A DNA stretch of 64,000 nt from Lysobacter dokdonensis DS-58 (GTDB lineage: Bacteria; Pseudomonadota; Gammaproteobacteria; Xanthomonadales; Xanthomonadaceae). Within the stretch, counting starts at the first letter, position 1; every line of letters begins with the position of its first letter. A model generated the notes under the pieces. It did not search any database, was not told the origin of the DNA, and saw only the letters and a list, made by a program, of their open reading frames with translations. This document shows positions 1 through 64,000 of this stretch, in pieces. The stretch is taken from assembly GCF_000770795.1 (NCBI RefSeq), contig NZ_JRKJ01000002.1, forward strand, positions 310,001-374,000, read 5' to 3'. The position numbers and the translations under genes were made by a program.

Positions 1-1249
1 CCTGGACGCCGACGACCACGCGGCGCGTCAGGTCGTCGTCCTCGCCGAACCGCACCAGCACCTGGTTGAGCACGACGTCCGCAAGGATGCGCACGCCGGG
101 CTCGCTCGCGAGGCCATCGGCCATCCGGCGCGCACGGGCGCACAGGTCGTCGATGAGCCGCGCGGTGCCGTCGCGCCCGAGCGCGCGCAGGTTCGCGTAG
201 ACCGGCACGCCGCGCGCGCGGCGCGAGAAATCGGGGACCCAGTCGACCGCGTCCCGCTCGACGCCCTGCGTCTGGATCAGATACGCGGCCGCACTGGTCA
301 TCGCCGCGCGGTGGTCGTCGCGCGACTTCACCATCGCCACGCCGCAGTCGTAGGGCACGTTGAGCCACTTGTGCGCGTCGGTCGCCCACGAGTCGGCGAG
401 CTCAACGCCGTCGATCAACGCACGCGTCGCGGGATCCGCGCTCGCACGCGCCCACAGGCCGAACGCGCCGTCGATGTGCAGCCATGCGCCGTGGGCGTTG
501 CAGGCCGCGCCGATTTCGCGCAGCGGGTCGAACGCGCCGGTGTTCACGTTGCCGGCTTGCGCGCAGACGATCGTGGGGCCGTCGAGCGTCGCGAGCAAGG
601 CACGCAATGCATCGGGTCGCATGCGGCCTTGCGCATCGGATTCGACGCGCTGGATGCACTTCGTGCCCAAGCCGAGATAGCGCAGTGCGACATCGATGGT
701 GATGTGCGATTCGGCGGACGCGACGACGTTGATGCGTGGTGCGCCTTGCAACCCGTCGGCTTCCACATCCCACCCGACGCGTCGCAACACGCCATGCCGC
801 GCCGCGGCCAGACACGTCACGTTCGCCATCTGGCACCCGGTGACGAAGCCCACGCCCGATTCCTGCGGCAACCCGAACAGGTCGAGCAGCCACTCGCCCG
901 CGACTTCCTCGGCCACGGCGACCAGCGGCGAGATCACGTAGATGCCCGCGTTCTGGTCCCACGTCGACACGAGCCAATCGGCCGCGAGCGACACCGGCGT
1001 CGCCCCGCCGATCACGAATCCGAAATACCGCGGCGAATTGCACGCGCTCGCACCGCGCGGCACTTGCGCCGCGAGCAGATCGATCACGGCTTCGGGCGCT
1101 TCGCCCTGCGGCGACAACGGTGTACGCAACGCAGCGAGCAGTTCGTCGCGCGTGGCGGTGGCGCCGACGTGGCGATCGGGCAAGGCATGCAGGTAATCGA
1201 GGGCGTGCGCGTGGGCGCGCGCGAGGAGGGCATCGTAGGGTCGGGTCAT
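1..1249 (-). CDS. Pyridoxal-phosphate-dependent (group II) decarboxylase, C-terminus cut by window edge
   Basis: A PLP-dependent amino-acid decarboxylase/aromatic decarboxylase-type enzyme; the exact amino-acid substrate cannot be read from the sequence. About 416 residues are visible from the ATG at 1249, and the gene continues past base 1. The N-terminus matches the family (PRYFGFVIGG around residue 75, then a stretch with STWDQNAGIYV). The cofactor site is clear: HIDGAFGLWA holds the aspartate that pairs with the pyridine nitrogen, and DAHKWLNVPYDCG places the Schiff-base lysine at about residue 294. It follows the M50-like gene on the same strand after 54 bases and may be co-transcribed with it. 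No strong Shine-Dalgarno (SD) sequence precedes the ATG. The family assignment is firm and the substrate unknown. Confidence 0.88.
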   Translation of the reverse strand, partial: MTRPYDALLARAHAHALDYLHALPDRHVGATATRDELLAALRTPLSPQGEAPEAVIDLLAAQVPRGASACNSPRYFGFVIGGATPVSLAADWLVSTWDQNAGIYVISPLVAVAEEVAGEWLLDLFGLPQESGVGFVTGCQMANVTCLAAARHGVLRRVGWDVEADGLQGAPRINVVASAESHITIDVALRYLGLGTKCIQRVESDAQGRMRPDALRALLATLDGPTIVCAQAGNVNTGAFDPLREIGAACNAHGAWLHIDGAFGLWARASADPATRALIDGVELADSWATDAHKWLNVPYDCGVAMVKSRDDHRAAMTSAAAYLIQTQGVERDAVDWVPDFSRRARGVPVYANLRALGRDGTARLIDDLCARARRMADGLASEPGVRILADVVLNQVLVRFGEDDDLTRRVVVGVQ

Positions 1250-1303
1250 GGGCGCATCAGGGGATCGTTCGAAAGGACGAACGACCGATCGCCCGTGCGC
1301 AGG

Positions 1304-2389
1304 TCACGCAGGCGGCAGCAGCTTCAGGATGGCGTCACGAAAGCGCGATTCCAGCGCGATGTGGTGGTCGTCATGGCTGCGCATGGCAAGGACTCCGGAT
1401 TCCGCCAGGAGGGCGCGCGCCCGCGCGGCGTCGCCGGTGGCGCGCCATGTCTCGAGCGCCTCGATGCGGGCATTGATCCCCGGCGACCACCATTCCATTT
1501 CGCGCATGCGTTTGCGATCCGGCGGCGGCCCCATCGGTTCGTTCGCCATGCCGCGCACGAAGCGCATGGCGGCGATCGCCAGGTCGGTGAAATCGTCCAT
1601 GCTTCCAGGCGACAAAGTGGCGAGATGCGACTCCAGCTCCGGCACGCGTGCGAGCGCACCGGCCCAGTCCTCGCGGCTCGCGCAGAGCTGCAGTTCCCAC
1701 CACGCGGCGATGGCCGACCACGGTTCGCCGGCCGCCGCCAGGCGCGGCAGAAGATCCGCGTCCAGCGCGCGACCGCGGCGCGCCAACCCGGTCGCACGCA
1801 GATACAGATACGCCGGTTGCCGTTCGTCGACGCCGCGGTACAGGCGCAACAATTGCAACCCGTCGCTCGCCAACTTGCGATGGGTCGGCACGAGGTTGGC
1901 GACGGCCAGGGCTGCGTTGATCAGCGCTGCGGCCACGAGGAGCTCGGACGTGTAGAACCATGCCACCGCGCTGCACAGCACCGCGGCGCACCCGTTGCCG
2001 AGCGGGCCGCCCCAAACGAGCGGCAGCATCTGGGAGCGGACGGGACGGTCCGGGTCCAGCGTCGCCATGGTGAGCGCGCCACAACGCTTCAAGCGCCAGC
2101 GCACGCGATCCGCGACGAGCACTTGCACGAAGACCAGGTCGATGCGCGCCACGTCCGCGCCCCCCAGGCGTGCACCGGCTGCGTGGCCGCCCTCATGCAC
2201 CAGCACCGAGGCGAAAAGGATCGCCAACGCGGGCAACAACACCGGCCCGGGGGACTCGGCCAGCATGAGCAAGGCAAACGCGAACAGCGTCCCCATCAGG
2301 AGCGCCTGCACGATTTCCGTGGTCTTCAACCACCGGCGCGACGGCGTCCATTCTCCGAACGTCGCGGCCTGCTCCCCTGTCGCGCTCAA
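1304..2389 (-). CDS. M50-like membrane metalloprotease homologue (TTG start)
   Basis: A 361-residue multi-pass membrane protein related to M50/site-2 proteases. Hydrophobic segments lie near residues 25-60 and 120-165. A zinc motif HEGGH sits at residues 65-69, inside or beside a membrane segment. The usual C-terminal NPDG-type motif is represented only by NLVP at 165-168 and DG at 176-177, so the third metal ligand (D176) is plausible but spaced unusually. Residues after about 185 are a soluble tail with no domain I recognise. The start is TTG at 2389, preceded by a GGGGGTAGG tract; the first in-frame ATG would delete the first 32 residues. It begins 7 bases after the antiporter stop, so the two genes are probably one operon. 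Its substrate is unknown. Confidence 0.72.
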   Translation of the reverse strand: MSATGEQAATFGEWTPSRRWLKTTEIVQALLMGTLFAFALLMLAESPGPVLLPALAILFASVLVHEGGHAAGARLGGADVARIDLVFVQVLVADRVRWRLKRCGALTMATLDPDRPVRSQMLPLVWGGPLGNGCAAVLCSAVAWFYTSELLVAAALINAALAVANLVPTHRKLASDGLQLLRLYRGVDERQPAYLYLRATGLARRGRALDADLLPRLAAAGEPWSAIAAWWELQLCASREDWAGALARVPELESHLATLSPGSMDDFTDLAIAAMRFVRGMANEPMGPPPDRKRMREMEWWSPGINARIEALETWRATGDAARARALLAESGVLAMRSHDDHHIALESRFRDAILKLLPPA

Positions 2390-2396
2390 GATTGCC

Positions 2397-4085
2397 CTAC
2401 CCCCTGGCCTGCCCGATCACATGATCGCTCATGCCGTCGGCGAGTTCGACCTCGCCGAGGAACACCGTGCCGGCGTGTTCCTGGGTCAGCAGGCCCGCTT
2501 CCTCGGCGTTGTGGCTGCGCACGACCACGTCGATGTCCGCGTTGAGCGTGCGCGCGACTTCCACCATCTGCCGGATGCTGAAGGTGTCCGGGATCGCGGA
2601 GATGAGCCAGCGCGCGCCGGTGATGTGCGCCTGCACGAGCGTCGTGGCTTCCGCGGCGTCGCCCGAGACCGCGGCGTAGCCTTCCGCGCGCAATTGTTCG
2701 ACGCGCTCGCGGTTCTGCTCGACGACCACGACCGGGATGTCGTGCGCCGTCAACTGCTGCACGATGCGCTTCCCCACGCGGCCGTAGCCGACAAGAACCG
2801 CGTGGCCCGAGAGGTACTTCGCGTCCGTCGTCGTCGGGAGCGCGGCCATCGGGTCGACGGGTTGTTCGAGCTTGCGTGCGAGTTGCGAACGTTCGCGGAT
2901 CCACTTCTGCAGCGGTTCGATCGCGGCGAACAGCAACGGATTGACGGCGATGGAAATGATCGCGCCGGCGAGGACGAGGCTGTTGCCTTCCTTCGGCAGC
3001 ACGCCGAGCGCCACGCCGAGGCCTGCCAGGATGAAGGAGAACTCGCCGATCTGCGCCAGGCTCGCCGACACCGTGAGCGCGGTGTTGAGCGGATAGCGCA
3101 GCAAGAGGACGAGCAGCGCGGCCGCGAGCGTCTTGCCGAACACGATGATCGCCACCACCGCCAGCACGCGCAGCGGCTCCTGCACGATGATCATCGGGTC
3201 GAACAACATGCCCACCGACACGAAGAACAGCACCGCGAAGGCGTCGCGCAGCGGCAGCGATTCATTGGCCGCGCGGTGCGAGAACTCCGATTCGCGCAGC
3301 ACCATGCCCGCGAAGAACGCACCGAGCGCGAAGGACACGCCGAACAATTCGGCCGCGCCGAAGGCGATCCCCACCGCGCATGCCACCACCGCCAGCGTGA
3401 ACAGTTCGCGCGAACCGGTCTGCGCGACCCACCACAACAGTTTCGGCAGCACGCGACGCCCGGCGATCAGCATCACCGCAAGGAAGGCGCCGACTTTCAG
3501 CAAGGTCGTGCCAAGTGCGAGCCACAGGTTGCCGCCGCCCTCGCCTTCCGTCGTGCCGCCCAGCGCGCCTGCGATCGGTGGCAGCAGCACGAGGACGAGC
3601 ACCATCGCGAGGTCTTCGACGACCAGCCAGCCCACGGCGATGCGCCCGTTCATCGAATCGAGCACGCCGCGCGCCTCCAGCGCGCGCAGCAGCACGACCG
3701 TGCTGGCGACCGACAAGGCCAGGCCGAACACGATGGCCGCCGGCCATGTCCAGCCCCATTGATGCGCAACCACCGCGCCGAGGCCCGTCGCCGCGGCGAT
3801 CTGCAACACCGCGCCGGGCAGCGCCACTTTTCGCACGTCGAGCAGGTCCTGCAGCGAGAAGTGCAGCCCGACGCCGAACATCAACAGCATCACGCCGATT
3901 TCCGCGAGCTCTGCCGCGAGCCCGGTGTCGGCGACGAACCCCGGCGTGAAGGGCCCGATCAACACGCCGGCCAACAGATAACCGACGAGCGCCGGCAATC
4001 GCAGCCGCGCGGCGATGAAACCCAGGATCAGCGCCGCGCCGAACGCGGTGGCGAGGGTGGAGATGAGCGTCAAACCATGTGGCAT
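2397..4085 (-). CDS. Kef/YbaL-type monovalent cation:proton antiporter (CPA2) with RCK domain
   Basis: An inner-membrane CPA2-family antiporter, 562 residues from the ATG at 4085, very close to the length of E. coli YbaL. About twelve transmembrane segments fill residues 1-385, including the conserved GYLLAGVLIGPFTPGF stretch near the N-terminus. A TrkA-N/RCK nucleotide-binding domain starts near residue 428 with the Rossmann motif GYGRVG at 433-438. Such proteins exchange K+ or Na+ for H+ and are gated by NAD(H) or thiol adducts; the ion cannot be deduced here. A reading frame extends 26 codons further upstream, but the residues are not membrane-like and MPHGLTL is the natural family start. 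The M50-like gene follows directly. Confidence 0.9.
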   Translation of the reverse strand: MPHGLTLISTLATAFGAALILGFIAARLRLPALVGYLLAGVLIGPFTPGFVADTGLAAELAEIGVMLLMFGVGLHFSLQDLLDVRKVALPGAVLQIAAATGLGAVVAHQWGWTWPAAIVFGLALSVASTVVLLRALEARGVLDSMNGRIAVGWLVVEDLAMVLVLVLLPPIAGALGGTTEGEGGGNLWLALGTTLLKVGAFLAVMLIAGRRVLPKLLWWVAQTGSRELFTLAVVACAVGIAFGAAELFGVSFALGAFFAGMVLRESEFSHRAANESLPLRDAFAVLFFVSVGMLFDPMIIVQEPLRVLAVVAIIVFGKTLAAALLVLLLRYPLNTALTVSASLAQIGEFSFILAGLGVALGVLPKEGNSLVLAGAIISIAVNPLLFAAIEPLQKWIRERSQLARKLEQPVDPMAALPTTTDAKYLSGHAVLVGYGRVGKRIVQQLTAHDIPVVVVEQNRERVEQLRAEGYAAVSGDAAEATTLVQAHITGARWLISAIPDTFSIRQMVEVARTLNADIDVVVRSHNAEEAGLLTQEHAGTVFLGEVELADGMSDHVIGQARG

Positions 4086-4234
4086 CGTGCGGGGTTGCTC
4101 CGGATCGGATGAATGGCGGGCATCCCGCACTCTACAACGGCTGAACGCACCCGCGGCCTTCACGCGGATTCTCAGAATCGATTCAGTGCCACGGCCGCCA
4201 ACTGCACACAGTCAACCAACACCACAGGTGTGTC

Positions 4235-5158
4235 ATGCGCAACGCGATCCTTGTCGGCGCCATCGGCCTCGCCCTCGCAGGCGCCCTCGTCGCGCCCGAT
4301 GCTTCGGCGCGCCAGAACGAAAAGCACCAGCAGGACAACGATCGGGACCACGGCAAGGCCCATGCGAAGAAGCAGCAGGCCAAGCAGGACGACGCGCGCC
4401 GCGATGCCGAGCATCGTCGGTCCGACGCGCGCCGCGATGCGCAGCATCGCCAATCCGACGCCCGCCGCGATGCCGAGCGTCGCCAGGCCGATGCGCGCCG
4501 CAACGCCGAGCGTCGCGACGATCAACTGCGCGCCGCCGACCACCATCGCCGCGTGACCGAAACCAACCGCCAGCGCGCGATCCAGTTGCAGCGCCAGCGC
4601 GAGGTCGACTATCGCCACTACATCGACGCCCGCCGCGCCGCCGAATCGCAGCGCACCGCCGCGTTGCGGGCGCAGCGCCGCGCGCAGCAGTACGCCTACC
4701 AGAATTGGTACTGGCAGCAGCAGCTCGCCCAGCAGCGTCGCATGTCTCAGAACTACGCCTACTACGACGCGCCGGTCGCCTATCGCTACGTGCGCGACGG
4801 CCGCTACCGCGACGCCAACCGCTACCAGGCGCAGCTGCTGCAACAGGCCGTGCGCTACGGCTACGAGATGGGCGTGCGGGCCGGCGTGGCCGACCGCCGC
4901 GACAATTGGCGCAGCGATTGGCGCAACAATTACGCCTACCAGGACGCGAGCTACGGCTACAACGGGTACTACGTCGACCGCGAGGATTACAACCACTACT
5001 TCCGCGAGGGCTTCCGCCGCGGTTACCAGGACTCGTACGGCAACGACTACCGCTACGGCACGTACTACGGCGAGCGCAACGGGTACGGCGACAACGACAA
5101 CATCGCCGTCATCCTGACCAGCGTGCTGCAGTCGATCCTCGGCCTGCAGCAGTACTGA
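4235..5158 (+). CDS. Secreted basic protein with tandem 11-residue repeats and Tyr-rich C-terminus
   Basis: A 307-residue exported protein of unknown function. Residues 1-25 form a signal peptide ending around ASA-RQ. Residues 53-96 are four tandem copies of an 11-residue unit, consensus DARRDAEHRRS, strongly charged and predicted to form a continuous helix or coiled coil. The C-terminal half (from about residue 150) is rich in Tyr, Asn, Arg and Gly with repeated YR and YG pairs, and contains REGFRRGYQDSYG-type segments. Similar RG/YG-rich exported proteins are common in soil Proteobacteria. It stands alone between the antiporter (divergent) and the SRAP gene (convergent, 3 bases apart). Envelope binding or stress protection is a guess; no catalytic motif is visible. 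Confidence 0.72.
   Translation: MRNAILVGAIGLALAGALVAPDASARQNEKHQQDNDRDHGKAHAKKQQAKQDDARRDAEHRRSDARRDAQHRQSDARRDAERRQADARRNAERRDDQLRAADHHRRVTETNRQRAIQLQRQREVDYRHYIDARRAAESQRTAALRAQRRAQQYAYQNWYWQQQLAQQRRMSQNYAYYDAPVAYRYVRDGRYRDANRYQAQLLQQAVRYGYEMGVRAGVADRRDNWRSDWRNNYAYQDASYGYNGYYVDREDYNHYFREGFRRGYQDSYGNDYRYGTYYGERNGYGDNDNIAVILTSVLQSILGLQQY
4391..4522 (+). repeat. Four tandem 33-bp units encoding 11-residue repeats
   Basis: Four in-frame units encode DARRDAEHRRS, DARRDAQHRQS, DARRDAERRQA and DARRNAERRDD. They lie inside the secreted protein gene at 4235. The units differ at several synonymous sites, so the array is old rather than a recent slippage product, but copy number could still vary between strains. 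Confidence 0.85.
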
Positions 5159-5161
5159 CGC

Positions 5162-5878
5162 TCAGTCGTCCTCGTCTTCGCCGATCTCGTCGAAGCCCAC
5201 GGTGGCGACTGCATCCTCCAGCGGGTCCACCGGATCCAGGAGGGTGTAGTCGTCTTCTTCGCGCGAGCGGATGCGGCGCGACACCGGATAGGCTTCGAGC
5301 GCGGGCTGCGGCATGCGCGCGAGGAAGCGTTGCGGAAACCAGGGCCCGTCGATCCAGTCCGCGATCTTCGGCGCATCGACGAACACAGGCCCGTCGGGCA
5401 CGAGCGGCGGCGGGATGGCCGCGTTCTCCGCCGTCAGCACCGCGAACGAGAACACGTGCGGTTCCTCGCGGTGCCAGTGATCCCACAAGCCGGCCGCGAA
5501 CAACACCTGCCCCACCTGCGACTGGATGAAGTACGGCTGCGGCGGCGACACGCTGCGATCCCACTTGTAATACCCGTTCAACGGTACGACGCAGCGCCGT
5601 TGTTCCCAGGGGCGTTTGAAGATGCGGCTGCGTGGCGCGCGGTCCAGGCGTGCGGTCACCGTCGTGTACTTCGTCTCGGGCAGCTTCGACCAGCTCGGGA
5701 TCAACCCCCAGTCGAAGTCTTCGACTGCCAGGCCCTCGCCGCGGTCGAGGATGACGGCCGCGGGCTTGCGCACCGCGATGTTGTAACGATCCGGGCATTG
5801 CGCCAGCGCCGCCGCGATCGCCTTCGGAACGCCGCGCGGCAGGCTCTCTTCGGAAAAGGACTGGACGAATCGGCGCAT
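5162..5878 (-). CDS. SRAP/YedK-HMCES family protein lacking the catalytic residues
   Basis: A 238-residue homologue of the SOS-response-associated peptidase family (YedK/HMCES), which normally crosslinks to abasic sites in single-stranded DNA through Cys2. The fold signature is present: RYNIAV near residue 31, WGLIPSW near 58, FKRPW, CVVPLNGYYKW and EAYPVS near the end. The active site is not. The protein starts MRRFVQ instead of MCGRF, so Cys2 is absent; the conserved Asn of the NAR motif reads TAR; the catalytic Glu of the G(F/W)xEW motif is Lys in NGYYKW; and the His of IHDR is Val in PLVPDG. The ATG at 5878 is the only sensible start, and the preceding codons do not restore MCG. It is probably a non-crosslinking paralogue, perhaps still able to bind DNA. 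Confidence 0.85.
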   Translation of the reverse strand: MRRFVQSFSEESLPRGVPKAIAAALAQCPDRYNIAVRKPAAVILDRGEGLAVEDFDWGLIPSWSKLPETKYTTVTARLDRAPRSRIFKRPWEQRRCVVPLNGYYKWDRSVSPPQPYFIQSQVGQVLFAAGLWDHWHREEPHVFSFAVLTAENAAIPPPLVPDGPVFVDAPKIADWIDGPWFPQRFLARMPQPALEAYPVSRRIRSREEDDYTLLDPVDPLEDAVATVGFDEIGEDEDD

Positions 5879-6102
5879 GGCACGATCCTCGCCCCCGGCG
5901 CGTCGCGATCAGGCCAACACGCCGAAGCTCTGCAGTAAACGCAAGTGCGATTCTCCCTGCGCCGTGCATTCACGTGGACGCAACGCGTACACGCGCTGAA
6001 TCATTCATCCGCGACGAGGGCATGACTTTCGGCGGACTGTGACTGCATCCGCAAACCGCGCCCTCGCCAATCACGATCCTGCACGCCTTGATGGAGCGTC
6101 GC

Positions 6103-6507
6103 ATGTTCGTCCGTAGTGTCATCGCCGGTTTGCTGTTCGCGAGCGCCGCCTGCGCGCCCGCGTTGGCGGAGACGGGCACGGGCACGTTCCAGGTCGGCGC
6201 CGTCGTCCTGCCCACCCGCCCCGCGGAACGCGCCCACGCCGATTTCCCGGTGCCCTTGCAGGGCCGCAAACTCACCACCGATCGTTTCGGCGGCAGCTGG
6301 TACGTGCCGAACTCGATGCAGGACACCGCCGCCTTCTATCGCGACGCCATGCCGCAACGCGGCTACCGCATCCTGTCCGAACAGTCGGGCGACAACGCCG
6401 TGCACCTGCACTGGGAACGCGACGGCGAACGCGTCGAGATCCGCCTGCAACCCGTGCTCGGCGACGCCGCCGCGACGCGCATGATCTTCAGCGCGAACGC
6501 GGGCTGA
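6103..6507 (+). CDS. Small exported protein of unknown function
   Basis: A protein of about 134 residues with a clear signal peptide (MFVRSVIAGLLFASAACA, cleavage near ALA-ETG). The mature part has about 110 residues with a compact alternating pattern, including GSWYVPNSMQDTAAFYRDAM, which resembles the small periplasmic domains that follow a 'x-Y-x-x-x-L/M-x-x-x-G-Y' rule. The ATG at 6103 is preferred because a GGAG at 6093-6096 lies six bases upstream; an in-frame ATG at 6091 also exists. No function is recognised. It lies alone between the SRAP gene, which reads away from it, and the convergent CPBP gene. Confidence 0.68.
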   Translation: MFVRSVIAGLLFASAACAPALAETGTGTFQVGAVVLPTRPAERAHADFPVPLQGRKLTTDRFGGSWYVPNSMQDTAAFYRDAMPQRGYRILSEQSGDNAVHLHWERDGERVEIRLQPVLGDAAATRMIFSANAG

Positions 6508-6517
6508 TCACGCCCCC

Positions 6518-8098
6518 TCAGGTCAGGGCGACCATCAGCCCCATCGCCCACGCGTTGTTCAACACGTGCAGCGCGATTGCCGGCGCGAGCGAACCGGTGC
6601 GCCGCACCAGCCAGCCGCCGAACAAGCCCATCGCAAAATAGAAGACGAAACGCGGCGGATCGGCGTGCATGCACGCGAACAGCAACGCCTGGATCCCGTT
6701 CGCCCAGCGGAAGTCCAGGTGTCGCGCCATGCCGTTGAGCAGGAGGCCGCGGAACACCAGTTCCTCGAACACCGGCCCGAGCAGCGCGACGATGCCCAGC
6801 GTGAGCAGGACGCCGGAGGCGCCCTTCGCCTGTTCGGCGAGCGCGGCGACCATGCGCGTCTGTTCGGTCGTCGTGTCCATGCCGGTCAGCGTGAACAGCG
6901 CATTGAGCGCGAACACGATGGCGATCAGCGCCAGCCAGTAAACGACGATGCGCCGCCACGACGCGCGCCACAGCGCACCGTCGCCGAGCAGGCCGCGCTT
7001 GCCGAATACGCCGAGCACCGGGACCATCGCGAGCAGCGACACGCAGGTCGACCACAGCATGAGCGCGAACACGCCCGGCCCCATGCGGGTGGCGCCTTCG
7101 GTGTCGCCCAGCATCTGCGGCGCGACGAACACCATCAGCATCGACGGCACCGCGAGCGCGACCGCCGCGCCGTACCACGCATGCCACAGCGTCACGCGCG
7201 GAAGTGGCGCCTGCGCGGTGCGGTGTTGCAGACGACGCACCAGCCCGCGGTAGTGCACCGGTAGCAGGAGCAGCACGGGCAACGCGGCCAGGCCGGCGCC
7301 CATGGCGAGCACCATGAAGAGCAGGACGGGCATCTGGCCCTGTGCCAGCGTCGAGGGCGCTGCGACCGCAAGGCGGCCGAAGCGCTGCAGGCTCGGGTAG
7401 ATGTCGCTCACGTCGCGCACGTCGATCATGGCCACCGCGGCGGTCCAATCCTTGCGGGCGATGGCCAGGTCGAATCGCAGCTCGCCGTAGGGTCCCCACG
7501 TCGCTTCAACGCCTTCGAGCGCCTGCTCGGCTTTCGCAGGGTCGCCGGCATCGAGCCATGCCCGCGCAAGCGTCGCGTCATCGACCGGCGCATTCGCATC
7601 CAGTCGCACCGCATCGAGCGCATAGCGTTGCGCCTTCGCGTCATCCAGTTCGGCGAGCTTCGCGAGCAGGCGCGCGCGCATCGCGGGCGGCCACTGCGTC
7701 GAAACCTTCAGCAGGCGCTCGCCTTCGGCGAGGGATTTCTCGAGGACGCAGATGCGATCGAGCTTGAACAGCGCCACTTCGGGCGCGTTCGGCATTCGGT
7801 CCAGCACGTGCGCTTCGCACGCGTCGAAATCCTCGGGCGCCGATGCGACGGAGATGCCGTATTCCTCGTCGGTGTATTGCGCGATGAACTCGCAACGCGC
7901 CACCGCGAGCGCGGCGTCGTCCGGCGCGGCGGCTTGCGCGGCGTCGAATCGCGCCAGCTGCTCGCGGTAGGCGGCGGCCGCACCGGCTTCGACATGGGCG
8001 GTGGCCGCCTTGATGTCCGGCGCGGTTTCAGCGCGCGCCACGCCTGCACACATCACCAGGGCCAACAGGCCCGCGCCCCACATTCCGAACGTCCGCAT
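6518..8098 (-). CDS. Exported TPR-like domain fused to CPBP (CAAX/Abi) intramembrane protease
   Basis: A protein of about 526 residues starting at ATG 8098, with AGGAAA upstream. It opens with a signal peptide (cleavage near ARA-ETA). A helical, Ala-rich TPR-like region follows to about residue 250, presumably periplasmic. The rest is a multi-pass membrane domain. The final 110 residues carry the three CPBP motifs: FEELVFRGLL, the His in ACMHADP, and HVLNNAW. These are the metal and catalytic residues of the Rce1/CPBP family of intramembrane glutamic or metalloproteases. An N-terminal exported TPR domain is not the usual architecture and could act as a substrate adaptor. The substrate is unknown, and no toxin or bacteriocin gene is next to it. 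Confidence 0.82.
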   Translation of the reverse strand: MRTFGMWGAGLLALVMCAGVARAETAPDIKAATAHVEAGAAAAYREQLARFDAAQAAAPDDAALAVARCEFIAQYTDEEYGISVASAPEDFDACEAHVLDRMPNAPEVALFKLDRICVLEKSLAEGERLLKVSTQWPPAMRARLLAKLAELDDAKAQRYALDAVRLDANAPVDDATLARAWLDAGDPAKAEQALEGVEATWGPYGELRFDLAIARKDWTAAVAMIDVRDVSDIYPSLQRFGRLAVAAPSTLAQGQMPVLLFMVLAMGAGLAALPVLLLLPVHYRGLVRRLQHRTAQAPLPRVTLWHAWYGAAVALAVPSMLMVFVAPQMLGDTEGATRMGPGVFALMLWSTCVSLLAMVPVLGVFGKRGLLGDGALWRASWRRIVVYWLALIAIVFALNALFTLTGMDTTTEQTRMVAALAEQAKGASGVLLTLGIVALLGPVFEELVFRGLLLNGMARHLDFRWANGIQALLFACMHADPPRFVFYFAMGLFGGWLVRRTGSLAPAIALHVLNNAWAMGLMVALT

Positions 8099-8215
8099 CC
8101 GCAATTTCCTACGTCGATCCCCGTCAACATCCTACGCGAACCTTTCCAAAACCCTGACACTTTCGAGCCGCGGACCCGTTACCTTCGAGCCTCCCCCGAA
8201 CGCAGACTCCCCCGC

Positions 8216-8491
8216 ATGCGCTGCCCCCATTGCCCCGACGCCACCCTCCTGATGACCGACCGCCAGGGGATCGAGATCGACTACTGCCCGCAATGCCGCG
8301 GCGTGTGGCTCGATCGCGGCGAGCTCGACAAACTCCTGGAACGCGCCGGCAACAACGCCCCCGCACCCCAGCCCGCGCAACCCGCCTACACGTCGCCGCC
8401 GCAGCCGTACGCGCAGCAACATCCGCAGCAGCACCACGGCAAGCCGTACTACAAGCACAAGAAAAGCTGGCTGAGCGACATCTTCGACTGA
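8216..8491 (+). CDS. TFIIB-type zinc-ribbon protein
   Basis: A 91-residue protein with an N-terminal zinc ribbon (CPHC at residues 3-6 and CPQC about 20 residues later). The ribbon is followed by the GVWLDRGELDKLL helix typical of the zf-TFIIB family. The remainder is a low-complexity Pro/Gln/Tyr/His linker ending in a basic, aromatic tail (YYKHKKSWLSDIFD). The family is widespread in bacteria; its biochemical role is not established. ATG 8216 begins the ribbon directly. The next gene, a VOC protein, starts 25 bases downstream and may be co-transcribed. Confidence 0.82.
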   Translation: MRCPHCPDATLLMTDRQGIEIDYCPQCRGVWLDRGELDKLLERAGNNAPAPQPAQPAYTSPPQPYAQQHPQQHHGKPYYKHKKSWLSDIFD

Positions 8492-8516
8492 CCTTCCCCC
8501 AGGCAAAGGCGACACC

Positions 8517-8888
8517 ATGGCCAATCCCGTCGGCTGGTTCGAGATCTACGTGCAGGATCTCCCGCGCGCGAAGACGTTCTACGAGGGCGTGTTCCAGCGC
8601 ACGCTCGAACCGTTGAACGTCGGCGACGAAGGCGAAATGTGGGTCTTCCCCATGCAACCCGAAGCGCAGGGCGCGGCCGGCGCCCTGGTGCGCATGCCCG
8701 GCGTTCCGTCCGGCGGCATGGGCACGCTGGTGTACTTCATGTGCGAGGACTGCGCGGTGGAAGCGCAGCGTGTCGTCGACCACGGCGGCGCGATCCACAA
8801 GGACAAGTTCTCCATCGGCGATTACGGGTTCATCGCCCTGGCCTTCGATACCGAAGGCAACATGATCGGGCTGCACTCGCTGCAGTGA
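8517..8888 (+). CDS. VOC-family (glyoxalase/bleomycin-resistance fold) protein
   Basis: A 123-residue single-module vicinal-oxygen-chelate protein, the usual length for the PhnB/glyoxalase-like group. The beginning (NPVGWFEIYVQDLPRAKTFYEGVF) and the end (FIALAFDTEGNMIGLHS) are diagnostic of the fold. Candidate metal ligands are Glu9 and the final His120 region, but no substrate can be assigned. An SD-like AGGCAAAGG lies just upstream. It may form a small operon with the zinc-ribbon gene before it. Confidence 0.88.
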   Translation: MANPVGWFEIYVQDLPRAKTFYEGVFQRTLEPLNVGDEGEMWVFPMQPEAQGAAGALVRMPGVPSGGMGTLVYFMCEDCAVEAQRVVDHGGAIHKDKFSIGDYGFIALAFDTEGNMIGLHSLQ

Positions 8889-8940
8889 GCCGGTCGACGG
8901 CGTAAGCTCCCGTGCGTCCAACGCCCGGGAGCCGACCGCC

Positions 8941-9468
8941 ATGCGCACCGCCCTGCTGTCGATCGCCACGTTCGCCGCCATCGCTTGCGCGCACGCATCG
9001 GAACCCGTTGCGGCGGCCGTCTCGCTCGACCCGCGCTTCGCCCCCATCGCGTTCCTCGTCGGCAGTTGCTGGCGCGCGGAGTTCCCGGGCGGCAAGCAGG
9101 CCGACGTGCAGTGTTTCGAATCGCTCTACGGGGGCAAACTCGTGGGCAACTGGCACGTCGTCGAAGGATCGGACCCGGTGTACGAAGGGCAGTCGATCTT
9201 CAGCTGGGACGATGCCAACAAGCGCGTGCGTTACCACTACTTCACCAGCACCGGCGCCGTGAGCGAAGGCTACTTCGTGCAAACGGCCGACGGCGCGACG
9301 ATCCCGGAGCGCCATGTCTCGCCCGACGGCAGCGTGATCGAACTCGAAAGCAGCTACCTCGCCGACGGCAAGGACGGGTATCGCGTGGTCACGCGCGAGA
9401 AGACGAAGGACGGATGGGTGGAGCGCCGCAACATGCACTACGTGCGCACGGCGTGGCGCAAGCGCTGA
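8941..9468 (+). CDS. Exported DUF6265-like protein
   Basis: A 175-residue exported protein with a signal peptide ending near AHA-SEP. The mature domain begins FAPIAFLVGSCWRAEFPGG and continues with GNWHVVEGSDPVYEG, a lipocalin-like pattern seen in families such as DUF6265/DUF1579. These are thought to be beta-barrel small-molecule binders of unknown role. No catalytic residues are evident. It reads towards the DUF4124 gene on the other strand, 11 bases away. Confidence 0.68.
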   Translation: MRTALLSIATFAAIACAHASEPVAAAVSLDPRFAPIAFLVGSCWRAEFPGGKQADVQCFESLYGGKLVGNWHVVEGSDPVYEGQSIFSWDDANKRVRYHYFTSTGAVSEGYFVQTADGATIPERHVSPDGSVIELESSYLADGKDGYRVVTREKTKDGWVERRNMHYVRTAWRKR

Positions 9469-9479
9469 GGCGCGTTGCG

Positions 9480-9917
9480 TCAGAGGCGCTTGCAGACGGC
9501 GTGCACGGCGTCGTCGAGCGAGCGCAGCAGGTCGAAGTCGCGGCCCAGGCCGACTTCGGCGAGCGTCGCTTCGCGATGCGCCCTGGCATCGGCGCAGCGC
9601 GTGCGCTGCAGGTCGCGCGCCGAGGCCTGTTGCCCGGAGTACTGCGCGTACGCGCGATCGTACGTGGCGTTGTATTCGCGCGCGGCGGTCTGGCGTTCGA
9701 GCTCGCGGCGGCGCTCGACTTCGACGGGCAGCACGTAGGCATGCGTGGCGACGAGGGTGGCGCCGTTCGCGCAAGCCGTGCCCTGGTACGAAACGCTTCC
9801 GGACGCGTCGATGCACTTGTAGACGCGGGAGGCCGCCCGCCCTTCCTCGGCAAACGCGGCGCCCGATGCAAGCAGCAGGACGACGGCGGCGGATGCGGAG
9901 AGCGAGCGGATCGTCAT
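9480..9917 (-). CDS. Exported DUF4124-domain protein
   Basis: A 145-residue protein with a signal peptide (cleavage near AFA-EEG). The DUF4124 signature RVYKCIDASGSVSYQGTAC follows, with two cysteines likely to form a disulfide. Residues after about 60 are a charged helical region (RRRELERQTAAREYN) and a C-terminal helix ending in CKRL. DUF4124 proteins are common small envelope proteins of gamma-proteobacteria with no known activity. The ATG at 9917 is used because it starts the signal peptide. Confidence 0.82.
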   Translation of the reverse strand: MTIRSLSASAAVVLLLASGAAFAEEGRAASRVYKCIDASGSVSYQGTACANGATLVATHAYVLPVEVERRRELERQTAAREYNATYDRAYAQYSGQQASARDLQRTRCADARAHREATLAEVGLGRDFDLLRSLDDAVHAVCKRL

Positions 9918-10003
9918 GGCGCGTTCCTCGGGGGGATGTGCGCACCCTAACGCGCGGCGGCGCGCCAGGTGCACGTACGCGCAGGTGAATGTTGCTCGCC
10001 GCG

Positions 10004-10273
10004 CTACCGAAATCTCACCGAAGGACGGAGGGGCTCTCCTTCGCCGCAGGGTCCATCGACGCAATAGCGCATCGCCCCTTGCAACGCCGCCAGGCATCCC
10101 GCCTCATCGATGGCCGCCGACGCGATCTGCACTTCGCCTGCGGGATCGCGCAGCCAGATGATGTCGCGCAGGAGGTCGGGCCGCAGCACCACGCGCCCCA
10201 CGCGCGCGGGATGCCCCCTGCGTAGCGCCCAGCACACCTGCGCGACATCGACGACTTCGACAGTCGTGCACAC
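10004..10273 (-). CDS. Small hypothetical protein, GTG start, coupled to the gene before it
   Basis: An 89-residue protein starting at a GTG at 10273 and ending at a TAG at 10004. It is supported by strong GC at third codon positions and by its position 8 bases after the stop of the 114-residue gene at 10282-10626. No ATG is available in frame at the right place, so the GTG and probable translational coupling are inferred. The protein has four cysteines (residues 2, 14, 61 and near 73) and an RVVLRPDLLRDIIWLRDPAGEV core that looks like a small alpha/beta domain. I do not recognise the family. There is no signal peptide or membrane segment. Confidence 0.55.
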   Translation of the reverse strand: MCTTVEVVDVAQVCWALRRGHPARVGRVVLRPDLLRDIIWLRDPAGEVQIASAAIDEAGCLAALQGAMRYCVDGPCGEGEPLRPSVRFR

Positions 10274-10281
10274 GGCGCGTC

Positions 10282-10626
10282 TCAGCGCGTCCGCGCGGCG
10301 ACCGCGTCGAACACTTCCGCAGCCAGCGCCTGCCGCGCCAGGCACACCAGCAAGGTCTGCGCGCGCGTCTTCGCGCAATTGTCGTCGGCCGCGCAATCCT
10401 CCGCCGCGAGTCGCGCCATTTCCCGCAATTGCGCGGAGGCCTGCGATTCGATCAGGCGCTCGATCCAGCCGGCGCCGCCGTGGTCGAGCAGCGTCGCGAC
10501 AACGTGCGCTGCATGCCGCACCGCTTCGTCGGGCGAGCGCCCGGTCATCAGGAACACCGCGCGCAGGCTCTTGAGCGCATGGTCGCTGGCGCAAACGAAA
10601 TCGGTACGGGCGTCGAGCTGCTGCAT
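10282..10626 (-). CDS. Small hypothetical helical protein
   Basis: A 114-residue, almost entirely helical cytoplasmic protein from the ATG at 10626. It contains three cysteines in the segment AAEDCAADDNCAKTRAQTLLVC plus one near residue 12. It has no signal peptide and no family I can name. It forms a two-gene unit with the 89-residue protein downstream. The upstream gap 10627-10761 contains an 18-base hyphenated palindrome (GACGAA-TCCTAG-TTCGTC at 10734-10751) that could be a regulatory site or a weak terminator for the gene at 10762. Confidence 0.58.
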   Translation of the reverse strand: MQQLDARTDFVCASDHALKSLRAVFLMTGRSPDEAVRHAAHVVATLLDHGGAGWIERLIESQASAQLREMARLAAEDCAADDNCAKTRAQTLLVCLARQALAAEVFDAVAARTR

Positions 10627-10761
10627 GGCACATCGCTTCCATCGGGGGAGACTGGAAGGTGCACCGTCGCGGCGCCCACGTCAGTCGTCCCTTGGGGCAA
10701 CCGAGTGCAAGTCGAACAAAGTTGACTGGGTAGGACGAATCCTAGTTCGTCGTGTACGCGC

Positions 10762-11034
10762 TCAGCGGGCGCCGTAAGCCAGGTTGTCCATCATCTCCGC
10801 GAAGCGCGTCCAATCGACGCGCTTGCGGAGTTGGCGGTTCGCGCCGCGCCAGTAAATCGAGCCGCGGCCGACTTCGAGTTCGCCGAGTTTCTCGTGTCGG
10901 ACGAACACTTCGAGTTTCAACGCCGACTTCGCCTTGACGAGCTCGACATTGGTCAGTTCGGCGCGCACTTCGTGCTTGCGGGTCGTCGTCTTCTTCGTCG
11001 CGGTCCTGCGAACGGTCGACTTGCGGGTGGCCAT
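10762..11034 (-). CDS. Small basic protein with Lys/Thr/Arg-rich N-terminus
   Basis: A 90-residue protein from the ATG at 11034, which has a good SD (GGAGGGA) just upstream. The first 20 residues are histone-tail-like (KSTVRRTATKKTTTRKH). A compact domain follows with KLEVFVRHEKLGELEVGRGSIYWRGANRQLRKRVDWTRF; it looks like a beta-sheet domain in which W and R residues could contact nucleic acid. I do not recognise a named family. It might be a small chromatin- or RNA-binding protein, but that rests only on charge. Confidence 0.66.
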   Translation of the reverse strand: MATRKSTVRRTATKKTTTRKHEVRAELTNVELVKAKSALKLEVFVRHEKLGELEVGRGSIYWRGANRQLRKRVDWTRFAEMMDNLAYGAR

Positions 11035-11063
11035 GGCACTCCCTCCTCGTGGGCGCCGCGATC

Positions 11064-11282
11064 CTACTCCCCGACGCGCGAAGGGTCCTCGCACAGCGCG
11101 CATCGGCGCCCGCGGCGGACCGCATTGACGCGGGCGGCCACGTAGACCCAGGCGCTGATGCCGCCCCACGCGAGCGCCTCGCTGACGGCCTGCGCCAAGG
11201 GACGATCGCGCATCAGGTACGTCGCCAGGAGCACCGGGAAGATGAGGGCGAAAGCAGTGAGGAGCCAGCGGAGCCAGGGCAT
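11064..11282 (-). CDS. Small two-helix membrane protein
   Basis: A 72-residue protein with one clear membrane helix (residues 3-23), a second weaker one (35-52), and an Arg-rich C-terminus with a CALCED motif. The start ATG at 11282 has AGGAAA eight bases upstream. It lies between the serine hydrolase, which is upstream on this minus strand, and the basic 90-residue gene, all in the same direction. Its function is unknown; it is accepted because of good codon bias and a sensible start. Confidence 0.5.
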   Translation of the reverse strand: MPWLRWLLTAFALIFPVLLATYLMRDRPLAQAVSEALAWGGISAWVYVAARVNAVRRGRRCALCEDPSRVGE

Positions 11283-11346
11283 GCGTGCGGTTTCCTGTCG
11301 GGGTTCGAAGACAGGGACGCCCCCGGGCGACGGATGTGACCGGCGC

Positions 11347-12393
11347 TCATTTCAGTGCCGGCAACAGCTTCTCCGTGAACAACTTGAACGTCAGCAGATG
11401 CGGCTGCCGCTCGTTGTAGTTGGTGGTGGTGATCACGACGACGGCGCGCTTGTCGGGCAGGAGGAAGACCGTGTTGCCGCCGGAGCCGGCCATCGCGGGA
11501 TACGTGCGCACCTCGCCGCCGACGGGCACCTTCATCAGCCACCACAGGTAACCGTAGTCCGCTTCCTCGCGCGCGGTGGCCTGCGCGGACAGGGACGCCT
11601 GCACCCACGCCGCCGGCACGACCTGCTTGCCGCCCGCGCGCCCGCCATCGAGATACACCTGCCCGATCTTCCACAGATCGCGCGTGCGCAACCCGAGCCC
11701 GCCGCCCGCCTGCGCAAGCCCCAGCGGCGTGAACTGCCACTCCGGCTTCTCGATCCCCAACGGCGCGAACAAGCGCCGCTGCGCGTAGTCCTGCAGCGGC
11801 TCGCCGACCGCGGTCTGCACCGCTTCACCCAGGGTCGTCACGCCCGCGGTGCAGTAGCGGAAGCTGCGGCCGTGCGGGGAATCCTTCGGTTTGGGCATCC
11901 ATGCCGGAAACCCCTGCACCGGAAGATCGGCCCAGAATTGCACCCAATCCTCGACCAGGTACATGCGTTCTTCGTTGCCGCGCGAGAATTGGTTTTCGTC
12001 GTCGCATTCGACCAGCGATGACATGGTCAGCACGTCCTCGACGGTGATCGCGTCCTTGCGCGGATCGGGATTCTGCATCCGCGCGCGGCGCGCGGGCGGC
12101 AGCAGGTCGAAGATGCGCGCGTCCTTGCCCGCGATCTTCCCGTCGGCGATCGCCAGGCCCGCGAGGATGCCCGCGACGGTCTTGGTCGCCGAACGGGTGT
12201 TGCGCCGCGCTTCCGCGCCGCCTTCGTCGAAGTAATGTTCGTAGACGACCTTGCCGTCCTGCGACACGAGCACGCTCGTGATCGCCTTGTAATCGCCCTG
12301 CTCCACCGCGGCCGTCGCCGGCGCGAAGGCGTCCTGTGCCAAGGCGATCATCGGAAAAAGCACGCACGGCACCGCCAGCCAACGACGCGACAT
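11347..12393 (-). CDS. Exported beta-lactamase-fold serine hydrolase (class C/6-aminohexanoate hydrolase-like)
   Basis: A 348-residue protein with a signal peptide (cleavage near ALA-QDA). The nucleophile motif SxxK is SATK at residues 68-71. A second motif reads YCTAGV, the form seen in NylB-like and esterase members rather than the YxN of true AmpC enzymes. The segment [20 protein letters not shown] and the C-terminal [13 protein letters not shown] are typical of the beta-lactamase/D-Ala-D-Ala carboxypeptidase clan. It is best read as a periplasmic esterase, amidase or peptidase rather than a resistance gene. The SD GGAGGTGGGCG before the ATG at 12393 is excellent. The AraC regulator gene lies immediately upstream on the same strand. 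Confidence 0.85.
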
Positions 12394-12422
12394 CGCCCAC
12401 CTCCGTGAAGGAAGGCCGCAGG

Positions 12423-13274
12423 CTAGCACCGGCCCGACGGGTGTTCTTGTATCCGCGCAACCTCGCACCGGCCGAGGGCCAGGCGCCGGAACGCGCCCGG
12501 CGTCATGCCGAACTCGGCGACGAAGCAGCGATGCAGGTGGCTCTGGTCGACGAACCCCAACGCCGCCGCGGTGTCCGCCACGGCACATCCGCGCGCGACC
12601 GCCGACAATGCGCGATGCAGGCGACGCCGGCGGATCCACTCGCTCGGCGATTGCCCGAAGCGGCGACGGAACATGCGCGCGAGATACACCGGATGCAGGC
12701 CGACGAGCGCCGCGAGTTCGCGAATCGACGGCACGTGCGCGCGATCGTCTTCGAGCCGTTCGATCACGCGGTCGAGGATGGCATCGGGCCGCGCGCTCGC
12801 CTGCTCGATGCGGCGATCGGCCAGCAGCTCGGCGACGATCGATTCGACCGCCAGCGGAGAGGCCGTGTCCCATTGCCACAGCTCGGGCAGCAGCCGCATC
12901 GCACGCGAAAGCGCACGCCGATCCATCCGCAAGGGCCCATCAGGCACTTGGATATCGCACGCCAGCTCCGCCCACGCATCGAACGGCATCGTCAGCGAAA
13001 CGAACAACCCATCTCGCGACTTGAAACGGTCGCGATGCTCGGTCCCCGGCGGGTTGAGGATCAGCGCCGGTTCGGCGCACACCGCCGGCATCCCGCGCGC
13101 ATCGCTCGCGTACTGGCCAGCGAGCAGCAGCACGAAGTGCATGTCGTCGTGCTGGTGGCGGTGGATGTCGTGCTCGGGGATGGTGGGACGCAACTGCGCC
13201 AACGCGATCCGCGCAGTCGCCTGCTGTCGGATCGCATGGCCTTTGACGCCGAGTTCGAGGGGCCGGCCGCGCAT
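12423..13274 (-). CDS. AraC-family transcriptional regulator
   Basis: A 283-residue protein with an N-terminal cupin-like sensing domain ([16 protein letters not shown] near residue 40). The C-terminal double helix-turn-helix spans about residues 180-275, with [24 protein letters not shown] as the first HTH and [18 protein letters not shown] as the second. This is the standard AraC/XylS arrangement for a metabolite-responsive activator. It lies 29 bases upstream of the serine hydrolase gene on the same strand and 18 bases after the autotransporter gene, so either could be its target. The ligand is unknown. Confidence 0.9.
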
Positions 13275-13292
13275 GCCGGCCAGCCTCGCACA

Positions 13293-15644
13293 TCACCAGG
13301 CCCAGCGCACGCCGAGGTCCGCGCCGCGGCGTTCGATGTCGGTGCCTTCCAGGCCTTGCGCGTAGGACAGCGACAGGAAGGCGGTGGCGCCGCCGCGCAA
13401 TTGTGCCGACACGCCGACATCCACCGTCGCCTGAAATCCCAGGTCGTGGTTGGCGTACGCCTGCATGACTTCCGGCGTGCCCGCGCGCAAAAGCGTGGCC
13501 GCGACCTTGGGTTCGCCCAGCGTGTCTTCCACGCCGACGAGCATCCACGGCCGCCACGTCCCCGACTTGCCCTCGATCTCGCGTTCGAACCGCACCGCCG
13601 TGCGGGCCTGGCCGACGACGCCGTCGGCCATGTTGAGGTCCATGCCGTTGAAGTCGGAGCGATCCTGCCAATGCACGGCGCTCGCGCCCGCGGCGAATTC
13701 CGGCGCGACCGTCCACGCATCGCCGACCGCGAAGCGTCGGCCGACCGAGGCGCTCAGCGACAGCGTATTGCCGCGCAACGATTCCGCCGCGCCCTGCGCG
13801 CGGATATCCGCATCGTGCAGGTAACCCGAGAGCATCACGTCCAGCCATGCGCCGTTCTTCCAGGCATTGCCGGCGTAGAGGCCGGCCAGCGGCGTCTGCG
13901 TGCGGATGTTGGCGACGCCGGCGCCCACGGGGTTGCCGACCGCGACCGAGCCGTCCGTCCAGTGGTTGCCGTCGACGTAACCGAGCAGCCAGCCGGCGCG
14001 CAAGCTGCGCTCGCCGGTCTCGTGCATGTGCGTGTCTGCGCCGACGTACATGCCGGTGGTGTCGCCGTCGAACGCGTAGCCGTGGCCCTTCGACACGCGC
14101 GTTTCGTCCGCGGAGACCGACATCCAGAACCCGCTGCAATCGCTGGCCTGGTCGACGCGCGCGCGATCGTCGTGATTCACGACGCGGCAATCATCATTCG
14201 CACGCGTATCCCCGAGGCGGTTGAACACGCGCTGCGCCGCATCGCGCACCGGCAGGCCGCCGATCGTGTGCAGCACGGCGATGGCGGGAATCTCGGGCAC
14301 GACTTCTTCCTGTGTCGTGCGCAGGTACCAGTCGTGGTCCGCCTCGTCCTGCGCGAACGACCACAACCACGGCGTGCCGTCCAGGCGCACGGCGCCGTCC
14401 GCGTCTGCGTCGACGGCCGCGAAGCCGCCATCGCCCGGCGTGTCGTTCGACAGATCGATGATGCGCAGCGACGTGGTCGCCGGCCCCGCCTGCGTGCCAT
14501 CACTCGTGAAACGGATGCCGGTGGTACCGACGACGTTGCCGTTGAGATCGAGGCCGCCTGCCGTGCCGGAACCGGGCGACACCAGGACGTCGAGCAAGCT
14601 ACCCGCGGCACCGGTGTATCCGCCGCTGATCGCGAGGCGGTGCGCGCCGACGTCGACCATGCCCGCATTCTCGAGCGCGCCATCGATGCGCGACCCCGCG
14701 CGCGCCGCCAGGCGCGAACTCGCATCGATCGCGAGCACGCCGGTGGACAGCGGCGAAGACAGCGTCATCGCGCTGCCATCGCGCAATTCGGTCCGTTCAA
14801 AACCGATGGCGACGACGGGCGCGTCGAGCGTCATTCCGCGGAACACCAACCGGTCGCTGCCCGCGCCGCCCACGAAGGTCGCGTTGTCGAGCGCGCCCTG
14901 CGCGAACTCGACCGTATCGTCGCCGCCACCGAAGTCGAACGCACCGCGCACCGTACCGGCGACGAGCAAGCGATCATCGCCCGCCGTGCCCGCGTAGGCG
15001 CCGTGGACATCGAGTGTCGTGCCGGTGCCGACGAACGTGTCGGCGCTGGTGAGCGTGCCGCCGGCGAGCACATCGATCGTGCCGCCGATCAACTGCACGT
15101 CGTCGAACGCATGGGAACCCGCCATCGACAGCTCGCCGCCGCCGGTTTTGGTCAGCCCGGCCGTCCCGTCCAGCGTCGACAGGATCGTCAGGTTGCCGCC
15201 GCCATCCAGCACCGGCGTGCCCGTCAGCGTGAGCGTGTTGCCGGTGAGCGTGACGTTGGCGGTGTTCGAGGTGAGGTCGCCCGCGGTGATCGCGGTCCCG
15301 AGGGTGATCGTGTAATTGCCGTTCGACGGGAAGATCGCGTGGTGGTCGCCGTTGGTCCACGTCGTGTCCGCGCCGCCGTTGAGCAGCGTGTCGAAATTCG
15401 TGAGCGTGGTGTTCCAGGTGCCCGCACCGCCGTTGGCGTTGGCCGACGGATTGCCGCCGTTGACCGTGCCCCCATCCCAGTAGAAGTCGGTCGCATGCGC
15501 TTGTACGCATGCCAGCGCGAGCAACGATGGCACCGCGGCGCGGCGCAGCGTGCGGCGTGACGGGATGCGGGACCGCGCGAGCTCTGACACGACGACCCAC
15601 GCGCCGAGCACGCGGGACCAGATGATGCGGTAGATGCGGTTCAT
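13293..15644 (-). CDS. Type Va autotransporter with ESPR signal and beta-helical passenger
   Basis: A 783-residue outer-membrane autotransporter. The ATG at 15644 has GGGGAAG upstream and starts an extended signal peptide region (MNRIYRIIWSRVLGAWVVVSE), followed by a conventional hydrophobic core and cleavage near AHA-TDF. The passenger (roughly 80-480) has Gly/Asn/Thr-rich beta-strand repeats, including autotransporter-associated motifs such as LTILSTLDGTAGLTKTGGG. The C-terminal 280 residues form the beta-barrel, which ends in a terminal aromatic residue (VRWAW). The passenger is short and shows no protease or lipase motif, so an adhesin-like role is likely. A CRVV...CSGF pair near the passenger/barrel junction could form a disulfide. 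Confidence 0.88.
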   Translation of the reverse strand: MNRIYRIIWSRVLGAWVVVSELARSRIPSRRTLRRAAVPSLLALACVQAHATDFYWDGGTVNGGNPSANANGGAGTWNTTLTNFDTLLNGGADTTWTNGDHHAIFPSNGNYTITLGTAITAGDLTSNTANVTLTGNTLTLTGTPVLDGGGNLTILSTLDGTAGLTKTGGGELSMAGSHAFDDVQLIGGTIDVLAGGTLTSADTFVGTGTTLDVHGAYAGTAGDDRLLVAGTVRGAFDFGGGDDTVEFAQGALDNATFVGGAGSDRLVFRGMTLDAPVVAIGFERTELRDGSAMTLSSPLSTGVLAIDASSRLAARAGSRIDGALENAGMVDVGAHRLAISGGYTGAAGSLLDVLVSPGSGTAGGLDLNGNVVGTTGIRFTSDGTQAGPATTSLRIIDLSNDTPGDGGFAAVDADADGAVRLDGTPWLWSFAQDEADHDWYLRTTQEEVVPEIPAIAVLHTIGGLPVRDAAQRVFNRLGDTRANDDCRVVNHDDRARVDQASDCSGFWMSVSADETRVSKGHGYAFDGDTTGMYVGADTHMHETGERSLRAGWLLGYVDGNHWTDGSVAVGNPVGAGVANIRTQTPLAGLYAGNAWKNGAWLDVMLSGYLHDADIRAQGAAESLRGNTLSLSASVGRRFAVGDAWTVAPEFAAGASAVHWQDRSDFNGMDLNMADGVVGQARTAVRFEREIEGKSGTWRPWMLVGVEDTLGEPKVAATLLRAGTPEVMQAYANHDLGFQATVDVGVSAQLRGGATAFLSLSYAQGLEGTDIERRGADLGVRWAW

Positions 15645-15705
15645 GCGGCTTCCCCGAAGGATGGGGAGGACGCTACGGGTTCGCGCGACGAATCGACATT
15701 GACAC

Positions 15706-15725
15706 AAAGGGCATTCCAGCCCTTT
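15706..15725. other. Inverted repeat AAAGGGC-N6-GCCCTTT
   Basis: A perfect 7-bp inverted repeat with a six-base loop. It lies in the 156-bp gap between the end of the LacI gene and the start of the autotransporter, both on the minus strand. It could be a weak terminator for the LacI gene or an operator for the autotransporter. The T-tract on the minus strand is poor. Confidence 0.4.
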
Positions 15726-15800
15726 CCCCATGCATTGCCCGAAGGTGCATCGTCCTGCGCGGGACACCCGCCCGACTTGCATCGAGCGGATTTTGCCTCG

Positions 15801-16850
15801 TCAGTCTTCGCTGTCGGCGATCGGCGTGCCGCTCGACTTCCGTACGATCAGGCTCGCCGGGATCATCTGGCTTTCGACGGGCTCGTCGCGGATCTGGCGC
15901 AGCAACGCGTCCACCAGCATTTCGCCGGCACGTTGCGTGTTCTGGTAGACGGTGGTCAGCGCGGGGTTGGTGAAGCGCGCGGTCGGGATATCATCGAAGC
16001 CGACCACCGACACGTCCTCCGGCACGCGCAGGCGTTGTTCGGTGAGCGCGCGCATCGCGCCGATCGCGATCAGGTCGCTCGCGGCGAACACCGCGTCGAA
16101 CGGTTGTCCACGTTCCAGCAACGTGCGCGCGGCGGCGTAGCCGGCGTCTTCCGAACTCTCGGCATCCACCTGCAATGCCGGATCCATCACGACGCCGAGG
16201 TCGTGCAACGCGACGCCACACCCGCGATACCGCGCGAAAAACTCCGGATAGTGGCTGCTCGCATCGCCCAGGAAGGCGACCTTCCGCCGGCCCATCCCGT
16301 ACAGATGCTCACCGACGAGCTGCCCGCCGTGGAAGTTGTCGCAGCCGATCGACACGCCGGGTTGCCCCGGCAGCACCGCGCCCCAGCGCACGAAGTGCGT
16401 GCCCTGCTCCACCAGCCGGTCGAGCGTGCTCTGGTACGCCAGGTAATCGCCGTAGCCGAGCAGGATCAGGCCGTCGGCCTTCATGCTGTTCTCGTAATCC
16501 GCGTGCCAGTCGTCCGACAGCTGCTGGAAGGACACCAGCAGGTCCTGCCCATGCTTCGCGCAAGCGCGCGTGATCGAACCGAGCATCGACAGGAAGAAGG
16601 GATTGATGTGCGACTCGTCGGCCGTCGGATCCTCGAACAGCAGCAGCGCGATGCAACCGGCGCGCTGCGTGCGCAGGCTCGAGGCGTGGCGGTCGACCTT
16701 GTAGTTGAGTTCGCGCGCGACGGCTTCCACGCGCTTGCGCGTTTCGATGTTGACCAGCGGGCTGCCGCGCAACACGCGCGAGACCGTCGCCTGCGAAACG
16801 CCGGCGCGGTAGGCGATGTCGACGGAGGTGGCCTTGGTCTTCTTGCGCAT
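15801..16850 (-). CDS. LacI-family transcriptional regulator (candidate maltodextrin regulator)
   Basis: A 349-residue regulator. The N-terminal HTH is canonical: [22 protein letters not shown] at residues 8-29, followed by the hinge ending near SSLRT. The remainder is the periplasmic-binding-protein-like sensor, including [19 protein letters not shown] and [14 protein letters not shown]. LacI proteins bind short palindromes with a central CG. Three such sites (TGAATACGTATTCA type) control the sugar island starting 4 kb away, and this is the only LacI-type gene in the window, so it is the best candidate for binding them. That link is inference. No copy of the site lies in its own upstream region, so it does not appear autoregulated through that motif. 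Confidence 0.92.
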
Positions 16851-16930
16851 CACGGCCGAGCATGACAGCGCGGGGGCGGCCGTGTGAAGGCCCGGACGTT
16901 GACGGTTCGCACATGAACGGGCGTGCGACC

Positions 16931-19378
16931 ATGGCGGCCATGGCCAAATTTCCCAGCAAGCGCGGCGGCAGCCGCGGCAAGTCCTCCACCTCCACGCCGG
17001 CGAAGAAGGGCGCAGGCCCGAAACCCGGCGGCCCGAAGCACAAGGCCGCGCAGCGTCCCGGCTGGATGCCCGCCCCGCCCCCGCCGCCGATGCGCGGCGC
17101 TCCGCAGCATGCGCGCCCCGCCGCGCCGCGCCCGGCGCCGCACAAGGATCCGCACTTCGCCCGCGAGTCCGCGCGCTACGAACAACCCATCGCCAGCCGC
17201 GAAATGCTGCTGCGCATCCTCGAGGCCAACGAAGGCCCGATGGATGCCGATTCGCTGGCGCAGAAGCTCTCGCTGACCGAACCCGATCGCTTCGATGCAC
17301 TGAGCAAGCGCCTGGGCGCGATGGTGCGCGACGGCCAGTTGCTGCAGAACCGCAACGGCTCCTACGCCCCCGCCAAGCGCATGGACCTGGTGCCCGGCGT
17401 GGTGATCGCCAATCCCGACGGCTTCGGCTTCCTGCGCCCCGATGCGGGCGAGCGCGGCGACGACCTGTTCCTGCCGCCCTTCGAAATGCGCAAGGTGATG
17501 CACGGCGACCGCGTGCTCGGCTGCGTCACCGGCATGGACCGCCGCGGCCGTCGCGAAGGTGCGATCGTCGAAGTGCTCGAACGCCGCCTCAACCGCCTGA
17601 TCGGCCGCTACACGATGGAAGCCGGCATCGGCTACGTCGTGCCCGACGACCGTCGCATCCAGCGCAACGTGCTGATCCCCCCGGGCGAATCGCACGATGC
17701 CAAGCCGGGGCAGCTCGTCGTCGCCGAACTGGTGCAGGCGCCCGACACATCGCGCCCGCCCATCGGCAAGGTCCTCGCGGTACTGGGCGACAAGCTCACC
17801 GCGTCGCTCGCGGTGGAAGCGGCGATCCACGGCCACGAGCTGCCGCACGAATTCCCGCAGGCGGTGCTCGATGAAGCCACCGCCGTCCCGCTCACCGTCG
17901 ATGAATCGATGGCGGCCGGGCGCGTCGACCTGCGCAAGGTCCCGCTCGTCACCATCGACGGCGAGGACGCGAAGGACTTCGACGATGCCGTGTGGTGCGA
18001 GCCGACGAAGGAAGGCTTCCGCCTGATCGTCGCCATCGCGGACGTCTCGCACTATGTGCGGCCGGGCACGCCGCTGGATGACGAAGCGCAATTGCGCGCC
18101 ACGTCGGTCTACTTCCCCGGCTTCGTCGTGCCGATGCTCCCGGAGACCTTGTCGAACGGCATCTGCTCGCTGAACCCGAAGGTCGACCGCCTGTGCTTCG
18201 TCTGCGACATGCACATCGACCGCGAGGGCGTGGTCACGCGCTCGAAGTTCTACGAAGCGGTGATGAACTCGCATGCACGCCTGACCTACACGCAGGTCTG
18301 GAACGCGGTCGGCGACGAGGCGACCGAGGAATTGCGCGAAGAGGCCTTCCAGAAGATCGGCTCGTTGCAACCGCAGATCGACCGCCTGTACCAGCTGTTC
18401 CATGTCCTCAAGCGCGCGCGCCAGAAGCGTGGCGCGATCGAGTTCGAATCCTCCGAGGTGCGCTTCGTACTCGGCCCGCAGGGCGAGGTCACGCAGGCCG
18501 GCATGCTACAGCGCAACGACGCGCACATGCTGATCGAGGAATGCATGATCGCGGCCAACGTGGAGGCCGCGAAGTTCATCCTGAAGAAGAAGATCCCGGC
18601 GCCCTTCCGCATCCACGACAAGCCGCCGGAACAGAAGTACGTCGACCTCATCGAGTTCCTGAAGGAGTTCAACCTCAAGATGCCGGCGTGGGGCAAGGTC
18701 GAGCCGCGCGATTTCACCGCGCTGCTGAAGAAGATCCGCGACCGCCCCGACGCCGCGCTGCTGGAATCGGTGCTGCTGCGCAGCCAGTCGCTCGCGGTGT
18801 ACTCGAACGAGAACCTCGGGCACTTCGGCCTGGCGCTGGAGGCCTACGGGCACTTCACCTCGCCGATCCGTCGTTATCCCGACCTGTTGCTGCACCGCGC
18901 GATCAAGCACGCGCTCGCCGGTGGCAAGGAAGCGAACTTCAAGTACAGCGAACACGAGATGGCCGCGCTGACGCTGCAGTGCTCCGAGCGCGAGCGCCGC
19001 GCGGACGAGGCCGAACGCGAAGTCGACGAGCGCTACCGCGCCGCGTGGATGGAGCAACACGTCGGCGGCGAGTTCAGCGGCACGATCAGCGGCGTCACGA
19101 GCTTCGGGTTGTTCGTCGAACTCGACGAATCCAAGGTCAACGGCCTGATCCACGTGACGCAGTTGCCGAACGACTACTACCACTTCGATCCGGTCCGCAA
19201 AACGCTGACGGGCGAACGCAACGGCCGCGAATTCAGGCTCGGGGATCGTGTGGAAATCGTGGTATTGAAGGCCAGCGTGGAAGATCGCCGCATCGATTTC
19301 CGTTTGAAGGAAGAGCGCGGCGTGAAACCGCCTCCGCCGCGGGGCGCTCCCGCGAAGAAGGTGAAGCAGCGGTACTGA
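16931..19378 (+). CDS. rnr: Ribonuclease R
   Basis: A 3'-5' exoribonuclease of the RNB family that degrades structured RNA. From the ATG at 16931 it is 815 residues, the usual length. A basic Lys/Pro-rich tail (to about 85) precedes a winged-helix domain and two cold-shock-type OB domains. The RNB catalytic domain contains TIDGEDAKDFDDAVWCE with the metal-binding aspartates, and HFTSPIRRYPDL carries the conserved arginines. A C-terminal S1 domain (GTISGVTSFGLFVELDE) ends in a basic tail. In-frame ATGs at 16913, 16931 and 16940 all lack a strong SD, so the start is uncertain by a few codons. The stop overlaps a potential ATG of the next gene (TGATG). Confidence 0.95.
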   Translation: MAAMAKFPSKRGGSRGKSSTSTPAKKGAGPKPGGPKHKAAQRPGWMPAPPPPPMRGAPQHARPAAPRPAPHKDPHFARESARYEQPIASREMLLRILEANEGPMDADSLAQKLSLTEPDRFDALSKRLGAMVRDGQLLQNRNGSYAPAKRMDLVPGVVIANPDGFGFLRPDAGERGDDLFLPPFEMRKVMHGDRVLGCVTGMDRRGRREGAIVEVLERRLNRLIGRYTMEAGIGYVVPDDRRIQRNVLIPPGESHDAKPGQLVVAELVQAPDTSRPPIGKVLAVLGDKLTASLAVEAAIHGHELPHEFPQAVLDEATAVPLTVDESMAAGRVDLRKVPLVTIDGEDAKDFDDAVWCEPTKEGFRLIVAIADVSHYVRPGTPLDDEAQLRATSVYFPGFVVPMLPETLSNGICSLNPKVDRLCFVCDMHIDREGVVTRSKFYEAVMNSHARLTYTQVWNAVGDEATEELREEAFQKIGSLQPQIDRLYQLFHVLKRARQKRGAIEFESSEVRFVLGPQGEVTQAGMLQRNDAHMLIEECMIAANVEAAKFILKKKIPAPFRIHDKPPEQKYVDLIEFLKEFNLKMPAWGKVEPRDFTALLKKIRDRPDAALLESVLLRSQSLAVYSNENLGHFGLALEAYGHFTSPIRRYPDLLLHRAIKHALAGGKEANFKYSEHEMAALTLQCSERERRADEAEREVDERYRAAWMEQHVGGEFSGTISGVTSFGLFVELDESKVNGLIHVTQLPNDYYHFDPVRKTLTGERNGREFRLGDRVEIVVLKASVEDRRIDFRLKEERGVKPPPPRGAPAKKVKQRY

Positions 19379-19395
19379 TGCACAGGAGGCATTCG

Positions 19396-20193
19396 ATGCA
19401 CGGGGGACCCGTCGAGATCTTCTGGACCGGTGGATGGGATTCCACTTTCCTCCTCCTCAGGCTGCTGCTCGTCGACGGCCTGACCGTGCAACCGCTCTAT
19501 CTGCTGGACCGCACGCGCGCGTCCACGCAGACCGAGATCGACACGATGGATCGCATCCGCGATGCGCTCGCGCATGCGCATCCGGGCACGCGTACGTCGC
19601 TGCTGCCGACGATCATGGCGGAGGTCGCGGACATCGCGCCCGACGCGCAGATCCAGGCCGCGGGCGACCGCATGAGCGCGCAACATGGCGTCGGCAATCA
19701 ATATCCGTGGATGGCGCGCTACTGCAAGCAACATGGGAAGGACGACGTGGAAATCGGCGCCGAGCGCGCGCGCCACGTGCATGGCGCCGGTCTCGTGCTG
19801 TTCGACAACCTGTCCGAACCGTTCCCTTGCTCCCGTGGCTACATGACGCGCCGCATCTTCTCCGACGCACCCAGCCACGACGCGTGGTTGATCTACGGCG
19901 CGTACTCGTTCTCGTTGATCGACACCACCCGGCAACAGATGGTCGACGAGGCGAAACGCAACGGCTGGGGCGCCTTCATGGGCCTGACGTGGTTCTGCCA
20001 CAGCCCCGCCGGCGAGCGCCGCCCCTGCGGCCTCTGCAACCCCTGCATCAACGCGATCCAGGAAGGCTTCGGCTGGCGCATCCCGCGCTCGCGCCGACTG
20101 TTGTCGGCGGTGTACCAGAAGACGTTGTGGCCCTTGCGGAAGACCGCGCGGAAGCTGGTGTTGCGGCGGCGGTTGGCGGCGGCGGAAACCTGA
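19396..20193 (+). CDS. QueC-like PP-loop ATPase with four-Cys zinc site
   Basis: A 265-residue protein related to 7-cyano-7-deazaguanine synthase (QueC) and other adenine-nucleotide alpha-hydrolases. The PP-loop is WTGGWDST at residues 10-17, in place of the usual SGGxDS. A zinc site C201-x9-C211-x2-C214-x2-C217, in RRPCGLCNPC, matches the QueC cluster layout. The middle (SEPFPCSRGYMTRRIF) is not QueC-like, and the basic C-terminal tail KTARKLVLRRRL is extra. The start at 19396 is chosen because AGGAGG lies six bases before it; an ATG overlapping the rnr stop at 19378 is in frame but has no SD. It lies directly behind rnr without other queuosine genes. It probably adenylates a carboxylate or base, with substrate unknown. 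Confidence 0.68.
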   Translation: MHGGPVEIFWTGGWDSTFLLLRLLLVDGLTVQPLYLLDRTRASTQTEIDTMDRIRDALAHAHPGTRTSLLPTIMAEVADIAPDAQIQAAGDRMSAQHGVGNQYPWMARYCKQHGKDDVEIGAERARHVHGAGLVLFDNLSEPFPCSRGYMTRRIFSDAPSHDAWLIYGAYSFSLIDTTRQQMVDEAKRNGWGAFMGLTWFCHSPAGERRPCGLCNPCINAIQEGFGWRIPRSRRLLSAVYQKTLWPLRKTARKLVLRRRLAAAET

Positions 20194-21942
20194 TCAATCC
20201 GCCACGTGCCGCCGCGCGCGCGACATCGCGCGGTCCAGTTCGGTCTTCAATGCAGGCTCGGTCACCGGGGCATCGAGGACGTACACCGCGACGTCGTGCG
20301 GTGCCACGGTCGCGTCGAGCGTTCCGCCAGCTGCGACATTCACGGCCGTCCCCGCGAACACCGACTTCCACGCGCCCGGCTGCAGTGATGCGCGCACGCT
20401 GAACTGCGCGGGCGCGTCGCCCTTGTTCAGCAGCACGAGTGCGATCTGCGCGGACTTGCCCTGCTGCAGCACGCGATAGAACGCCGCATGGTCGCCCTGC
20501 ATTTCGACATTCACCTGCAGGCCGCGTTGCAACGCCGGGGTTTGCGCGCGCAGGTTCGCGATCCGGCGCAACTGGCGGTAGATCGGGCTGTCGGCCGCCG
20601 CGTCGATGCGGTCCTGCCCGTAATAGTTGCGGTTGCCGGTGTGTTCCGCGGTGCCGCGTTCGAAGCCGGTTTCCGAGCCGTAGTAGACGACGGGAATGCC
20701 GCGCAGGGTGAACAGCGCGTTGTTCGCATCGATGAAGCCGGCGTCCGTGGCGTCCAGGCGGGCCATGTCGTGGTTGTCGTAGAAGGTCATCAGGTCGTAC
20801 GGGTTCGCGTACGGACCGTTCGTCAGGTACAACGCCTTGTCGATGGCCTCGAAGCCGGCGCGCGGTTTGCCGAACGCTTCGCCGAACGCCTTCTGCAGCG
20901 GGAAATCGAGCACGCTCACGCCGGCGTTCTCGGGCCAGGTCTGCTCGGCGATCTTGTTGGCGTCGTAGTCGAACGCTTCGCCGAACATGAAGAAGCCCGG
21001 ATGCTTGTCGCGGATCTTCGTGACGAACTGGTGCCAGTACGAATGCGGCATCCACGGAATGGTGTCGATGCGGAATGCGTCGGCGCCCTGCCCGATCCAC
21101 TGTTCGTACGCGCCGAGGAAATACGGCAGCACGCGCGGATCGTTCTCGTTGATGTCCGACAACTGCGCCAGGCCGGGCTTGGTGTTGTAGAACGCGTTGA
21201 GCGGGTTCGACGGGTCGAGCTTGCCGGGCGCGAGGTTCATGTGGTCGGCGATCAGCTTGCCGTCCTTGTCGTAGATCTCGCCGTACTTGGGCTGGTCTTT
21301 CGGCATCGTGTATGCCGGCGAGCCGTGGTTCTGCACGATGTCGAGCACCGTCTTCAGGCCGTGCGATTTCAGGCCTTTCGTCAGGCCGCGGAAATCGAGG
21401 TTCTTGCTCGGCAGATGTTCGTCGAGCTTGTAGAAATTCACGCCCCAGTAGCCGTGGTAACCGGTCTTGCCCCGGTCGGTCCACATGCCGCCCCACTTCA
21501 CGGGGTCGCCGCCGGTGAAGGCTTCATCCGGCTGGTCGATGATCGGGGTCAGCCACACCGCGCCAAAGCCGAGGTCCTTGATGTATTCGGCGTTGTCGAG
21601 CAAGCCGCGGAAGTCGCCGCCGAGGTAACCGACGTTGTCGGACTTGCCCTTCGGTGCGCCGGGCACGGGGCGATCGAACGTGTGGAGCGCCGCGCCCTTG
21701 CCCTGGTCGCGATGGTCGTTGGTCTTGTCACCATTGACGAAGCGATCGGTGAGCACGAAATACACCGCGTCGGCCGCGAATGGTTCGTTGGTGCCGTAGT
21801 ACTCGACGGGCTTGGGCGCTTCGGCCTTGGTTTCCGGCGCCGGCGGAGGCGCGGGTTGCGTGCAGCCCACCAACGCCGTCATTCCCGCGCAGGCGGGCAT
21901 CCAGAACCACGACGCACGTTGCAACATCCTGCGAGCCTTCAC
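20194..21942 (-). CDS. GH13 alpha-amylase/neopullulanase-like lipoprotein (GTG start)
   Basis: A 582-residue secreted GH13 enzyme that hydrolyses alpha-1,4 glucan or maltodextrin. The catalytic residues are clear: nucleophile Asp in DAFRIDTIPW, acid Glu in FMFGEAFD, and transition-state Asp in FYDNHDMAR. QNHGSPAY and YLGGDFRGL are typical of periplasmic cyclomaltodextrinase-like members. The GTG at 21942 overlaps the transporter stop as GTGA and has GGAG seven bases upstream. The N-terminus ends in a lipobox (ALVGC-TQ) followed by a Pro-rich linker, so it is probably membrane anchored. The hydrophobic core before the lipobox (WMPACAGMT) is the translation of a repeat element. It is the third gene of the operon with the six-hairpin glycosidase and the transporter. 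Confidence 0.92.
   Translation of the reverse strand: MKARRMLQRASWFWMPACAGMTALVGCTQPAPPPAPETKAEAPKPVEYYGTNEPFAADAVYFVLTDRFVNGDKTNDHRDQGKGAALHTFDRPVPGAPKGKSDNVGYLGGDFRGLLDNAEYIKDLGFGAVWLTPIIDQPDEAFTGGDPVKWGGMWTDRGKTGYHGYWGVNFYKLDEHLPSKNLDFRGLTKGLKSHGLKTVLDIVQNHGSPAYTMPKDQPKYGEIYDKDGKLIADHMNLAPGKLDPSNPLNAFYNTKPGLAQLSDINENDPRVLPYFLGAYEQWIGQGADAFRIDTIPWMPHSYWHQFVTKIRDKHPGFFMFGEAFDYDANKIAEQTWPENAGVSVLDFPLQKAFGEAFGKPRAGFEAIDKALYLTNGPYANPYDLMTFYDNHDMARLDATDAGFIDANNALFTLRGIPVVYYGSETGFERGTAEHTGNRNYYGQDRIDAAADSPIYRQLRRIANLRAQTPALQRGLQVNVEMQGDHAAFYRVLQQGKSAQIALVLLNKGDAPAQFSVRASLQPGAWKSVFAGTAVNVAAGGTLDATVAPHDVAVYVLDAPVTEPALKTELDRAMSRARRHVAD
21878..21904 (+). repeat. REP-like palindromic element, copy 1 (inside amylase signal sequence)
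   Basis: A 27-base element beginning gtcattcccgcg and ending gcgggcatccag, with an internal stem CCCGC/GCGGG. It belongs to the widespread 'AFAGMT/IPAKAGIQ' class of short palindromic repeats. It lies in frame in the amylase gene and encodes WMPACAGMT of the lipoprotein signal. Confidence 0.75.
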
Positions 21943-23459
21943 GACGCAACTCCACTCTGGATCCCTGCTTTCGCGGGGATGACGGCGCCAGGCTCCCGCA
22001 CGCGCAGCACGCACAACCCGGCCACGATCAGGCTCGCACCACCGATGACCAGCGCATAGATCGGCTGGTTGCCGAAGAAATACTTCAGCATCAGCCCCAG
22101 CAGGCTGGCCGCGACCAGCTGCGGGATCACGATGAAGAAATTGAAGATGCCCATGTAGACGCCCATCTTCCCCGCAGGCAGTGAATCCGAGAGCAACGCG
22201 TACGGCAGGGACAGGATCGACGCCCACGCGAAGCCCACGCCCACCATCGACAGCAGCAGCCATTGCGGCTCGCGGATGACGGCCATCGACAACAGGCCCA
22301 GCCCGCCCAGCACGGCATTGATGAGATGACTCGTGCGCAGCCCCCAGCGCTTCACCATCCACGGGATCACGATGGCCGCCAGCGCCGCGAAGCCGTTGTA
22401 CGCGGCGAACAACACGCCCACCCAGTTCGCGCCCTCGTTGTAGGCGGCCGAAGTGGTGTCCGTGCTGCCGAAATGCACCTGCGTCACCGCCCCGGTGGTG
22501 TAGATCCACATCGCGAACAAAGCGAACCAGGAGAAGAACTGCACGACCGCGAGCTGCCGCATCGTCTGCGGCATGTCGTACAGGTCGTCCATGATGTTCG
22601 AAAAACCGCCCGCTCCCTGGACCAGCGTACGGATCAGCAACGCCAGGCCGTAGCCGGCGACCAGGCCGCCGAGCACGTACAACTCGCGCGCCCACCCCTG
22701 CGTCCACACGGCGACGACGAACGCCAGGCCGGCAATCAACCATGCCAGCGCCAAAACGCGCATGCGCGTGGCATCGCGCGCGCGGGGCGCGATCGGTGGC
22801 GCCTCATCCCACGCATGCAACCGCTCCGGCGGATACTCGCGCGTCGTCGCAATCGTCCACACGATCGCGCCAAGCAGCACCGCGCCGCCGAAATAGAACG
22901 CCCAATGCACGGTCGCCGGCACCTCGCCGGGGCCTGCGGTATTGGACACGCCGAACTTCGCCAGCAACCACGGCAACAGGCTCGCGATCACCGACCCCAC
23001 GCCGATGAAGAAACTCTGCATCGCGTAACCGGAGGCGCGCTGCTTCACCGGCAACTGGTCGCCGACGAACGCGCGGAACGGTTCCATCGAAATATTGATC
23101 GACGCATCGAGGACCCACAGCAACCCCGCCGCCATCCACAACACGGGCGAGTTCGGCATCACGAACAACGCCAGCGACGCGAGGACCGCGCCGACGAGGA
23201 AGTACGGCCGCCGCCGCCCCAAGCCCGTCCACGTGCGATCCGACAGATACCCGACGATCGGCTGCACGATCAGCCCCGTGAGGGGCGCGGCGATCCACAG
23301 CATCGGGATGTCGTCCATCGGCGCGCCGAGCGTCTGGAAGATGCGGCTGGCGTTCGCGTTCTGCAGCGCGAACCCGAACTGGATGCCCAGGAAGCCGAAG
23401 CACATGTTCCAGATCTGCCAGAACGAAAGCGTCGGCTTGGCGGTGGGTGTCTGCGTCAT
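21939..23459 (-). CDS. GPH/SLC45-like MFS transporter for maltose or maltodextrin
   Basis: A 506-residue inner-membrane symporter with about twelve transmembrane segments. GFALQNANASRIFQTLG near residue 30 and YLSDRTWTGLGRRRPYF near 75 are diagnostic of the sucrose/maltose GPH-SLC45 group (Caulobacter MalY-like). Its place between a six-hairpin glycosidase (21-base gap upstream) and a GH13 amylase (4-base overlap downstream) supports maltose or malto-oligosaccharide uptake into the cytoplasm. The last residues (AVIPAKAGIQSGVAS) come from a repeat element and not from the family, so the ancestral C-terminus probably ended near REP(G). AAGGA precedes the ATG. Confidence 0.9.
   Translation of the reverse strand: MTQTPTAKPTLSFWQIWNMCFGFLGIQFGFALQNANASRIFQTLGAPMDDIPMLWIAAPLTGLIVQPIVGYLSDRTWTGLGRRRPYFLVGAVLASLALFVMPNSPVLWMAAGLLWVLDASINISMEPFRAFVGDQLPVKQRASGYAMQSFFIGVGSVIASLLPWLLAKFGVSNTAGPGEVPATVHWAFYFGGAVLLGAIVWTIATTREYPPERLHAWDEAPPIAPRARDATRMRVLALAWLIAGLAFVVAVWTQGWARELYVLGGLVAGYGLALLIRTLVQGAGGFSNIMDDLYDMPQTMRQLAVVQFFSWFALFAMWIYTTGAVTQVHFGSTDTTSAAYNEGANWVGVLFAAYNGFAALAAIVIPWMVKRWGLRTSHLINAVLGGLGLLSMAVIREPQWLLLSMVGVGFAWASILSLPYALLSDSLPAGKMGVYMGIFNFFIVIPQLVAASLLGLMLKYFFGNQPIYALVIGGASLIVAGLCVLRVREPGAVIPAKAGIQSGVAS
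21957..21983 (-). repeat. REP-like palindromic element, copy 2 (inside transporter C-terminus)
   Basis: An inverted copy of the element at 21878-21904. Read on the minus strand it starts gtcatccccgcg and ends agggatccag. It encodes IPAKAGIQ at the end of the GPH-type transporter. The two copies flank the transporter stop and amylase start head to head, a typical REP-pair arrangement. Confidence 0.75.
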
Positions 23460-23480
23460 CGCGAGGATCCTTGTCGAATC

Positions 23481-25610
23481 TCAGGGAAGCGGCACGATGG
23501 TGAGCGCGCCGATATCGGCGGTGTTGAGCGCGCCCGAAGCGCCGCCCTTGCCGCCGGTGTAATGAATGAAGTGGTCCAGGTCGCTCATGTTCGGTCCGCG
23601 CAACAGCACCAGCTTGCACTGCGCACCGGCGCCGGCTTCGAAGATGGCGGACGTCGAATCGGTTTCCGTTTCGTTGTGCGGCATCACGATGGCGTTGAAC
23701 TGCGGCCAGTCCCGTTTCGGCTTGTCGCAATCCACCGCGAAGTTGAACACCCCTGCGGTGATCCCGGTGTTGATCGGCCCGTTCGCGTTGCGGTAGCGGA
23801 ACGTGGCGCGATACTGGCCAGACTTCGGCGCGGTCCATCTGCGCACGCTCTTGCCTTCCACCGTTTGCGAAGGGCCGACGCACGTCGTGCGCGACGGCAG
23901 CGATTCGACGCGGTCGCCCATGTTCGTTGCGCTGAAGCATTGCGAAGCGCCGGTCGCGGCGACATCGACAGTCTGCGCGCTCTCGTAGCGGCCGATGCGC
24001 TTGCCGTCGGCGTACAGCACGGTGTTGGCCGGCATCGCGACGCGCCAGGCGTCCCCGACGCGCTCGGGTTTCGGCGCTTCCGGCTGCGGGGGCGCGAACT
24101 GCGCGCCGTTGCGCAACAAGCGCTGCACGAAGGCGCCCTGCGGCACGAGGTCGACGACCGTCTCGCGGCCTTCCGTGCGCGAGGTTCCCGCCACCAGCAA
24201 TCCACCGGTGCCGGAATTCTCCGGCTTGCGCAGCACGATGCGGCGTTCTGGCAGGTCGAGGGCGATCGTGTCGCTGTCGCCGAACAATGTCGGCACCAAC
24301 TGCGTCGGCAGCATCGGTTTCACCGAGCCGTCGTCCTCCAGGCCGAACACGCCGCGCATCACCATGTCGAGGTAACCGGCGACCGACCACAGCTGCCGCT
24401 TCGAATTCACTACCGGCCCGCTCAACGGCCCGTCTTCGAAATGCACCGCCTGCGTGGTGAGTTCGAAGTTCTCCATGTTGGAACCGGCCGTCGCCGCGCC
24501 GCGCATCAGCGAGCGGATCTCGAATGCGATGCGCTCGGAATCCTTCGTCGTGCGCGCCGCGCGCAGCGCATAGGCGCTCACGAACGGCCACATCGCGCGG
24601 TTGTGGTAGATCGGCGTGTTCGGCTGCTGCGGCCAGATCACCGGGCTGCCCAGCGCCGCGACGGGATAACGCGACAACGCACGCCGGGCGCGCTCCGGCG
24701 GCGCGACGCCCGAGGTGATCGCCAGCGAAATGCCGAGCAGGTCGTAGCTGTCCACCGGCACGGGATGGAACGCGGTGCCGATGTAGCTCATGTACGTGCC
24801 GCGGTCTGCGTTCCAGAAATGGCGGTTGATGGCCTCGCGCAGTGCGTCGGCCTTCGCCGCGTACATGCCGGCGTTGTCCTTGTCGGTGTCGCCGTTCTCG
24901 CGGTTGAGCCGTTCGGCGAGGCGCAACGCTTCGTAATGCAGCACGTTGGTCGACAACGCGAAGGATTCGGCGATGAACGTCGTGTCCTTCGCGGTCCACG
25001 CCGGATAGTTCTGTTCCCGCCAGTCCAGGAACGAGGTTTCGCCGCGATAGAGGCCCACGTGCGGGTCGAAGGCGAACCGATCGTCCTGCGAGAGCGTCAG
25101 GAACAGCGCCTGTTCGACCTCCTCGCGGAACGCCCGATCTCCCAGCAGGTGCCGCGCGGCGAGGAACCACACGACGCGATCGGTACTGACGGGCCAACTG
25201 CCGCCCGAGCCGGTGTCCTGCGCCACGAGCTTGCCGCGGTACTGCGCGACGCCGCGCGTGCGCACCGCGCCCAACTTGAACCGCAGGGACGTCTTCGTCC
25301 GCTCCGGGTCCAGCCGCGCCAGCGCCAGGTCCGCCGCATACGACAGATCGCGCGTCCACACGTAGTGCCACTTCTCGCCCGTCTCGAAGCACACGCACGG
25401 AAACGGCTTCTGGTCGTTGAACGACCAGTCGGTGATCGCGTCGACCTTGTCCTGTTCCAATTCCGTCTGGGCCAGCGCGAAGAGGCGATCGAACTCCGCG
25501 CTGCCCGTTTGGGTCCGCATCGCCGGTTCGCCGGCCAGGGCGAACGCCGGCAGCAGCGCCGCCGCGAACGCCGCCATCGCCCTGAAGCCTTTCGGTAACC
25601 GACCGGTCAT
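23481..25610 (-). CDS. Exported six-hairpin ((alpha/alpha)6) glycosidase of the maltodextrin operon
   Basis: A 709-residue exported protein with a signal peptide (cleavage near ALA-GEP). Residues about 30-440 form an (alpha/alpha)6 barrel of the six-hairpin glycosidase clan, with HYVWTRDLSYAADLAL, DTGSGGSWPVSTDRVVWFLAA and QPNTPIYHNRAMWPFVSAY. Acidic residues suitable for inverting hydrolysis are present but I cannot assign the pair. The last 250 residues form beta-rich domains, including a carbohydrate-binding-like segment with Cys pairs. The family has GH15/GH63/GH78-like relatives; the operon points to an alpha-glucan substrate. It is first in its operon, and its promoter region contains the shared operator at 25667-25680. 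Confidence 0.75.
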   Translation of the reverse strand: MTGRLPKGFRAMAAFAAALLPAFALAGEPAMRTQTGSAEFDRLFALAQTELEQDKVDAITDWSFNDQKPFPCVCFETGEKWHYVWTRDLSYAADLALARLDPERTKTSLRFKLGAVRTRGVAQYRGKLVAQDTGSGGSWPVSTDRVVWFLAARHLLGDRAFREEVEQALFLTLSQDDRFAFDPHVGLYRGETSFLDWREQNYPAWTAKDTTFIAESFALSTNVLHYEALRLAERLNRENGDTDKDNAGMYAAKADALREAINRHFWNADRGTYMSYIGTAFHPVPVDSYDLLGISLAITSGVAPPERARRALSRYPVAALGSPVIWPQQPNTPIYHNRAMWPFVSAYALRAARTTKDSERIAFEIRSLMRGAATAGSNMENFELTTQAVHFEDGPLSGPVVNSKRQLWSVAGYLDMVMRGVFGLEDDGSVKPMLPTQLVPTLFGDSDTIALDLPERRIVLRKPENSGTGGLLVAGTSRTEGRETVVDLVPQGAFVQRLLRNGAQFAPPQPEAPKPERVGDAWRVAMPANTVLYADGKRIGRYESAQTVDVAATGASQCFSATNMGDRVESLPSRTTCVGPSQTVEGKSVRRWTAPKSGQYRATFRYRNANGPINTGITAGVFNFAVDCDKPKRDWPQFNAIVMPHNETETDSTSAIFEAGAGAQCKLVLLRGPNMSDLDHFIHYTGGKGGASGALNTADIGALTIVPLP

Positions 25611-25666
25611 GCGCCCCCCTTCTTCGCCCCATGGTAGTCGAGCGGCCTTCGGATGGACGTCGCGCC

Positions 25667-25680
25667 TGCAAACGTATTCA
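25667..25680. promoter_or_regulatory. Candidate LacI-type operator TGCAAACGTATTCA
   Basis: It matches the palindrome TGAATACGTATTCA at 12 of 14 positions. It lies between the divergent six-hairpin glycosidase (start 25610) and alpha-glucosidase (start 25769), and so can control both transcripts. Two 13/14 matches lie at 34511 and 43478. Confidence 0.62.
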
Positions 25681-25768
25681 ATGCGCGGCCGCGGCTGCGC
25701 CGTGGAAGATGAGCGCATCGCGCCGCGTGAGGATCGGCATGCGCGCGGCAGGCAATTCGAGGGATCGC

Positions 25769-27379
25769 ATGGACAACAATCGCTGGTGGCGTGGCGCGGT
25801 GATCTACCAGATCTACCCGCGCAGCTTCCTGGACACGGATGGCGACGGCGTCGGCGACCTCCCCGGCATCCTCGACCGGCTGGACTATGTCGCCAGCCTG
25901 GGCGTGGATGCGATCTGGATTTCCCCGTTCTTCAAGTCGCCGATGGCCGATTTCGGTTACGACATCGCCGACTATCGCGCGGTCGATCCGCTGTTCGGCA
26001 CGCTGGAGGACTTCGACCGCGTGCTGGCGAAGGCGCATGCGCTCGGCATCCGCGTGATGATCGACCAGGTGCTCAGCCACACCTCGATCGAGCACGACTG
26101 GTTCACCGAAAGCCGCCAATCGCGCGACAACTCCAAGCACGATTGGTACGTGTGGGCCGATGCCCGCCCCGACGGCACGCCGCCCAACAACTGGCTGTCG
26201 ATCTTCGGCGGCGTGGCCTGGCGCTGGGAACCGCGGCGCGGCCAGTACTTCCTGCACAACTTCCTCGCCTCGCAGCCCGACCTGAATTTCCACAACCCGG
26301 ACGTCCAGGCCGCGACGCTCGACAACGTGAAGTTCTGGCTGGATCGCGGCGTCGACGGCCTGCGCCTGGACGCGATCAACTTCTGCTTCCACGACACGCA
26401 ACTGCGCGACAACCCGCCGAAACCCGAGGCGTTGCGCACGGGCCGCGGGTTCAGCGCGGACAACCCGTACGCATTCCAATACCACTGGTTCAACAACACG
26501 CAGCCGGAAAACCTGCCGTTCCTCGAACGGTTGCGTGCGCTGCTCGATCGCTATCCGGGCGCGACGTCGCTCGGCGAGATCTCCTCGGAAGATTCGCTGG
26601 CGACGATGGCCGAGTATGTCGGCGAGCAGCGCCTGCACATGGGCTACAGCTTCGAGCTGCTGACCGATGACAAGAGCGCGGGCTACATCCGCAAGACGGT
26701 CGAAACACTCGAAACGCGCATGCCGCATGGCTGGCCGTGCTGGGCGATCTCCAACCACGACGTCGTACGCGCGGTGTCGCGCTGGGGCAACGGCGTCGAC
26801 GACGCGGAACATGCGCGGCAACTGATCGCGCTGGTGAGTTCGCTGCGCGGGTCGGTCTGTCTGTACCAGGGCGAAGAACTCGGGCTGACGGAAGCCGAAG
26901 TCGCGTTCGAAGACCTGCAGGACCCCTATGGCATCGCCTTCTGGCCGAACTTCAAGGGTCGCGACGGCTGCCGCACGCCGATGCCGTGGTCCGATGCGAC
27001 GCATGGCGGGTTCACGGAAGACAAGCCGTGGCTCCCCGTTCCCGACGCGCATCGCACGATCAACGTGGCGGCGCAGGACGCCGACGCCGGGTCCGTGCTG
27101 AACGGCGCGCGTGCGTTCCTGCAGTGGCGCAAGCAGCAGCCGGCCCTCGTGCATGGCAGCATCGCGTTCCTGGACGCGCCCGAGCCGATCCTGTGCTTCG
27201 AGCGCCGTGACGCGGCGCAGTCCATGCTGGTCGCCTTCAACCTGTCGGATGCGCAAGTCGAATGGACACTTCCCCAGCGCGCGGCCACGCCGATGCAAGC
27301 CCCGGGCACCACGACGGGCGCGCTCCGCGACGGACGCCTGGTGCTGCCGCCGCGCGGCGTGGTGTACGCCACGTTCTGA
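25769..27379 (+). CDS. Cytoplasmic GH13 alpha-glucosidase
   Basis: A 536-residue enzyme without signal peptide that cleaves malto- or isomalto-oligosaccharides to glucose inside the cell. The start MDNNRWWRGAVIYQIYPRSF is characteristic of GH13_23/oligo-1,6-glucosidase-type proteins. The catalytic set is nucleophile Asp in GLRLDAINF, acid Glu in TSLGEISSE and Asp in ISNHDVVR. The ATG at 25769 is preceded by GAGGGA. Family members with the short beta-to-alpha loop 4 seen here prefer alpha-1,4 linkages; that preference is inferred. It is first of a two-gene unit with the pullulanase-esterase, whose frame begins inside its last 118 bases. The operator at 25667 lies 89 bases upstream. Confidence 0.93.
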   Translation: MDNNRWWRGAVIYQIYPRSFLDTDGDGVGDLPGILDRLDYVASLGVDAIWISPFFKSPMADFGYDIADYRAVDPLFGTLEDFDRVLAKAHALGIRVMIDQVLSHTSIEHDWFTESRQSRDNSKHDWYVWADARPDGTPPNNWLSIFGGVAWRWEPRRGQYFLHNFLASQPDLNFHNPDVQAATLDNVKFWLDRGVDGLRLDAINFCFHDTQLRDNPPKPEALRTGRGFSADNPYAFQYHWFNNTQPENLPFLERLRALLDRYPGATSLGEISSEDSLATMAEYVGEQRLHMGYSFELLTDDKSAGYIRKTVETLETRMPHGWPCWAISNHDVVRAVSRWGNGVDDAEHARQLIALVSSLRGSVCLYQGEELGLTEAEVAFEDLQDPYGIAFWPNFKGRDGCRTPMPWSDATHGGFTEDKPWLPVPDAHRTINVAAQDADAGSVLNGARAFLQWRKQQPALVHGSIAFLDAPEPILCFERRDAAQSMLVAFNLSDAQVEWTLPQRAATPMQAPGTTTGALRDGRLVLPPRGVVYATF

Positions 27380-30363
27380 GTGCGCTCGCGGCGCTGTGCG
27401 TCGCGGGGTTCGCGTTGCCGGCGTTCGCGGAATCGCCTACGCGTGCCGATTGCGATGATCCGACGCCGTTCACGGTACTCGGGACGCGTTGGCAGGCATT
27501 GGAGCGTGCGCTCCTGTCTCCGGTGGAACTCGATGCGCGCTACGCGGATGCCGCCGACGCACTGGTGCTGGGCGCCTCGCCGAAAGGATTCGCCGTGTGG
27601 GCGCCGACGGCGGACAACGTCGCGGTTTGCGTGTACGACGGCCCACGTTCGGCCGCCACGGGCCTCCACGCGTTGCAGTTCGACTTACGCACCGGTGCAT
27701 GGCATGCCTCGATTCCGGTCCGTGAGAACACGTATTACGTCTATCTCGTCGATGTCGGCGTGCCGGGCACGGGGTTGGTGCGCCAACGCGTGACCGATCC
27801 GTACTCGGTCGCCCTCGCCGCCAACGGCACGCGCAGCTTGTTCGTCGACCTCGATTCCCCGGCGACGAAACCCGAAGGCTGGGATCCGAAATCCACGCCC
27901 AAGCGCATCGAAGCGCCCACCGACCTGGTCGTCTACGAACTCCACGTCCGCGACTTCTCGCGCGACGACGCCACCGTACCTGCCGCGCATCGCGGCAAGT
28001 ACCTGGCTTTCACCGATTCCGAATCGAACGGCATGCGCCACCTGCGCGCGCTCGCCGACGCGGGTGTGACGGACATCCACCTGCTGCCGGTGTTCGACTT
28101 CGCCACCGTGCCCGAGGTCGGTTGCGATCCCGCGGGCGACAAAGCGCACGACTGCTTCAACTGGGGCTACGACCCGGTCCATTTCAACGCGCCAGAGGGC
28201 AGCTACGCGAGCAGTGCGGACGGCAACGCGCGCATCGTCGAATTCCGCCGGATGGTGCAGGCGCTGCACGCAGCGAACCTGCGCGTGGGCATGGACGTCG
28301 TCTACAACCACACGATGGCCGCGGGCCAGGCGCAATGGTCGGTGCTCGACCGCATCGTCCCCGGCTATTACCACCGCTACAACGACGACGGCACGCTTGC
28401 GACGTCGACGTGTTGCGCGAACACCGCCACCGAGCGCCGCATGATGGCCAAGCTCATGCGCGATTCGGTGGTGCTGTGGGCCACGCAGTACGGCATCGAC
28501 TCCTTCCGCTTCGACTTGATGGGCCACCAGCCCCGCGCGGCGATGGAAGATCTGCAGCGCGCGTTGAAGGCCGCGACGGGGCGCGACATCCCGCTGATCG
28601 GCGAAGGATGGAACTTCGGTGAAGTCGCCGACGGCAATCGTTTCGTGCAGGCCTCCCAGTTGTCGCTCGCCGGCTCGGGCATCGCGACGTTCAGCGATCG
28701 CGCCCGCGACGCCGTGCGCGGTGGCGGACCGGGCGATGCGATGCCCGCGCTCGTCGACAGGAAAGGCTGGATCAGCGGCGGCGCCACGCAAGGCAACGCC
28801 GACTTGGTGCGCATCGGGCTGGCCGGCACGTTGCGCGATTACGTCCTCGACGGCCGCACGCTGTCATCGCTCGACTACAACGGCCAGCCCGCCGGCTACG
28901 CATCGCAGCCGGGCGAGGTCGTCAATTACGTCGAGAACCACGACAACCGGACGCTCTACGACATCGGCCTGCTGAAGCTGCCGAAGGACACGCCGCCCGG
29001 CGAACGCGCACGAGTCCAACTGCTCGGCACGGCGACCACCGCCTTCAGCCAGGGCATCGCCTACTTCCACGCCGGCATCGACGTGCTGCGCTCGAAGTCG
29101 CTGGACGGCAACAGTTTCGACTCGGGCGACACGGCCAACCGGCTCGACTGGACGTATCGCGACAACGGTAGCGGCGCGCGCCCGCAGGACACCGCGTTCA
29201 TGCGCGATGCGTTCCGCGATCTGCTCCGGATCCGCGCGAGTTCGACCCTCTTCCGCCTGCGCACGCGCGAGGACGTCATGCAGCGCCTGACGTTGCCGCA
29301 GACCGGCACGCCGGAGGTGATCGCCGGCCGTCTCGACGGCAAGGGGCTGGCGGGCGCGCGGTTCCCGGCGGTCCAGTACTTCCTCAATGCGTCGACGGCC
29401 GTGCGCACCTTGACCCTGCCTGCATCGGCGGGCGAGCCGTGGGTCCTGCATCCGGTGCATCTGTCGCCCACCGCTGCGGATGCGCGCGCGCGCGATGCGA
29501 AGTTCGACCGCACGACCGGCGCGTTCACGATTCCGCCGCGCACGGCCGTCGTGTTCGTACAATCCGAGAGCGCGACGCTGCCCGACCTGCTGACGTTCCG
29601 CCTGCCCGCGCGCTTGTCGACGGACGAGGACATCACGGTCGACGTGCAACTGCCCGAAGGCTACGACGCCGGGCACCATTACCCGGTGCTGTACCTGGAC
29701 GACGGCCAGGACCTGGCCGACGTGCACGTGCGCGACACGCTGGAGAAGGTGCGCAGCGAATTGGCTCCCTTCATCGTCGTGGCGATCCACATGCCGCGCG
29801 ACCGCATGGCGGGGTACGGGCTCGCCGACCGCGTCGCGGGCCGGAGCGTGGTCTCGCCGACGAAGTACGGCCCCGTGGGCGCGAATGCGCATGCGTATTC
29901 CGAGTGGGTCGTGCGCACACTGGTGCCCTACGTCGATGCGCACTGGTCCACGCGGGCCGATGCGAACGGACGGGCGATCCTCGGTTGGTCGCTGGGCGGG
30001 ATCAACGCGTTCTCGCTCGGGTGGAACTATCCCGAGGTGTTCGGGCGAATCGGGGCGTTCTCGCCGTCGTTCTGGCTCGCGGATGCGCAAGACCGGCGCA
30101 TCGCGCAGGAACTCGTGCGCAGCTCGCCGGCCAAGCCCGGGTTGCGCGCGTACTTCGCCCTGGGCACGAAGGAAGAGGAAGGCGACCGCGACAAGGACGG
30201 CGTCATCGACGTGATCGATGACGCGAACGAACTGGCGACGTTGTTGCGCGAACGTGGCGGCAACGATGTCGTGGTGGTCGAACTGCCGGGCGGGATTCAC
30301 CGGCAGTCGTCGTGGGCGGTGATGTTGCCGGGGTTCCTGCGCTGGGCATTCCCCCGGCGCTGA
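27262..30363 (+). CDS. Exported pullulanase-type GH13 enzyme fused to a C-terminal esterase domain
   Basis: 1033 residues if the ATG at 27262 is used. Residues about 42-58 are a signal-peptide core ([18 protein letters not shown]). A CBM48-like N-domain ([20 protein letters not shown]) is followed by a type-I pullulanase catalytic domain with [13 protein letters not shown], nucleophile Asp in [10 protein letters not shown], Glu in [10 protein letters not shown] and Asp in VENHDN. From residue 773 onward lies a complete alpha/beta-hydrolase esterase domain (EsteraseD/enterochelin-esterase type) with Ser910 in GWSLGG and His1013 in GGIHRQ. The start is problematic: no ATG, GTG or TTG occurs close to the signal peptide, and the ATG at 27262 has no SD and lies inside the preceding gene. 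It probably debranches alpha-glucans and removes an acyl group. Confidence 0.88.
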
Positions 30364-31779
30364 TCACCCCGTCATCTGCTCCAGCTCCATCCCCTTCGTT
30401 TCGCGCACCGCGCGATGGACGAAGACGAAGGAGATGACCGCGAACGTCGCATACAACCCATAGGCGAACGGCAGGCCGATTTCGGCCAGGTCCGGGAACG
30501 TCGCGGTGATCACGAAGTTCGCGAGCCACTGCGCCGAGGCCGCCACGGCCAAGGCGATCGCGCGGATGCGGTTCGGGAACATTTCGCCGAGCAGCACCCA
30601 CACCATCGGCCCCCAGCTCAGGCCGAAGAACACGACGTACAGGTTGGCCGACACCAGCGCGACCATGTTCCAGGGCGCGGGCAACGACAAACCGTCGGCC
30701 GTCGCCGCCGCATGCGAGAAGCACAGCGCCATCGCGCCCAGCGTCACCGCCATGCCGGCCGAGCCGACCAGCAGCAGCGGCTTGCGCCCCACCTTGTCGA
30801 CCAATGCGATGGCGACCAGCGTGACCAGCACGTTGACGATGGAGGTCGCCACGGTGATGGAGAACGCGTCGGACTCGCTGAAGCCCACCGAATGCCACAA
30901 CGTGGACGAGTAATAGAAAATCACGTTGATGCCGACGAACTGCTGGAACACCGACAGCAGGATGCCCACCCACACGATCGGCAGCAGGCCCATGCGCGGG
31001 CCGCGCAGGTCGGCCAGGCGCGGCACGTATTCCAGTTTCAGGCTGTCTCGGATATCGGCGATCTTGGCGTCGAGCGCGGGCTCGCTGCGCATGTCGAGGA
31101 CATCGCGCAGCACGCGCTTGGCCTGGTCCAGGCGGCCCTTCGCGACGAGATGGCGCGGCGATTCCGGCACGCCGAACACCAGCGCGCCGTAGATCAGCGC
31201 CGGCACCACCGCCACGAGGAACATCCAGCGCCACGCGTCCAGCCCGAACCACAACGGTTGCGCCGCACCGCCCGCGGTGTTGGCCAGCCACGCATCGGCC
31301 AGCAGCGACGCGAAGATGCCGAGCACGATGGCGAGCTGTTGCATCGACCCCAACCGCCCACGAACGTGCGCCGGCGAGATCTCCGCGATGTACGTCGGCG
31401 CGATGACCGACGCCACGCCCACGCCGATGCCGCCGACGACGCGCCACAGGATGAGGTCCCATACGCCGAACGCGAGCCCCGCGCCCAACGCGCTCACCGC
31501 AAGGAAGGCCGCCGCCACGCGCATCGTGTGCACGCGGCCGAACCGGTCGGCCAGCGGTCCTGCGTACCACGCGCCGAGCGCGGAACCGAGCAACGCGCAG
31601 GACACGGCGAAGCCCGTGGCCGAGGCGCTGAGCCCGAATTCGCCGCGGATGGCGTCGACCGCACCATTGATCACGGCGGTGTCGTAACCGAACAGGAAGC
31701 CGCCCAACGCGGCGCAGGCGGAGATCAACAACACGCGCAAGGTGGCGTGCTGTTCGATCGCGGGTGCGGCTGTACTCAT
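30364..31779 (-). CDS. Sugar-porter MFS transporter (glucose/xylose type)
   Basis: A 471-residue, twelve-helix inner-membrane symporter of the sugar-porter family (XylE/GalP/GLUT). Signatures include GGFLFGYDTAVINGA near the N-terminus, RFGR between helices 2 and 3, VPESPRHLV after helix 6 and QQFVGINVIFYYSS in helix 7. It is likely to import glucose released outside the cytoplasm by the amylases. It lies 25 bases after the amylase at 31805-34444 and has its own SD (GAGAGGA), so the pair is a transcription unit reading from the operator at 34511. Its stop codon abuts the convergent pullulanase stop as TGATCA. Confidence 0.92.
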   Translation of the reverse strand: MSTAAPAIEQHATLRVLLISACAALGGFLFGYDTAVINGAVDAIRGEFGLSASATGFAVSCALLGSALGAWYAGPLADRFGRVHTMRVAAAFLAVSALGAGLAFGVWDLILWRVVGGIGVGVASVIAPTYIAEISPAHVRGRLGSMQQLAIVLGIFASLLADAWLANTAGGAAQPLWFGLDAWRWMFLVAVVPALIYGALVFGVPESPRHLVAKGRLDQAKRVLRDVLDMRSEPALDAKIADIRDSLKLEYVPRLADLRGPRMGLLPIVWVGILLSVFQQFVGINVIFYYSSTLWHSVGFSESDAFSITVATSIVNVLVTLVAIALVDKVGRKPLLLVGSAGMAVTLGAMALCFSHAAATADGLSLPAPWNMVALVSANLYVVFFGLSWGPMVWVLLGEMFPNRIRAIALAVAASAQWLANFVITATFPDLAEIGLPFAYGLYATFAVISFVFVHRAVRETKGMELEQMTG

Positions 31780-31804
31780 GTGGATCCTCTCCCCGAGGTG
31801 TGCA

Positions 31805-34444
31805 TTACGGAATGTCGATCGGACCGACGGCATCGAGCACGCGCGGGTCGCGCGCGGCATCGCCACCGCCGAAGGCATGCGGGCCGGCGTCGGGCGCGAG
31901 CGCGCGCCAGCCACCGTCGTAGTCCCACGTCGTGATGTAGACGCGCGCGTCTTCCAGGTCGGTCGCGCGCAGCAACGCGGTTGCCGGCAGCGTGAAGGTG
32001 ACCGTGCGTGTCTTCGCATCGACCTGCATGCGCGCCGCGGGAACGACCGGCGTGCCCTCGGCCGTCGCGGACGCGCCTTCGGACGAGAACAACGCGTTGG
32101 TCCAGCCGTTCGCGCGCAGGCGCACGTCCCATGACATGCCATCAGGCAGCTCGGCGTTCTGCAACGGCATCGCACGCGCGCCGCCCTTCGGCTTGGGCAG
32201 GTCGATGAAGATCGAGAAGGCGACGTGGTCGAACCCGTTCGGCGGATTCCACGCGGTGGAGATCGCGCGCATGCGGATCGCGATGCGCAGCGCGCCGCCG
32301 GATGTCGAGACGTCGACGTGTTCGATGTCGCCGGGGTGCGTCGCGTATCCGGCGTCCAGCGGATACGTGTACCGCCCGCTCGGGCCGGTGTCGTCGCCCT
32401 GCGGGTCGTCGACCGAATCAGCGGCTTGCCACGCGCGCGCGACCTTGAACGTGCGGCGCTCGCTCGCATTCTTCGACGCGCGCTCGTAGGCGACGACCGT
32501 GTGTTCGACGTTGGGGTCGACCATCCGCGCGGTGTCGATCTTCGCTTCCCATCGCCCGTCCTTCGGCGTGACGGTGCGGCCGTGGACCGCGTCGTCATCG
32601 ATCACCAGGCGCACGGGCTCGGCGCCGACGGCGGTGCCCTCCACGGTGAAGTCGCCCGTGAACACCTGTTGCGGCATCGCGTCGATGGTCGGCGGGCGCA
32701 CACGGAATTCGTCGGCCGCGACTTCGCCCAGGGACTTCCACACCACGCCCGAACGCGGCGGCAACACGGTGGTCGAGCGCCCATTCGCATCGACGGCGAT
32801 GGAGGGGATTTCCTGGTCGATCGCGAAGACGGTGGACAGCGTCGTGTCCGGTGGCGCGCCTGTGTCGATGTTGTCGAGCAGCACCGAGTGGTCCGCGGTA
32901 TTGATCGCGACGACGGCGATGGCGCCGTCTTCGCCCCGGATGCGCCATGCGATCGGGCCGGGGCCGACCGTGTTCTCGCGCAATACCGTCGGCGTGCCGC
33001 GCGAAAAAAGAGTGTCCCCGCGGCGCATGCCGATCACGCGCTGCAGGTATTGGTACATCGGCGCGGTCTGGTCGAAGTGATCGCGGCCGCCGGAGCCATG
33101 GCCACCGGCGAACATCGACCCGCGCATGTCGGTGAATCCCTGCTCCGTGCCCTGCCAGATCACGGGAATTCCCGGCAGCGTCATCAGCATCAGCAACGCC
33201 TGCTTCAGGCCCGTTTCGTCGCCTTGCGCAAGGAAGCGATCGACGTCGTGGTTGTCGATGAACGTCGGCATGCGCCACGGATCGGCGTGCACCTGCATGC
33301 GGCGGCGGATGCGGTCGCCGAGTTGCGCCGTGGGCGCGCCGCGCGCGAACACGTCGAGCGCGGTGCCGTAGAGCGGGAAGTCGATCATCCCCGGCAGCAC
33401 GCGCGTTCCGTCCGGCGTGCGCATGTACGCATCGATGCGCCGCGCCTGCGTGTCGTCGAAGGGCTTGTCGAGCGCGAAGCCTTCGCCGAACACGTGGAAG
33501 TCCTTGCGCCCGGTTTCCGCGGCGACGCGTGCGATGCCGGGCGCCTGCGGGTCATCGGCGTGCAGGAAATCGAGGAAATACGCCGGCGGCACGTAAAAGG
33601 CGGTGTCGACGCGGAAGGCATCGACGCCGACGTCGCGGATCCACTGCCCGTAGCTCGCGCGCAACGCGCGGCGGACTTCGGGCGATTCGGTGTTCATGTC
33701 ATCAAGGCCCGCGAGCTGGCAGTCGAGCCGCTGCGTGTCGTTCCCGAAATCGCGGATGTCGGGCGTCCAGTGATAGATCCCCTGCGCGCGCTGGGCCGGA
33801 TCGCGCGGGTCGTTACGGTCGAACGGCGCTTGCGTCGGCGCGCCCTGCCCCTGCGTGTCGCGGACGAACGCCAGGCCCTTCGCGGGGTCGTTCGCATCGG
33901 GCGGCGCGTCGTACTTGAAGAAGTCCGCCGTGTGGTTCACCACGATGTCCTGCACGAGCACCATGTGCTCGCCGTGCAGCGTGCGCGCGAGCGCCTGGTA
34001 GTCGGCGAGCGTGCCGAAGTGCGCGTCGACCTTCGAGAAATCCGTCGCCCAATACCCGTGGTAACCGCCGTAGTGCGAACGCGGGTTCCACCATTGGTTC
34101 GCCACCGGCGGCGTGATCCACACGCCCGTGGCGCCGAGCGCCTTGATGTAGGGGATGCGGTCGCGCACGCCGCGCAGGTCGCCCCCGCTCCACTTCGCGC
34201 CATCGGCGGGGTCGTATTCACCCGCGTGCTGGTCGTCGTTGCCGGGGTCGCCGTTGGCGAAGCGGTCGATCATCAGGAAGTACAGCACCTGGTCGCGCCA
34301 GTCGGGCGACGGCACGTGCTGCGGGCCGTCCGCGGCGATCGCACCGCCCGCGCCCGTGCATGCGAGCACGCACGACAGCCACGCCGCGAGCCGGCGTGGC
34401 GATGTTGCATTGCGGCGTGGAACTGAATGCATGGGTTCGGGCAT
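31805..34444 (-). CDS. Large exported GH13 alpha-amylase with C-terminal glucodextranase-type domain
   Basis: An 879-residue exported alpha-amylase. The N-terminal signal has an Arg-rich region and cleaves near AIA-ADG. The GH13 barrel (about 50-560) has nucleophile Asp in VDAFRVDTAF, Glu in FHVFGEGFA and Asp in FIDNHDVDRF; DWRDQVLYFLMIDRFANGD is the typical opening. A middle Ig-like domain (around 600-680) is followed by a C-terminal region matching the DOMON-like C-domain of glucodextranase (GFDHVAFSIFIDLP and VYITTWDYDGGWRAL), probably for carbohydrate or surface binding. ATGs at 34444 and 34432 are both possible; neither has a clear SD. Its promoter region, shared with the TonB receptor, contains the operator at 34511. 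Confidence 0.92.
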   Translation of the reverse strand: MPEPMHSVPRRNATSPRRLAAWLSCVLACTGAGGAIAADGPQHVPSPDWRDQVLYFLMIDRFANGDPGNDDQHAGEYDPADGAKWSGGDLRGVRDRIPYIKALGATGVWITPPVANQWWNPRSHYGGYHGYWATDFSKVDAHFGTLADYQALARTLHGEHMVLVQDIVVNHTADFFKYDAPPDANDPAKGLAFVRDTQGQGAPTQAPFDRNDPRDPAQRAQGIYHWTPDIRDFGNDTQRLDCQLAGLDDMNTESPEVRRALRASYGQWIRDVGVDAFRVDTAFYVPPAYFLDFLHADDPQAPGIARVAAETGRKDFHVFGEGFALDKPFDDTQARRIDAYMRTPDGTRVLPGMIDFPLYGTALDVFARGAPTAQLGDRIRRRMQVHADPWRMPTFIDNHDVDRFLAQGDETGLKQALLMLMTLPGIPVIWQGTEQGFTDMRGSMFAGGHGSGGRDHFDQTAPMYQYLQRVIGMRRGDTLFSRGTPTVLRENTVGPGPIAWRIRGEDGAIAVVAINTADHSVLLDNIDTGAPPDTTLSTVFAIDQEIPSIAVDANGRSTTVLPPRSGVVWKSLGEVAADEFRVRPPTIDAMPQQVFTGDFTVEGTAVGAEPVRLVIDDDAVHGRTVTPKDGRWEAKIDTARMVDPNVEHTVVAYERASKNASERRTFKVARAWQAADSVDDPQGDDTGPSGRYTYPLDAGYATHPGDIEHVDVSTSGGALRIAIRMRAISTAWNPPNGFDHVAFSIFIDLPKPKGGARAMPLQNAELPDGMSWDVRLRANGWTNALFSSEGASATAEGTPVVPAARMQVDAKTRTVTFTLPATALLRATDLEDARVYITTWDYDGGWRALAPDAGPHAFGGGDAARDPRVLDAVGPIDIP

Positions 34445-34510
34445 CGGGGCGTGGCCGGACTATTCCACGCCGCGCGGTGGGGCCGCCAACGGGCCGATGG
34501 GCGGCTGCAA

Positions 34511-34524
34511 TGAATACGTATGCA
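34511..34524. promoter_or_regulatory. Candidate LacI-type operator TGAATACGTATGCA
   Basis: It matches the palindrome TGAATACGTATTCA at 13 of 14 positions. It lies between the divergent amylase (34444) and TonB-dependent receptor (34595), about 70 bases from each start codon. Confidence 0.68.
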
Positions 34525-34594
34525 GAAAACGTCGGCGGCCCCGGCCCTGCGCCTACCATCCGTCACGGGGAAAACAATCTTTGGAGGGGACCCA

Positions 34595-37366
34595 ATGCAG
34601 CACTTGAAACGCAATCTGCTCAGCGTGGCGCTTGCTTCTGCCACGATGATGGTGGCGACCGGCGCCTGGGCGCAGTCGACGACCACGACCGACCCGGCCA
34701 CGCCGGCGCAAGATCCGCAGGCCACGCCGCAGGACCAGGAATCGGTCGCCAAGCAGCAAGCCAAGCAGCTCCAGACGGTCACCGTCCAGGGCATCCGCGT
34801 CGGTATCGAGCAGGCCAACACGATCAAGAAGGAATCGACGTCCATCGTCGAAGCCATCTCCGCCGAAGACATCGGCAAGCTGCCCGACATCTCCATCGCC
34901 GAATCGATCTCGCGCCTGCCCGGCATCGCCGCGCAGCGCGTCGGCGGCCGCGCGCAGGTCATCAGCGTCCGCGGCCTGTCGCCCGACTTCGCCACCACGC
35001 TGCTCAACGGCCGCGAGATGGTGAGCACCGGCGACAACCGCTCGGTCGAGTTCGACCAGTACCCCTCCGAACTGATGTCGGGCGTCGTCGTCTACAAGAC
35101 GCCGGACTCCGCGCTCGTGGGCCAGGGCCTGTCGGGCACGATCGACATGCGCACCGTGCGCCCGCTCGACTTCGACAAGCCGGTGTACGCGGTCAGCGCG
35201 CGCTACCAGGACAACTCGCTCGGTTCGGCCGCCAACGCCGAAGGCGACGGCAACCGCATCAACGCCAGCGTGATCACGCAGATGGCCGGCGGCGACATCG
35301 GCCTGTCGCTCGGCTTCTCGCATTCGGACATCCCGATCCAGGAAGAACAGACCGGCCTGTACGAACCGTGGCAGCTCGCCACGCGCAACGGCATCCCGAA
35401 CCCCACCTACGTGACCGACGGCGCGAAGGCGCTGCGCCGCACGGGTTACGTGCGCCGTAATGCGGCGATGGCGACCGTGCAGTTCGCGCCGATCGCCGAG
35501 TGGACCTCGACGCTCGACATCTTCCACACCTCCGCCGTGCAGGAAGACACCGCCAACCAGTTCGAAGCCAACTTCAACTACAACGGCAACCCCGACCCGC
35601 AGACCTGGACGCCGAACATCAACGGCAACGGCACGCTGGTGGGCGGCACGCTGACCAACGCGTACCCGCTGGTGCGCGGCATGTACAACAAGCGCGAAGA
35701 CAGCATCGACGGCATCGGCTGGGCGAACGAGATCAAGCTCGGCGAAGTGAACCTGACCGCCGACGTCAGCTGGTCGAAGTCGCACCGCGATGAGATGCAG
35801 CTCGAGAACAACCTGCAGTTGCTGCCGAACCCGCAGTTCGACACGCTGAACCTCAGCTTCGGCGACGGCTTCGCGACGATCCAGCCGGGCCGCGATTACT
35901 CCAACCCGGGCTCGCTGTTCATCGCGAACACCATCTACGGTTCGGGCTACGGCAAGACCCCGAAGGTGGTCGACGAGCTGAAGGGCTTCAAGCTCAACGC
36001 GAACTTCGCCGCGCCCTTCATGACCAGCTTCTTCTCCGACGTCGACGTCGGCGCGCATTACGGCACGCGCGAGAAGAGCAAGCGCCAGCCCGAAGGCAAC
36101 ATCAACCTCGGCGCGCAGGGCCCGACGACGATCGCGCCGGACCTGCAGTACGGCCTGGTCGACCTGACCTTCGCCGGCGTCGGCTACATCCCCTCGTGGG
36201 ACGTGCCGGGCGCGGTGGCGCGCTACATGACGTTCATCCCGGGTGAAGACGCGTCGTACCTGGTCCCGAAGGCCTGGACGATCAACGAAGACATCACCAC
36301 CGGCTGGCTGCGCGCCAACATCGACACGACCTGGGGTTCGATCCCGGTGCGCGGCAATGTCGGCATCCAGGCGCAGCACACCGACCAGTCGTCGTCGTCC
36401 TTCTACTGGGATCCCTTCCGCCCCGTCGGCCAGAACCGCGTGCCGTTCGAGGAAGGCAAGTCCTACACCGACTGGCTGCCGAGCCTGAACCTCGCGTTCT
36501 CGCTGCCGCACGACCAGACGCTGCGCGTGGCCGCCGCCCGCCAGCTCGCACGCGCCCGCCTCGACCAGATGCGCGCGTCGTTCGAGTTCGGCGTGAACAC
36601 CGCCACGCTCGACCCGGCCGGTTCCGGCGGCAACCCGCTGCTGGATCCGTGGAAGGCCAACGCGTTCGACATCTCGTACGAGAAGTACTTCGAAGGCACG
36701 AAGGGCTACGTGTCCGCGGCGTTCTACTACAAGGACCTGCGCACCTACATCTTCACCGAGAGCCGCGCGTACGACTTCACGCAGTTCATCACGCCCGACG
36801 TCATCCCGCAGCCCGACACCAACATCGGCCAGTTCACCGCGCCGTACAACGGCAAGGGCGGTTACCTGCAGGGCCTCGAACTGACCGCGTCGCTGCCGCT
36901 CGAGATCTTCTGGGATGCCGCGCAGGGCTTCGGCTTCATCGCCAGCGCCTCGTTCAACGACAGCAACATCACGATCCCGCCGGATCCGTCGAGCGTGTCG
37001 AGCGTGGGCTCGCAGGACATCACGCTGCCGGGCCTGTCGGACGAGGTGTACAACCTCACGGCGTATTACTCGCGTGCCGGCTTCGAAGCCCGCGTCAACC
37101 AGCGCTGGCGTTCGGACTACATCGGCGAAATCAGCAACTTCGCCGCCGAGCGCACGTTGCGTTACGTGGAAGGCGAGGACATCACCGACGCGCAGCTGAG
37201 CTACTCGTTCGGCGAAGCGTCGGCGCTGAAGGGCCTGACGCTGCTCCTGCAGGCCAACAACCTCACCAACTCCGGCTACCGCACCTACGCCTCCACGAAG
37301 GACCGCCCGCTCGAGAACATCGAGTGGGGCCGCACCTACCTGCTGGGCGTGAGCTACAAGTTCTAA
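34595..37366 (+). CDS. TonB-dependent receptor, MalA-like (maltodextrin uptake)
   Basis: A 923-residue outer-membrane receptor. The ATG at 34595 has GGAGGGG upstream; a signal peptide cleaves near AWA-QST. A low-complexity linker (T, P, D, Q) precedes the plug domain with LQTVTVQGIR (TonB-box region) and KLPDISIAESISRLPGI, then a 22-strand barrel ending SYKF. This plug style is typical of the Caulobacter MalA/Xanthomonas sugar receptors. Position and operator suggest energised import of maltodextrins across the outer membrane for the periplasmic amylases and the inner-membrane transporter. No exbB or tonB lies adjacent. A strong terminator follows. Confidence 0.93.
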   Translation: MQHLKRNLLSVALASATMMVATGAWAQSTTTTDPATPAQDPQATPQDQESVAKQQAKQLQTVTVQGIRVGIEQANTIKKESTSIVEAISAEDIGKLPDISIAESISRLPGIAAQRVGGRAQVISVRGLSPDFATTLLNGREMVSTGDNRSVEFDQYPSELMSGVVVYKTPDSALVGQGLSGTIDMRTVRPLDFDKPVYAVSARYQDNSLGSAANAEGDGNRINASVITQMAGGDIGLSLGFSHSDIPIQEEQTGLYEPWQLATRNGIPNPTYVTDGAKALRRTGYVRRNAAMATVQFAPIAEWTSTLDIFHTSAVQEDTANQFEANFNYNGNPDPQTWTPNINGNGTLVGGTLTNAYPLVRGMYNKREDSIDGIGWANEIKLGEVNLTADVSWSKSHRDEMQLENNLQLLPNPQFDTLNLSFGDGFATIQPGRDYSNPGSLFIANTIYGSGYGKTPKVVDELKGFKLNANFAAPFMTSFFSDVDVGAHYGTREKSKRQPEGNINLGAQGPTTIAPDLQYGLVDLTFAGVGYIPSWDVPGAVARYMTFIPGEDASYLVPKAWTINEDITTGWLRANIDTTWGSIPVRGNVGIQAQHTDQSSSSFYWDPFRPVGQNRVPFEEGKSYTDWLPSLNLAFSLPHDQTLRVAAARQLARARLDQMRASFEFGVNTATLDPAGSGGNPLLDPWKANAFDISYEKYFEGTKGYVSAAFYYKDLRTYIFTESRAYDFTQFITPDVIPQPDTNIGQFTAPYNGKGGYLQGLELTASLPLEIFWDAAQGFGFIASASFNDSNITIPPDPSSVSSVGSQDITLPGLSDEVYNLTAYYSRAGFEARVNQRWRSDYIGEISNFAAERTLRYVEGEDITDAQLSYSFGEASALKGLTLLLQANNLTNSGYRTYASTKDRPLENIEWGRTYLLGVSYKF

Positions 37367-37403
37367 GCGACACGCAACGCATCCGCGGACCGTGTGACCT
37401 CCA

Positions 37404-37437
37404 CCCCTGCCGGCGCGCCCGGCAGGGGTTTTTTTTT
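37404..37437 (+). terminator. Rho-independent terminator after the TonB-dependent receptor
   Basis: A perfect 10-bp stem CCCCTGCCGG/CCGGCAGGGG with a 5-base loop, followed by nine T residues, 38 bases after the receptor stop. Confidence 0.93.
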
Positions 37438-37441
37438 GCCC

Positions 37442-37687
37442 CTAAGGCATGGCGATCACCTTCCCGTTGCACCGGCCTTCCACCTGGTCGACGACGGCAT
37501 TCGCCAGACCCTGCCCGCGTACGCGGCGCAAGCGCACGCGTAGCCATTCGGCTGCGTCGGCGTCGGCGTGCGCGTCCTGCCAGCGGTACACCATCGACGC
37601 GCCGGCCAGTTGCACGCGGTACGGGGCGCCGAGGGCGGCGCGGAGTTCAGGCTCTTTCATGCCGATGTGGACTGCTTCGATGCGCAT
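37442..37687 (-). CDS. Small hypothetical protein
   Basis: An 81-residue cytoplasmic protein starting at ATG 37687 with GGAG upstream. It begins MRIEAVHIGMKEPELRAALGAPYR, the pattern of a SmpA/BamE-like 'G-x-x-x-x-x-v-x-x-x-L-G-x-P' beginning but without a signal peptide, and continues as a small beta domain with one Cys near the C-terminus. The resemblance is weak and no function is claimed. It lies downstream of eda on the same strand after 94 bases and could be transcribed from the same operon. Confidence 0.6.
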   Translation of the reverse strand: MRIEAVHIGMKEPELRAALGAPYRVQLAGASMVYRWQDAHADADAAEWLRVRLRRVRGQGLANAVVDQVEGRCNGKVIAMP

Positions 37688-37781
37688 GTCGTGCTCCGTT
37701 GAATGTTGGAGACAGACTGGCGCACACGGCTGCGCCGCGGCATCGGTGAATGCCGCGACGGTTTGTAGGAATTCCGGAAGG

Positions 37782-38435
37782 CTAGCGCGCCCGCAGGCGC
37801 GTGCACTCGGCGGCCAGGCGGCCGATCGTCGTCCAGTCGCCCGCGTCGAGCGCGGCTTTCGGCACCATCCACGAGCCACCGACCGTCGCCACGTTGGGCA
37901 GCGCGAGATACGCCGGCGCCTTCGCAGCGTCGATGCCGCCCGTCGGGCAGAACCGCACCTGCGCGAACGGTCCGGCGAAGGATTTCAGCGCGGCGATCCC
38001 GCCCGACGATTCCGCCGGAAAGAACTTGAAGCGCGCGTGCCCATGGTCGAGGCCGCGCATCAGCTCACTCGCGGTGGCGATGGCGGGAATGAAGGGAATC
38101 GCGGCGTCGGCCGCGGCTTCGTACAACGCGTCGGTCGACCCCGGCGCGATCGCGAACACCGCCCCGGCATCGATCACCGACCGCAGATCGTCGGGCCGCA
38201 ACACCGTACCCGCCCCGACGATCGCATTGGGCACCTCGCGCACGATGCGTTCGATGGCCGCGCGTGCAACGCCCGTGCGCAGCGTGACTTCCAGCACCGG
38301 CAACCCGTTGTCGGCCAGCGCGCGTGCGAGCGGCACCGCATCCTCCAGGCGCTCGATGCTGAGCACCGGAACGATCGGCGCGGCATCGAACACCGCATCG
38401 ACGGCTGCGTTGCGCGAAGCGCTTGTCCAGTTCAT
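37782..38435 (-). CDS. eda: KDPG/KHG aldolase
   Basis: 2-dehydro-3-deoxy-6-phosphogluconate aldolase, the last step of the Entner-Doudoroff pathway, giving pyruvate and glyceraldehyde-3-phosphate. The 217 residues match the usual class-I trimer subunit. IVPVLSIERLEDAVPLARAL, the Glu in LPVLEVTLRT, and the Schiff-base lysine in RFKFFPAE are all present, followed by RFCPTGGI. The ATG at 38435 overlaps the glk stop as ATGA. It is the fifth gene of the zwf-pgl-edd-glk-eda operon. Confidence 0.95.
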   Translation of the reverse strand: MNWTSASRNAAVDAVFDAAPIVPVLSIERLEDAVPLARALADNGLPVLEVTLRTGVARAAIERIVREVPNAIVGAGTVLRPDDLRSVIDAGAVFAIAPGSTDALYEAAADAAIPFIPAIATASELMRGLDHGHARFKFFPAESSGGIAALKSFAGPFAQVRFCPTGGIDAAKAPAYLALPNVATVGGSWMVPKAALDAGDWTTIGRLAAECTRLRAR

Positions 38436-39415
38436 GCCCCTGCCCTCGTCGACGCCCGCAATGCCATCGCCGCGCCGAGCAGGCCCGGCTGCGGATGGGT
38501 GATGACGTGGATGGTGATGCCTTCGAGATAAGCGACGAAGCGCCCCTTGGCGAGGAAGCGTTCGCGGAAGTTGCTGCTGCGCAGGAACGGCACGAAGCGC
38601 GGCACCATGCCGCCGGCGATCACCAGCGTGCGCGAACCGTGGATCAGCGCCGCATCGCCGGACACGCTGCCGAGTACCGAGCAGAACCGCGCAAGCGCGC
38701 GCCGCGCCGCCACGTCGTGACCGGCCAGCGCCGCCGCCACGATGTCCGCCGGATCGCGCAACGCCGGCTTCTGCTCGATGTCGTGCGCCATGCCGCGCAG
38801 CACCGCGTCGACCTGCGCCAGGCCCGCGCCGCAGAGCACGCGCTCGTTGGAACAGCGGCCGTGCAGCGCCGTCAGCCAGCGCGCGATGGCCTGCTCTTCG
38901 TCGCCGATGGGCGCAAACGTGACATGCCCGCCTTCGGTTTCGACGACCTGCCAGCCTTGCGCTTCGCTCCCGACGAGCATCGCGACGCCCAGGCCGGTTC
39001 CCGGCCCCATCACGGTGACCGGCCCGCGCAGCGCACCCGTGGTCGGGCCGTGCAACGTCTCGCGGTCGGCCTGCGACAACGCGGGCACCGCCCACGCGAT
39101 CGCGCCGAAATCGTTGATCACGCGCAGCTCGTCGAACCCGAGCGTGGATTGCAGCGCCGTGCGGGAAAACGACCACGCGCGATTGGTCAGGCGGATCTCG
39201 TCGGTGTCCGCCGGGCTCGCGACCGCGAGTGCACCGCGCTTTGGCGCAACGCCACCGACCGACGCGAGGTAATGCTCGATCGCATGCTCGAGGCTCGCGA
39301 ACTCCGAGGCCTTCAACGCCTGCATCTCGCGCAGCGCCGGCGTCGGCGCGTCCATGTCGGTCAGCGCGAAACGCGCGTTCGTGCCGCCGATGTCGGCGAC
39401 CAGGGCAACACTCAT
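38432..39415 (-). CDS. glk: Glucokinase
   Basis: An ATP-dependent glucokinase of the Glk (non-ROK) family, 327 residues. It starts [16 protein letters not shown] with the phosphate-binding motif. [13 protein letters not shown] contains the catalytic Asp, and [11 protein letters not shown] and ETEGGHVTF bind glucose and phosphate. It converts the free glucose produced by the alpha-glucosidase into glucose-6-phosphate for Zwf. Both ends overlap neighbouring genes by ATGA (edd stop/glk start; glk stop/eda start), so it is translationally coupled within the operon. Confidence 0.95.
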
Positions 39416-41244
39416 CGCACGCTCCTGTCTTCGTCGATGAACAACGCGCTGCCGCCCGCCTCCGCGGTGCCCACCTGCGCCCGCATCATCGCGAACAACT
39501 CGCGCCCGAAACCGAACCGGTTGGCGCGCAGGTCGCCGTGCTGCACGGTGCGCGCCTCCCATTCGGCGGCCGGAACATCGACGTCGATCGTCCCTGCATC
39601 CGAATCGATTCGGATGCGGTCGCCGTCGCGCAGCTTGGAAATCGGCCCGCCATCCGCCGCTTCGGGCGTGACGTGGATCGCCGACAGCACCTTGCCCGAT
39701 GCGCCCGACATGCGCCCGTCGGTGAGCAGCGCGACGCGCTGCCCGCGATCCTGCATCGCCGCCAGCGTCGGCGTGAGCTTGTGCAATTCCGGCATGCCGT
39801 TCGCGCGCGGGCCCTGGCCGCGGATCACCGCGACGAGATCGCCCTGCAAGGTCCCGGTCTTGAAGGCATCGAGCAGGTCGTCCTGCGATTCGAAGACGCG
39901 CGCCGGCGCTTCGATCTTGCGCAGTTCCGGCGCGACGGCGGAGATCTTGACGATCCCGCGCCCGAGGTTGCCCTGCACGCGGCGCAGGCCGCCTTCGTGG
40001 TCGAACGGGTCGGCCGCCGGGCGCACGACGTTGAGATCGAGCGACCTGGCCGGTGCGTCGCGCCAGCGCAACGCTGTTCCGTCGAGATACGGTTCCATCG
40101 ACTGCTGGCGAAGATCGCCGCCATGCACGCACGGCACGTCCGCGTGCACCAGCCCCGCGTCGATCAACTCGCGCAGCACGAAGCCGATGCCGCCGGCCGC
40201 GTGGTAGTGGTTCACGTCGGCAGCGCCGTTGGGGTACGCACGCACGATCAGCGGCGTCACGCGCGAGAGTTCGTCGAGGTCGTCCCAATCGATCAGCACG
40301 CCCGCGGCGCGCGCCATCGCGACGAGGTGGATCGCGTGGTTGGTCGAACCGCCCGTCGCCGCGAGCGCGACCATCGCGTTGACGATCGCGCGCTCGTCGA
40401 CGGTGCGGCAGAGCGGGCGGTAGTCGTCGCCGAGCTTGGTGACGCGCAGCACCTGTTCGGTCGCGGCCACCGTGAGCGCATCGCGCAGCGGCGTGCCCGG
40501 GTTGATGAACGCGGTGCCCGGCATGTGCAGGCCCATCGCCTCCATCATCGTCTGGTTGGAATTGGCCGTGCCGTAGAACGTGCACGTGCCCGGCGCGTGG
40601 TACGAGGCGGCTTCGGCGTCGAGCAATTCCTCGCGCGTGGCCTTGCCTTCGGCGTAACGCTGGCGGACGGCCGCCTTCTCCTTGTTGGTCAGGCCCTGCG
40701 GCATCGGGCCGGCGGGCACGAAGATCACGGGCATGTAACCGAAACTCAGCGCACCGATCAGCATTCCAGGCACGATCTTGTCGCACACGCCCAGGCACAT
40801 CACGGCGTCGAACATGTCGTGCGAGAGCGAAACCGCCGTGGCCATCGCGATGTTGTCGCGCGAGAACAGCGAGAGCTCCATCCCGGTGCGGCCCTGGGTC
40901 ACGCCGTCGCACATCGCGGGCACGCCGCCGGCGACCTGCGCGCTGCCGCCTGCGTTGCGCGCGGCGGCGCGGATCAGCACCGGGTAGTGCTCCATCGGCT
41001 GGTGCGCCGAGATGACGTCGTTGTAGGCGGTGACGATACCGATGTTGCCGGCCTGTCCGCCGCGCAGGCGCGGCTTGTCGTCGCCCGCGGCGGCGAAGCC
41101 GTGCGCGAGGTTGCCGCAGCTCAGGCGCATGCGCGAGGGGCCGCTTTCGGAACCGAGCTGCTCCATGCGCGCGAGGTAATCGGCGCGCGTGCGCTTGCTG
41201 CGTTCGACGATGCGTTCGGTGACGCGGGCGACGACGGGATGCAT
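39412..41244 (-). CDS. edd: 6-phosphogluconate dehydratase
   Basis: A 610-residue Fe-S dehydratase of the IlvD/Edd family that converts 6-phosphogluconate to [39 protein letters not shown] and [20 protein letters not shown] provide the cysteines that coordinate the cluster, and [13 protein letters not shown] is the C-terminal signature. Length and motifs match the Edd branch rather than IlvD. The ATG at 41244 shares one base with the pgl stop (TGATG). Confidence 0.96.
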
Positions 41245-41945
41245 CAGGGACTCCAGTGCACGTGCACGGCCGCTTCCCCTTCGCCGATCGCGGCGACGGG
41301 GTGCCGCAGGATGTTGCCGGAAGCGCGCGCGGCCTGCAGGACGTCGCGCTTGGCCTGTCCGGTGATGGCCAGGTGCAGCGCGCGCGTGCGCAGCAGGCGC
41401 GACAGCGTGAGGGTGATCCGGGGGAATGGCGCTTCGGGCGGCAGCGGATCGGGATCGATGCGCGTCGCGTCGAGCGCGTTGTCGAGGTCGAGCGCGGCGC
41501 GCAGTTGCGGCGCACCGGGGAACAGCGATGCGGTATGCGCATCCTGGCCCATGCCGAGCACGATCGCATCGAACGTATCGGGGAGGGTCGCCAGGCGGGA
41601 ACGCGCATGCGCCTCCGACCGTGCGGGGTCGCCGTCGTCGGTCGTCAGCGATTCGATGGTGATGCCGCGCGCATCGCTGAAGGCCTTGCGCAATTCGGTG
41701 AGATTGGACGCGGGATGGTCGTGCGGCACGCAGCGTTCGTCGCTGGGCACGACGACCACGCACGACCAGTCCAACCGCATCGCGGCGAGGGCGCGGTACG
41801 CAGGGAACGGCGTGCGTCCGCCCGCGAGCGCGAGCACCGCACGGCCGCGTGTGTCGATCGCAGCCCGGCATGCGGCATGCAGCATCTGCGCGAGGTGCCG
41901 CGAGAGCCCCTCGATGTCGGCGTGGTCGTGTTCGATCCAGCCCAT
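41244..41945 (-). CDS. pgl: 6-phosphogluconolactonase
   Basis: A 233-residue DevB/NagB-fold lactonase that hydrolyses 6-phosphogluconolactone. [18 protein letters not shown] is the phosphate loop, [10 protein letters not shown] the catalytic region and [14 protein letters not shown] the conserved glycine-rich turn. It starts at ATG 41945, overlapping the zwf stop by one base, and its own stop overlaps the edd start in the same way. Confidence 0.94.
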
Positions 41946-43405
41946 CACTCGCGCCAGGAATGTCCATGGCGTTCGGTCATCGCCACCGCGCTCGCCGGGC
42001 CCCAGGTGCCCGCGGGATACGGTTTGGGCGCGATGTCGTTCGCACGCCAACCATCGATGACGGCATCCACCCACTCCCACGCCGCTTCGGTTTCGTCGCG
42101 GCGCACGAACAGCGTGCCGTTGCCTTCCAGCGCGTCGAGGTACAAGCGCTCGTACGCGGGCCGCCGCGAGGACGCGGCGAACTCCTCGTGCATGTCCAGG
42201 TCCAGCGCCACCTGCGACAACTGCAGGCCCGCGCGATCCAGCCCCGGCGTCTTGCTCATCAGGCGCAGTTCGATGCGTTCCTCGGGCTGCAGGCGGATCG
42301 TCAGGCCGTTGGGCGCGATCTTGGCCCGCGGATCGAAGATCGAATGCGGCACGGCGCGGAACTGCAGGTGGATCTCGGTGGCGCGGCGCGGCATGCGCTT
42401 GCCCGTGCGCAGGTAGAACGGCACGCCGGACCAGCGCCAGTTGTCGATGTGCGCGCGCATCGCCACGAAGGTTTCGGTTCGGCTGCCGCGGCCGAGTTCC
42501 TCGCCGTAGCCCGGCACGACCTTGCCGCCCACCGCGCCGGAGGTGTATTGGCCCGTCACCGTTTCCGACTGCACTTGTTCGCGGCCGATGTGGCGCAGCG
42601 AGCGCAGCACCTTGATCTTCTCGTTGCGCACGGCCGTCGGTTCGAACCGCGCCGGCGGCTCCATCGCGGTCAGGCACACGAGTTGCAGCAGGTGGTTCTG
42701 CACCATGTCGCGCATCGCGCCGCTGGTGTCGTAGTAATCGCCGCGGCCTTCCACGCCGACGGTCTCCGCCACCGTGATCTGCACGTGCTGGATGTGGCGC
42801 GCGTTCCACAGCGGCTCGAACATCGCGTTGCCGAATCGCAGCGCGATCAGGTTCTGCACGCCTTCCTTGCCGAGGTAATGGTCGACGCGGAACACGCGGT
42901 CTTCGTCGAACACGCGCGCGACGCCGTCGTTGATGGTGGTCGCGCTGCCCAGGTCCGTGCCGATGGGCTTTTCGAGCATCACGCGCGTGCCGGGCCCCGC
43001 CAGGCCCAGTGCACCGAGCGCCACGCAGATCGGCACGTAGAACCGCGGCGCGGTGCTCAGGTGGTAGAGGATGTCGCCGGTGCGCATCGCTTCGATGCGT
43101 TGCCCCAGGCGCGCCATGGATTCGGCATCGCCGCTGTCGGCCGCGTGGTAGGCCACGCGCTCCAGCAGCGCGGCGAGCGAGGCCTCGTCGAGATCGGCGG
43201 CCGGCACGTTGCGGCGCACGGCGTCGGCGACGCTCTCGCGGAAGGCCGCATCGTCGAGCTCGCTGCGCGCGCTGCCGAGGATGCGCAGCTCCGGCCCGAG
43301 CAAGCCGGCGTGCTGGAGGCCGTAGAGCGAAGGCAGCAACATGCGCTGGGCGAGGTCGCCGGAGGCGCCGAAGATGACGAGCAGCGAAGCGCAGGTACCG
43401 GGCAT
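41945..43405 (-). CDS. zwf: Glucose-6-phosphate 1-dehydrogenase
   Basis: A 486-residue enzyme, first gene of the Entner-Doudoroff operon. The N-terminal Rossmann motif is [21 protein letters not shown], the substrate/catalytic signature RVDHYLGKE is intact, and VMLEKPIG is present. It oxidises glucose-6-phosphate with NADP+ or NAD+. The operator-like palindrome at 43478-43491 lies about 75 bases upstream of the ATG, suggesting control with the maltodextrin genes rather than by a HexR-type site, which I do not see. Confidence 0.96.
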
Positions 43406-43477
43406 GCGGCCTGAATGGGGGCGGGACGAGGTCGAAGCGTAAACCGCAATGGCCTCCCGCGCGGTGACGGCGGCGGT

Positions 43478-43491
43478 GATTACGTATTCAA
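43478..43491. promoter_or_regulatory. Candidate LacI-type operator TGATTACGTATTCA
   Basis: It matches the palindrome TGAATACGTATTCA at 13 of 14 positions. It lies between zwf (start 43405, minus) and the TPR gene (start 43543, plus), and links the Entner-Doudoroff operon to the two maltodextrin promoters. Confidence 0.66.
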
Positions 43492-43542
43492 CGGCGACAT
43501 CGGCGCCTGGGCTAGGATGCGGGCAGCGGTCCGGAGGCGATC

Positions 43543-44940
43543 ATGCAACTGCCCTTGCGCGTCGCGGTGCTCGCGTTTTCATGCGTTTTCATCGATCCGG
43601 CCCGCGCGGCTGAGCCGCATGCCGGCCACGGTGGCATGGCCCGCTTCGGCGTCCACTGCGCGCCCGCGGTGCGCGAGGACTTCGACCGCGCGCTCACCCT
43701 GCTCCACCACATGACCTATCCGCAGGCGCGCGCGGGCTTCCGCGCCGTCGCCGACAAGGACCCCAAATGCGCGATGGCCCACTGGGGCATCGCGATGACA
43801 CTCTTCCAGCCGCTGTGGCCCACGCGCCCGGATCTGCCCGAACGCACGCTCGGGTGGGACGAGATCGGCAAGGCACGCGCCCTCGGATCGTCCGACCCGC
43901 GCGAAACGATGTACATCGACACCGCAGCGGCGTTCTTCGAACAGCCCGAGGCCGACGACTATTGGGCGCGCATCCGACGCTGGGCCGATGCTTCGGCGAA
44001 GTTGCACGCGGCCTTCCCCAAGGACCACGACGCCACCGCCTTCGCCGCCCTCGCCTTGCTCGCGACCACGCCGCAGGACCGCGCGACGCGCGAGCACGCC
44101 GACCAGGCCGCGGCGTTGCTGGAACCCCTGTTGCGCGAGGTCCCCGACCACCCCGGTGCGATGCATTACATGGTGCACGCCGACGATGTGCCGGGCCGCG
44201 AGCGCGAAACGCCCGAAGTGGTGCGCGACTACGAAGCCATCGCACCCGACAACCCGCACGCGTTGCACATGCCCACGCACGTCTACACGCGCCGCGGCGA
44301 TTGGGCGGGTTCGATCCGCGGCAACCTGCGCGCGGCGGACGCCGCCTTGCGCTACCCCGCGGGCGAACACGGCGAATACGTGTGGGACGAGTTCCCGCAC
44401 GCGATCGACTACCTCGTCTACGCCTACCTGCAACAGGGCGACGTGGCGAACGCGAAGAAACAGCGCGACCGCCTGCTGTCCACGCAGCACCTGCAACCCT
44501 CGTTCAAGACGGCGTTCCACCTGGCTTCGGTGCAGGCGCGCGTTCCGCTGGAAACCGGCGACTGGGCCGCCGCCGCGAAGCTGCAACCGCGCACCCCGGC
44601 GTGGGTGGAATGGGACATGTACGCGTGGCCCGAAGCGATCGGGCAGTTCGCGCATGGCTTGGGCGCGGCGAAGACCGGCGCGAAGCAAGACGCACTGACG
44701 GCGCTCACGCGCATCCGCGCGTTGCAATCGAAGATGGAAGCAGCCGGCGAAGCGTTGTTCGCGCGCAACATCCACGTGCTGGCGCTCGAACTCGAAAGCG
44801 CGATCGCGCAGGCCAACGGGCATCCGAAGGAAGCGAACGAGAAACTCGACGCGGCCGCCGCCATCGAAGCGGCGACGCCCAAGCACCCCGTGACGCCCGG
44901 CCCGACGCTGTCGGTGCGCAAGTTGCGCGACGCCCTGTAA
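43543..44940 (+). CDS. Exported TPR-repeat protein with conserved His motifs
   Basis: A 465-residue exported protein, with signal peptide cleavage near ARA-AEP and an SD (GGAGG) before the ATG. It consists of helical TPR-like repeats. The central motifs HYMVHADD and HALHMPTHVYTRRGDWAGSI match a widespread family of uncharacterised TPR proteins with the 'MPSHIFTRLG' signature; the conserved histidines suggest metal or haem contact, which is speculative. It begins HAGHGGMARFGVHC, another His/Cys-rich segment. It shares the intergenic region and operator with zwf but has no obvious sugar function. Confidence 0.75.
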   Translation: MQLPLRVAVLAFSCVFIDPARAAEPHAGHGGMARFGVHCAPAVREDFDRALTLLHHMTYPQARAGFRAVADKDPKCAMAHWGIAMTLFQPLWPTRPDLPERTLGWDEIGKARALGSSDPRETMYIDTAAAFFEQPEADDYWARIRRWADASAKLHAAFPKDHDATAFAALALLATTPQDRATREHADQAAALLEPLLREVPDHPGAMHYMVHADDVPGRERETPEVVRDYEAIAPDNPHALHMPTHVYTRRGDWAGSIRGNLRAADAALRYPAGEHGEYVWDEFPHAIDYLVYAYLQQGDVANAKKQRDRLLSTQHLQPSFKTAFHLASVQARVPLETGDWAAAAKLQPRTPAWVEWDMYAWPEAIGQFAHGLGAAKTGAKQDALTALTRIRALQSKMEAAGEALFARNIHVLALELESAIAQANGHPKEANEKLDAAAAIEAATPKHPVTPGPTLSVRKLRDAL

Positions 44941-44972
44941 AAAAAAGGCCCCCGATCGATAGCTCGGGGGCC
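44939..44972 (-). terminator. Rho-independent terminator for the beta-helix gene
   Basis: On the minus strand the stem GGCCCCCGA/TCGGGGGCC is followed by eight T residues. It lies 51 bases past the stop of the gene at 45024. On the plus strand the stem immediately follows the TPR gene but has no T-tract, so it acts mainly on the minus strand. Confidence 0.85.
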
Positions 44973-45023
44973 CTTCGCGCGCTGTCGCCGACGAGTGCGA
45001 CAGCGTGTCCTGCGTCTTCCGGA

Positions 45024-46133
45024 TTACTGGAAGTTGTTCGTACCGATGGTGACCAGCGCACCGCCGCGCACCAGCACGTCGCGCTCGATCTTGCTGGTCC
45101 AGCCCGTCTGCGAGAACGGGGTACGGACCTTGGCGCCCAGGCGCGTGTAGTTCTGGTACGACAGGTTGTTGCTGTGCGTGCAGCTCTTGGTGTTGGTGTT
45201 GTAGACCACGCCCGTCGCCGAGTTCAGGCGGAAGGTGCAGTTCTTCACCGTCAGGCCGGTGATGCCGACCGTGCCCATGCCGAGGCTGCCGTTGCGCTCG
45301 AAGGTGCAGCCGTCGAACGTCACGTTGGTCGTACGGTTCCAGATGTTGGCGCCGTACTTCTTGTTGTCGTTGAAACGGCAGTTCTGGACCAGCACGCCGT
45401 CGCAGGTGTAGCCCGCGTCCGGCTCGATGTCGATGCCGCACTCCGGCGCCGTGCCGTTGGTGAAGCTGAACTCCGAGTCGTAGATCTTGATGTTGCGGCA
45501 GTTCGTGACCGAGATGCCCTGGCGACGGTTGTTCGTCGACACGATGTTGGCGACGACCACGTCGTTGGCCGCGCCGCCCATGCAGACGCCGTCGCCGGTG
45601 CAGTCGGCGATGCGCACGTCACGGATGGTGACGCGGATGCCGCCGAGGCACTGGATGCCGTGGCCCCACTCATGCGTGCCGGAGGTCGTGTACTTGTGCG
45701 TGGCGCGGTCGCCGATCAGCTGGCCGCCGGAGACTTCGACGTCGGACTTGTCGTTGATGTAGATGATGTAGTGGCGCGACAGCGACGAGGTCTTCGCCTT
45801 GAGGATCGCGCCCGGCATCATCTGGAAGTGCATCTTGCTGCGCAGGTTGATCTTCTTGGACGTGTCGATCATGTACGTGCCGGCCGGGACCTGCACCGTG
45901 CCGCCGGTGGTCGGCAGCGCGTTGATCGCGGCCTGGATGGCGGCCGTGTCGTCCTTGATGCCGTCGCCCAGGGCGCCGTAGTTCTTCACGTTGAGCACCG
46001 TGGTGCCACGGGCGCGGGTCGGCGGGGTGGTCAGCGCGAACGCCGGCATGGCGACGCCGCCGATCAGCAGCGGGACCGCAACCATGGCGGAGTTCTTGAT
46101 GAAGGTGCGGCGCGCGATGTTGGTCTGCGACAT
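45024..46133 (-). CDS. Tat-exported right-handed beta-helix protein (pectate-lyase/polygalacturonase-like fold)
   Basis: A 369-residue protein with a twin-arginine signal (NIARRTFIKNSAMV) and cleavage near AFA-LTT. The mature start NVKNYGALGDGIKDDTAAIQAAI is the classic opening of pectate-lyase-3/GH28-like beta-helices. The rest consists of short beta-helix coils with many Asn and Cys (SVTNCRNIKIYDSEF, VQNCRFNDNKKYG). I do not see a complete GH28 catalytic set, so a lyase, a hydrolase or a binding protein are all possible. The ATG at 46133 begins the Tat signal. A terminator follows at 44939. A 10-bp palindrome GCGAATTCGC (46240-46249) lies about 110 bases upstream. Confidence 0.82.
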   Translation of the reverse strand: MSQTNIARRTFIKNSAMVAVPLLIGGVAMPAFALTTPPTRARGTTVLNVKNYGALGDGIKDDTAAIQAAINALPTTGGTVQVPAGTYMIDTSKKINLRSKMHFQMMPGAILKAKTSSLSRHYIIYINDKSDVEVSGGQLIGDRATHKYTTSGTHEWGHGIQCLGGIRVTIRDVRIADCTGDGVCMGGAANDVVVANIVSTNNRRQGISVTNCRNIKIYDSEFSFTNGTAPECGIDIEPDAGYTCDGVLVQNCRFNDNKKYGANIWNRTTNVTFDGCTFERNGSLGMGTVGITGLTVKNCTFRLNSATGVVYNTNTKSCTHSNNLSYQNYTRLGAKVRTPFSQTGWTSKIERDVLVRGGALVTIGTNNFQ

Positions 46134-46519
46134 TTTCAAAAGCCCTTTGGAAATTGTTCGGGGGAAATCGGTTTCGGGGGAAAGCGGGCGTTTCCCCGCT
46201 GCGAGGGCAAATGTAGAGACCGCGTGAATTTTGGCTAGCGCGAATTCGCAAAACTGCGGATCGCGCCGCATGTACGGTTCAGCTAACCGATGCTGAATGC
46301 GAAAAAGGCGCGATTAACCGCTGTTATTGCTGAGATTAAGAAGAAGTTAAAGCGAGAAATCGGGCGTGAAACGCGCGAATCAAGCGGCTGTTTGCCTGTT
46401 TGCTTCACGTGATTTTTATGAGGTGCGTGCGGCAAGAGGCCGCCTCTTGCGCGAGTTGTGAGGTCAGGCGTAGCGTGGATTCCGACCGGGCCATCCGGCC
46501 CGTACAGGGGAAGCGACAC
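46134..46519. other. 386-bp AT-richer divergent intergenic region
   Basis: It separates the Tat beta-helix gene (minus) from exbD (plus). It is noticeably richer in A/T than the rest of the window, especially 46283-46350. It holds a perfect palindrome GCGAATTCGC (46240-46249) and several candidate -10 tracts, but no convincing gene or RNA structure. It probably contains both promoters. Confidence 0.55.
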
Positions 46520-46927
46520 ATGGCCGTCTCCGCTTTCGCACAGTCGTCGAACGATCGCGACTTCGCCGACATCAACATCACCCCGCTCGTCGACGTGCTG
46601 CTCGTCCTGTTGATCATCTTCATGGTCGCGGCGCCCGCGGTGACCAAGGCCGTGGACTTCACGCTGCCGCAGGTTTCCCCGCCCTCGCCCATCAAGCCGC
46701 AGCGCATCACGCTGGACATCCGCGGTGACGGCTCGGTGGCTTGGAATGGCGCGGCGGTGCCGCTCTCGGGCCTGCGTTCGCTGATGGAAGTCGAGGCGCA
46801 GCGTGATCCGGCGCATCCGCCGATGCTGGTGATCGATGCCAGCGGCGATGCGGATTACGGGCTGGTCACGCGCGTGCTGGCCGATGCGCATTCGGCGCAG
46901 ATGAAGAACATTTCCTTCGTGCAGTGA
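46520..46927 (+). CDS. Orphan ExbD/TolR-family protein
   Basis: A 135-residue biopolymer-transport protein. DFADINITPLVDVLLVLLIIFMVAAP is the single membrane helix, with the essential Asp at residue 25 (PLVD). The periplasmic domain ends KNISFVQ. ExbD works with ExbB to energise TonB, but no exbB or tonB lies here; it stands alone. The ATG at 46520 has AGGGGAAG upstream. It may supplement a main TonB system, which would fit the two TonB-dependent receptors in this window. Confidence 0.88.
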   Translation: MAVSAFAQSSNDRDFADINITPLVDVLLVLLIIFMVAAPAVTKAVDFTLPQVSPPSPIKPQRITLDIRGDGSVAWNGAAVPLSGLRSLMEVEAQRDPAHPPMLVIDASGDADYGLVTRVLADAHSAQMKNISFVQ

Positions 46928-46948
46928 CGCGGGGAACCGGGCGCCCGC

Positions 46949-47338
46949 TCAGCCGAGCGGGTGTTCCCGGTGCGAGATGCGATAGCCCACCAGGCCGCAC
47001 ACCAGGATCGCCACGTTGCCGGCGAAGTCCAGCAGCATCCACTTCGTGAAGATCGGTTGCACGAAGTAGAAGTAGACATTGAACGCGAAGAACGGGATCG
47101 ACCCGAGCAGGCCGAAGGCCAGGAACGTCTTCGGCGTGAACTTCGCGAACCAGATGACCGCGCCGCACAACACCGCCTGCGCGCCGAAGCACGCGATGAA
47201 GACCGACGAGGCGGCCGTGAGCACCTGGTGCTCCGGGCGGATCGTCAGTTGCTCGACCATGCGCGGCAGCAACATGCACCACGTGCCGAGCACGAGGAAG
47301 ATCGAGGCAAGGATGCGCTGGAGGGTCGTCGACCGCAT
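46949..47338 (-). CDS. Four-helix membrane protein of unknown function
   Basis: A 129-residue protein with about four transmembrane helices (residues 8-25, 40-62, 68-88 and 98-120). The loops carry little charge, and the last residues are ISHREHPLG. It belongs to the general group of small conserved membrane proteins without known role. It starts at ATG 47338 and lies 44 bases after the serine hydrolase gene on the same strand; it converges with exbD. Confidence 0.68.
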   Translation of the reverse strand: MRSTTLQRILASIFLVLGTWCMLLPRMVEQLTIRPEHQVLTAASSVFIACFGAQAVLCGAVIWFAKFTPKTFLAFGLLGSIPFFAFNVYFYFVQPIFTKWMLLDFAGNVAILVCGLVGYRISHREHPLG

Positions 47339-47382
47339 GGGGACGCTCCGTTGTCGGGGCCCGGGCCCCCAATGTAGCGCCG

Positions 47383-48933
47383 TCAGGCCGGGCAGTCGCC
47401 CGTGCGGGTGAAATCGAGGTCCTCGAAGTCGGAACTGAAGTCCCCGTCGGGATCGACCTTGCGCATGCGCATGTGGCCATCGACGAAGTCGACCCACGCT
47501 TCCATGTCCATTCGGTCGGCGTCCCAATCGATGCGCCAGTGGCCATCGACGGTCACCACGTGGCCGGTCATCAGCGGCGATTTCACGGACGCCCACTGCA
47601 GCCGCCCGCCCACCGGACACAGCCGCACGGTGCCGAACCACGGATCGCGCCAGGTGCCGGTGCGCTTCGGATCGAACGGCCCCGCAAGTACCACGCGCTT
47701 GCCGTCGGCTTTCGTCTTCGGCTTCGCGGCGGCCTCGGCCTGCTTCCAGTCGGCTTCCACTTCGTCGGCGTAGGGCTCGATCGACGCGGCCGTGCCCGGC
47801 TTCGTGAAGTGCTTGAGCAACACCTCCGACAACACCGTGCGCGTGTCGTCCGCATCACCGTTGATCATGAAGACGAAGCCGCTGCGCGTATCGGGCAATA
47901 GCACCATCGCCGAATACATGCCGGACAACGTACCGGTGTGCGACACAGTCCATTGCCCATCGACGTCCGCCAGGCGGAAGCCGTACGCGTAGGCCAGCGA
48001 ATGCGTCTTGTCCCACTTCACGCGGCGCGCGGAGATGGGCATGGGCGTGCGCGCCTTCCACATTTCCTTGCGCTGCGCATCCGACAGCCACGCCTTCGCC
48101 CGTGCGTCGGGCGCCAGCCAGGCCTGCATCCAGCGCAGCATGTCGTCCAGGCTGCAGCGGATGCCGCCCGCGGCGGCCGACGTGATCGTGGGCACGCGTG
48201 CGCCGTCGACGTTGTCCCCGGGCTTGTAGCGTCCGCTTTGTTCACGCACGTGCGGCTGCGCGACATCGCCGACCGCATCGGAATCGAATGCCCCGACCTT
48301 GCAGCGCGTCATGCCCAGCGGATCGAAGATCTCGCGTTGCACAAGCGTTTCGTACGGCGCGCCCCCCGCGGCCGCCGCGACTTCGCCGGCGACCACGTAC
48401 AGCAGGTTGTCGTACGCATACCCCGACCGGAAGCTGTAGGCCGGCTTGATGTAACGCAGCCCGGCGATGATGTCGCCGCGCGTGAAGTCGTTCGGTTCGG
48501 GCCACAACATCAGGTCGCCGCCGCCCTCGGGCAGGCCGCTGTTGTGCACCAGCAAGTCGCGCACCTGCATGTTCCGCGTGACCCACGGGTCGAACATCGC
48601 GAAGTTCGGCAGGTGCTTCGTGACGGGATCGTCCCAGCGCAACTTGCCCTGGTCGACCAGGCGCGCGAGCACGCTCGCGGTCATGGCCTTGGAATTCGAT
48701 GCGATCTTGAACAGCGACCGCGATGTCAGCCGGTCGCCGCTGCCGGCCAGCACTTCGCCGCGTGTGCCCGCGTAGACGATCTTCCCGTCTTCGACCACGC
48801 CCACGGCGATGCCCGGCAAGCGATAGCGCGCAACGGTCTCATCGACGATGCCGTCGTACGCGCCCGTCGAAGACGACTGTGCCTGCGCGCCGAAGGCGAG
48901 CAGGCACAGGGTGGTGGCGAGGATTCGTTTCAT
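47383..48933 (-). CDS. Exported beta-lactamase-fold serine hydrolase with C-terminal lipocalin-like domain
   Basis: A 516-residue protein with a signal peptide (cleavage near AQA-QSS). The class C-type motifs are SNSK at residues 79-82 (SxxK), YDN in SGYAYDNLLYVVAG (YxN) and SHTGTLSG in place of KTG. Beyond residue 380 is an extra domain (DUF3471-like) with GTWRDPWFGTVRLCPVGGRLQW. Such two-domain proteins act as D-aminopeptidases or esterases in the periplasm; antibiotic resistance is not implied. Start at ATG 48933. Confidence 0.88.
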   Translation of the reverse strand: MKRILATTLCLLAFGAQAQSSSTGAYDGIVDETVARYRLPGIAVGVVEDGKIVYAGTRGEVLAGSGDRLTSRSLFKIASNSKAMTASVLARLVDQGKLRWDDPVTKHLPNFAMFDPWVTRNMQVRDLLVHNSGLPEGGGDLMLWPEPNDFTRGDIIAGLRYIKPAYSFRSGYAYDNLLYVVAGEVAAAAGGAPYETLVQREIFDPLGMTRCKVGAFDSDAVGDVAQPHVREQSGRYKPGDNVDGARVPTITSAAAGGIRCSLDDMLRWMQAWLAPDARAKAWLSDAQRKEMWKARTPMPISARRVKWDKTHSLAYAYGFRLADVDGQWTVSHTGTLSGMYSAMVLLPDTRSGFVFMINGDADDTRTVLSEVLLKHFTKPGTAASIEPYADEVEADWKQAEAAAKPKTKADGKRVVLAGPFDPKRTGTWRDPWFGTVRLCPVGGRLQWASVKSPLMTGHVVTVDGHWRIDWDADRMDMEAWVDFVDGHMRMRKVDPDGDFSSDFEDLDFTRTGDCPA

Positions 48934-48959
48934 GCGGCTTCCAAGTTAGCAGCCCCGGG

Positions 48960-48991
48960 AAAAAAACGGCGGCCCGGAGGGCGGGCCGCCG
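48960..48991 (-). terminator. Rho-independent terminator after the Oar-like receptor
   Basis: Minus-strand stem CGGCGGCCCG/CGGGCCGCCG with a 5-base loop followed by seven T residues, 13 bases past the receptor stop at 49005. Confidence 0.92.
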
Positions 48992-49004
48992 GGGGTGCCG
49001 ACTT

Positions 49005-51941
49005 TTAGAAGTCCAGCGAAACGGTGAGTTGGCCCATGGCACGCGACTGGTAGTTCGTTCCCTGGAGGAAGAACTCGTTCGGCGTTCCGATGCCGTCTTC
49101 CAGTTCCAGGTCTTCGTTGACTTCGGTCACGCGCTGCATGTTGAACACGTTGAACAAGGCGAACTTCACGCGCAGGTCCGCGGTGCCGAACGAGTGGCGA
49201 TAGGTGATGCTCGCCCCCAGGTCGTACGTCCACGGCAGGCGGCCCCAATCCCCGCGGCCGATGTGCGTGTAGGTGCGCTGGTCGTTCGGCAGGTCGCAGT
49301 TGGCCGTGCAGACGTAGAAGCTGTGGAACTCGGTTTCGTCGAACGGGTTGCCCGCGCCGAACGCGCTGATCGGACGGCCCGACCGCGCATCGAACGCCGC
49401 GCCGATTTCCCACGCATCATTGATCGCGTAGGCGCCGTGCAGCTTGAGCTGGTGGCGGCGGTCGTTCGGCAGGTAGCCATCGCCGTTGAAGTTCACCCAC
49501 GGGTTGTCGAAGGCTTCGGTGCGGCCCGAATCGGCGAAGTCCGTATCCGAGTTGACCGGGCCTTCGGCGTTACCCTCGCTGAAGGCCAGCGTGTAGGACG
49601 CGTTGAGCGACCACTTGTTGTCCCACGCGCGGTCCAGGACGAATTCCAGCGCCTTGTAATCGCGCTTGGGCTTCACCCAGCCGGTGGTGCCGACGAAGTT
49701 GCCGTCCACGTCGTACAGCGCCCAGCCGGTGCGCGCGGTGTCGATGTTGATCCAGTTGTCGTTGGTGCCGTCGCAGTCGGTGTCGCCGTAGACCGTGGCG
49801 ACCTCGCCGGGGTTGGCCATCATGAAGAAGTCGGTTTCGCAGAAACCGTTCCACGTCACTTCCATGTCGTCGATGGCGTTCTTCAACTTGCGGTAGATGC
49901 CGCGCACGCCCCACGACCACGACGGGTTCAACTGCTGCTGGAAGCCGAGGATCGCCTCGTCCTGGTACACCGGATCCATGTCGGCATCCACTTCGCCGCG
50001 CACGTCGGGCACGGTGCCGTCGCCCTGCGAGACGTCGACCGGGCCGATCTGCGGGCCCAGGACCGGGATGTTGTTGGCATCGAAGCCGTTGAAGACGTAG
50101 AACGTGCGGCGATCGAGGAAGGGACCGGCCTGCTTGATGTTGATGACGTTGGCCACCGGCAGGAAGTAACGGCCCACGTTGCCGTAGACCTTCATGCTGG
50201 AATCGCCCTTGAGGTCCCACGAGAAGCCCAGGCGCGGCGCCCACATCGAATCCATCTTGATGTAGCTCTGGCCCTGCCCGTTCTTGTTGTCGAACTCCTC
50301 GTTGCGCACGCCGATGTTCAACAGGACGTTGTCGGTGACCTGCCAGTTGTCCTCGAGGTAGTACGCCGAGTTGACGGTCTCGAACGTGCCTTCGTTCCGC
50401 ACTTCACGGGTGCGCACGTAGGCCGTCGTGCCAGGGGGTACCGGCGTGCCGTTGACGACGCCGCTGCCACCGACGTTGAACACTTCGTAACGCGCGCCCG
50501 CGCCCGGATAGCGCTGGTTGTACTCGCTGGTGTTGTTCTCGTGGTCGTAGCCGAAGCGCAGCAGGTGGTCGCCGAGCTGCCATTCGAAGTCGACGCGGTA
50601 CTGCTCGCGGTCGTCCTCGCGCGCGATCACCGCGGTGTTGCTCGTGCACCCGATGAAGCTCGACCCCACGCGGCGGTCCTGCACGAGCGTGCAGGTGTCG
50701 TCGGTCAGGCTGTGGATGTCGGTCGAGCGCTGGTTCTCGCCGTACATCGCGCGCATCGAGAACGTGTCGGTGAAATAGCCGTTGTATGCCGCGGCCCAGT
50801 TGTCGCCGCCGTTTTCGGTGAAGGTCGTGTTCTGGTAGGTGCGCGTGCCGTTGAGGTCGCCGGCCGGATCGATGCCGTATTCGTCGCGCGTCTGCTTGTC
50901 GCTGTCGGAGAAGGCGAGCAGTTCGAGGATGTGGTGGTCGGTGATGCGCCAGTCGATCTTGGTGCCCCAGAAACCGCTGTTTGAGCGGCCGTCGAAGAAC
51001 GTGGCGTATTCGCTGTCGGAGCTGCGCGGCTCGACGTCGCGCGCCTCGTACATGCCGAAGAAGAACAACTTGTCCTTGATCAGCGGGCCGGAGGCGTAGA
51101 GGTTGAGCTTGGCCGAGTCATGGTCGTCGAACTGCGCGACGTAGCCCGGACGGTCCTTCTGCGTGAACTGAAGCCAGTCGGGCTCCCACACCAGCTCGGC
51201 GCCGTACTTGAACTCGTTCGTACCCGATTTGGTCACGGCGTTGATCACGCCGCCGGTCGTACGGCCGAACTCGACGGAGTAACCGCCGGTCTTGACCTGG
51301 AACTCCTGGTAGAACGCATCAGGCACCGCGGAGTTGCCCACGCGGTTGTAGAAGTCGGTGACGTTCAGGCCGTTGATGTAGACCGCGTTTTCCGCGACCG
51401 ACGAACCGCCGAAGGACACGCCGCCGAATTCACCGCGCACCACGCCCGGCGCCAGTTGCGCGACCGACAGCGCGTCGCGCTGCAGCGGCAGGCGCTCGAT
51501 CTGGTCGGCGGTGATGTTGGTGGCCGATTCGGTGGAGGTCACGTCGATCGGCGAGATCGAGGTGCCCTGCACTTCCACCGTCTGCAGTTCCGACGGTGCG
51601 CCGGCGAGGTCCTTCGTGGTCGTGTTGCCGAGGCTCACCGTCACGGTGACCGGGCTGCCGACGGGCTGGCCGTTCTGCGCGACCTGCACGGTGTAGCTGC
51701 CGACCGGCAACGAGGCGATGCGGTAATTGCCGTCCGCATCGACGGTGACCGTGCGCGAGAAGCCCGTCGCCGGGTTTGTCACCGTCACCGTGGAGCCCGC
51801 GGCCGCGTGGCCCGCGAGCGCACCGGCGGTGTTCTGCGCGAAGGCCGGCAGGGCGATCGGCGCGGTGAGCGCGAGCCCCATGGCGAGCCAGAGCGACGTG
51901 CGATGCATCGTGTTGTTCTTCCTGCTCTTCATGCCACTCAT
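49005..51941 (-). CDS. Oar-like TonB-dependent receptor with N-terminal carboxypeptidase-regulatory-like domain
   Basis: A 978-residue outer-membrane receptor. After a signal peptide (cleavage near AFA-QNT), residues 40-120 form a CarboxypepD_reg-like beta-sandwich (TVTVTNPATGFSRTVTVDADGNYRIASLPVGSYTV). A TonB-dependent plug follows (RLPLQRDALSVAQLAPGV, VYINGLNVTDFYNRVG), then a large barrel with Cys pairs in extracellular loops, ending SLDF. Oar-type receptors are linked to peptide/protein uptake or protein secretion. The ATG at 51941 overlaps the transglutaminase stop as ATGA and follows GGAGGGGG; internal ATGs at 51932 and 51908 are alternatives. Coupling to an exported transglutaminase suggests a protein or peptide substrate. 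Confidence 0.92.
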   Translation of the reverse strand: MSGMKSRKNNTMHRTSLWLAMGLALTAPIALPAFAQNTAGALAGHAAAGSTVTVTNPATGFSRTVTVDADGNYRIASLPVGSYTVQVAQNGQPVGSPVTVTVSLGNTTTKDLAGAPSELQTVEVQGTSISPIDVTSTESATNITADQIERLPLQRDALSVAQLAPGVVRGEFGGVSFGGSSVAENAVYINGLNVTDFYNRVGNSAVPDAFYQEFQVKTGGYSVEFGRTTGGVINAVTKSGTNEFKYGAELVWEPDWLQFTQKDRPGYVAQFDDHDSAKLNLYASGPLIKDKLFFFGMYEARDVEPRSSDSEYATFFDGRSNSGFWGTKIDWRITDHHILELLAFSDSDKQTRDEYGIDPAGDLNGTRTYQNTTFTENGGDNWAAAYNGYFTDTFSMRAMYGENQRSTDIHSLTDDTCTLVQDRRVGSSFIGCTSNTAVIAREDDREQYRVDFEWQLGDHLLRFGYDHENNTSEYNQRYPGAGARYEVFNVGGSGVVNGTPVPPGTTAYVRTREVRNEGTFETVNSAYYLEDNWQVTDNVLLNIGVRNEEFDNKNGQGQSYIKMDSMWAPRLGFSWDLKGDSSMKVYGNVGRYFLPVANVINIKQAGPFLDRRTFYVFNGFDANNIPVLGPQIGPVDVSQGDGTVPDVRGEVDADMDPVYQDEAILGFQQQLNPSWSWGVRGIYRKLKNAIDDMEVTWNGFCETDFFMMANPGEVATVYGDTDCDGTNDNWINIDTARTGWALYDVDGNFVGTTGWVKPKRDYKALEFVLDRAWDNKWSLNASYTLAFSEGNAEGPVNSDTDFADSGRTEAFDNPWVNFNGDGYLPNDRRHQLKLHGAYAINDAWEIGAAFDARSGRPISAFGAGNPFDETEFHSFYVCTANCDLPNDQRTYTHIGRGDWGRLPWTYDLGASITYRHSFGTADLRVKFALFNVFNMQRVTEVNEDLELEDGIGTPNEFFLQGTNYQSRAMGQLTVSLDF

Positions 51942-53425
51942 GCCCCCTCCGGCGGTGTGGTTGGAACGAGGTTCCATTCGAAGTCGTAATCGAACTGGTC
52001 GAAATACAGGTTGCCGCCCTTCCACTCGACCTCGCCGCGTTGCGAATCGACGGTGTCGGAGCGGAAGTGCGTCTTGCGCGGTACGAAGTCGACGCCCCAG
52101 GCGTCGTTGAAGGCGATGCGGTAACCGTCGAGCCCGCCGAGGTAGAACCATTCGGTGGCCGGGTCGCCTTCCAGGCGGCCGAAGGTCACGTCCATCGGCA
52201 CCCATCCATACGGTGCGATGTACACCTGGCCCCAGTCGTGCAGGTTCCAGTAATCGGTGGGCGAGAACATCATTCCCGACTGCCAGCGCGCGGGGATGCC
52301 GTTCATGCGCAGCAGCGTGATCAGCAGCAGCGTCTGCTGGCCGCAATCGCCGTGGTGCGCGTGCAATGCGTAATCGCCGATGTTCGGGATGGTCGAGTAT
52401 TCGCGCGCGCCGGCCCACGGGAACTTGTCGTCGACCAGGGCGAAGAGCTTGCGCGTGATCGCGTAGGGGTTCTTTTCGTCGCCGACGGTCTGCCGCGAGA
52501 GCTGGCGCATCGCATCGGTGAACTGCACATGCGGCAGTTCCTGCGACAGGTACGGCGCCAGGTCCTGCTTTTCCTTGTCGCTCAGCGCTACGACCTTCGC
52601 CGGATCGATCGGGTGCGATTGCGCGGAGATCGTCACCTCATAGGTGACGTCGAATTTCGTCGGCTTGCCCGCGACGGCCTGGCCCTGCAGGTGCATCGTG
52701 CGCATCAGCGCGGACTCGGGTGCGAGGTCGCCCTTCCCCGGCACGTTGTCGACCAGCTTGATGTCGTCCTGCTGGCCCGGGATGGCGCGCGGAAACGGAA
52801 TCCATGCATCGATCGTTTCGCCGGCCGGCACCGCATCGGCGTTGACCGTCAGCGTTTGCGTGATGCGGAAGCGTTGCGGCAGCACGCCGGCCTTGCCGGT
52901 CGCCAGTGCCGCATCGTGCGCGGCCTTGTGGTGCGGGTGCGCGGACTCGAGCGGGCTGTCGGTGAACTTCGGCGGCTCGGTTCGGCGCGCCAACGCTTCG
53001 GGGCTCAAACGCCAGAGGTTGCCGACGCTGCGCTGGAAGTAGCGCTTCTGCCCGTCGATGGTCATGTGTTCGAGCGTGTTGTCCGCTTCCCACCGCGCGA
53101 ACTCATCGTCGCGCAGGTCGGGGATCTGCTTCTTGATGTCCGCGCGGACCTTGGCTTCGTCGTGCGGGAAGTCCAGGCGGATGCGGCGCATGCGTTCGCG
53201 CTCGAAGGCGAGCGCGCGGGCGGTGTCTTCGGGGATGCCCGGTTGCGCGAGGGCGAAATCGATGGCGGCGTTGGCGGACTTGAAATCGCCACGGTCGACC
53301 ATTGCCACGATTTCCTGCGGCGCCGGCGGCGGATCGAACGCGAAGCCCGTGCCCGCGGTGAATGCCGCGGCCAACGCCAGGGACAGCATCGACATCCGGG
53401 AACGACCGATCATGTCCAAGCGCAC
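51938..53425 (-). CDS. Exported transglutaminase-like cysteine protein (GTG start)
   Basis: A 495-residue exported protein with a signal peptide (cleavage near GFA-FDP). Residues about 165-290 form a beta-domain. The transglutaminase core follows, with Cys in HHGDCGQQTLLLITLLR, His in WNLHDWGQVYI and Asp in VPMDVTFG, an intact triad. The N-terminal 150 residues are helical. The GTG at 53425 is preferred because AGGGG lies close upstream; an ATG at 53413 has no good SD. Bacterial homologues may crosslink proteins, cleave peptides or process cyclic peptides. It is the first gene of a unit with the Oar-like receptor. Confidence 0.82.
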   Translation of the reverse strand: MRLDMIGRSRMSMLSLALAAAFTAGTGFAFDPPPAPQEIVAMVDRGDFKSANAAIDFALAQPGIPEDTARALAFERERMRRIRLDFPHDEAKVRADIKKQIPDLRDDEFARWEADNTLEHMTIDGQKRYFQRSVGNLWRLSPEALARRTEPPKFTDSPLESAHPHHKAAHDAALATGKAGVLPQRFRITQTLTVNADAVPAGETIDAWIPFPRAIPGQQDDIKLVDNVPGKGDLAPESALMRTMHLQGQAVAGKPTKFDVTYEVTISAQSHPIDPAKVVALSDKEKQDLAPYLSQELPHVQFTDAMRQLSRQTVGDEKNPYAITRKLFALVDDKFPWAGAREYSTIPNIGDYALHAHHGDCGQQTLLLITLLRMNGIPARWQSGMMFSPTDYWNLHDWGQVYIAPYGWVPMDVTFGRLEGDPATEWFYLGGLDGYRIAFNDAWGVDFVPRKTHFRSDTVDSQRGEVEWKGGNLYFDQFDYDFEWNLVPTTPPEGA

Positions 53426-53513
53426 TCGACCCCTGCAGGAGGACTTGCGAGGCGTTGTGTAGCACCATTGTGACAGTCGGTCAATAAATTATTCTTCCTT
53501 TCCGACAATCGAT

Positions 53514-53525
53514 GAATATATATTC
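53514..53525. promoter_or_regulatory. Perfect 12-bp palindrome GAATATATATTC upstream of the DUF819 operon
   Basis: It lies 37 bases before the ATG of the DUF819 gene, in an unusually A/T-rich promoter region (53481-53526). It resembles the sugar-island operator in its outer bases but has a TATA centre instead of CG. It could be an operator for the RpiR regulator encoded three genes downstream. Confidence 0.45.
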
Positions 53526-53561
53526 CAGCCGCCTCCCCACCCGGGAGCGACGGGGGACCGG

Positions 53562-54713
53562 ATGATCCAGGCGGTATGGCCCTATCTCGCGCTCATGCTG
53601 TTGATCGCGGGCCTGTTCCCGATGCTCGAACGCCGCACGCAATGGCGCGTGTTCTCGGTGATGCCCCCCATCGTCATGGTGTACCTGCTGGTCACGGGCC
53701 TGTCGGTCGCGGGCCTGTGGAAGATCGAGGGCGACATCCAGGCCGCGCAGAAGACGCTGATCGCGCAGATCCTGCCGGCGATGCTCTTCCTGCTGATGAT
53801 CCACTGCGACCTGCGCAACATCTTCCGGCTCGGGCCGCGCGTGCTGGCGGTGTTCTTCAGCACCACCGTGTGCTTGTTCATCGCGTTCGTCACGACGTAC
53901 CTGATCTTCCGTTACGCGCTGCCCGCGAACACGGCCTGGCAACCATTGGCGGCCTTGAGCGGAAGTTGGGTCGGCGGCTCGGCCAACCTCGTCGCCGTCG
54001 CGCAGGGCGCAGGGCTCTCCGAGCAATCGATGGCGCTGGCGCTGCTGACCGACGCGCTCTGCTATTCGGTGTGGGTGGCCGTGCTGTTCTCGGTGGGGCG
54101 TCTTGCACCGGCCTTCGACCGCTGGACGCGCGCGATCTCGAGCGCCGACATCGCCGCGTCCGTCCCCGAATCGAAAGACCCGATCACCTTCGACGCCGTG
54201 CTGCTGTGGCTGGGCCTGGCGCTCGGCGCGGGCGTGGTCTCGCGCGCGCTGGCCGCGCTGTTGCCCGAGTCGATGTACGTCAGCCCGACCTCTTACACGA
54301 TCATGATCGCGACCGTGCTCGGCCTGGTGGTCGCGCATACGCCGCTCGCGCGCTTCCCCGGTTCGTCGAAGATCGCCAGCGCCCTGCTCATCTTCATCGT
54401 CGCGATCCTGGCTTCGCAGAGCAATTTCGAAGGCATCGGCGCGGCGCCGTGGTACCTCGCGTGCGGCCTGTCGATCCTGATCATCCACGCGGTGCTGCTG
54501 GCGCTGCTGGCCAAGCTCTTCCGTTTCGACCTGTACCTGTGCGGCATCTCGTCGCTCGCCCATGTCGGCGGCGTGGCGGCCACGCCCGTACTCGCAGCGT
54601 CGTATTCCCCTGCCCTCGTTCCCGTGGGCATCCTGCTTGCGTTGCTCGGCTACATCCTCGGCACGGGGTTCGGCCTGGTCATGGCGCAAGTGCTGACGGC
54701 GCTGGCGCCGTAG
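53562..54713 (+). CDS. DUF819-family membrane protein
   Basis: A 383-residue inner-membrane protein with about ten to twelve helices, of the DUF819/YjcL family. SGSWVGGSANLVAVAQGAGL near residue 140 and SSLAHVGGVAATPVLAASY near 340 are the paired re-entrant-loop motifs of this family, with Gly/Asn positions typical of a secondary transporter. In other bacteria DUF819 genes sit next to dipeptide epimerases, so it probably imports murein-derived peptides; here too it is followed by an NlpC/P60 peptidase and an epimerase. SD GGGGGA before the ATG. Confidence 0.87.
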   Translation: MIQAVWPYLALMLLIAGLFPMLERRTQWRVFSVMPPIVMVYLLVTGLSVAGLWKIEGDIQAAQKTLIAQILPAMLFLLMIHCDLRNIFRLGPRVLAVFFSTTVCLFIAFVTTYLIFRYALPANTAWQPLAALSGSWVGGSANLVAVAQGAGLSEQSMALALLTDALCYSVWVAVLFSVGRLAPAFDRWTRAISSADIAASVPESKDPITFDAVLLWLGLALGAGVVSRALAALLPESMYVSPTSYTIMIATVLGLVVAHTPLARFPGSSKIASALLIFIVAILASQSNFEGIGAAPWYLACGLSILIIHAVLLALLAKLFRFDLYLCGISSLAHVGGVAATPVLAASYSPALVPVGILLALLGYILGTGFGLVMAQVLTALAP

Positions 54714-54723
54714 GAGTTCGCAG

Positions 54724-56133
54724 ATGCGTATCCGTCCCGCTCATTCCCTGATCGCCGCTGCGTTGCTGCTGGTGCTCGCACCGGCCTTCGCGCGCGAACC
54801 GGCGCAACTGGTGCGTCCCGCGCACGGCGTCGTCGGCGTCGAAGACGCGCAGCTCGATCCGGATTTCTGGGTCGGCAAGCTCGGCGCGCAGGCTGATCGC
54901 GTGCTGCTCGACAAGGCCGCGATCGACGCCGCCAACGCCGCGATGCGCGCGCAGGACCCGACGATCCACGATCTGGCTGCGCTGCCCGCGTCGATCACCT
55001 CGCAACAGGCGCGCGAGTGGATCGAAGACCTGTCCGAGCGTCCGACGCGCACGTTGTACGACGAGAAGCACCAGGTCGTGCCCGCCGCGACGCTCGACGG
55101 GCTGGTCGACGCGCTCGCGTTGGACAAGCTTCCGGCGTCGGCCGCCACGCGCTATGCGCTCGTCGTCGACCGTGCGGCGTTGCGCACCTTCCCCACGGCG
55201 CTCCGCGTGTTTTCGAGCGACGAGGACACCGACATCGACCGCTTCCAGGAAAGCGCGCTCTTCCCCGGCACGCCGGTGGCGATCGTGCACGAAAGCCGCG
55301 ATGGGCAGTGGGCGTTCGTTGTCAGCCCACGTTATCGCGCATGGATCGAAACGAAACACCTGGCCATCGGCGCGCGCGACGTGGTGCTCGGCTTCCCGCA
55401 ACGCGCGCCCTTCCGCGTGGTGACCGGCGCGACCGTGCGCACCGTGTACTCGCCGGAATTGCCGCAAGGCTCGCAGCGCGTCCTCGACATGAGCACGCGC
55501 CTCCCGCTCGCGATCGTCGCGCCCGACCGGCTGATCAATGGCCAGCATCCGTATTCGTCCTGGACGGTCGACCTGCCGGTGCGCAACGCCGACGGCGGGC
55601 TGCGCATCGCGCCCGCGCTGCTGCAGAAGAACACCGATACGCAGGGCGACTACCTGCCGCTCACCCACGCCAACATCATTCGCCAGGCCTTCAAGTTCCT
55701 TGGCGAACGCTACGGCTGGGGCCACGACTACGACGCGCGCGATTGCAGCGGCTTCGTCTCCGAGGTCTACGCCAGCATGGGCGTGCTGCTGCCGCGCAAC
55801 ACGCGCGACCAGTCGAAGAGCCCGTCGCTGCACAAGACGTTGTTCGACGAGAAGAGCACGCACGAGCAGCGCGAAGCCACCGTCAAGTCGCTGCAGACCG
55901 GCGACCTCGTCTACATCCCCGGGCACGTGATGATGGTGATCGGCTGGATCGGCGACCAGCCCTACGTGATCCACGACACCAACGGCGGCGCGATGCGCGC
56001 CGCCGACGGCCAGTTGCGCTCGCTGCACCTCAACGGCGTTTCGGTGACGCCGCTGCTGCCGCTGATGTACGACGAAACGCACCGCTACGTGGACCGCATG
56101 ACCAGCGTCGTCCGCGTCGCCACCTCGCACTGA
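54724..56133 (+). CDS. Exported NlpC/P60 (C40) peptidase with SH3-like domains, YkfC type
   Basis: A 469-residue protein with a signal peptide (cleavage near AFA-REP). Two SH3b-like segments (around 145-215 and 225-285) precede the NlpC/P60 domain, whose triad is Cys341 (DARDCSGFVSEVY), His401 (GHVMMVIG) and His417. It most likely cleaves gamma-D-Glu-diamino-acid bonds in cell-wall peptides, releasing L-Ala-D-Glu for the epimerase encoded 19 bases downstream. It starts 10 bases after the DUF819 stop. Confidence 0.9.
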   Translation: MRIRPAHSLIAAALLLVLAPAFAREPAQLVRPAHGVVGVEDAQLDPDFWVGKLGAQADRVLLDKAAIDAANAAMRAQDPTIHDLAALPASITSQQAREWIEDLSERPTRTLYDEKHQVVPAATLDGLVDALALDKLPASAATRYALVVDRAALRTFPTALRVFSSDEDTDIDRFQESALFPGTPVAIVHESRDGQWAFVVSPRYRAWIETKHLAIGARDVVLGFPQRAPFRVVTGATVRTVYSPELPQGSQRVLDMSTRLPLAIVAPDRLINGQHPYSSWTVDLPVRNADGGLRIAPALLQKNTDTQGDYLPLTHANIIRQAFKFLGERYGWGHDYDARDCSGFVSEVYASMGVLLPRNTRDQSKSPSLHKTLFDEKSTHEQREATVKSLQTGDLVYIPGHVMMVIGWIGDQPYVIHDTNGGAMRAADGQLRSLHLNGVSVTPLLPLMYDETHRYVDRMTSVVRVATSH

Positions 56134-56152
56134 CCTTCAGGGAAGAAACGAC

Positions 56153-57250
56153 ATGAAGATCACCCGCATCGAATTCGCCATGCTGCGCGTGCCGCTGAAG
56201 ACGCCGTTCAAGACGGCGCTGCGCACGGTGGACAAGGTGGAAGACGTCATCGTGAAGCTCCACACCGACACCGGCCACGTCGGCTATGGCGAAGCGCCGG
56301 CCACGGCGGTGATCACCGGCGATACGCACGGCTCGATCATCGATGCCATTTCGCATTACATCGCGCCGCGCCTGATCGGACAGGAAATCGCCGACCTCAA
56401 TCGCCTCACGCGGCTCGTGCAGACGTCGATGGAGCGCAACACCAGCGCGAAGGCGGCGGTGGAGATCGCGCTGTACGACCTGTTCGCGCAGTCCTTCGAT
56501 GCGCCGCTCTACCGCGTGCTCGGCGGCGGCGACCCGGTGATCACCACCGACATCACCATCAGCGTGGACACGATCGACAAGATGGTCGCCGACTCGCTGG
56601 CGGCGGTGGACCGGGGCTTCGATTCGCTGAAGATCAAGGTCGGCAAGGAAATCGGCGTTGACATCGAGCGCGCGAAGGCGATTTACGCCGCCGTCGAGAA
56701 CCGCGCCCTGCTCCGCCTCGACGCCAACCAGGGTTGGTCGGCGAAGCAGGCCGTGCATGCGATCAGCGCGATGGAAGACGCGGGCATCATCCTCGAACTC
56801 GTCGAGCAGCCGGTGAAAGCGGCGGACCTCGAAGGCATGCGCTACGTCACCGAGCGCGTGCGCACGCCGATCATGGCCGACGAAAGCGTGTTCGGCCCGG
56901 CGCAGGTGATCGACCTGATCCGCATGCACGCGGCCGACATCGTCAACATCAAGCTGATGAAGACCGGCGGCATCTCCAACGCCATCCGCATCGCCGACAT
57001 CGCAGCGCTGCACGGCATCGAGTGCATGATCGGCTGCATGCTCGAATCCTCCATCAGCGTCGCCGCGGCCGCGCACCTGGCGGTGGCCAAGTCCGACGCG
57101 ATCACCAAGGTCGACCTCGACGGCCCCTCGCTGAGCCAGTTCAACCCCGTCGACGGCGGCGTGATCTTCAACGAATCGGAAATCTCGATCACCGACGCGC
57201 CGGGCCTGGGCATCAAGTCGATCCGGGGCCTCGAACCGATCGCCGCCTGA
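56153..57250 (+). CDS. L-Ala-D/L-Glu epimerase (dipeptide epimerase, enolase superfamily)
   Basis: A 365-residue enolase-superfamily enzyme that epimerises L-Ala-D-Glu to L-Ala-L-Glu for degradation. The catalytic set matches the B. subtilis epimerase almost residue for residue: KIK at 160-162, metal ligands Asp190, Glu218 and Asp243, and Lys267 in NIKLMKTGG. IGCMLESS near the C-terminus is the dipeptide-binding signature. Good SD (AGGGAAG). Its stop overlaps the start of the RpiR regulator (TGATG). Confidence 0.93.
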   Translation: MKITRIEFAMLRVPLKTPFKTALRTVDKVEDVIVKLHTDTGHVGYGEAPATAVITGDTHGSIIDAISHYIAPRLIGQEIADLNRLTRLVQTSMERNTSAKAAVEIALYDLFAQSFDAPLYRVLGGGDPVITTDITISVDTIDKMVADSLAAVDRGFDSLKIKVGKEIGVDIERAKAIYAAVENRALLRLDANQGWSAKQAVHAISAMEDAGIILELVEQPVKAADLEGMRYVTERVRTPIMADESVFGPAQVIDLIRMHAADIVNIKLMKTGGISNAIRIADIAALHGIECMIGCMLESSISVAAAAHLAVAKSDAITKVDLDGPSLSQFNPVDGGVIFNESEISITDAPGLGIKSIRGLEPIAA

Positions 57251-58083
57251 TGAAGCCGTTGACGAAAATCCGCGCCGAGCGCGACAGCATGTCCGCGATC
57301 GAGCGCCGCATCGCCGACTTCATCCTGGAGAACGCGCAACTGCTGCGCGACTACTCCTCCCAGCAATTGGCGGCCGCGCTGGGCATCAGCCAGTCGAGCG
57401 TGGTGAAGTTCAGCCAGAAGCTCGGGTATCGCGGATACCCGGACCTGAAGTACTCGATCGCCGAGGCGATGACGCCGGAGCCCGGCGCCGCCGTGCCCGC
57501 GGCCGCGGAAGTCCCCGAGCTGATGTCGGGCGATCTGTGGCGCCGCAAGAGCGAGGCCGAATCTGAAACGCGCGCGATCAATCCGCCGTCGGCGCTGGAG
57601 TACGTGGCCTCGATCCTCGGCCGCGCGAACCGCGTCTTGTTGATCGGCGCGACCGAAGACAGCACCACCGCCCGCGCCTTCGCCTATCGCCTCGCGTTGC
57701 TGGGCATCGCAAGCGTGCACCACTTCGACTATGCGCACCTCGGCGCGAGCATCGCGGGTTGCCGTGCGGGCGACGTGCTGCTCGCGATCAGCGAGACCGG
57801 CAAGCAGACGGCGTTGTGCCAACTCGCCCGCGCGATGCGCGAGCGCCAGGGGAAGGTCGTCGCGATGACGCGGCACACGTCGAACCCGTTGCGCGCGCAC
57901 GCCGACATCGCGTTGCTGGTGAGCGGCCACGACGATCGCCCGCACGTGGCGCCGCTGCTGTACCAGAGCGGCGTGCAGCACCTGCTGGACCGCTTGTTCG
58001 TGCTGTTGTGCGAGGGGCGCGGGGATCGGTTGGCGACGTTGCAGGCGAACCAGGAGCGGATTCGGCTGTTGCCGGAAGGCTAG
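57250..58083 (+). CDS. RpiR/MurR-family transcriptional regulator
   Basis: A 277-residue regulator. The N-terminal HTH_6 domain contains SMSAIERRIADFILENAQLL and SSQQLAAALGISQSSVVKFSQKLGYRGYPDLK. The C-terminal SIS domain (about 115-250), with RVLLIGATEDSTT and DVLLAISETGKQT, binds phosphosugars. In this operon a murein-derived signal such as N-acetylmuramate phosphate is plausible, by analogy with MurR. It is translationally coupled to the epimerase and probably controls its own operon. Confidence 0.93.
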   Translation: MKPLTKIRAERDSMSAIERRIADFILENAQLLRDYSSQQLAAALGISQSSVVKFSQKLGYRGYPDLKYSIAEAMTPEPGAAVPAAAEVPELMSGDLWRRKSEAESETRAINPPSALEYVASILGRANRVLLIGATEDSTTARAFAYRLALLGIASVHHFDYAHLGASIAGCRAGDVLLAISETGKQTALCQLARAMRERQGKVVAMTRHTSNPLRAHADIALLVSGHDDRPHVAPLLYQSGVQHLLDRLFVLLCEGRGDRLATLQANQERIRLLPEG

Positions 58084-58171
58084 TCCCGCGTTCGGTCGTG
58101 ACTTTCGACCTACGCACTCGCAACGCACCATCAGGCCCAATCGGACCTTGCCTCCACCGGAAGGATCCACC

Positions 58172-60154
58172 ATGGCCTTGCGCTCCACCCTGCCCGCCGC
58201 CCTGCTCGCGCTCTCGTGCCTGCAGGCCTTCGCCGCCGAACCCACATCGGTCAAGCGCGAGGAAGTCGGCAATCGCGTCAGCGAGAACATCCCGGCGATC
58301 CCGGGCGAATTGCTCGACAAGCTCAATCGCTACCAGAACACGCGCGGTGCCGGGTTCGCCGGTTGGACGCGCGAAGGCTGCGTGCTCGTGTCGACGCGCT
58401 TCGCCGAGACCGCGCAGGTGCACCGCGTCTGCCAGCCGTTGGGCATGCGCGAGCAGCTGACGTTCTATCCCGAGCCGGTGGGCGGCATCGCCGCGTCGCC
58501 GTCGAAGGCGCAGGCCGAAGGCTTCGTGTTCGGCAAGGACAAGGGCGGAGACGAGTTCTCGCAACTGTACTGGTTCGACCTGCGCACGCGCGGCGTGTCG
58601 CTGCTGACCGATGGCAAGCGTTCGCAGAACGGCGGCGCGCTGTTCTCGCCCGACGGCAAGTGGATGGCCTACGCCGGCACGGGCCGCAACGGCACCGACC
58701 GCGACATCTACGTGCGCAACGTGGCCACGGGAGACACCAAACCCGTCGTGACCGAAGGTGGCAGCTGGGGCGCGAGCGATTTCTCGCCGGACGGCAAGCG
58801 CCTGCTGGTGTCGCGTTACGTCTCGGCGGCCGAATCGTATCCGGGCGTCGTCGATCTCGACTCGGGCAAGCTGGAGATGTTCCCCGTCGACGGTGGCAAG
58901 GCCGCGTTCGGTGGGTTCGCGTTCGCGGCGGACGGCCGCAGCGTTTACTTCGTGAGCGACGAGCCCATCGACGGCAAGCCGCAGGAGTTCCAGACGCTGC
59001 GCTTCCACGACCCGGCGACGAAAAAATTCGAAGTGTTGACCGCGAACATCCCCTGGGACGTCGACGGCTTCACCCTGTCGGAGGACGACAAGCGCCTGGC
59101 GTACGTCACCAACGAGGACGGCATCAGCAAGCTGCACGTGATCGAGCTGCCCTCGCACAAGGCGGTCGCATTGCCCGAATTGCCGATCGGCGTGATCGGC
59201 GGGTTCGACTTCTCTCCCGACGGCAAGCGCCTGGCGGTGACGCTCAACAGCGCGACTTCGCCGAGCGATACGTACGTGATCGACCTGGCCGCGCGCAAGC
59301 TGGAACGCTGGACGCGCAGCGAAGTCGGCGGCCTGGATGCGTCGAAGTTCGTCGCACCCACGCTGGTGCGTTACGAAACCTTCGACCAGGTGGACGGCAA
59401 GCCGCGCACGATCCCCGCGTTCTACTACCGCCCCGCCAACGTGCCGAAGGGCAGGAAGCTGCCGGTCATCATCAACATCCACGGCGGCCCGGAAGGCCAA
59501 TCGCAACCGACGTTCAGCCCGACCGCGCAGTTCCTCGCCAATGAACTGGGCGTAGCGATGCTCGTGCCGAACGTGCGCGGTTCCACCGGCTACGGCAAGA
59601 CGTATCTCTCGCTCGACAACGCGGGCAAGCGCGAGGATTCGGTCAAGGACATCGGCGCGCTGCTGGATTGGATCGCCAAGCAACCGGAACTCGATGCTTC
59701 GCGCGTCGGCGTGTACGGCGGCAGCTACGGCGGCTACATGGTGCTCGCCTCGCTGATGCACTACAGCGACCGCATCCGCGCGGGCGTCGACATCGTCGGC
59801 ATCTCCGACTTCACGACCTTCCTGACCAACACCGAAAGCTACCGCCGCGACCTGCGCCGCGCCGAATACGGCGACGAACGCACGCCGGAAATGCAGGAAG
59901 TGTTCGCCCGCATCTCGCCGGCGCGCCATTCGGACAGGATCGCCTCGCGCCTGTTCGTCGCCCAGGGCAAGAACGACCCGCGCGTGCCGTACACCGAAGC
60001 CGAGCAGATCGTGAAAGCCGTGCGCAACAACGGCAAGGAAGTCTGGTACCTGCTCTTCAACGATGAAGGCCACGGTTTCCAGAAGAAAGCGAACGCCGAC
60101 TACTTCGGCGCCGCGACGATGCTGTTCTGGCAGCAGAACCTGATCGGCGAATGA
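58172..60154 (+). CDS. Exported S9-family prolyl oligopeptidase/acylaminoacyl peptidase
   Basis: A 660-residue exported serine peptidase. The signal peptide cleaves near AFA-AEP. Residues 60-390 form a beta-propeller with repeated FSPDGK motifs (TolB/WD40-like). The catalytic alpha/beta-hydrolase domain follows, with Ser518 in GGSYGGYM, Asp602 in GKNDPRVP and His634 in DEGHGF. It probably degrades oligopeptides in the periplasm. The ATG at 58172 has AAGGA six bases upstream. It is a monocistronic gene after the murein operon. Confidence 0.93.
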   Translation: MALRSTLPAALLALSCLQAFAAEPTSVKREEVGNRVSENIPAIPGELLDKLNRYQNTRGAGFAGWTREGCVLVSTRFAETAQVHRVCQPLGMREQLTFYPEPVGGIAASPSKAQAEGFVFGKDKGGDEFSQLYWFDLRTRGVSLLTDGKRSQNGGALFSPDGKWMAYAGTGRNGTDRDIYVRNVATGDTKPVVTEGGSWGASDFSPDGKRLLVSRYVSAAESYPGVVDLDSGKLEMFPVDGGKAAFGGFAFAADGRSVYFVSDEPIDGKPQEFQTLRFHDPATKKFEVLTANIPWDVDGFTLSEDDKRLAYVTNEDGISKLHVIELPSHKAVALPELPIGVIGGFDFSPDGKRLAVTLNSATSPSDTYVIDLAARKLERWTRSEVGGLDASKFVAPTLVRYETFDQVDGKPRTIPAFYYRPANVPKGRKLPVIINIHGGPEGQSQPTFSPTAQFLANELGVAMLVPNVRGSTGYGKTYLSLDNAGKREDSVKDIGALLDWIAKQPELDASRVGVYGGSYGGYMVLASLMHYSDRIRAGVDIVGISDFTTFLTNTESYRRDLRRAEYGDERTPEMQEVFARISPARHSDRIASRLFVAQGKNDPRVPYTEAEQIVKAVRNNGKEVWYLLFNDEGHGFQKKANADYFGAATMLFWQQNLIGE

Positions 60155-60175
60155 CGGTCGCGCGCGGCGGGGGCG

Positions 60176-60436
60176 TTACCCCCGCCGCGTGTTCTTGTCC
60201 AGGATCGCCACCAGGATCAACGCGAACGCCACCAACCGCGCCAGCACGTACCCGAGCTGATACTCGCTCGCCCCCGGCCCGATGTAGGCGAACACCGCGC
60301 GATTCACCGCCTCGATCGCGAAGGCAGCGGCGAAGAACACGAAGAACCGGTCGCGGCTGGTCCGCCAGAAGCGCAGGAACAGCAGCGCCGCCACCGCGCA
60401 GCCCATCGAGATCATGCCCAGCATGAATAGCTGCAT
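60176..60436 (-). CDS. DUF5985-like small membrane protein, second copy
   Basis: An 86-residue protein with three membrane helices (residues 3-22, 30-50 and 60-80) and a short basic tail (DKNTRRG). MLGMISMGCAVAALLFLRFWRTSRDRFFVFFAAAF is the family pattern, also seen in its upstream neighbour. It is the third gene in the operon with the winged-helix regulator. Function unknown. Confidence 0.72.
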   Translation of the reverse strand: MQLFMLGMISMGCAVAALLFLRFWRTSRDRFFVFFAAAFAIEAVNRAVFAYIGPGASEYQLGYVLARLVAFALILVAILDKNTRRG

Positions 60437-60437
60437 C

Positions 60438-60695
60438 TCAGGGCTCCTCGAAGATCAGGCCGTAGAGCAATGCGCTGACCGCGGCGAGGCTCAATCCGTG
60501 GCGCAGTGGCCACAGCGCCCTGTCCGCCAGCACGAAGAAGTCCACGACCAACACGATGTTGGCGAGGGTGAGGAACGCGAAGCACACACCGCTCCACCAC
60601 AACATCCGCGAGCGGCTGCGTCGCCAGGCGAGGAACAGCAGCACCGCGCACGCCGCCGCGGTGAGCGCACACAACGCATACACCAGGAAGGCCAT
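60438..60695 (-). CDS. DUF5985-like small membrane protein, first copy
   Basis: An 85-residue, three-helix membrane protein, homologous in pattern to the gene one base downstream (LLFLAWRRSRSRMLWWSGVCFAFL against LLFLRFWRTSRDRFFVFF). Its ATG at 60695 shares one base with the stop of the regulator gene. The two proteins probably form a heteromer; no function is known. Confidence 0.74.
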   Translation of the reverse strand: MAFLVYALCALTAAACAVLLFLAWRRSRSRMLWWSGVCFAFLTLANIVLVVDFFVLADRALWPLRHGLSLAAVSALLYGLIFEEP

Positions 60696-61063
60696 CAATC
60701 GTCCTTGCGGTAGCGGAATGCGTCGGCGAACCGACGGGCCTTCGTCTCGTTGGCCGAGTGGATCAGCTGCGTGATCTCCACGAGCTTCCGGCCGTACGCC
60801 ATCGCCAGTTCGTCGACCGCCCGCGCCAGGCCTTCCGACCTGGGCTCGTACAGGGCGTTGTCGCCAACGTGCAGGGCAAGTCCTCGCGCCTGCAGGTCGT
60901 CGACCAATCGGGTGGCCTGCTGGTCCGACACGTACAGCCGCGCGCCCAGCTGCGCGATCGGCCACTGCGCGCTCGTCGAGCGCAACAGCAGCAGGGCTTC
61001 CAGGTGCGACACGCTCGGGATTTTCGCGACGACGAACCGCCGCAGATCAGGTGAAATCCCCAT
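60695..61063 (-). CDS. Small winged-helix transcriptional regulator
   Basis: A 122-residue cytoplasmic protein. VSHLEALLLLRSTSAQWPIAQLGARLYVSDQQATRLVDDLQARGL is a MarR/GntR-like winged helix, with the recognition helix around residues 43-58. A C-terminal helix (ETKARRFADAFRYRK) may dimerise. It is translationally coupled to two DUF5985-like membrane proteins. A symmetric site at 61108-61121 lies just upstream of its start and could be its operator. Confidence 0.75.
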   Translation of the reverse strand: MGISPDLRRFVVAKIPSVSHLEALLLLRSTSAQWPIAQLGARLYVSDQQATRLVDDLQARGLALHVGDNALYEPRSEGLARAVDELAMAYGRKLVEITQLIHSANETKARRFADAFRYRKDD

Positions 61064-61107
61064 GGCCCGATGTTCCCCGAAGCGGCCGCGGGGCGCAACC
61101 CGCGCGT

Positions 61108-61121
61108 CAGTAGAACTACTG
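61108..61121. promoter_or_regulatory. Palindrome CAGTAG-AA-CTACTG between regulator and sulfatase
   Basis: Perfect 6-bp arms with a two-base centre, in the 140-bp divergent region between the winged-helix regulator (61063) and the arylsulfatase (61204). It is positioned to control either or both. A second small hairpin (CCGCA-N6-TGCGG) lies about ten bases further on. Confidence 0.5.
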
Positions 61122-61203
61122 CCCGATCCCGCATGTTTTTGCGGACGCAGGCGCCCATTCACGGGAGGACACTCGCCCCCTCCCTCCCACGGAGCGACGC
61201 GCC

Positions 61204-62772
61204 ATGGCCAGCGCGAAGAACGCCAAGAAGCCCAACATCCTGGTGATCTGGGGCGACGACATCGGCACGTGGAATGTCGGCGCCTACACCCACGGCATGA
61301 TGGGCCACACACCGAACATCGACAGCATCGCGCACGACGGCATGCTGTTCACCGACCACTACGGGCAACCCAGCTGCACCGCGGGCCGCGCGGCCTTCAT
61401 CATGGGCCAATTGCCGATCCGCACGGGCATGACCACCGTCGGCATCCCCGGTTCGACGCGCGGGATCCAGGCCAGCGATCCGACGTTGGCGGAAGTCCTG
61501 AAGTCGCAAGGCTACGTGACTGCGCAGTTCGGCAAGAACCACCTGGGCGATCGCAACGAATTCCTGCCGACGATGCACGGGTTCGACGAATGGTTCGGCA
61601 ACCTCTACCACCTCAACGCGGAGGAGGAACCCGAGGAACTCGACTATCCGGGACAGAAGAACCCCAAGTACAAGGAAATGTTCGGCCCGCGCGGCGTGTT
61701 GCACGCCTGGGCGACGGACAAGGACGATGCCACCGAAGACAAGAAGTTCGGCAAGGTCGGAAAACAGAAGATCGAAGACACCGGCCCGCTGACGCGCGAA
61801 CGCATGCTGACCATCGATGGCGAAGTCCTCGGCCACACGCTCGATTGGCTCGACCGCGCGGTCAAGGGCGGCAAGCCGTTCTTCTGCTGGCACAACACCA
61901 CCGCGTGCCACATCTGGTCGCATTCGCCGAAGAAGTACATCCAGATGGCGGTCGACGAAGGACGCGCCGAAGAGGACATCTACCGCGCCAAGATGATCGA
62001 GCACGACGAACAGGTCGGCACGCTGCTGCAGAAGCTCAGGGACCTGGGCGTCGAAGACAACACGATCGTCATGTACAGCACCGACAACGGCAACGAGTTG
62101 ATGTACTGGCCCGATGGCGGCTACGCGCCGTTCGCGGGCGAGAAAGGCACCACGTGGGAAGGCGGCGTGCGCGTGCCGTGCCTCATGAAATGGCCGGGCC
62201 ACATCAAGCCCGGCAGCGTGTCCAACGGCGTGCAGAACCACGAGGACGTGTACGCCACGCTTGCCGCGGCGGCAGGCCTGCCGGACCTCAAGGAGAAGCT
62301 GCTCAAGGGCTACGAAATGAACGGCACCAAGTACAAGGTGCACCTGGACGGCTACAACAACCTCGATCACTGGACGGGCAAGTCGGACAAGAGCGCGCGC
62401 CGCGAGATCTTCTACTACGACGAGACCGACCTCATGGCGATCCGCGTGGACAATTGGAAGATGCACATCGGCGTGAAGAACAACGGCAGCTGGTTCGACC
62501 CGAAGACCTATCCGAGCGTGCCCTACATCTTCAACCTGCGCATGGATCCGATGGAAAAGATGTCACCGCACTCGCACGAGTGGGGGTACATCGGCCGCAA
62601 GTTCCTCGCGTCAAAACTGTGGGCGCCGACGGGCGCGGGGCCTTTCATCGCCGCGCACCTGAAGAGCCTGCAGGAATTCCCGCCGTCGCAGGGCGCCGAC
62701 ACGCTCAGCCTGAAGAAGGCGCTGGAAGAGGCCCAGCGCAAGATGCAGACGCCGCACGGGAGCAGCAACTAG
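61204..62772 (+). CDS. Arylsulfatase-family enzyme
   Basis: A 522-residue sulfatase without a recognisable signal peptide (it starts MASAKNAKKPNILVIWGDD). Metal ligands are GDD at 17-19 and DNGNE later; the formylglycine site is Cys58 in PSCTAGRAAF, a CxAxR form rather than CxPxR, a variant shared with a known group of arylsulfatases. HNTTACHIWSH and EKGTTWEGGVRVP are family motifs. It needs a formylglycine-generating enzyme, not seen here. The SD is weak (GGAG). The lack of a signal suggests a cytoplasmic location or a missed start. Confidence 0.9.
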   Translation: MASAKNAKKPNILVIWGDDIGTWNVGAYTHGMMGHTPNIDSIAHDGMLFTDHYGQPSCTAGRAAFIMGQLPIRTGMTTVGIPGSTRGIQASDPTLAEVLKSQGYVTAQFGKNHLGDRNEFLPTMHGFDEWFGNLYHLNAEEEPEELDYPGQKNPKYKEMFGPRGVLHAWATDKDDATEDKKFGKVGKQKIEDTGPLTRERMLTIDGEVLGHTLDWLDRAVKGGKPFFCWHNTTACHIWSHSPKKYIQMAVDEGRAEEDIYRAKMIEHDEQVGTLLQKLRDLGVEDNTIVMYSTDNGNELMYWPDGGYAPFAGEKGTTWEGGVRVPCLMKWPGHIKPGSVSNGVQNHEDVYATLAAAAGLPDLKEKLLKGYEMNGTKYKVHLDGYNNLDHWTGKSDKSARREIFYYDETDLMAIRVDNWKMHIGVKNNGSWFDPKTYPSVPYIFNLRMDPMEKMSPHSHEWGYIGRKFLASKLWAPTGAGPFIAAHLKSLQEFPPSQGADTLSLKKALEEAQRKMQTPHGSSN

Positions 62773-63557
62773 CGCGCGGGATACATCAGCGTCAGCGTGG
62801 CCCGGACGCCCCAGTCCGGGCCGCCTTCGGGCGTCTCGAAGAAGTAACGCACGCCGAACTGCCAGCTCAACATCTGCGAGCCGGCCTTCATCACCTGGCT
62901 GTAGCCGGCATTGAACGGCACGGTCCACTGGTCGTGCTTCCAGTCATACGTCGATTCGAAATTGAACGACAACGTCCGTCCCTTTCCGATGCCTTTCGCG
63001 AGGAACGGTTGGAGGAACGTCGAACTGATGTCCTGTCGCTCGTCCGCGCCGGCGACCGACCATATGTGGTTGACCAGCGCGCCGTACGACCATCCACGGT
63101 CCTGCTTCAGCAACACGGCGGTCGGCCCGATGCCCCATTTCTCCGTGCCGAGCACGTCATCCGTCGCAGTCGGCAACAGGAATGCGGGACCGACGCCGAT
63201 GATCCAGCCGCTGCTGGTCGGCTCCTTCGGCGTGAAGAACAAACTTTGCGTCGTGTCGCCGAGACCGAAAGCGCTGCCCGACCCCGGCGGCACGTGATCC
63301 TGGTACACGACCGGGAGGATCGTGCGCGAGATCATGTTCCAGTGCTCGGAGATCGACATCGGCACGACCGGCTGCACGTTGACGTACGTGCGGCTGCCGC
63401 GGTCGGCGTAGCCGTCGTCGTGGTTGAACTGGAACGGCACGCTGATCAGGTCGGAGACCGGATTGGACAGCTTCTTCGCAAGTTCGTCCGCGTCCTGGGC
63501 GCGCGCCGCGAGCGGCGCGGCCAGGAGCGCGAGGCAAAGCAGATGCCGACGACTCAC
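62769..63557 (-). CDS. Outer-membrane transporter/porin-like beta-barrel (GTG start)
   Basis: A 262-residue exported protein with a signal peptide (cleavage near ARA-QDA). It shows alternating beta-strands with terminal aromatic residues, resembling MetA-pathway-type or 'transporter' small barrels (VSDLISVPFQFNHDDGYADRGSRTYVNVQPVVPM). The GTG at 63557 overlaps the stop of the sulfatase upstream of it (GTGA), and the two are co-transcribed. Its stop shares three bases (CTAG) with that of the convergent arylsulfatase. A role in taking up or exporting products of sulfatase action is inferred from position only. Confidence 0.78.
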   Translation of the reverse strand: MSRRHLLCLALLAAPLAARAQDADELAKKLSNPVSDLISVPFQFNHDDGYADRGSRTYVNVQPVVPMSISEHWNMISRTILPVVYQDHVPPGSGSAFGLGDTTQSLFFTPKEPTSSGWIIGVGPAFLLPTATDDVLGTEKWGIGPTAVLLKQDRGWSYGALVNHIWSVAGADERQDISSTFLQPFLAKGIGKGRTLSFNFESTYDWKHDQWTVPFNAGYSQVMKAGSQMLSWQFGVRYFFETPEGGPDWGVRATLTLMYPAR

Positions 63558-64000
63558 GAGGCTCCTTGCGGAAGCTCGGCCATCTTCTGCTGCGCCTGCT
63601 CGAGGTTGAAACTGCCGGGCGTCTGCGCCGGCGGGAACTCGCGGAACGTCCCGAGGAACTCCGCGGCCGCCGCCTGTGCACCGTAGATCCAGTACACATG
63701 GTGGAACACCCAATCCCAATACGTGTTCGACGTGATGTCGGCGCGCTCGAACGGATCGGTGCGGAGGTTGAACATCTTCGGCACGCGCAACGAGGTGAAC
63801 GGCTCGGCCCACACCTGCATGGTGCCCTTGCAACGCTGTTCCATGAAGACGATCTTCCAGTGTTGCCAGCGGATGCCGAGGATGTCGCCGTCGTCGCTGA
63901 AGTAGAAGAACCACTTGCGCGGCCCTTCCTCGCTGTCGCCCGTGAGGTACGGCAGGAAGTTGTAGCCGTCGATGTGGTTCTTGTACTTGCGCCCATTGAC
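63554..64000 (-). CDS. Second arylsulfatase-family enzyme, N-terminus beyond window
   Basis: The C-terminal 148 residues of a sulfatase. VNGRKYKNHIDGYNFLPYLTG, GDILGIRWQHWKIVFMEQ and LRVPKMFNLRTDPFERADI match the C-terminal part of the arylsulfatase at 61204 (NGTKYKVHLDGYNN, IFNLRMDPMEKM). The catalytic site lies outside the window. It is coupled by a GTGA overlap to the beta-barrel gene. Confidence 0.87.
   Translation of the reverse strand, partial: VNGRKYKNHIDGYNFLPYLTGDSEEGPRKWFFYFSDDGDILGIRWQHWKIVFMEQRCKGTMQVWAEPFTSLRVPKMFNLRTDPFERADITSNTYWDWVFHHVYWIYGAQAAAAEFLGTFREFPPAQTPGSFNLEQAQQKMAELPQGAS

Follow-up and report, generated by a model that had tools for sequence, protein, structure and literature searches.

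Can a palindromic repeat lie inside the export signal of a gene, and did it make that signal or settle in one already present? The question arises in Lysobacter dokdonensis DS-58 (G000), in a window of 64,000 nucleotides, by which we mean the whole stretch of DNA analysed. Two inverted 27-base copies of a repeat flank the 4-base overlap between a sugar transporter gene and an amylase-family gene (Table 1), at exactly the positions given in the original prediction. The catalytic-domain profile of the downstream product exceeds the cut-off for GH13 membership, and its nearest solved sequences are cyclodextrin glucanotransferases. Five genus genomes were compared in all, G000 and its congeners G001 to G004.

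Table 1. Features of the transporter–amylase junction, in positions of the window
Feature	Positions	Strand	Basis or content
GH13 amylase-family enzyme	20194..21942	-	PF00128 123.3 bits, cut-off 22; 6wni, E 2.4e-54
MFS sugar transporter	21939..23459	-	PF07690 84.1 bits, PF13347 43.3 bits; both above cut-off
GTGA overlap, transporter stop / amylase start	21939..21942	-	transporter ORF end 21939; in-frame GTG 21942-21940
Predicted lipoprotein signal peptide, 27 codons	21862..21942	-	ends at lipobox Cys; LVGC, Cys codon 21862-21864
Repeat copy A	21878..21904	+	tag base C at 21877; - strand reading encodes WMPACAGMT, amylase signal peptide
Repeat copy B	21957..21983	-	tag base at 21984; encodes VIPAKAGIQ, transporter tail
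Spacer between copies A and B, 52 nt	21905..21956		contains transporter stop and amylase start
32-nt inverted arms and interior	21874..21987		arms 21874-21905, 21956-21987; predicted long RNA hairpin

The stems, loops and tails of copy A (GTCATTCCCGCGCAGGCGGGCATCCAG) and copy B (GTCATCCCCGCGAAAGCAGGGATCCAG) read ATTCCCGC/GCAG/GCGGGCAT/CCA and ATCCCCGC/GAAA/GCAGGGAT/CCA, with 7 of 8 pairs forming in each, and a CGTC tag is present at both (as its complement at copy B). With up to 3 mismatches allowed, the family pattern has two matches in the window and none in 100 dinucleotide shuffles; genome-wide it has 23, as against none for the same pattern read backwards, and the further genomic copies that the original prediction proposed to look for are present. 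These counts, together with the different residues found in repeat-free relatives, make a mere coincidence of hydrophobic composition an exceedingly improbable source of the likeness. The CGTC tag, 8-bp stem, 4-nt loop and CCA tail of this multi-copy repeat are also those of CGTC-1 REPs in the family-defining paper (PMC3733652), and by tag, stem, loop and tail the repeats fit CGTC-1/dRS3-type REPs. The main text of that paper (Di Nocera, De Gregorio and Rocco 2013, PMC3733652) does not mention Lysobacter.

Head-to-head dimers predominate among CGTC-1 REPs. Among the loci examined, the amylase-junction pair is the only such dimer seen in G000, whose copies are mostly single, whereas 8 pairs were seen in G004 and 3 in G001. 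Eleven of these 12 pairs in the genus have spacers of 14–30 nt, and the amylase-junction pair has one of 52 nt that encloses a stop and a start. Elsewhere in the G000 genome, matches span at most 18 of the 52 spacer bases, which argues against a MITE; with the outlying spacer length, it also led us to reject a single mobile unit of 106 nt. Mobilisation by a RAYT transposase, for which the original prediction had proposed to look, is not supported: the Y1_Tnp profile found no match in G000, G002, G003 or G004 and one in G001, and the G000 tag is CGTC, not GTAG.

An in-frame start codon overlies the transporter stop at the same offset in 50 of 68 junctions, and the GTGA overlap is present in the repeat-free congeners G003, G002 and G001; on these comparisons the overlap is ancestral. 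The transporter of G000 ends in VREPGAVIPAKAGIQSGVAS, so that copy B does write the terminal IPAKAGIQ, as had been proposed, and the tails of repeat-free relatives (EPAAHAAAAVSP, EPASHAVAAVTP and EPAMHATAAVTP) have other residues. The amylase N-terminus, VKARRMLQRASWFWMPACAGMTALVGCTQPAP, likewise differs in its core from the starts in repeat-free relatives (MRRALLVVAIALAGC and MRAKSLFVAIGVALLASC). Orthologues sharing the residues but lacking the repeat had been named in advance as the refuting outcome, and that outcome did not occur. The repeat is also present at one further junction among 71 distinct ones, newly seen here: G004 has a single copy, in the amylase signal peptide and in a frame identical to that of copy A.

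The amylase sequence has the marks of a lipoprotein, with an n-region containing 4 K/R, an uncharged run of 18 residues and the LVGC lipobox. Copy A supplies 9 of the 18 residues of this core, the ninth codon being completed by the tag base, and the lipobox cysteine lies outside it. When the 27 repeat bases are deleted in a script, the uncharged run drops from 18 residues to 9 in G000 and from 17 to 8 in G004. The three repeat-free congeners have a lipobox as well (LAGC, LASC and LIAC). Because the lipobox is not part of the repeat and is found in these congeners too, the amylase was probably a lipoprotein before the repeat arrived, and the membrane-anchoring end of the predicted signal appears to be older than the repeat. 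The proposal that the amylase signal was made from the repeat therefore stands for half of the core and not for the lipobox, and the further suggestion that the membrane anchor came from the repeat is not supported. The original interpretation is thus partly supported: on these sequence comparisons the signal was probably rebuilt around the repeat, with an anchor that the repeat did not create. Signals bearing the repeat look less hydrophobic, as judged by hydropathy, which is a crude proxy for a signal-peptide predictor and uses a scale that penalises Trp.

For intragenic REPs at an N-terminus, the usual suspicion is a wrongly placed start codon, and the family-defining paper warns that this is often the case (PMC3733652). 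In-frame ATG codons do occur within the repeat, and TTG/GTG just past it, so a start downstream of copy A would leave the repeat untranslated in the amylase. Such starts, however, give neither a basic n-region nor a signal core, whereas relatives keep the signal peptide and most junctions have the in-frame overlap start codon; we consider this explanation quite improbable. The conserved overlap points to the start, and since the repeat is then crossed before the lipobox, the locus offers a case in which one can test whether a non-autonomous repeat has become part of an export signal.

In a tree of the amylase/transporter locus, G004 is the deepest branch of the genus. The signal DNA of repeat-free G003, G002 and G001 contains no detectable repeat remnant. 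By codon shuffle, this DNA is alike in G003 and G002 (p 0.02–0.04) and in G002 and G001 (p 0.002), whereas the repeat flanks of G000 and G004 have no significant likeness (p 0.22 and 0.09); a base-shuffle global test returned p <0.05 for each of the nine pairs, even those that look unrelated, and only codon-shuffle values are used. The tree and the flanks favour, without proof, two insertions, and the repeats of G000 and G004 probably arose in this way. A single early insertion of copy A that predates the split of the genus, followed by traceless loss in G003, G001 and G002, is possible but on balance doubtful, as it would require losses on at least two branches in addition to the flank and remnant results above. 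It is consistent with shared repeat sites elsewhere: 3 of the 22 repeat sites of G000 coincide with sites in G004 (the amylase site among them), 2 with sites in G001 and 1 with a site in G003, and at both sites common to G000, G001 and G004, G003 has copies that were judged by eye to be decayed.

Around the transporter stop, the 150-base windows between -450 and +300 place G000 closer to G003 than to G004, narrowly (e.g. 0.88 vs 0.87), and the distant windows at -1500, +750, +900 and +1650 have the reverse order. Recombination of a repeat allele between G000 and G004 was rejected because the near windows favour G003; informative sites are few, and a short tract could still have been exchanged. 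The likeness of the G000 spacer to the junctions of relatives is not beyond chance (p 0.08–0.16), and from position alone we infer that the spacer is the old junction.

We favour, with a probability of roughly 0.7, replacement and tolerance of the REP in an old signal over the birth of an export signal. REPs would usually settle between co-transcribed genes, and where an ancestral overlap joins the genes this niche would fall in coding DNA. With no intergenic DNA at the junction, the landings tolerated would be the disposable transporter tail and the loosely constrained signal peptide. Copy B supplies most of the last residues of the transporter, and both copies lie in open frames that continue the two genes. 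Copy A may have survived because WIPAFAGMT, one of the six repeat frames, is free of charges and stops and can pass as a hydrophobic core. The old core would then have decayed, such that removal of the repeat would now leave 8–9 uncharged residues, cysteine counted, and the old lipobox would have been retained while the repeat took over half of the core. G004 would represent a parallel replacement, probably a separate event.

Compatible with replacement, the pair could be kept as an RNA element. The two copies would then fold the mRNA into a long hairpin spanning the overlap, which would either tune coupled translation or shield the transporter message, and the encoded residues would be a by-product. 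The copies and their adjoining bases form 32-nt inverted arms that are 84% complementary and 50 nt apart. The predicted fold of 21860–22000 reaches -73.9 kcal/mol, whereas shuffles average -58.4 (z -4.15); none of 200 shuffles is equally stable, and the GTG lies inside the hairpin. Moreover, most REPs sit between genes that are co-directional or convergent, and a role as RNA is assumed for many of them (PMC3733652). Given this stability beyond shuffles, the fold may be under RNA selection. However, any inverted pair folds strongly, whatever its role, and the G004 junction has one copy, so the long hairpin is dispensable there; we regard this role as rather unlikely.

Beyond the genus, a strict repeat-to-lipobox pattern, which misses the G000 amylase itself because of its LVGC lipobox, matched in 5 of 395 genomes. 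The matches are the G004 amylase, a ccmH gene (L203), two loci out of the WIPAFAGMT frame (L200 and L201), and one in that frame that looked spurious by eye (L199). A general repeat-to-lipobox route was rejected. Three species of a different genus have a comparable layout at ccmH. A codon-bias filter for intragenic copies missed the amylase, and no count is taken from it. We tentatively propose that CGTC REPs land recurrently at translationally coupled gene junctions (RTGA overlaps) that precede exported proteins. As the REP niche at such overlaps coincides with the n-region and core of the signal peptide that follows, export signals might be remade by REPs time and again, as for the amylase twice in one genus and for ccmH in another. 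Export would be weakened or retuned in this way without closing the gene. Junctions with no, one and two copies are all found in one genus, and ccmH provides a second system. No transposase is known for CGTC REPs, and if the two insertions at this one junction are independent, they would bear on target preference.

Both intragenic REPs and a signal peptide derived from a repeat have been published before; our literature search found nothing on the peptides encoded by these copies, on a REP with a lipoprotein signal or on a Rickettsia element with a signal peptide. The RU-2 repeat in YPO1552 of Yersinia pestis (Delihas 2007, PMC2759123) is a 168-bp MITE-like unit of a different family from the G000 repeats, and the part of that account used here describes no operon overlap, unlike the G000 junction. 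GTAG REPs with their RAYTs are also short palindromes and often form head-to-head pairs (PMC3733652), but the G000 repeats have a different tag and a genome without a Y1_Tnp match. The RPE-4 and RPE-6 elements of Rickettsia conorii (CGTC-4 and CGTC-1) are not described as forming a signal peptide in the passages of PMC3733652 consulted, but like the G000 copies they are CGTC palindromes in frame in genes that likely code for functional proteins. Relative to CGTC-1 REPs, among them dRS3 of Neisseria, each G000 stem has 1 mismatch, the 52-nt spacer is longer than in the other pairs seen in the genus, and a gene overlap lies between the two copies. Common to both are the occurrence of head-to-head pairing, here seen for this one G000 pair, a location at the ends of co-directional genes, known intragenic copies and the lack of a dedicated transposase (PMC3733652).

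The original prediction placed two mutually inverted 27-base repeats around a 4-base gene overlap, and both copies are present, each in an open frame and within 32-nt arms of 84% complementarity. The transporter ends in VREPGAVIPAKAGIQSGVAS and the GH13 enzyme begins with VKARRMLQRASWFWMPACAGMTALVGCTQPAP. The name amylase is used loosely for the enzyme, because among proteins of solved structure it comes closest to cyclodextrin glucanotransferases (6wni, E 2.4e-54). Elsewhere in the window, a 1033-aa frame carries CBM48 and pullulanase-type C-terminal profiles and a C-terminal putative esterase (PF00756); its GH13 match scores under the cut-off.

Coordinates of the junction features, further repeat sites and associated genes (unprefixed coordinates refer to the window; L numbers denote loci)
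Feature	Coordinates	Strand	Remarks
MFS sugar transporter	21939-23459	-	profile match
GH13 enzyme	20194-21942	-	profile match; next gene after transporter
GTGA overlap, 4 bases	21939-21942	-	transporter/enzyme
Repeat copy A	21878-21904	+	in enzyme signal peptide
Repeat copy B	21957-21983	-	in transporter tail
1033-aa frame	27262-30363	+	
Further repeat copy	L015:1501-1527 (G000:C24:109149-109175)		in frame, ~55 codons into a long codon-biased putative frame (VALAIAVISAKAGIHARATQLM)
Three-copy cluster	L027:4246-4381		Lysobacter sp. ISL-50, directly downstream of enzyme gene
Y1_Tnp (RAYT-type) match	L204 (G001:C4:298054-298386)		sole match among five genomes of the genus
ccmH repeat pair	L203:1335-1973		CGTC-REP pair in frame, between ATGA overlap and signal core
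Repeat-bearing ccmH loci	L203, L205, L206, L207		genomes G235, G283, G078

The enzyme signal peptide contains the repeat in the window's own genome (G000, MKARRMLQRASWFWMPACAGMTALVGC) and in one congener (G004, MSRARLRDAWIPAFAGMTSVLLAGC), and three other congeners have repeat-free starts (MRRALLVVAIALAGC in G003, MRAKSLFVAIGVALLASC in G002, MLASKRPLAVALGVALIAC in G001); starts were picked by judgement, with the initial codon rendered as M. This comparison of loci with and without the repeat, proposed with the original prediction, bears on the claim that the export signal was made or remade from a repeat: the repeat does lie in the signal peptide, but the lipobox lies outside it in 5/5 genomes, the three repeat-free ones included. 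The Lysobacter gilvus junction (L024) is identical to that of G003 across the compared stretch. A simple lipobox rule was positive in 43/72 junctions across the family, although it is crude: its hit in L026 lies before the start, and the LCGC of L027 escaped it. When the repeat is read in all six frames, WIPAFAGMT alone is free of both charged residues and stops, and G000 and G004 both use this frame. Scripted removal of the 27 bases shortens the uncharged run (Cys counted) from 18 to 9 in G000 and from 17 to 8 in G004. Hydropathy is lower in the two signals with the repeat than in five without it (highest Kyte-Doolittle value over 8 residues 1.86 and 1.70 versus 2.39-3.49), on a scale that penalises Trp.

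Transporter-enzyme junctions were sampled at 82 loci (14 + 28 + 40), the last 40 being chosen from the 270/395 family genomes with an enzyme match, largely from the entries that head that list. Two loci (L104, L121) were without an anchor, and merging of duplicates gave 71 distinct junctions (72 under a stricter key); in 68 of the 71 the transporter precedes the enzyme on one strand. An in-frame start codon lies on the transporter stop (RTGA) in 50/68 junctions, including G000 and all four congeners, and the overlap is therefore old. A scan at ≤5 mismatches of 84 loci, comprising the 82 and two weak non-orthologous matches, located junction copies in two genomes only, two in G000 and one in G004, with 0 hits for the reversed-pattern control; L033 gave one match with 5 mismatches. 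The insertions in G000 and G004 both respected the gene overlap, and the natural series of none, one and two copies within one genus is part of what gives the case its value.

The locus tree is ((G000,G003),(G001,G002)),G004, with UFBoot values (protein/nucleotide) of 99/100 for G000+G003, 79/75 for G001+G002 and 91/97 for the four without G004. Trees of two further loci, for which G002 was chosen as root, conflict with this tree and with each other over G001 and G002, and both split G000, G003 and G001 from G004 and G002. The repeat distribution needs two gains, or one gain and at least two losses. We favour two insertions (probability about 0.6). A single old insertion followed by losses is possible but somewhat doubtful: the signal DNA of G003 is still like that of G002 (codon-shuffle p 0.02-0.04) and that of G002 like that of G001 (p 0.002), no repeat remnant was detectable in the signal DNA of these three genomes, and the flanks beyond the repeat do not match between G000 and G004 (p 0.22 and 0.09). 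G003 versus G001 was not significant (codon-shuffle p 0.14-0.23), and a global test by base shuffling gave significance in each of the nine pairs and therefore had no discriminating power. The age of other repeat sites, some common to G000 and its congeners, speaks for the single insertion. Matching 22 G000 sites in 29 loci (six weaker ones included) against 34 repeat loci from G004, G001 and G003 gave three coincidences with G004 (including the amylase site), two with G001 and one with G003. At both sites common to G000, G001 and G004, G003 has decayed copies by eye; G002 has none by eye. A match of L004/L013 to L154 (179 bases, 72%) that did not cover the repeat was discarded.

Among the loci examined the genus has 11 other head-to-head pairs (8 in G004, 3 in G001) with spacers of 14-30 nt; the junction pair is the only one seen in G000, and its 52-nt spacer contains the transporter stop and enzyme start. 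Because the similarity of this spacer to relatives' junctions is not above chance (p 0.08-0.16), it is its position that points to the old junction. The fold predicted for the junction region (-73.9 kcal/mol, z -4.15) places the enzyme start within a hairpin; an RNA role of the pair is a live rival, compatible with the signal-peptide explanation.

A strict repeat-plus-lipobox scan was positive in 5/395 genomes and pointed to L203 in a different genus, where an in-frame repeat pair follows the ATGA overlap with a putative dsbE-like upstream gene, judged by eye, and precedes the signal core of ccmH (PF03918, E 2e-44). The ccmH protein was matched in 25/25 genomes of that genus (weakly in G352); repeats occur at the junction in 3/20 loci examined and are absent from 17/20 (≤6 mismatches). 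Between the ATGA start and the signal core, G235 has no ATG, GTG or TTG, whereas two TTG codons occur in G283 and one more ATG in G078. The extension has dN/dS of ~0.55-0.95 versus 0.30-0.34 for the remainder, on a poor alignment (44-63% identical); such fast drift would be as expected of tolerated filler. Twelve other places in G235 match portions of the repeat-bearing stretch, and the insert may therefore be a multi-copy unit, unlike the window pair. This second REP pair at a gene overlap and signal core adds value to the amylase case.

REPs would prefer gaps between co-directional genes; with a gap of zero, they could be absorbed by a tail that is disposable and by a signal peptide under loose constraint, after which the old signal core would decay and the repeat would turn into part of the signal. 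Intragenic REPs are already described in PMC3733652, which warns that N-terminal ones may reflect misannotation. We found no earlier report of this case in the literature searched, most subscription papers lying outside its scope. The observation is real and modest.

A search for other genomic copies, as proposed with the original prediction, brought the total to 23 at ≤3 mismatches in G000 (3.27 Mb; reversed-pattern control 0). Copy number swings strongly inside the genus, from none in G002 and almost none in G003 (1) to 10 in G001 and 33 in G004. For the RAYT, a profile search of five genomes of the genus gave no Y1 domain match in G000 and one positive, G001. According to Di Nocera et al. 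2013 (PMC3733652), the CGTC-1 class is Neisseria dRS3 and is without a dedicated transposase. Judged by tag, stem, loop and tail against that description, the window repeats can be classed as CGTC-1: copies A and B share with CGTC-1/dRS3 the CGTC tag, 8-bp stem, 4-nt loop and CCA tail, with one mismatched pair in each stem.
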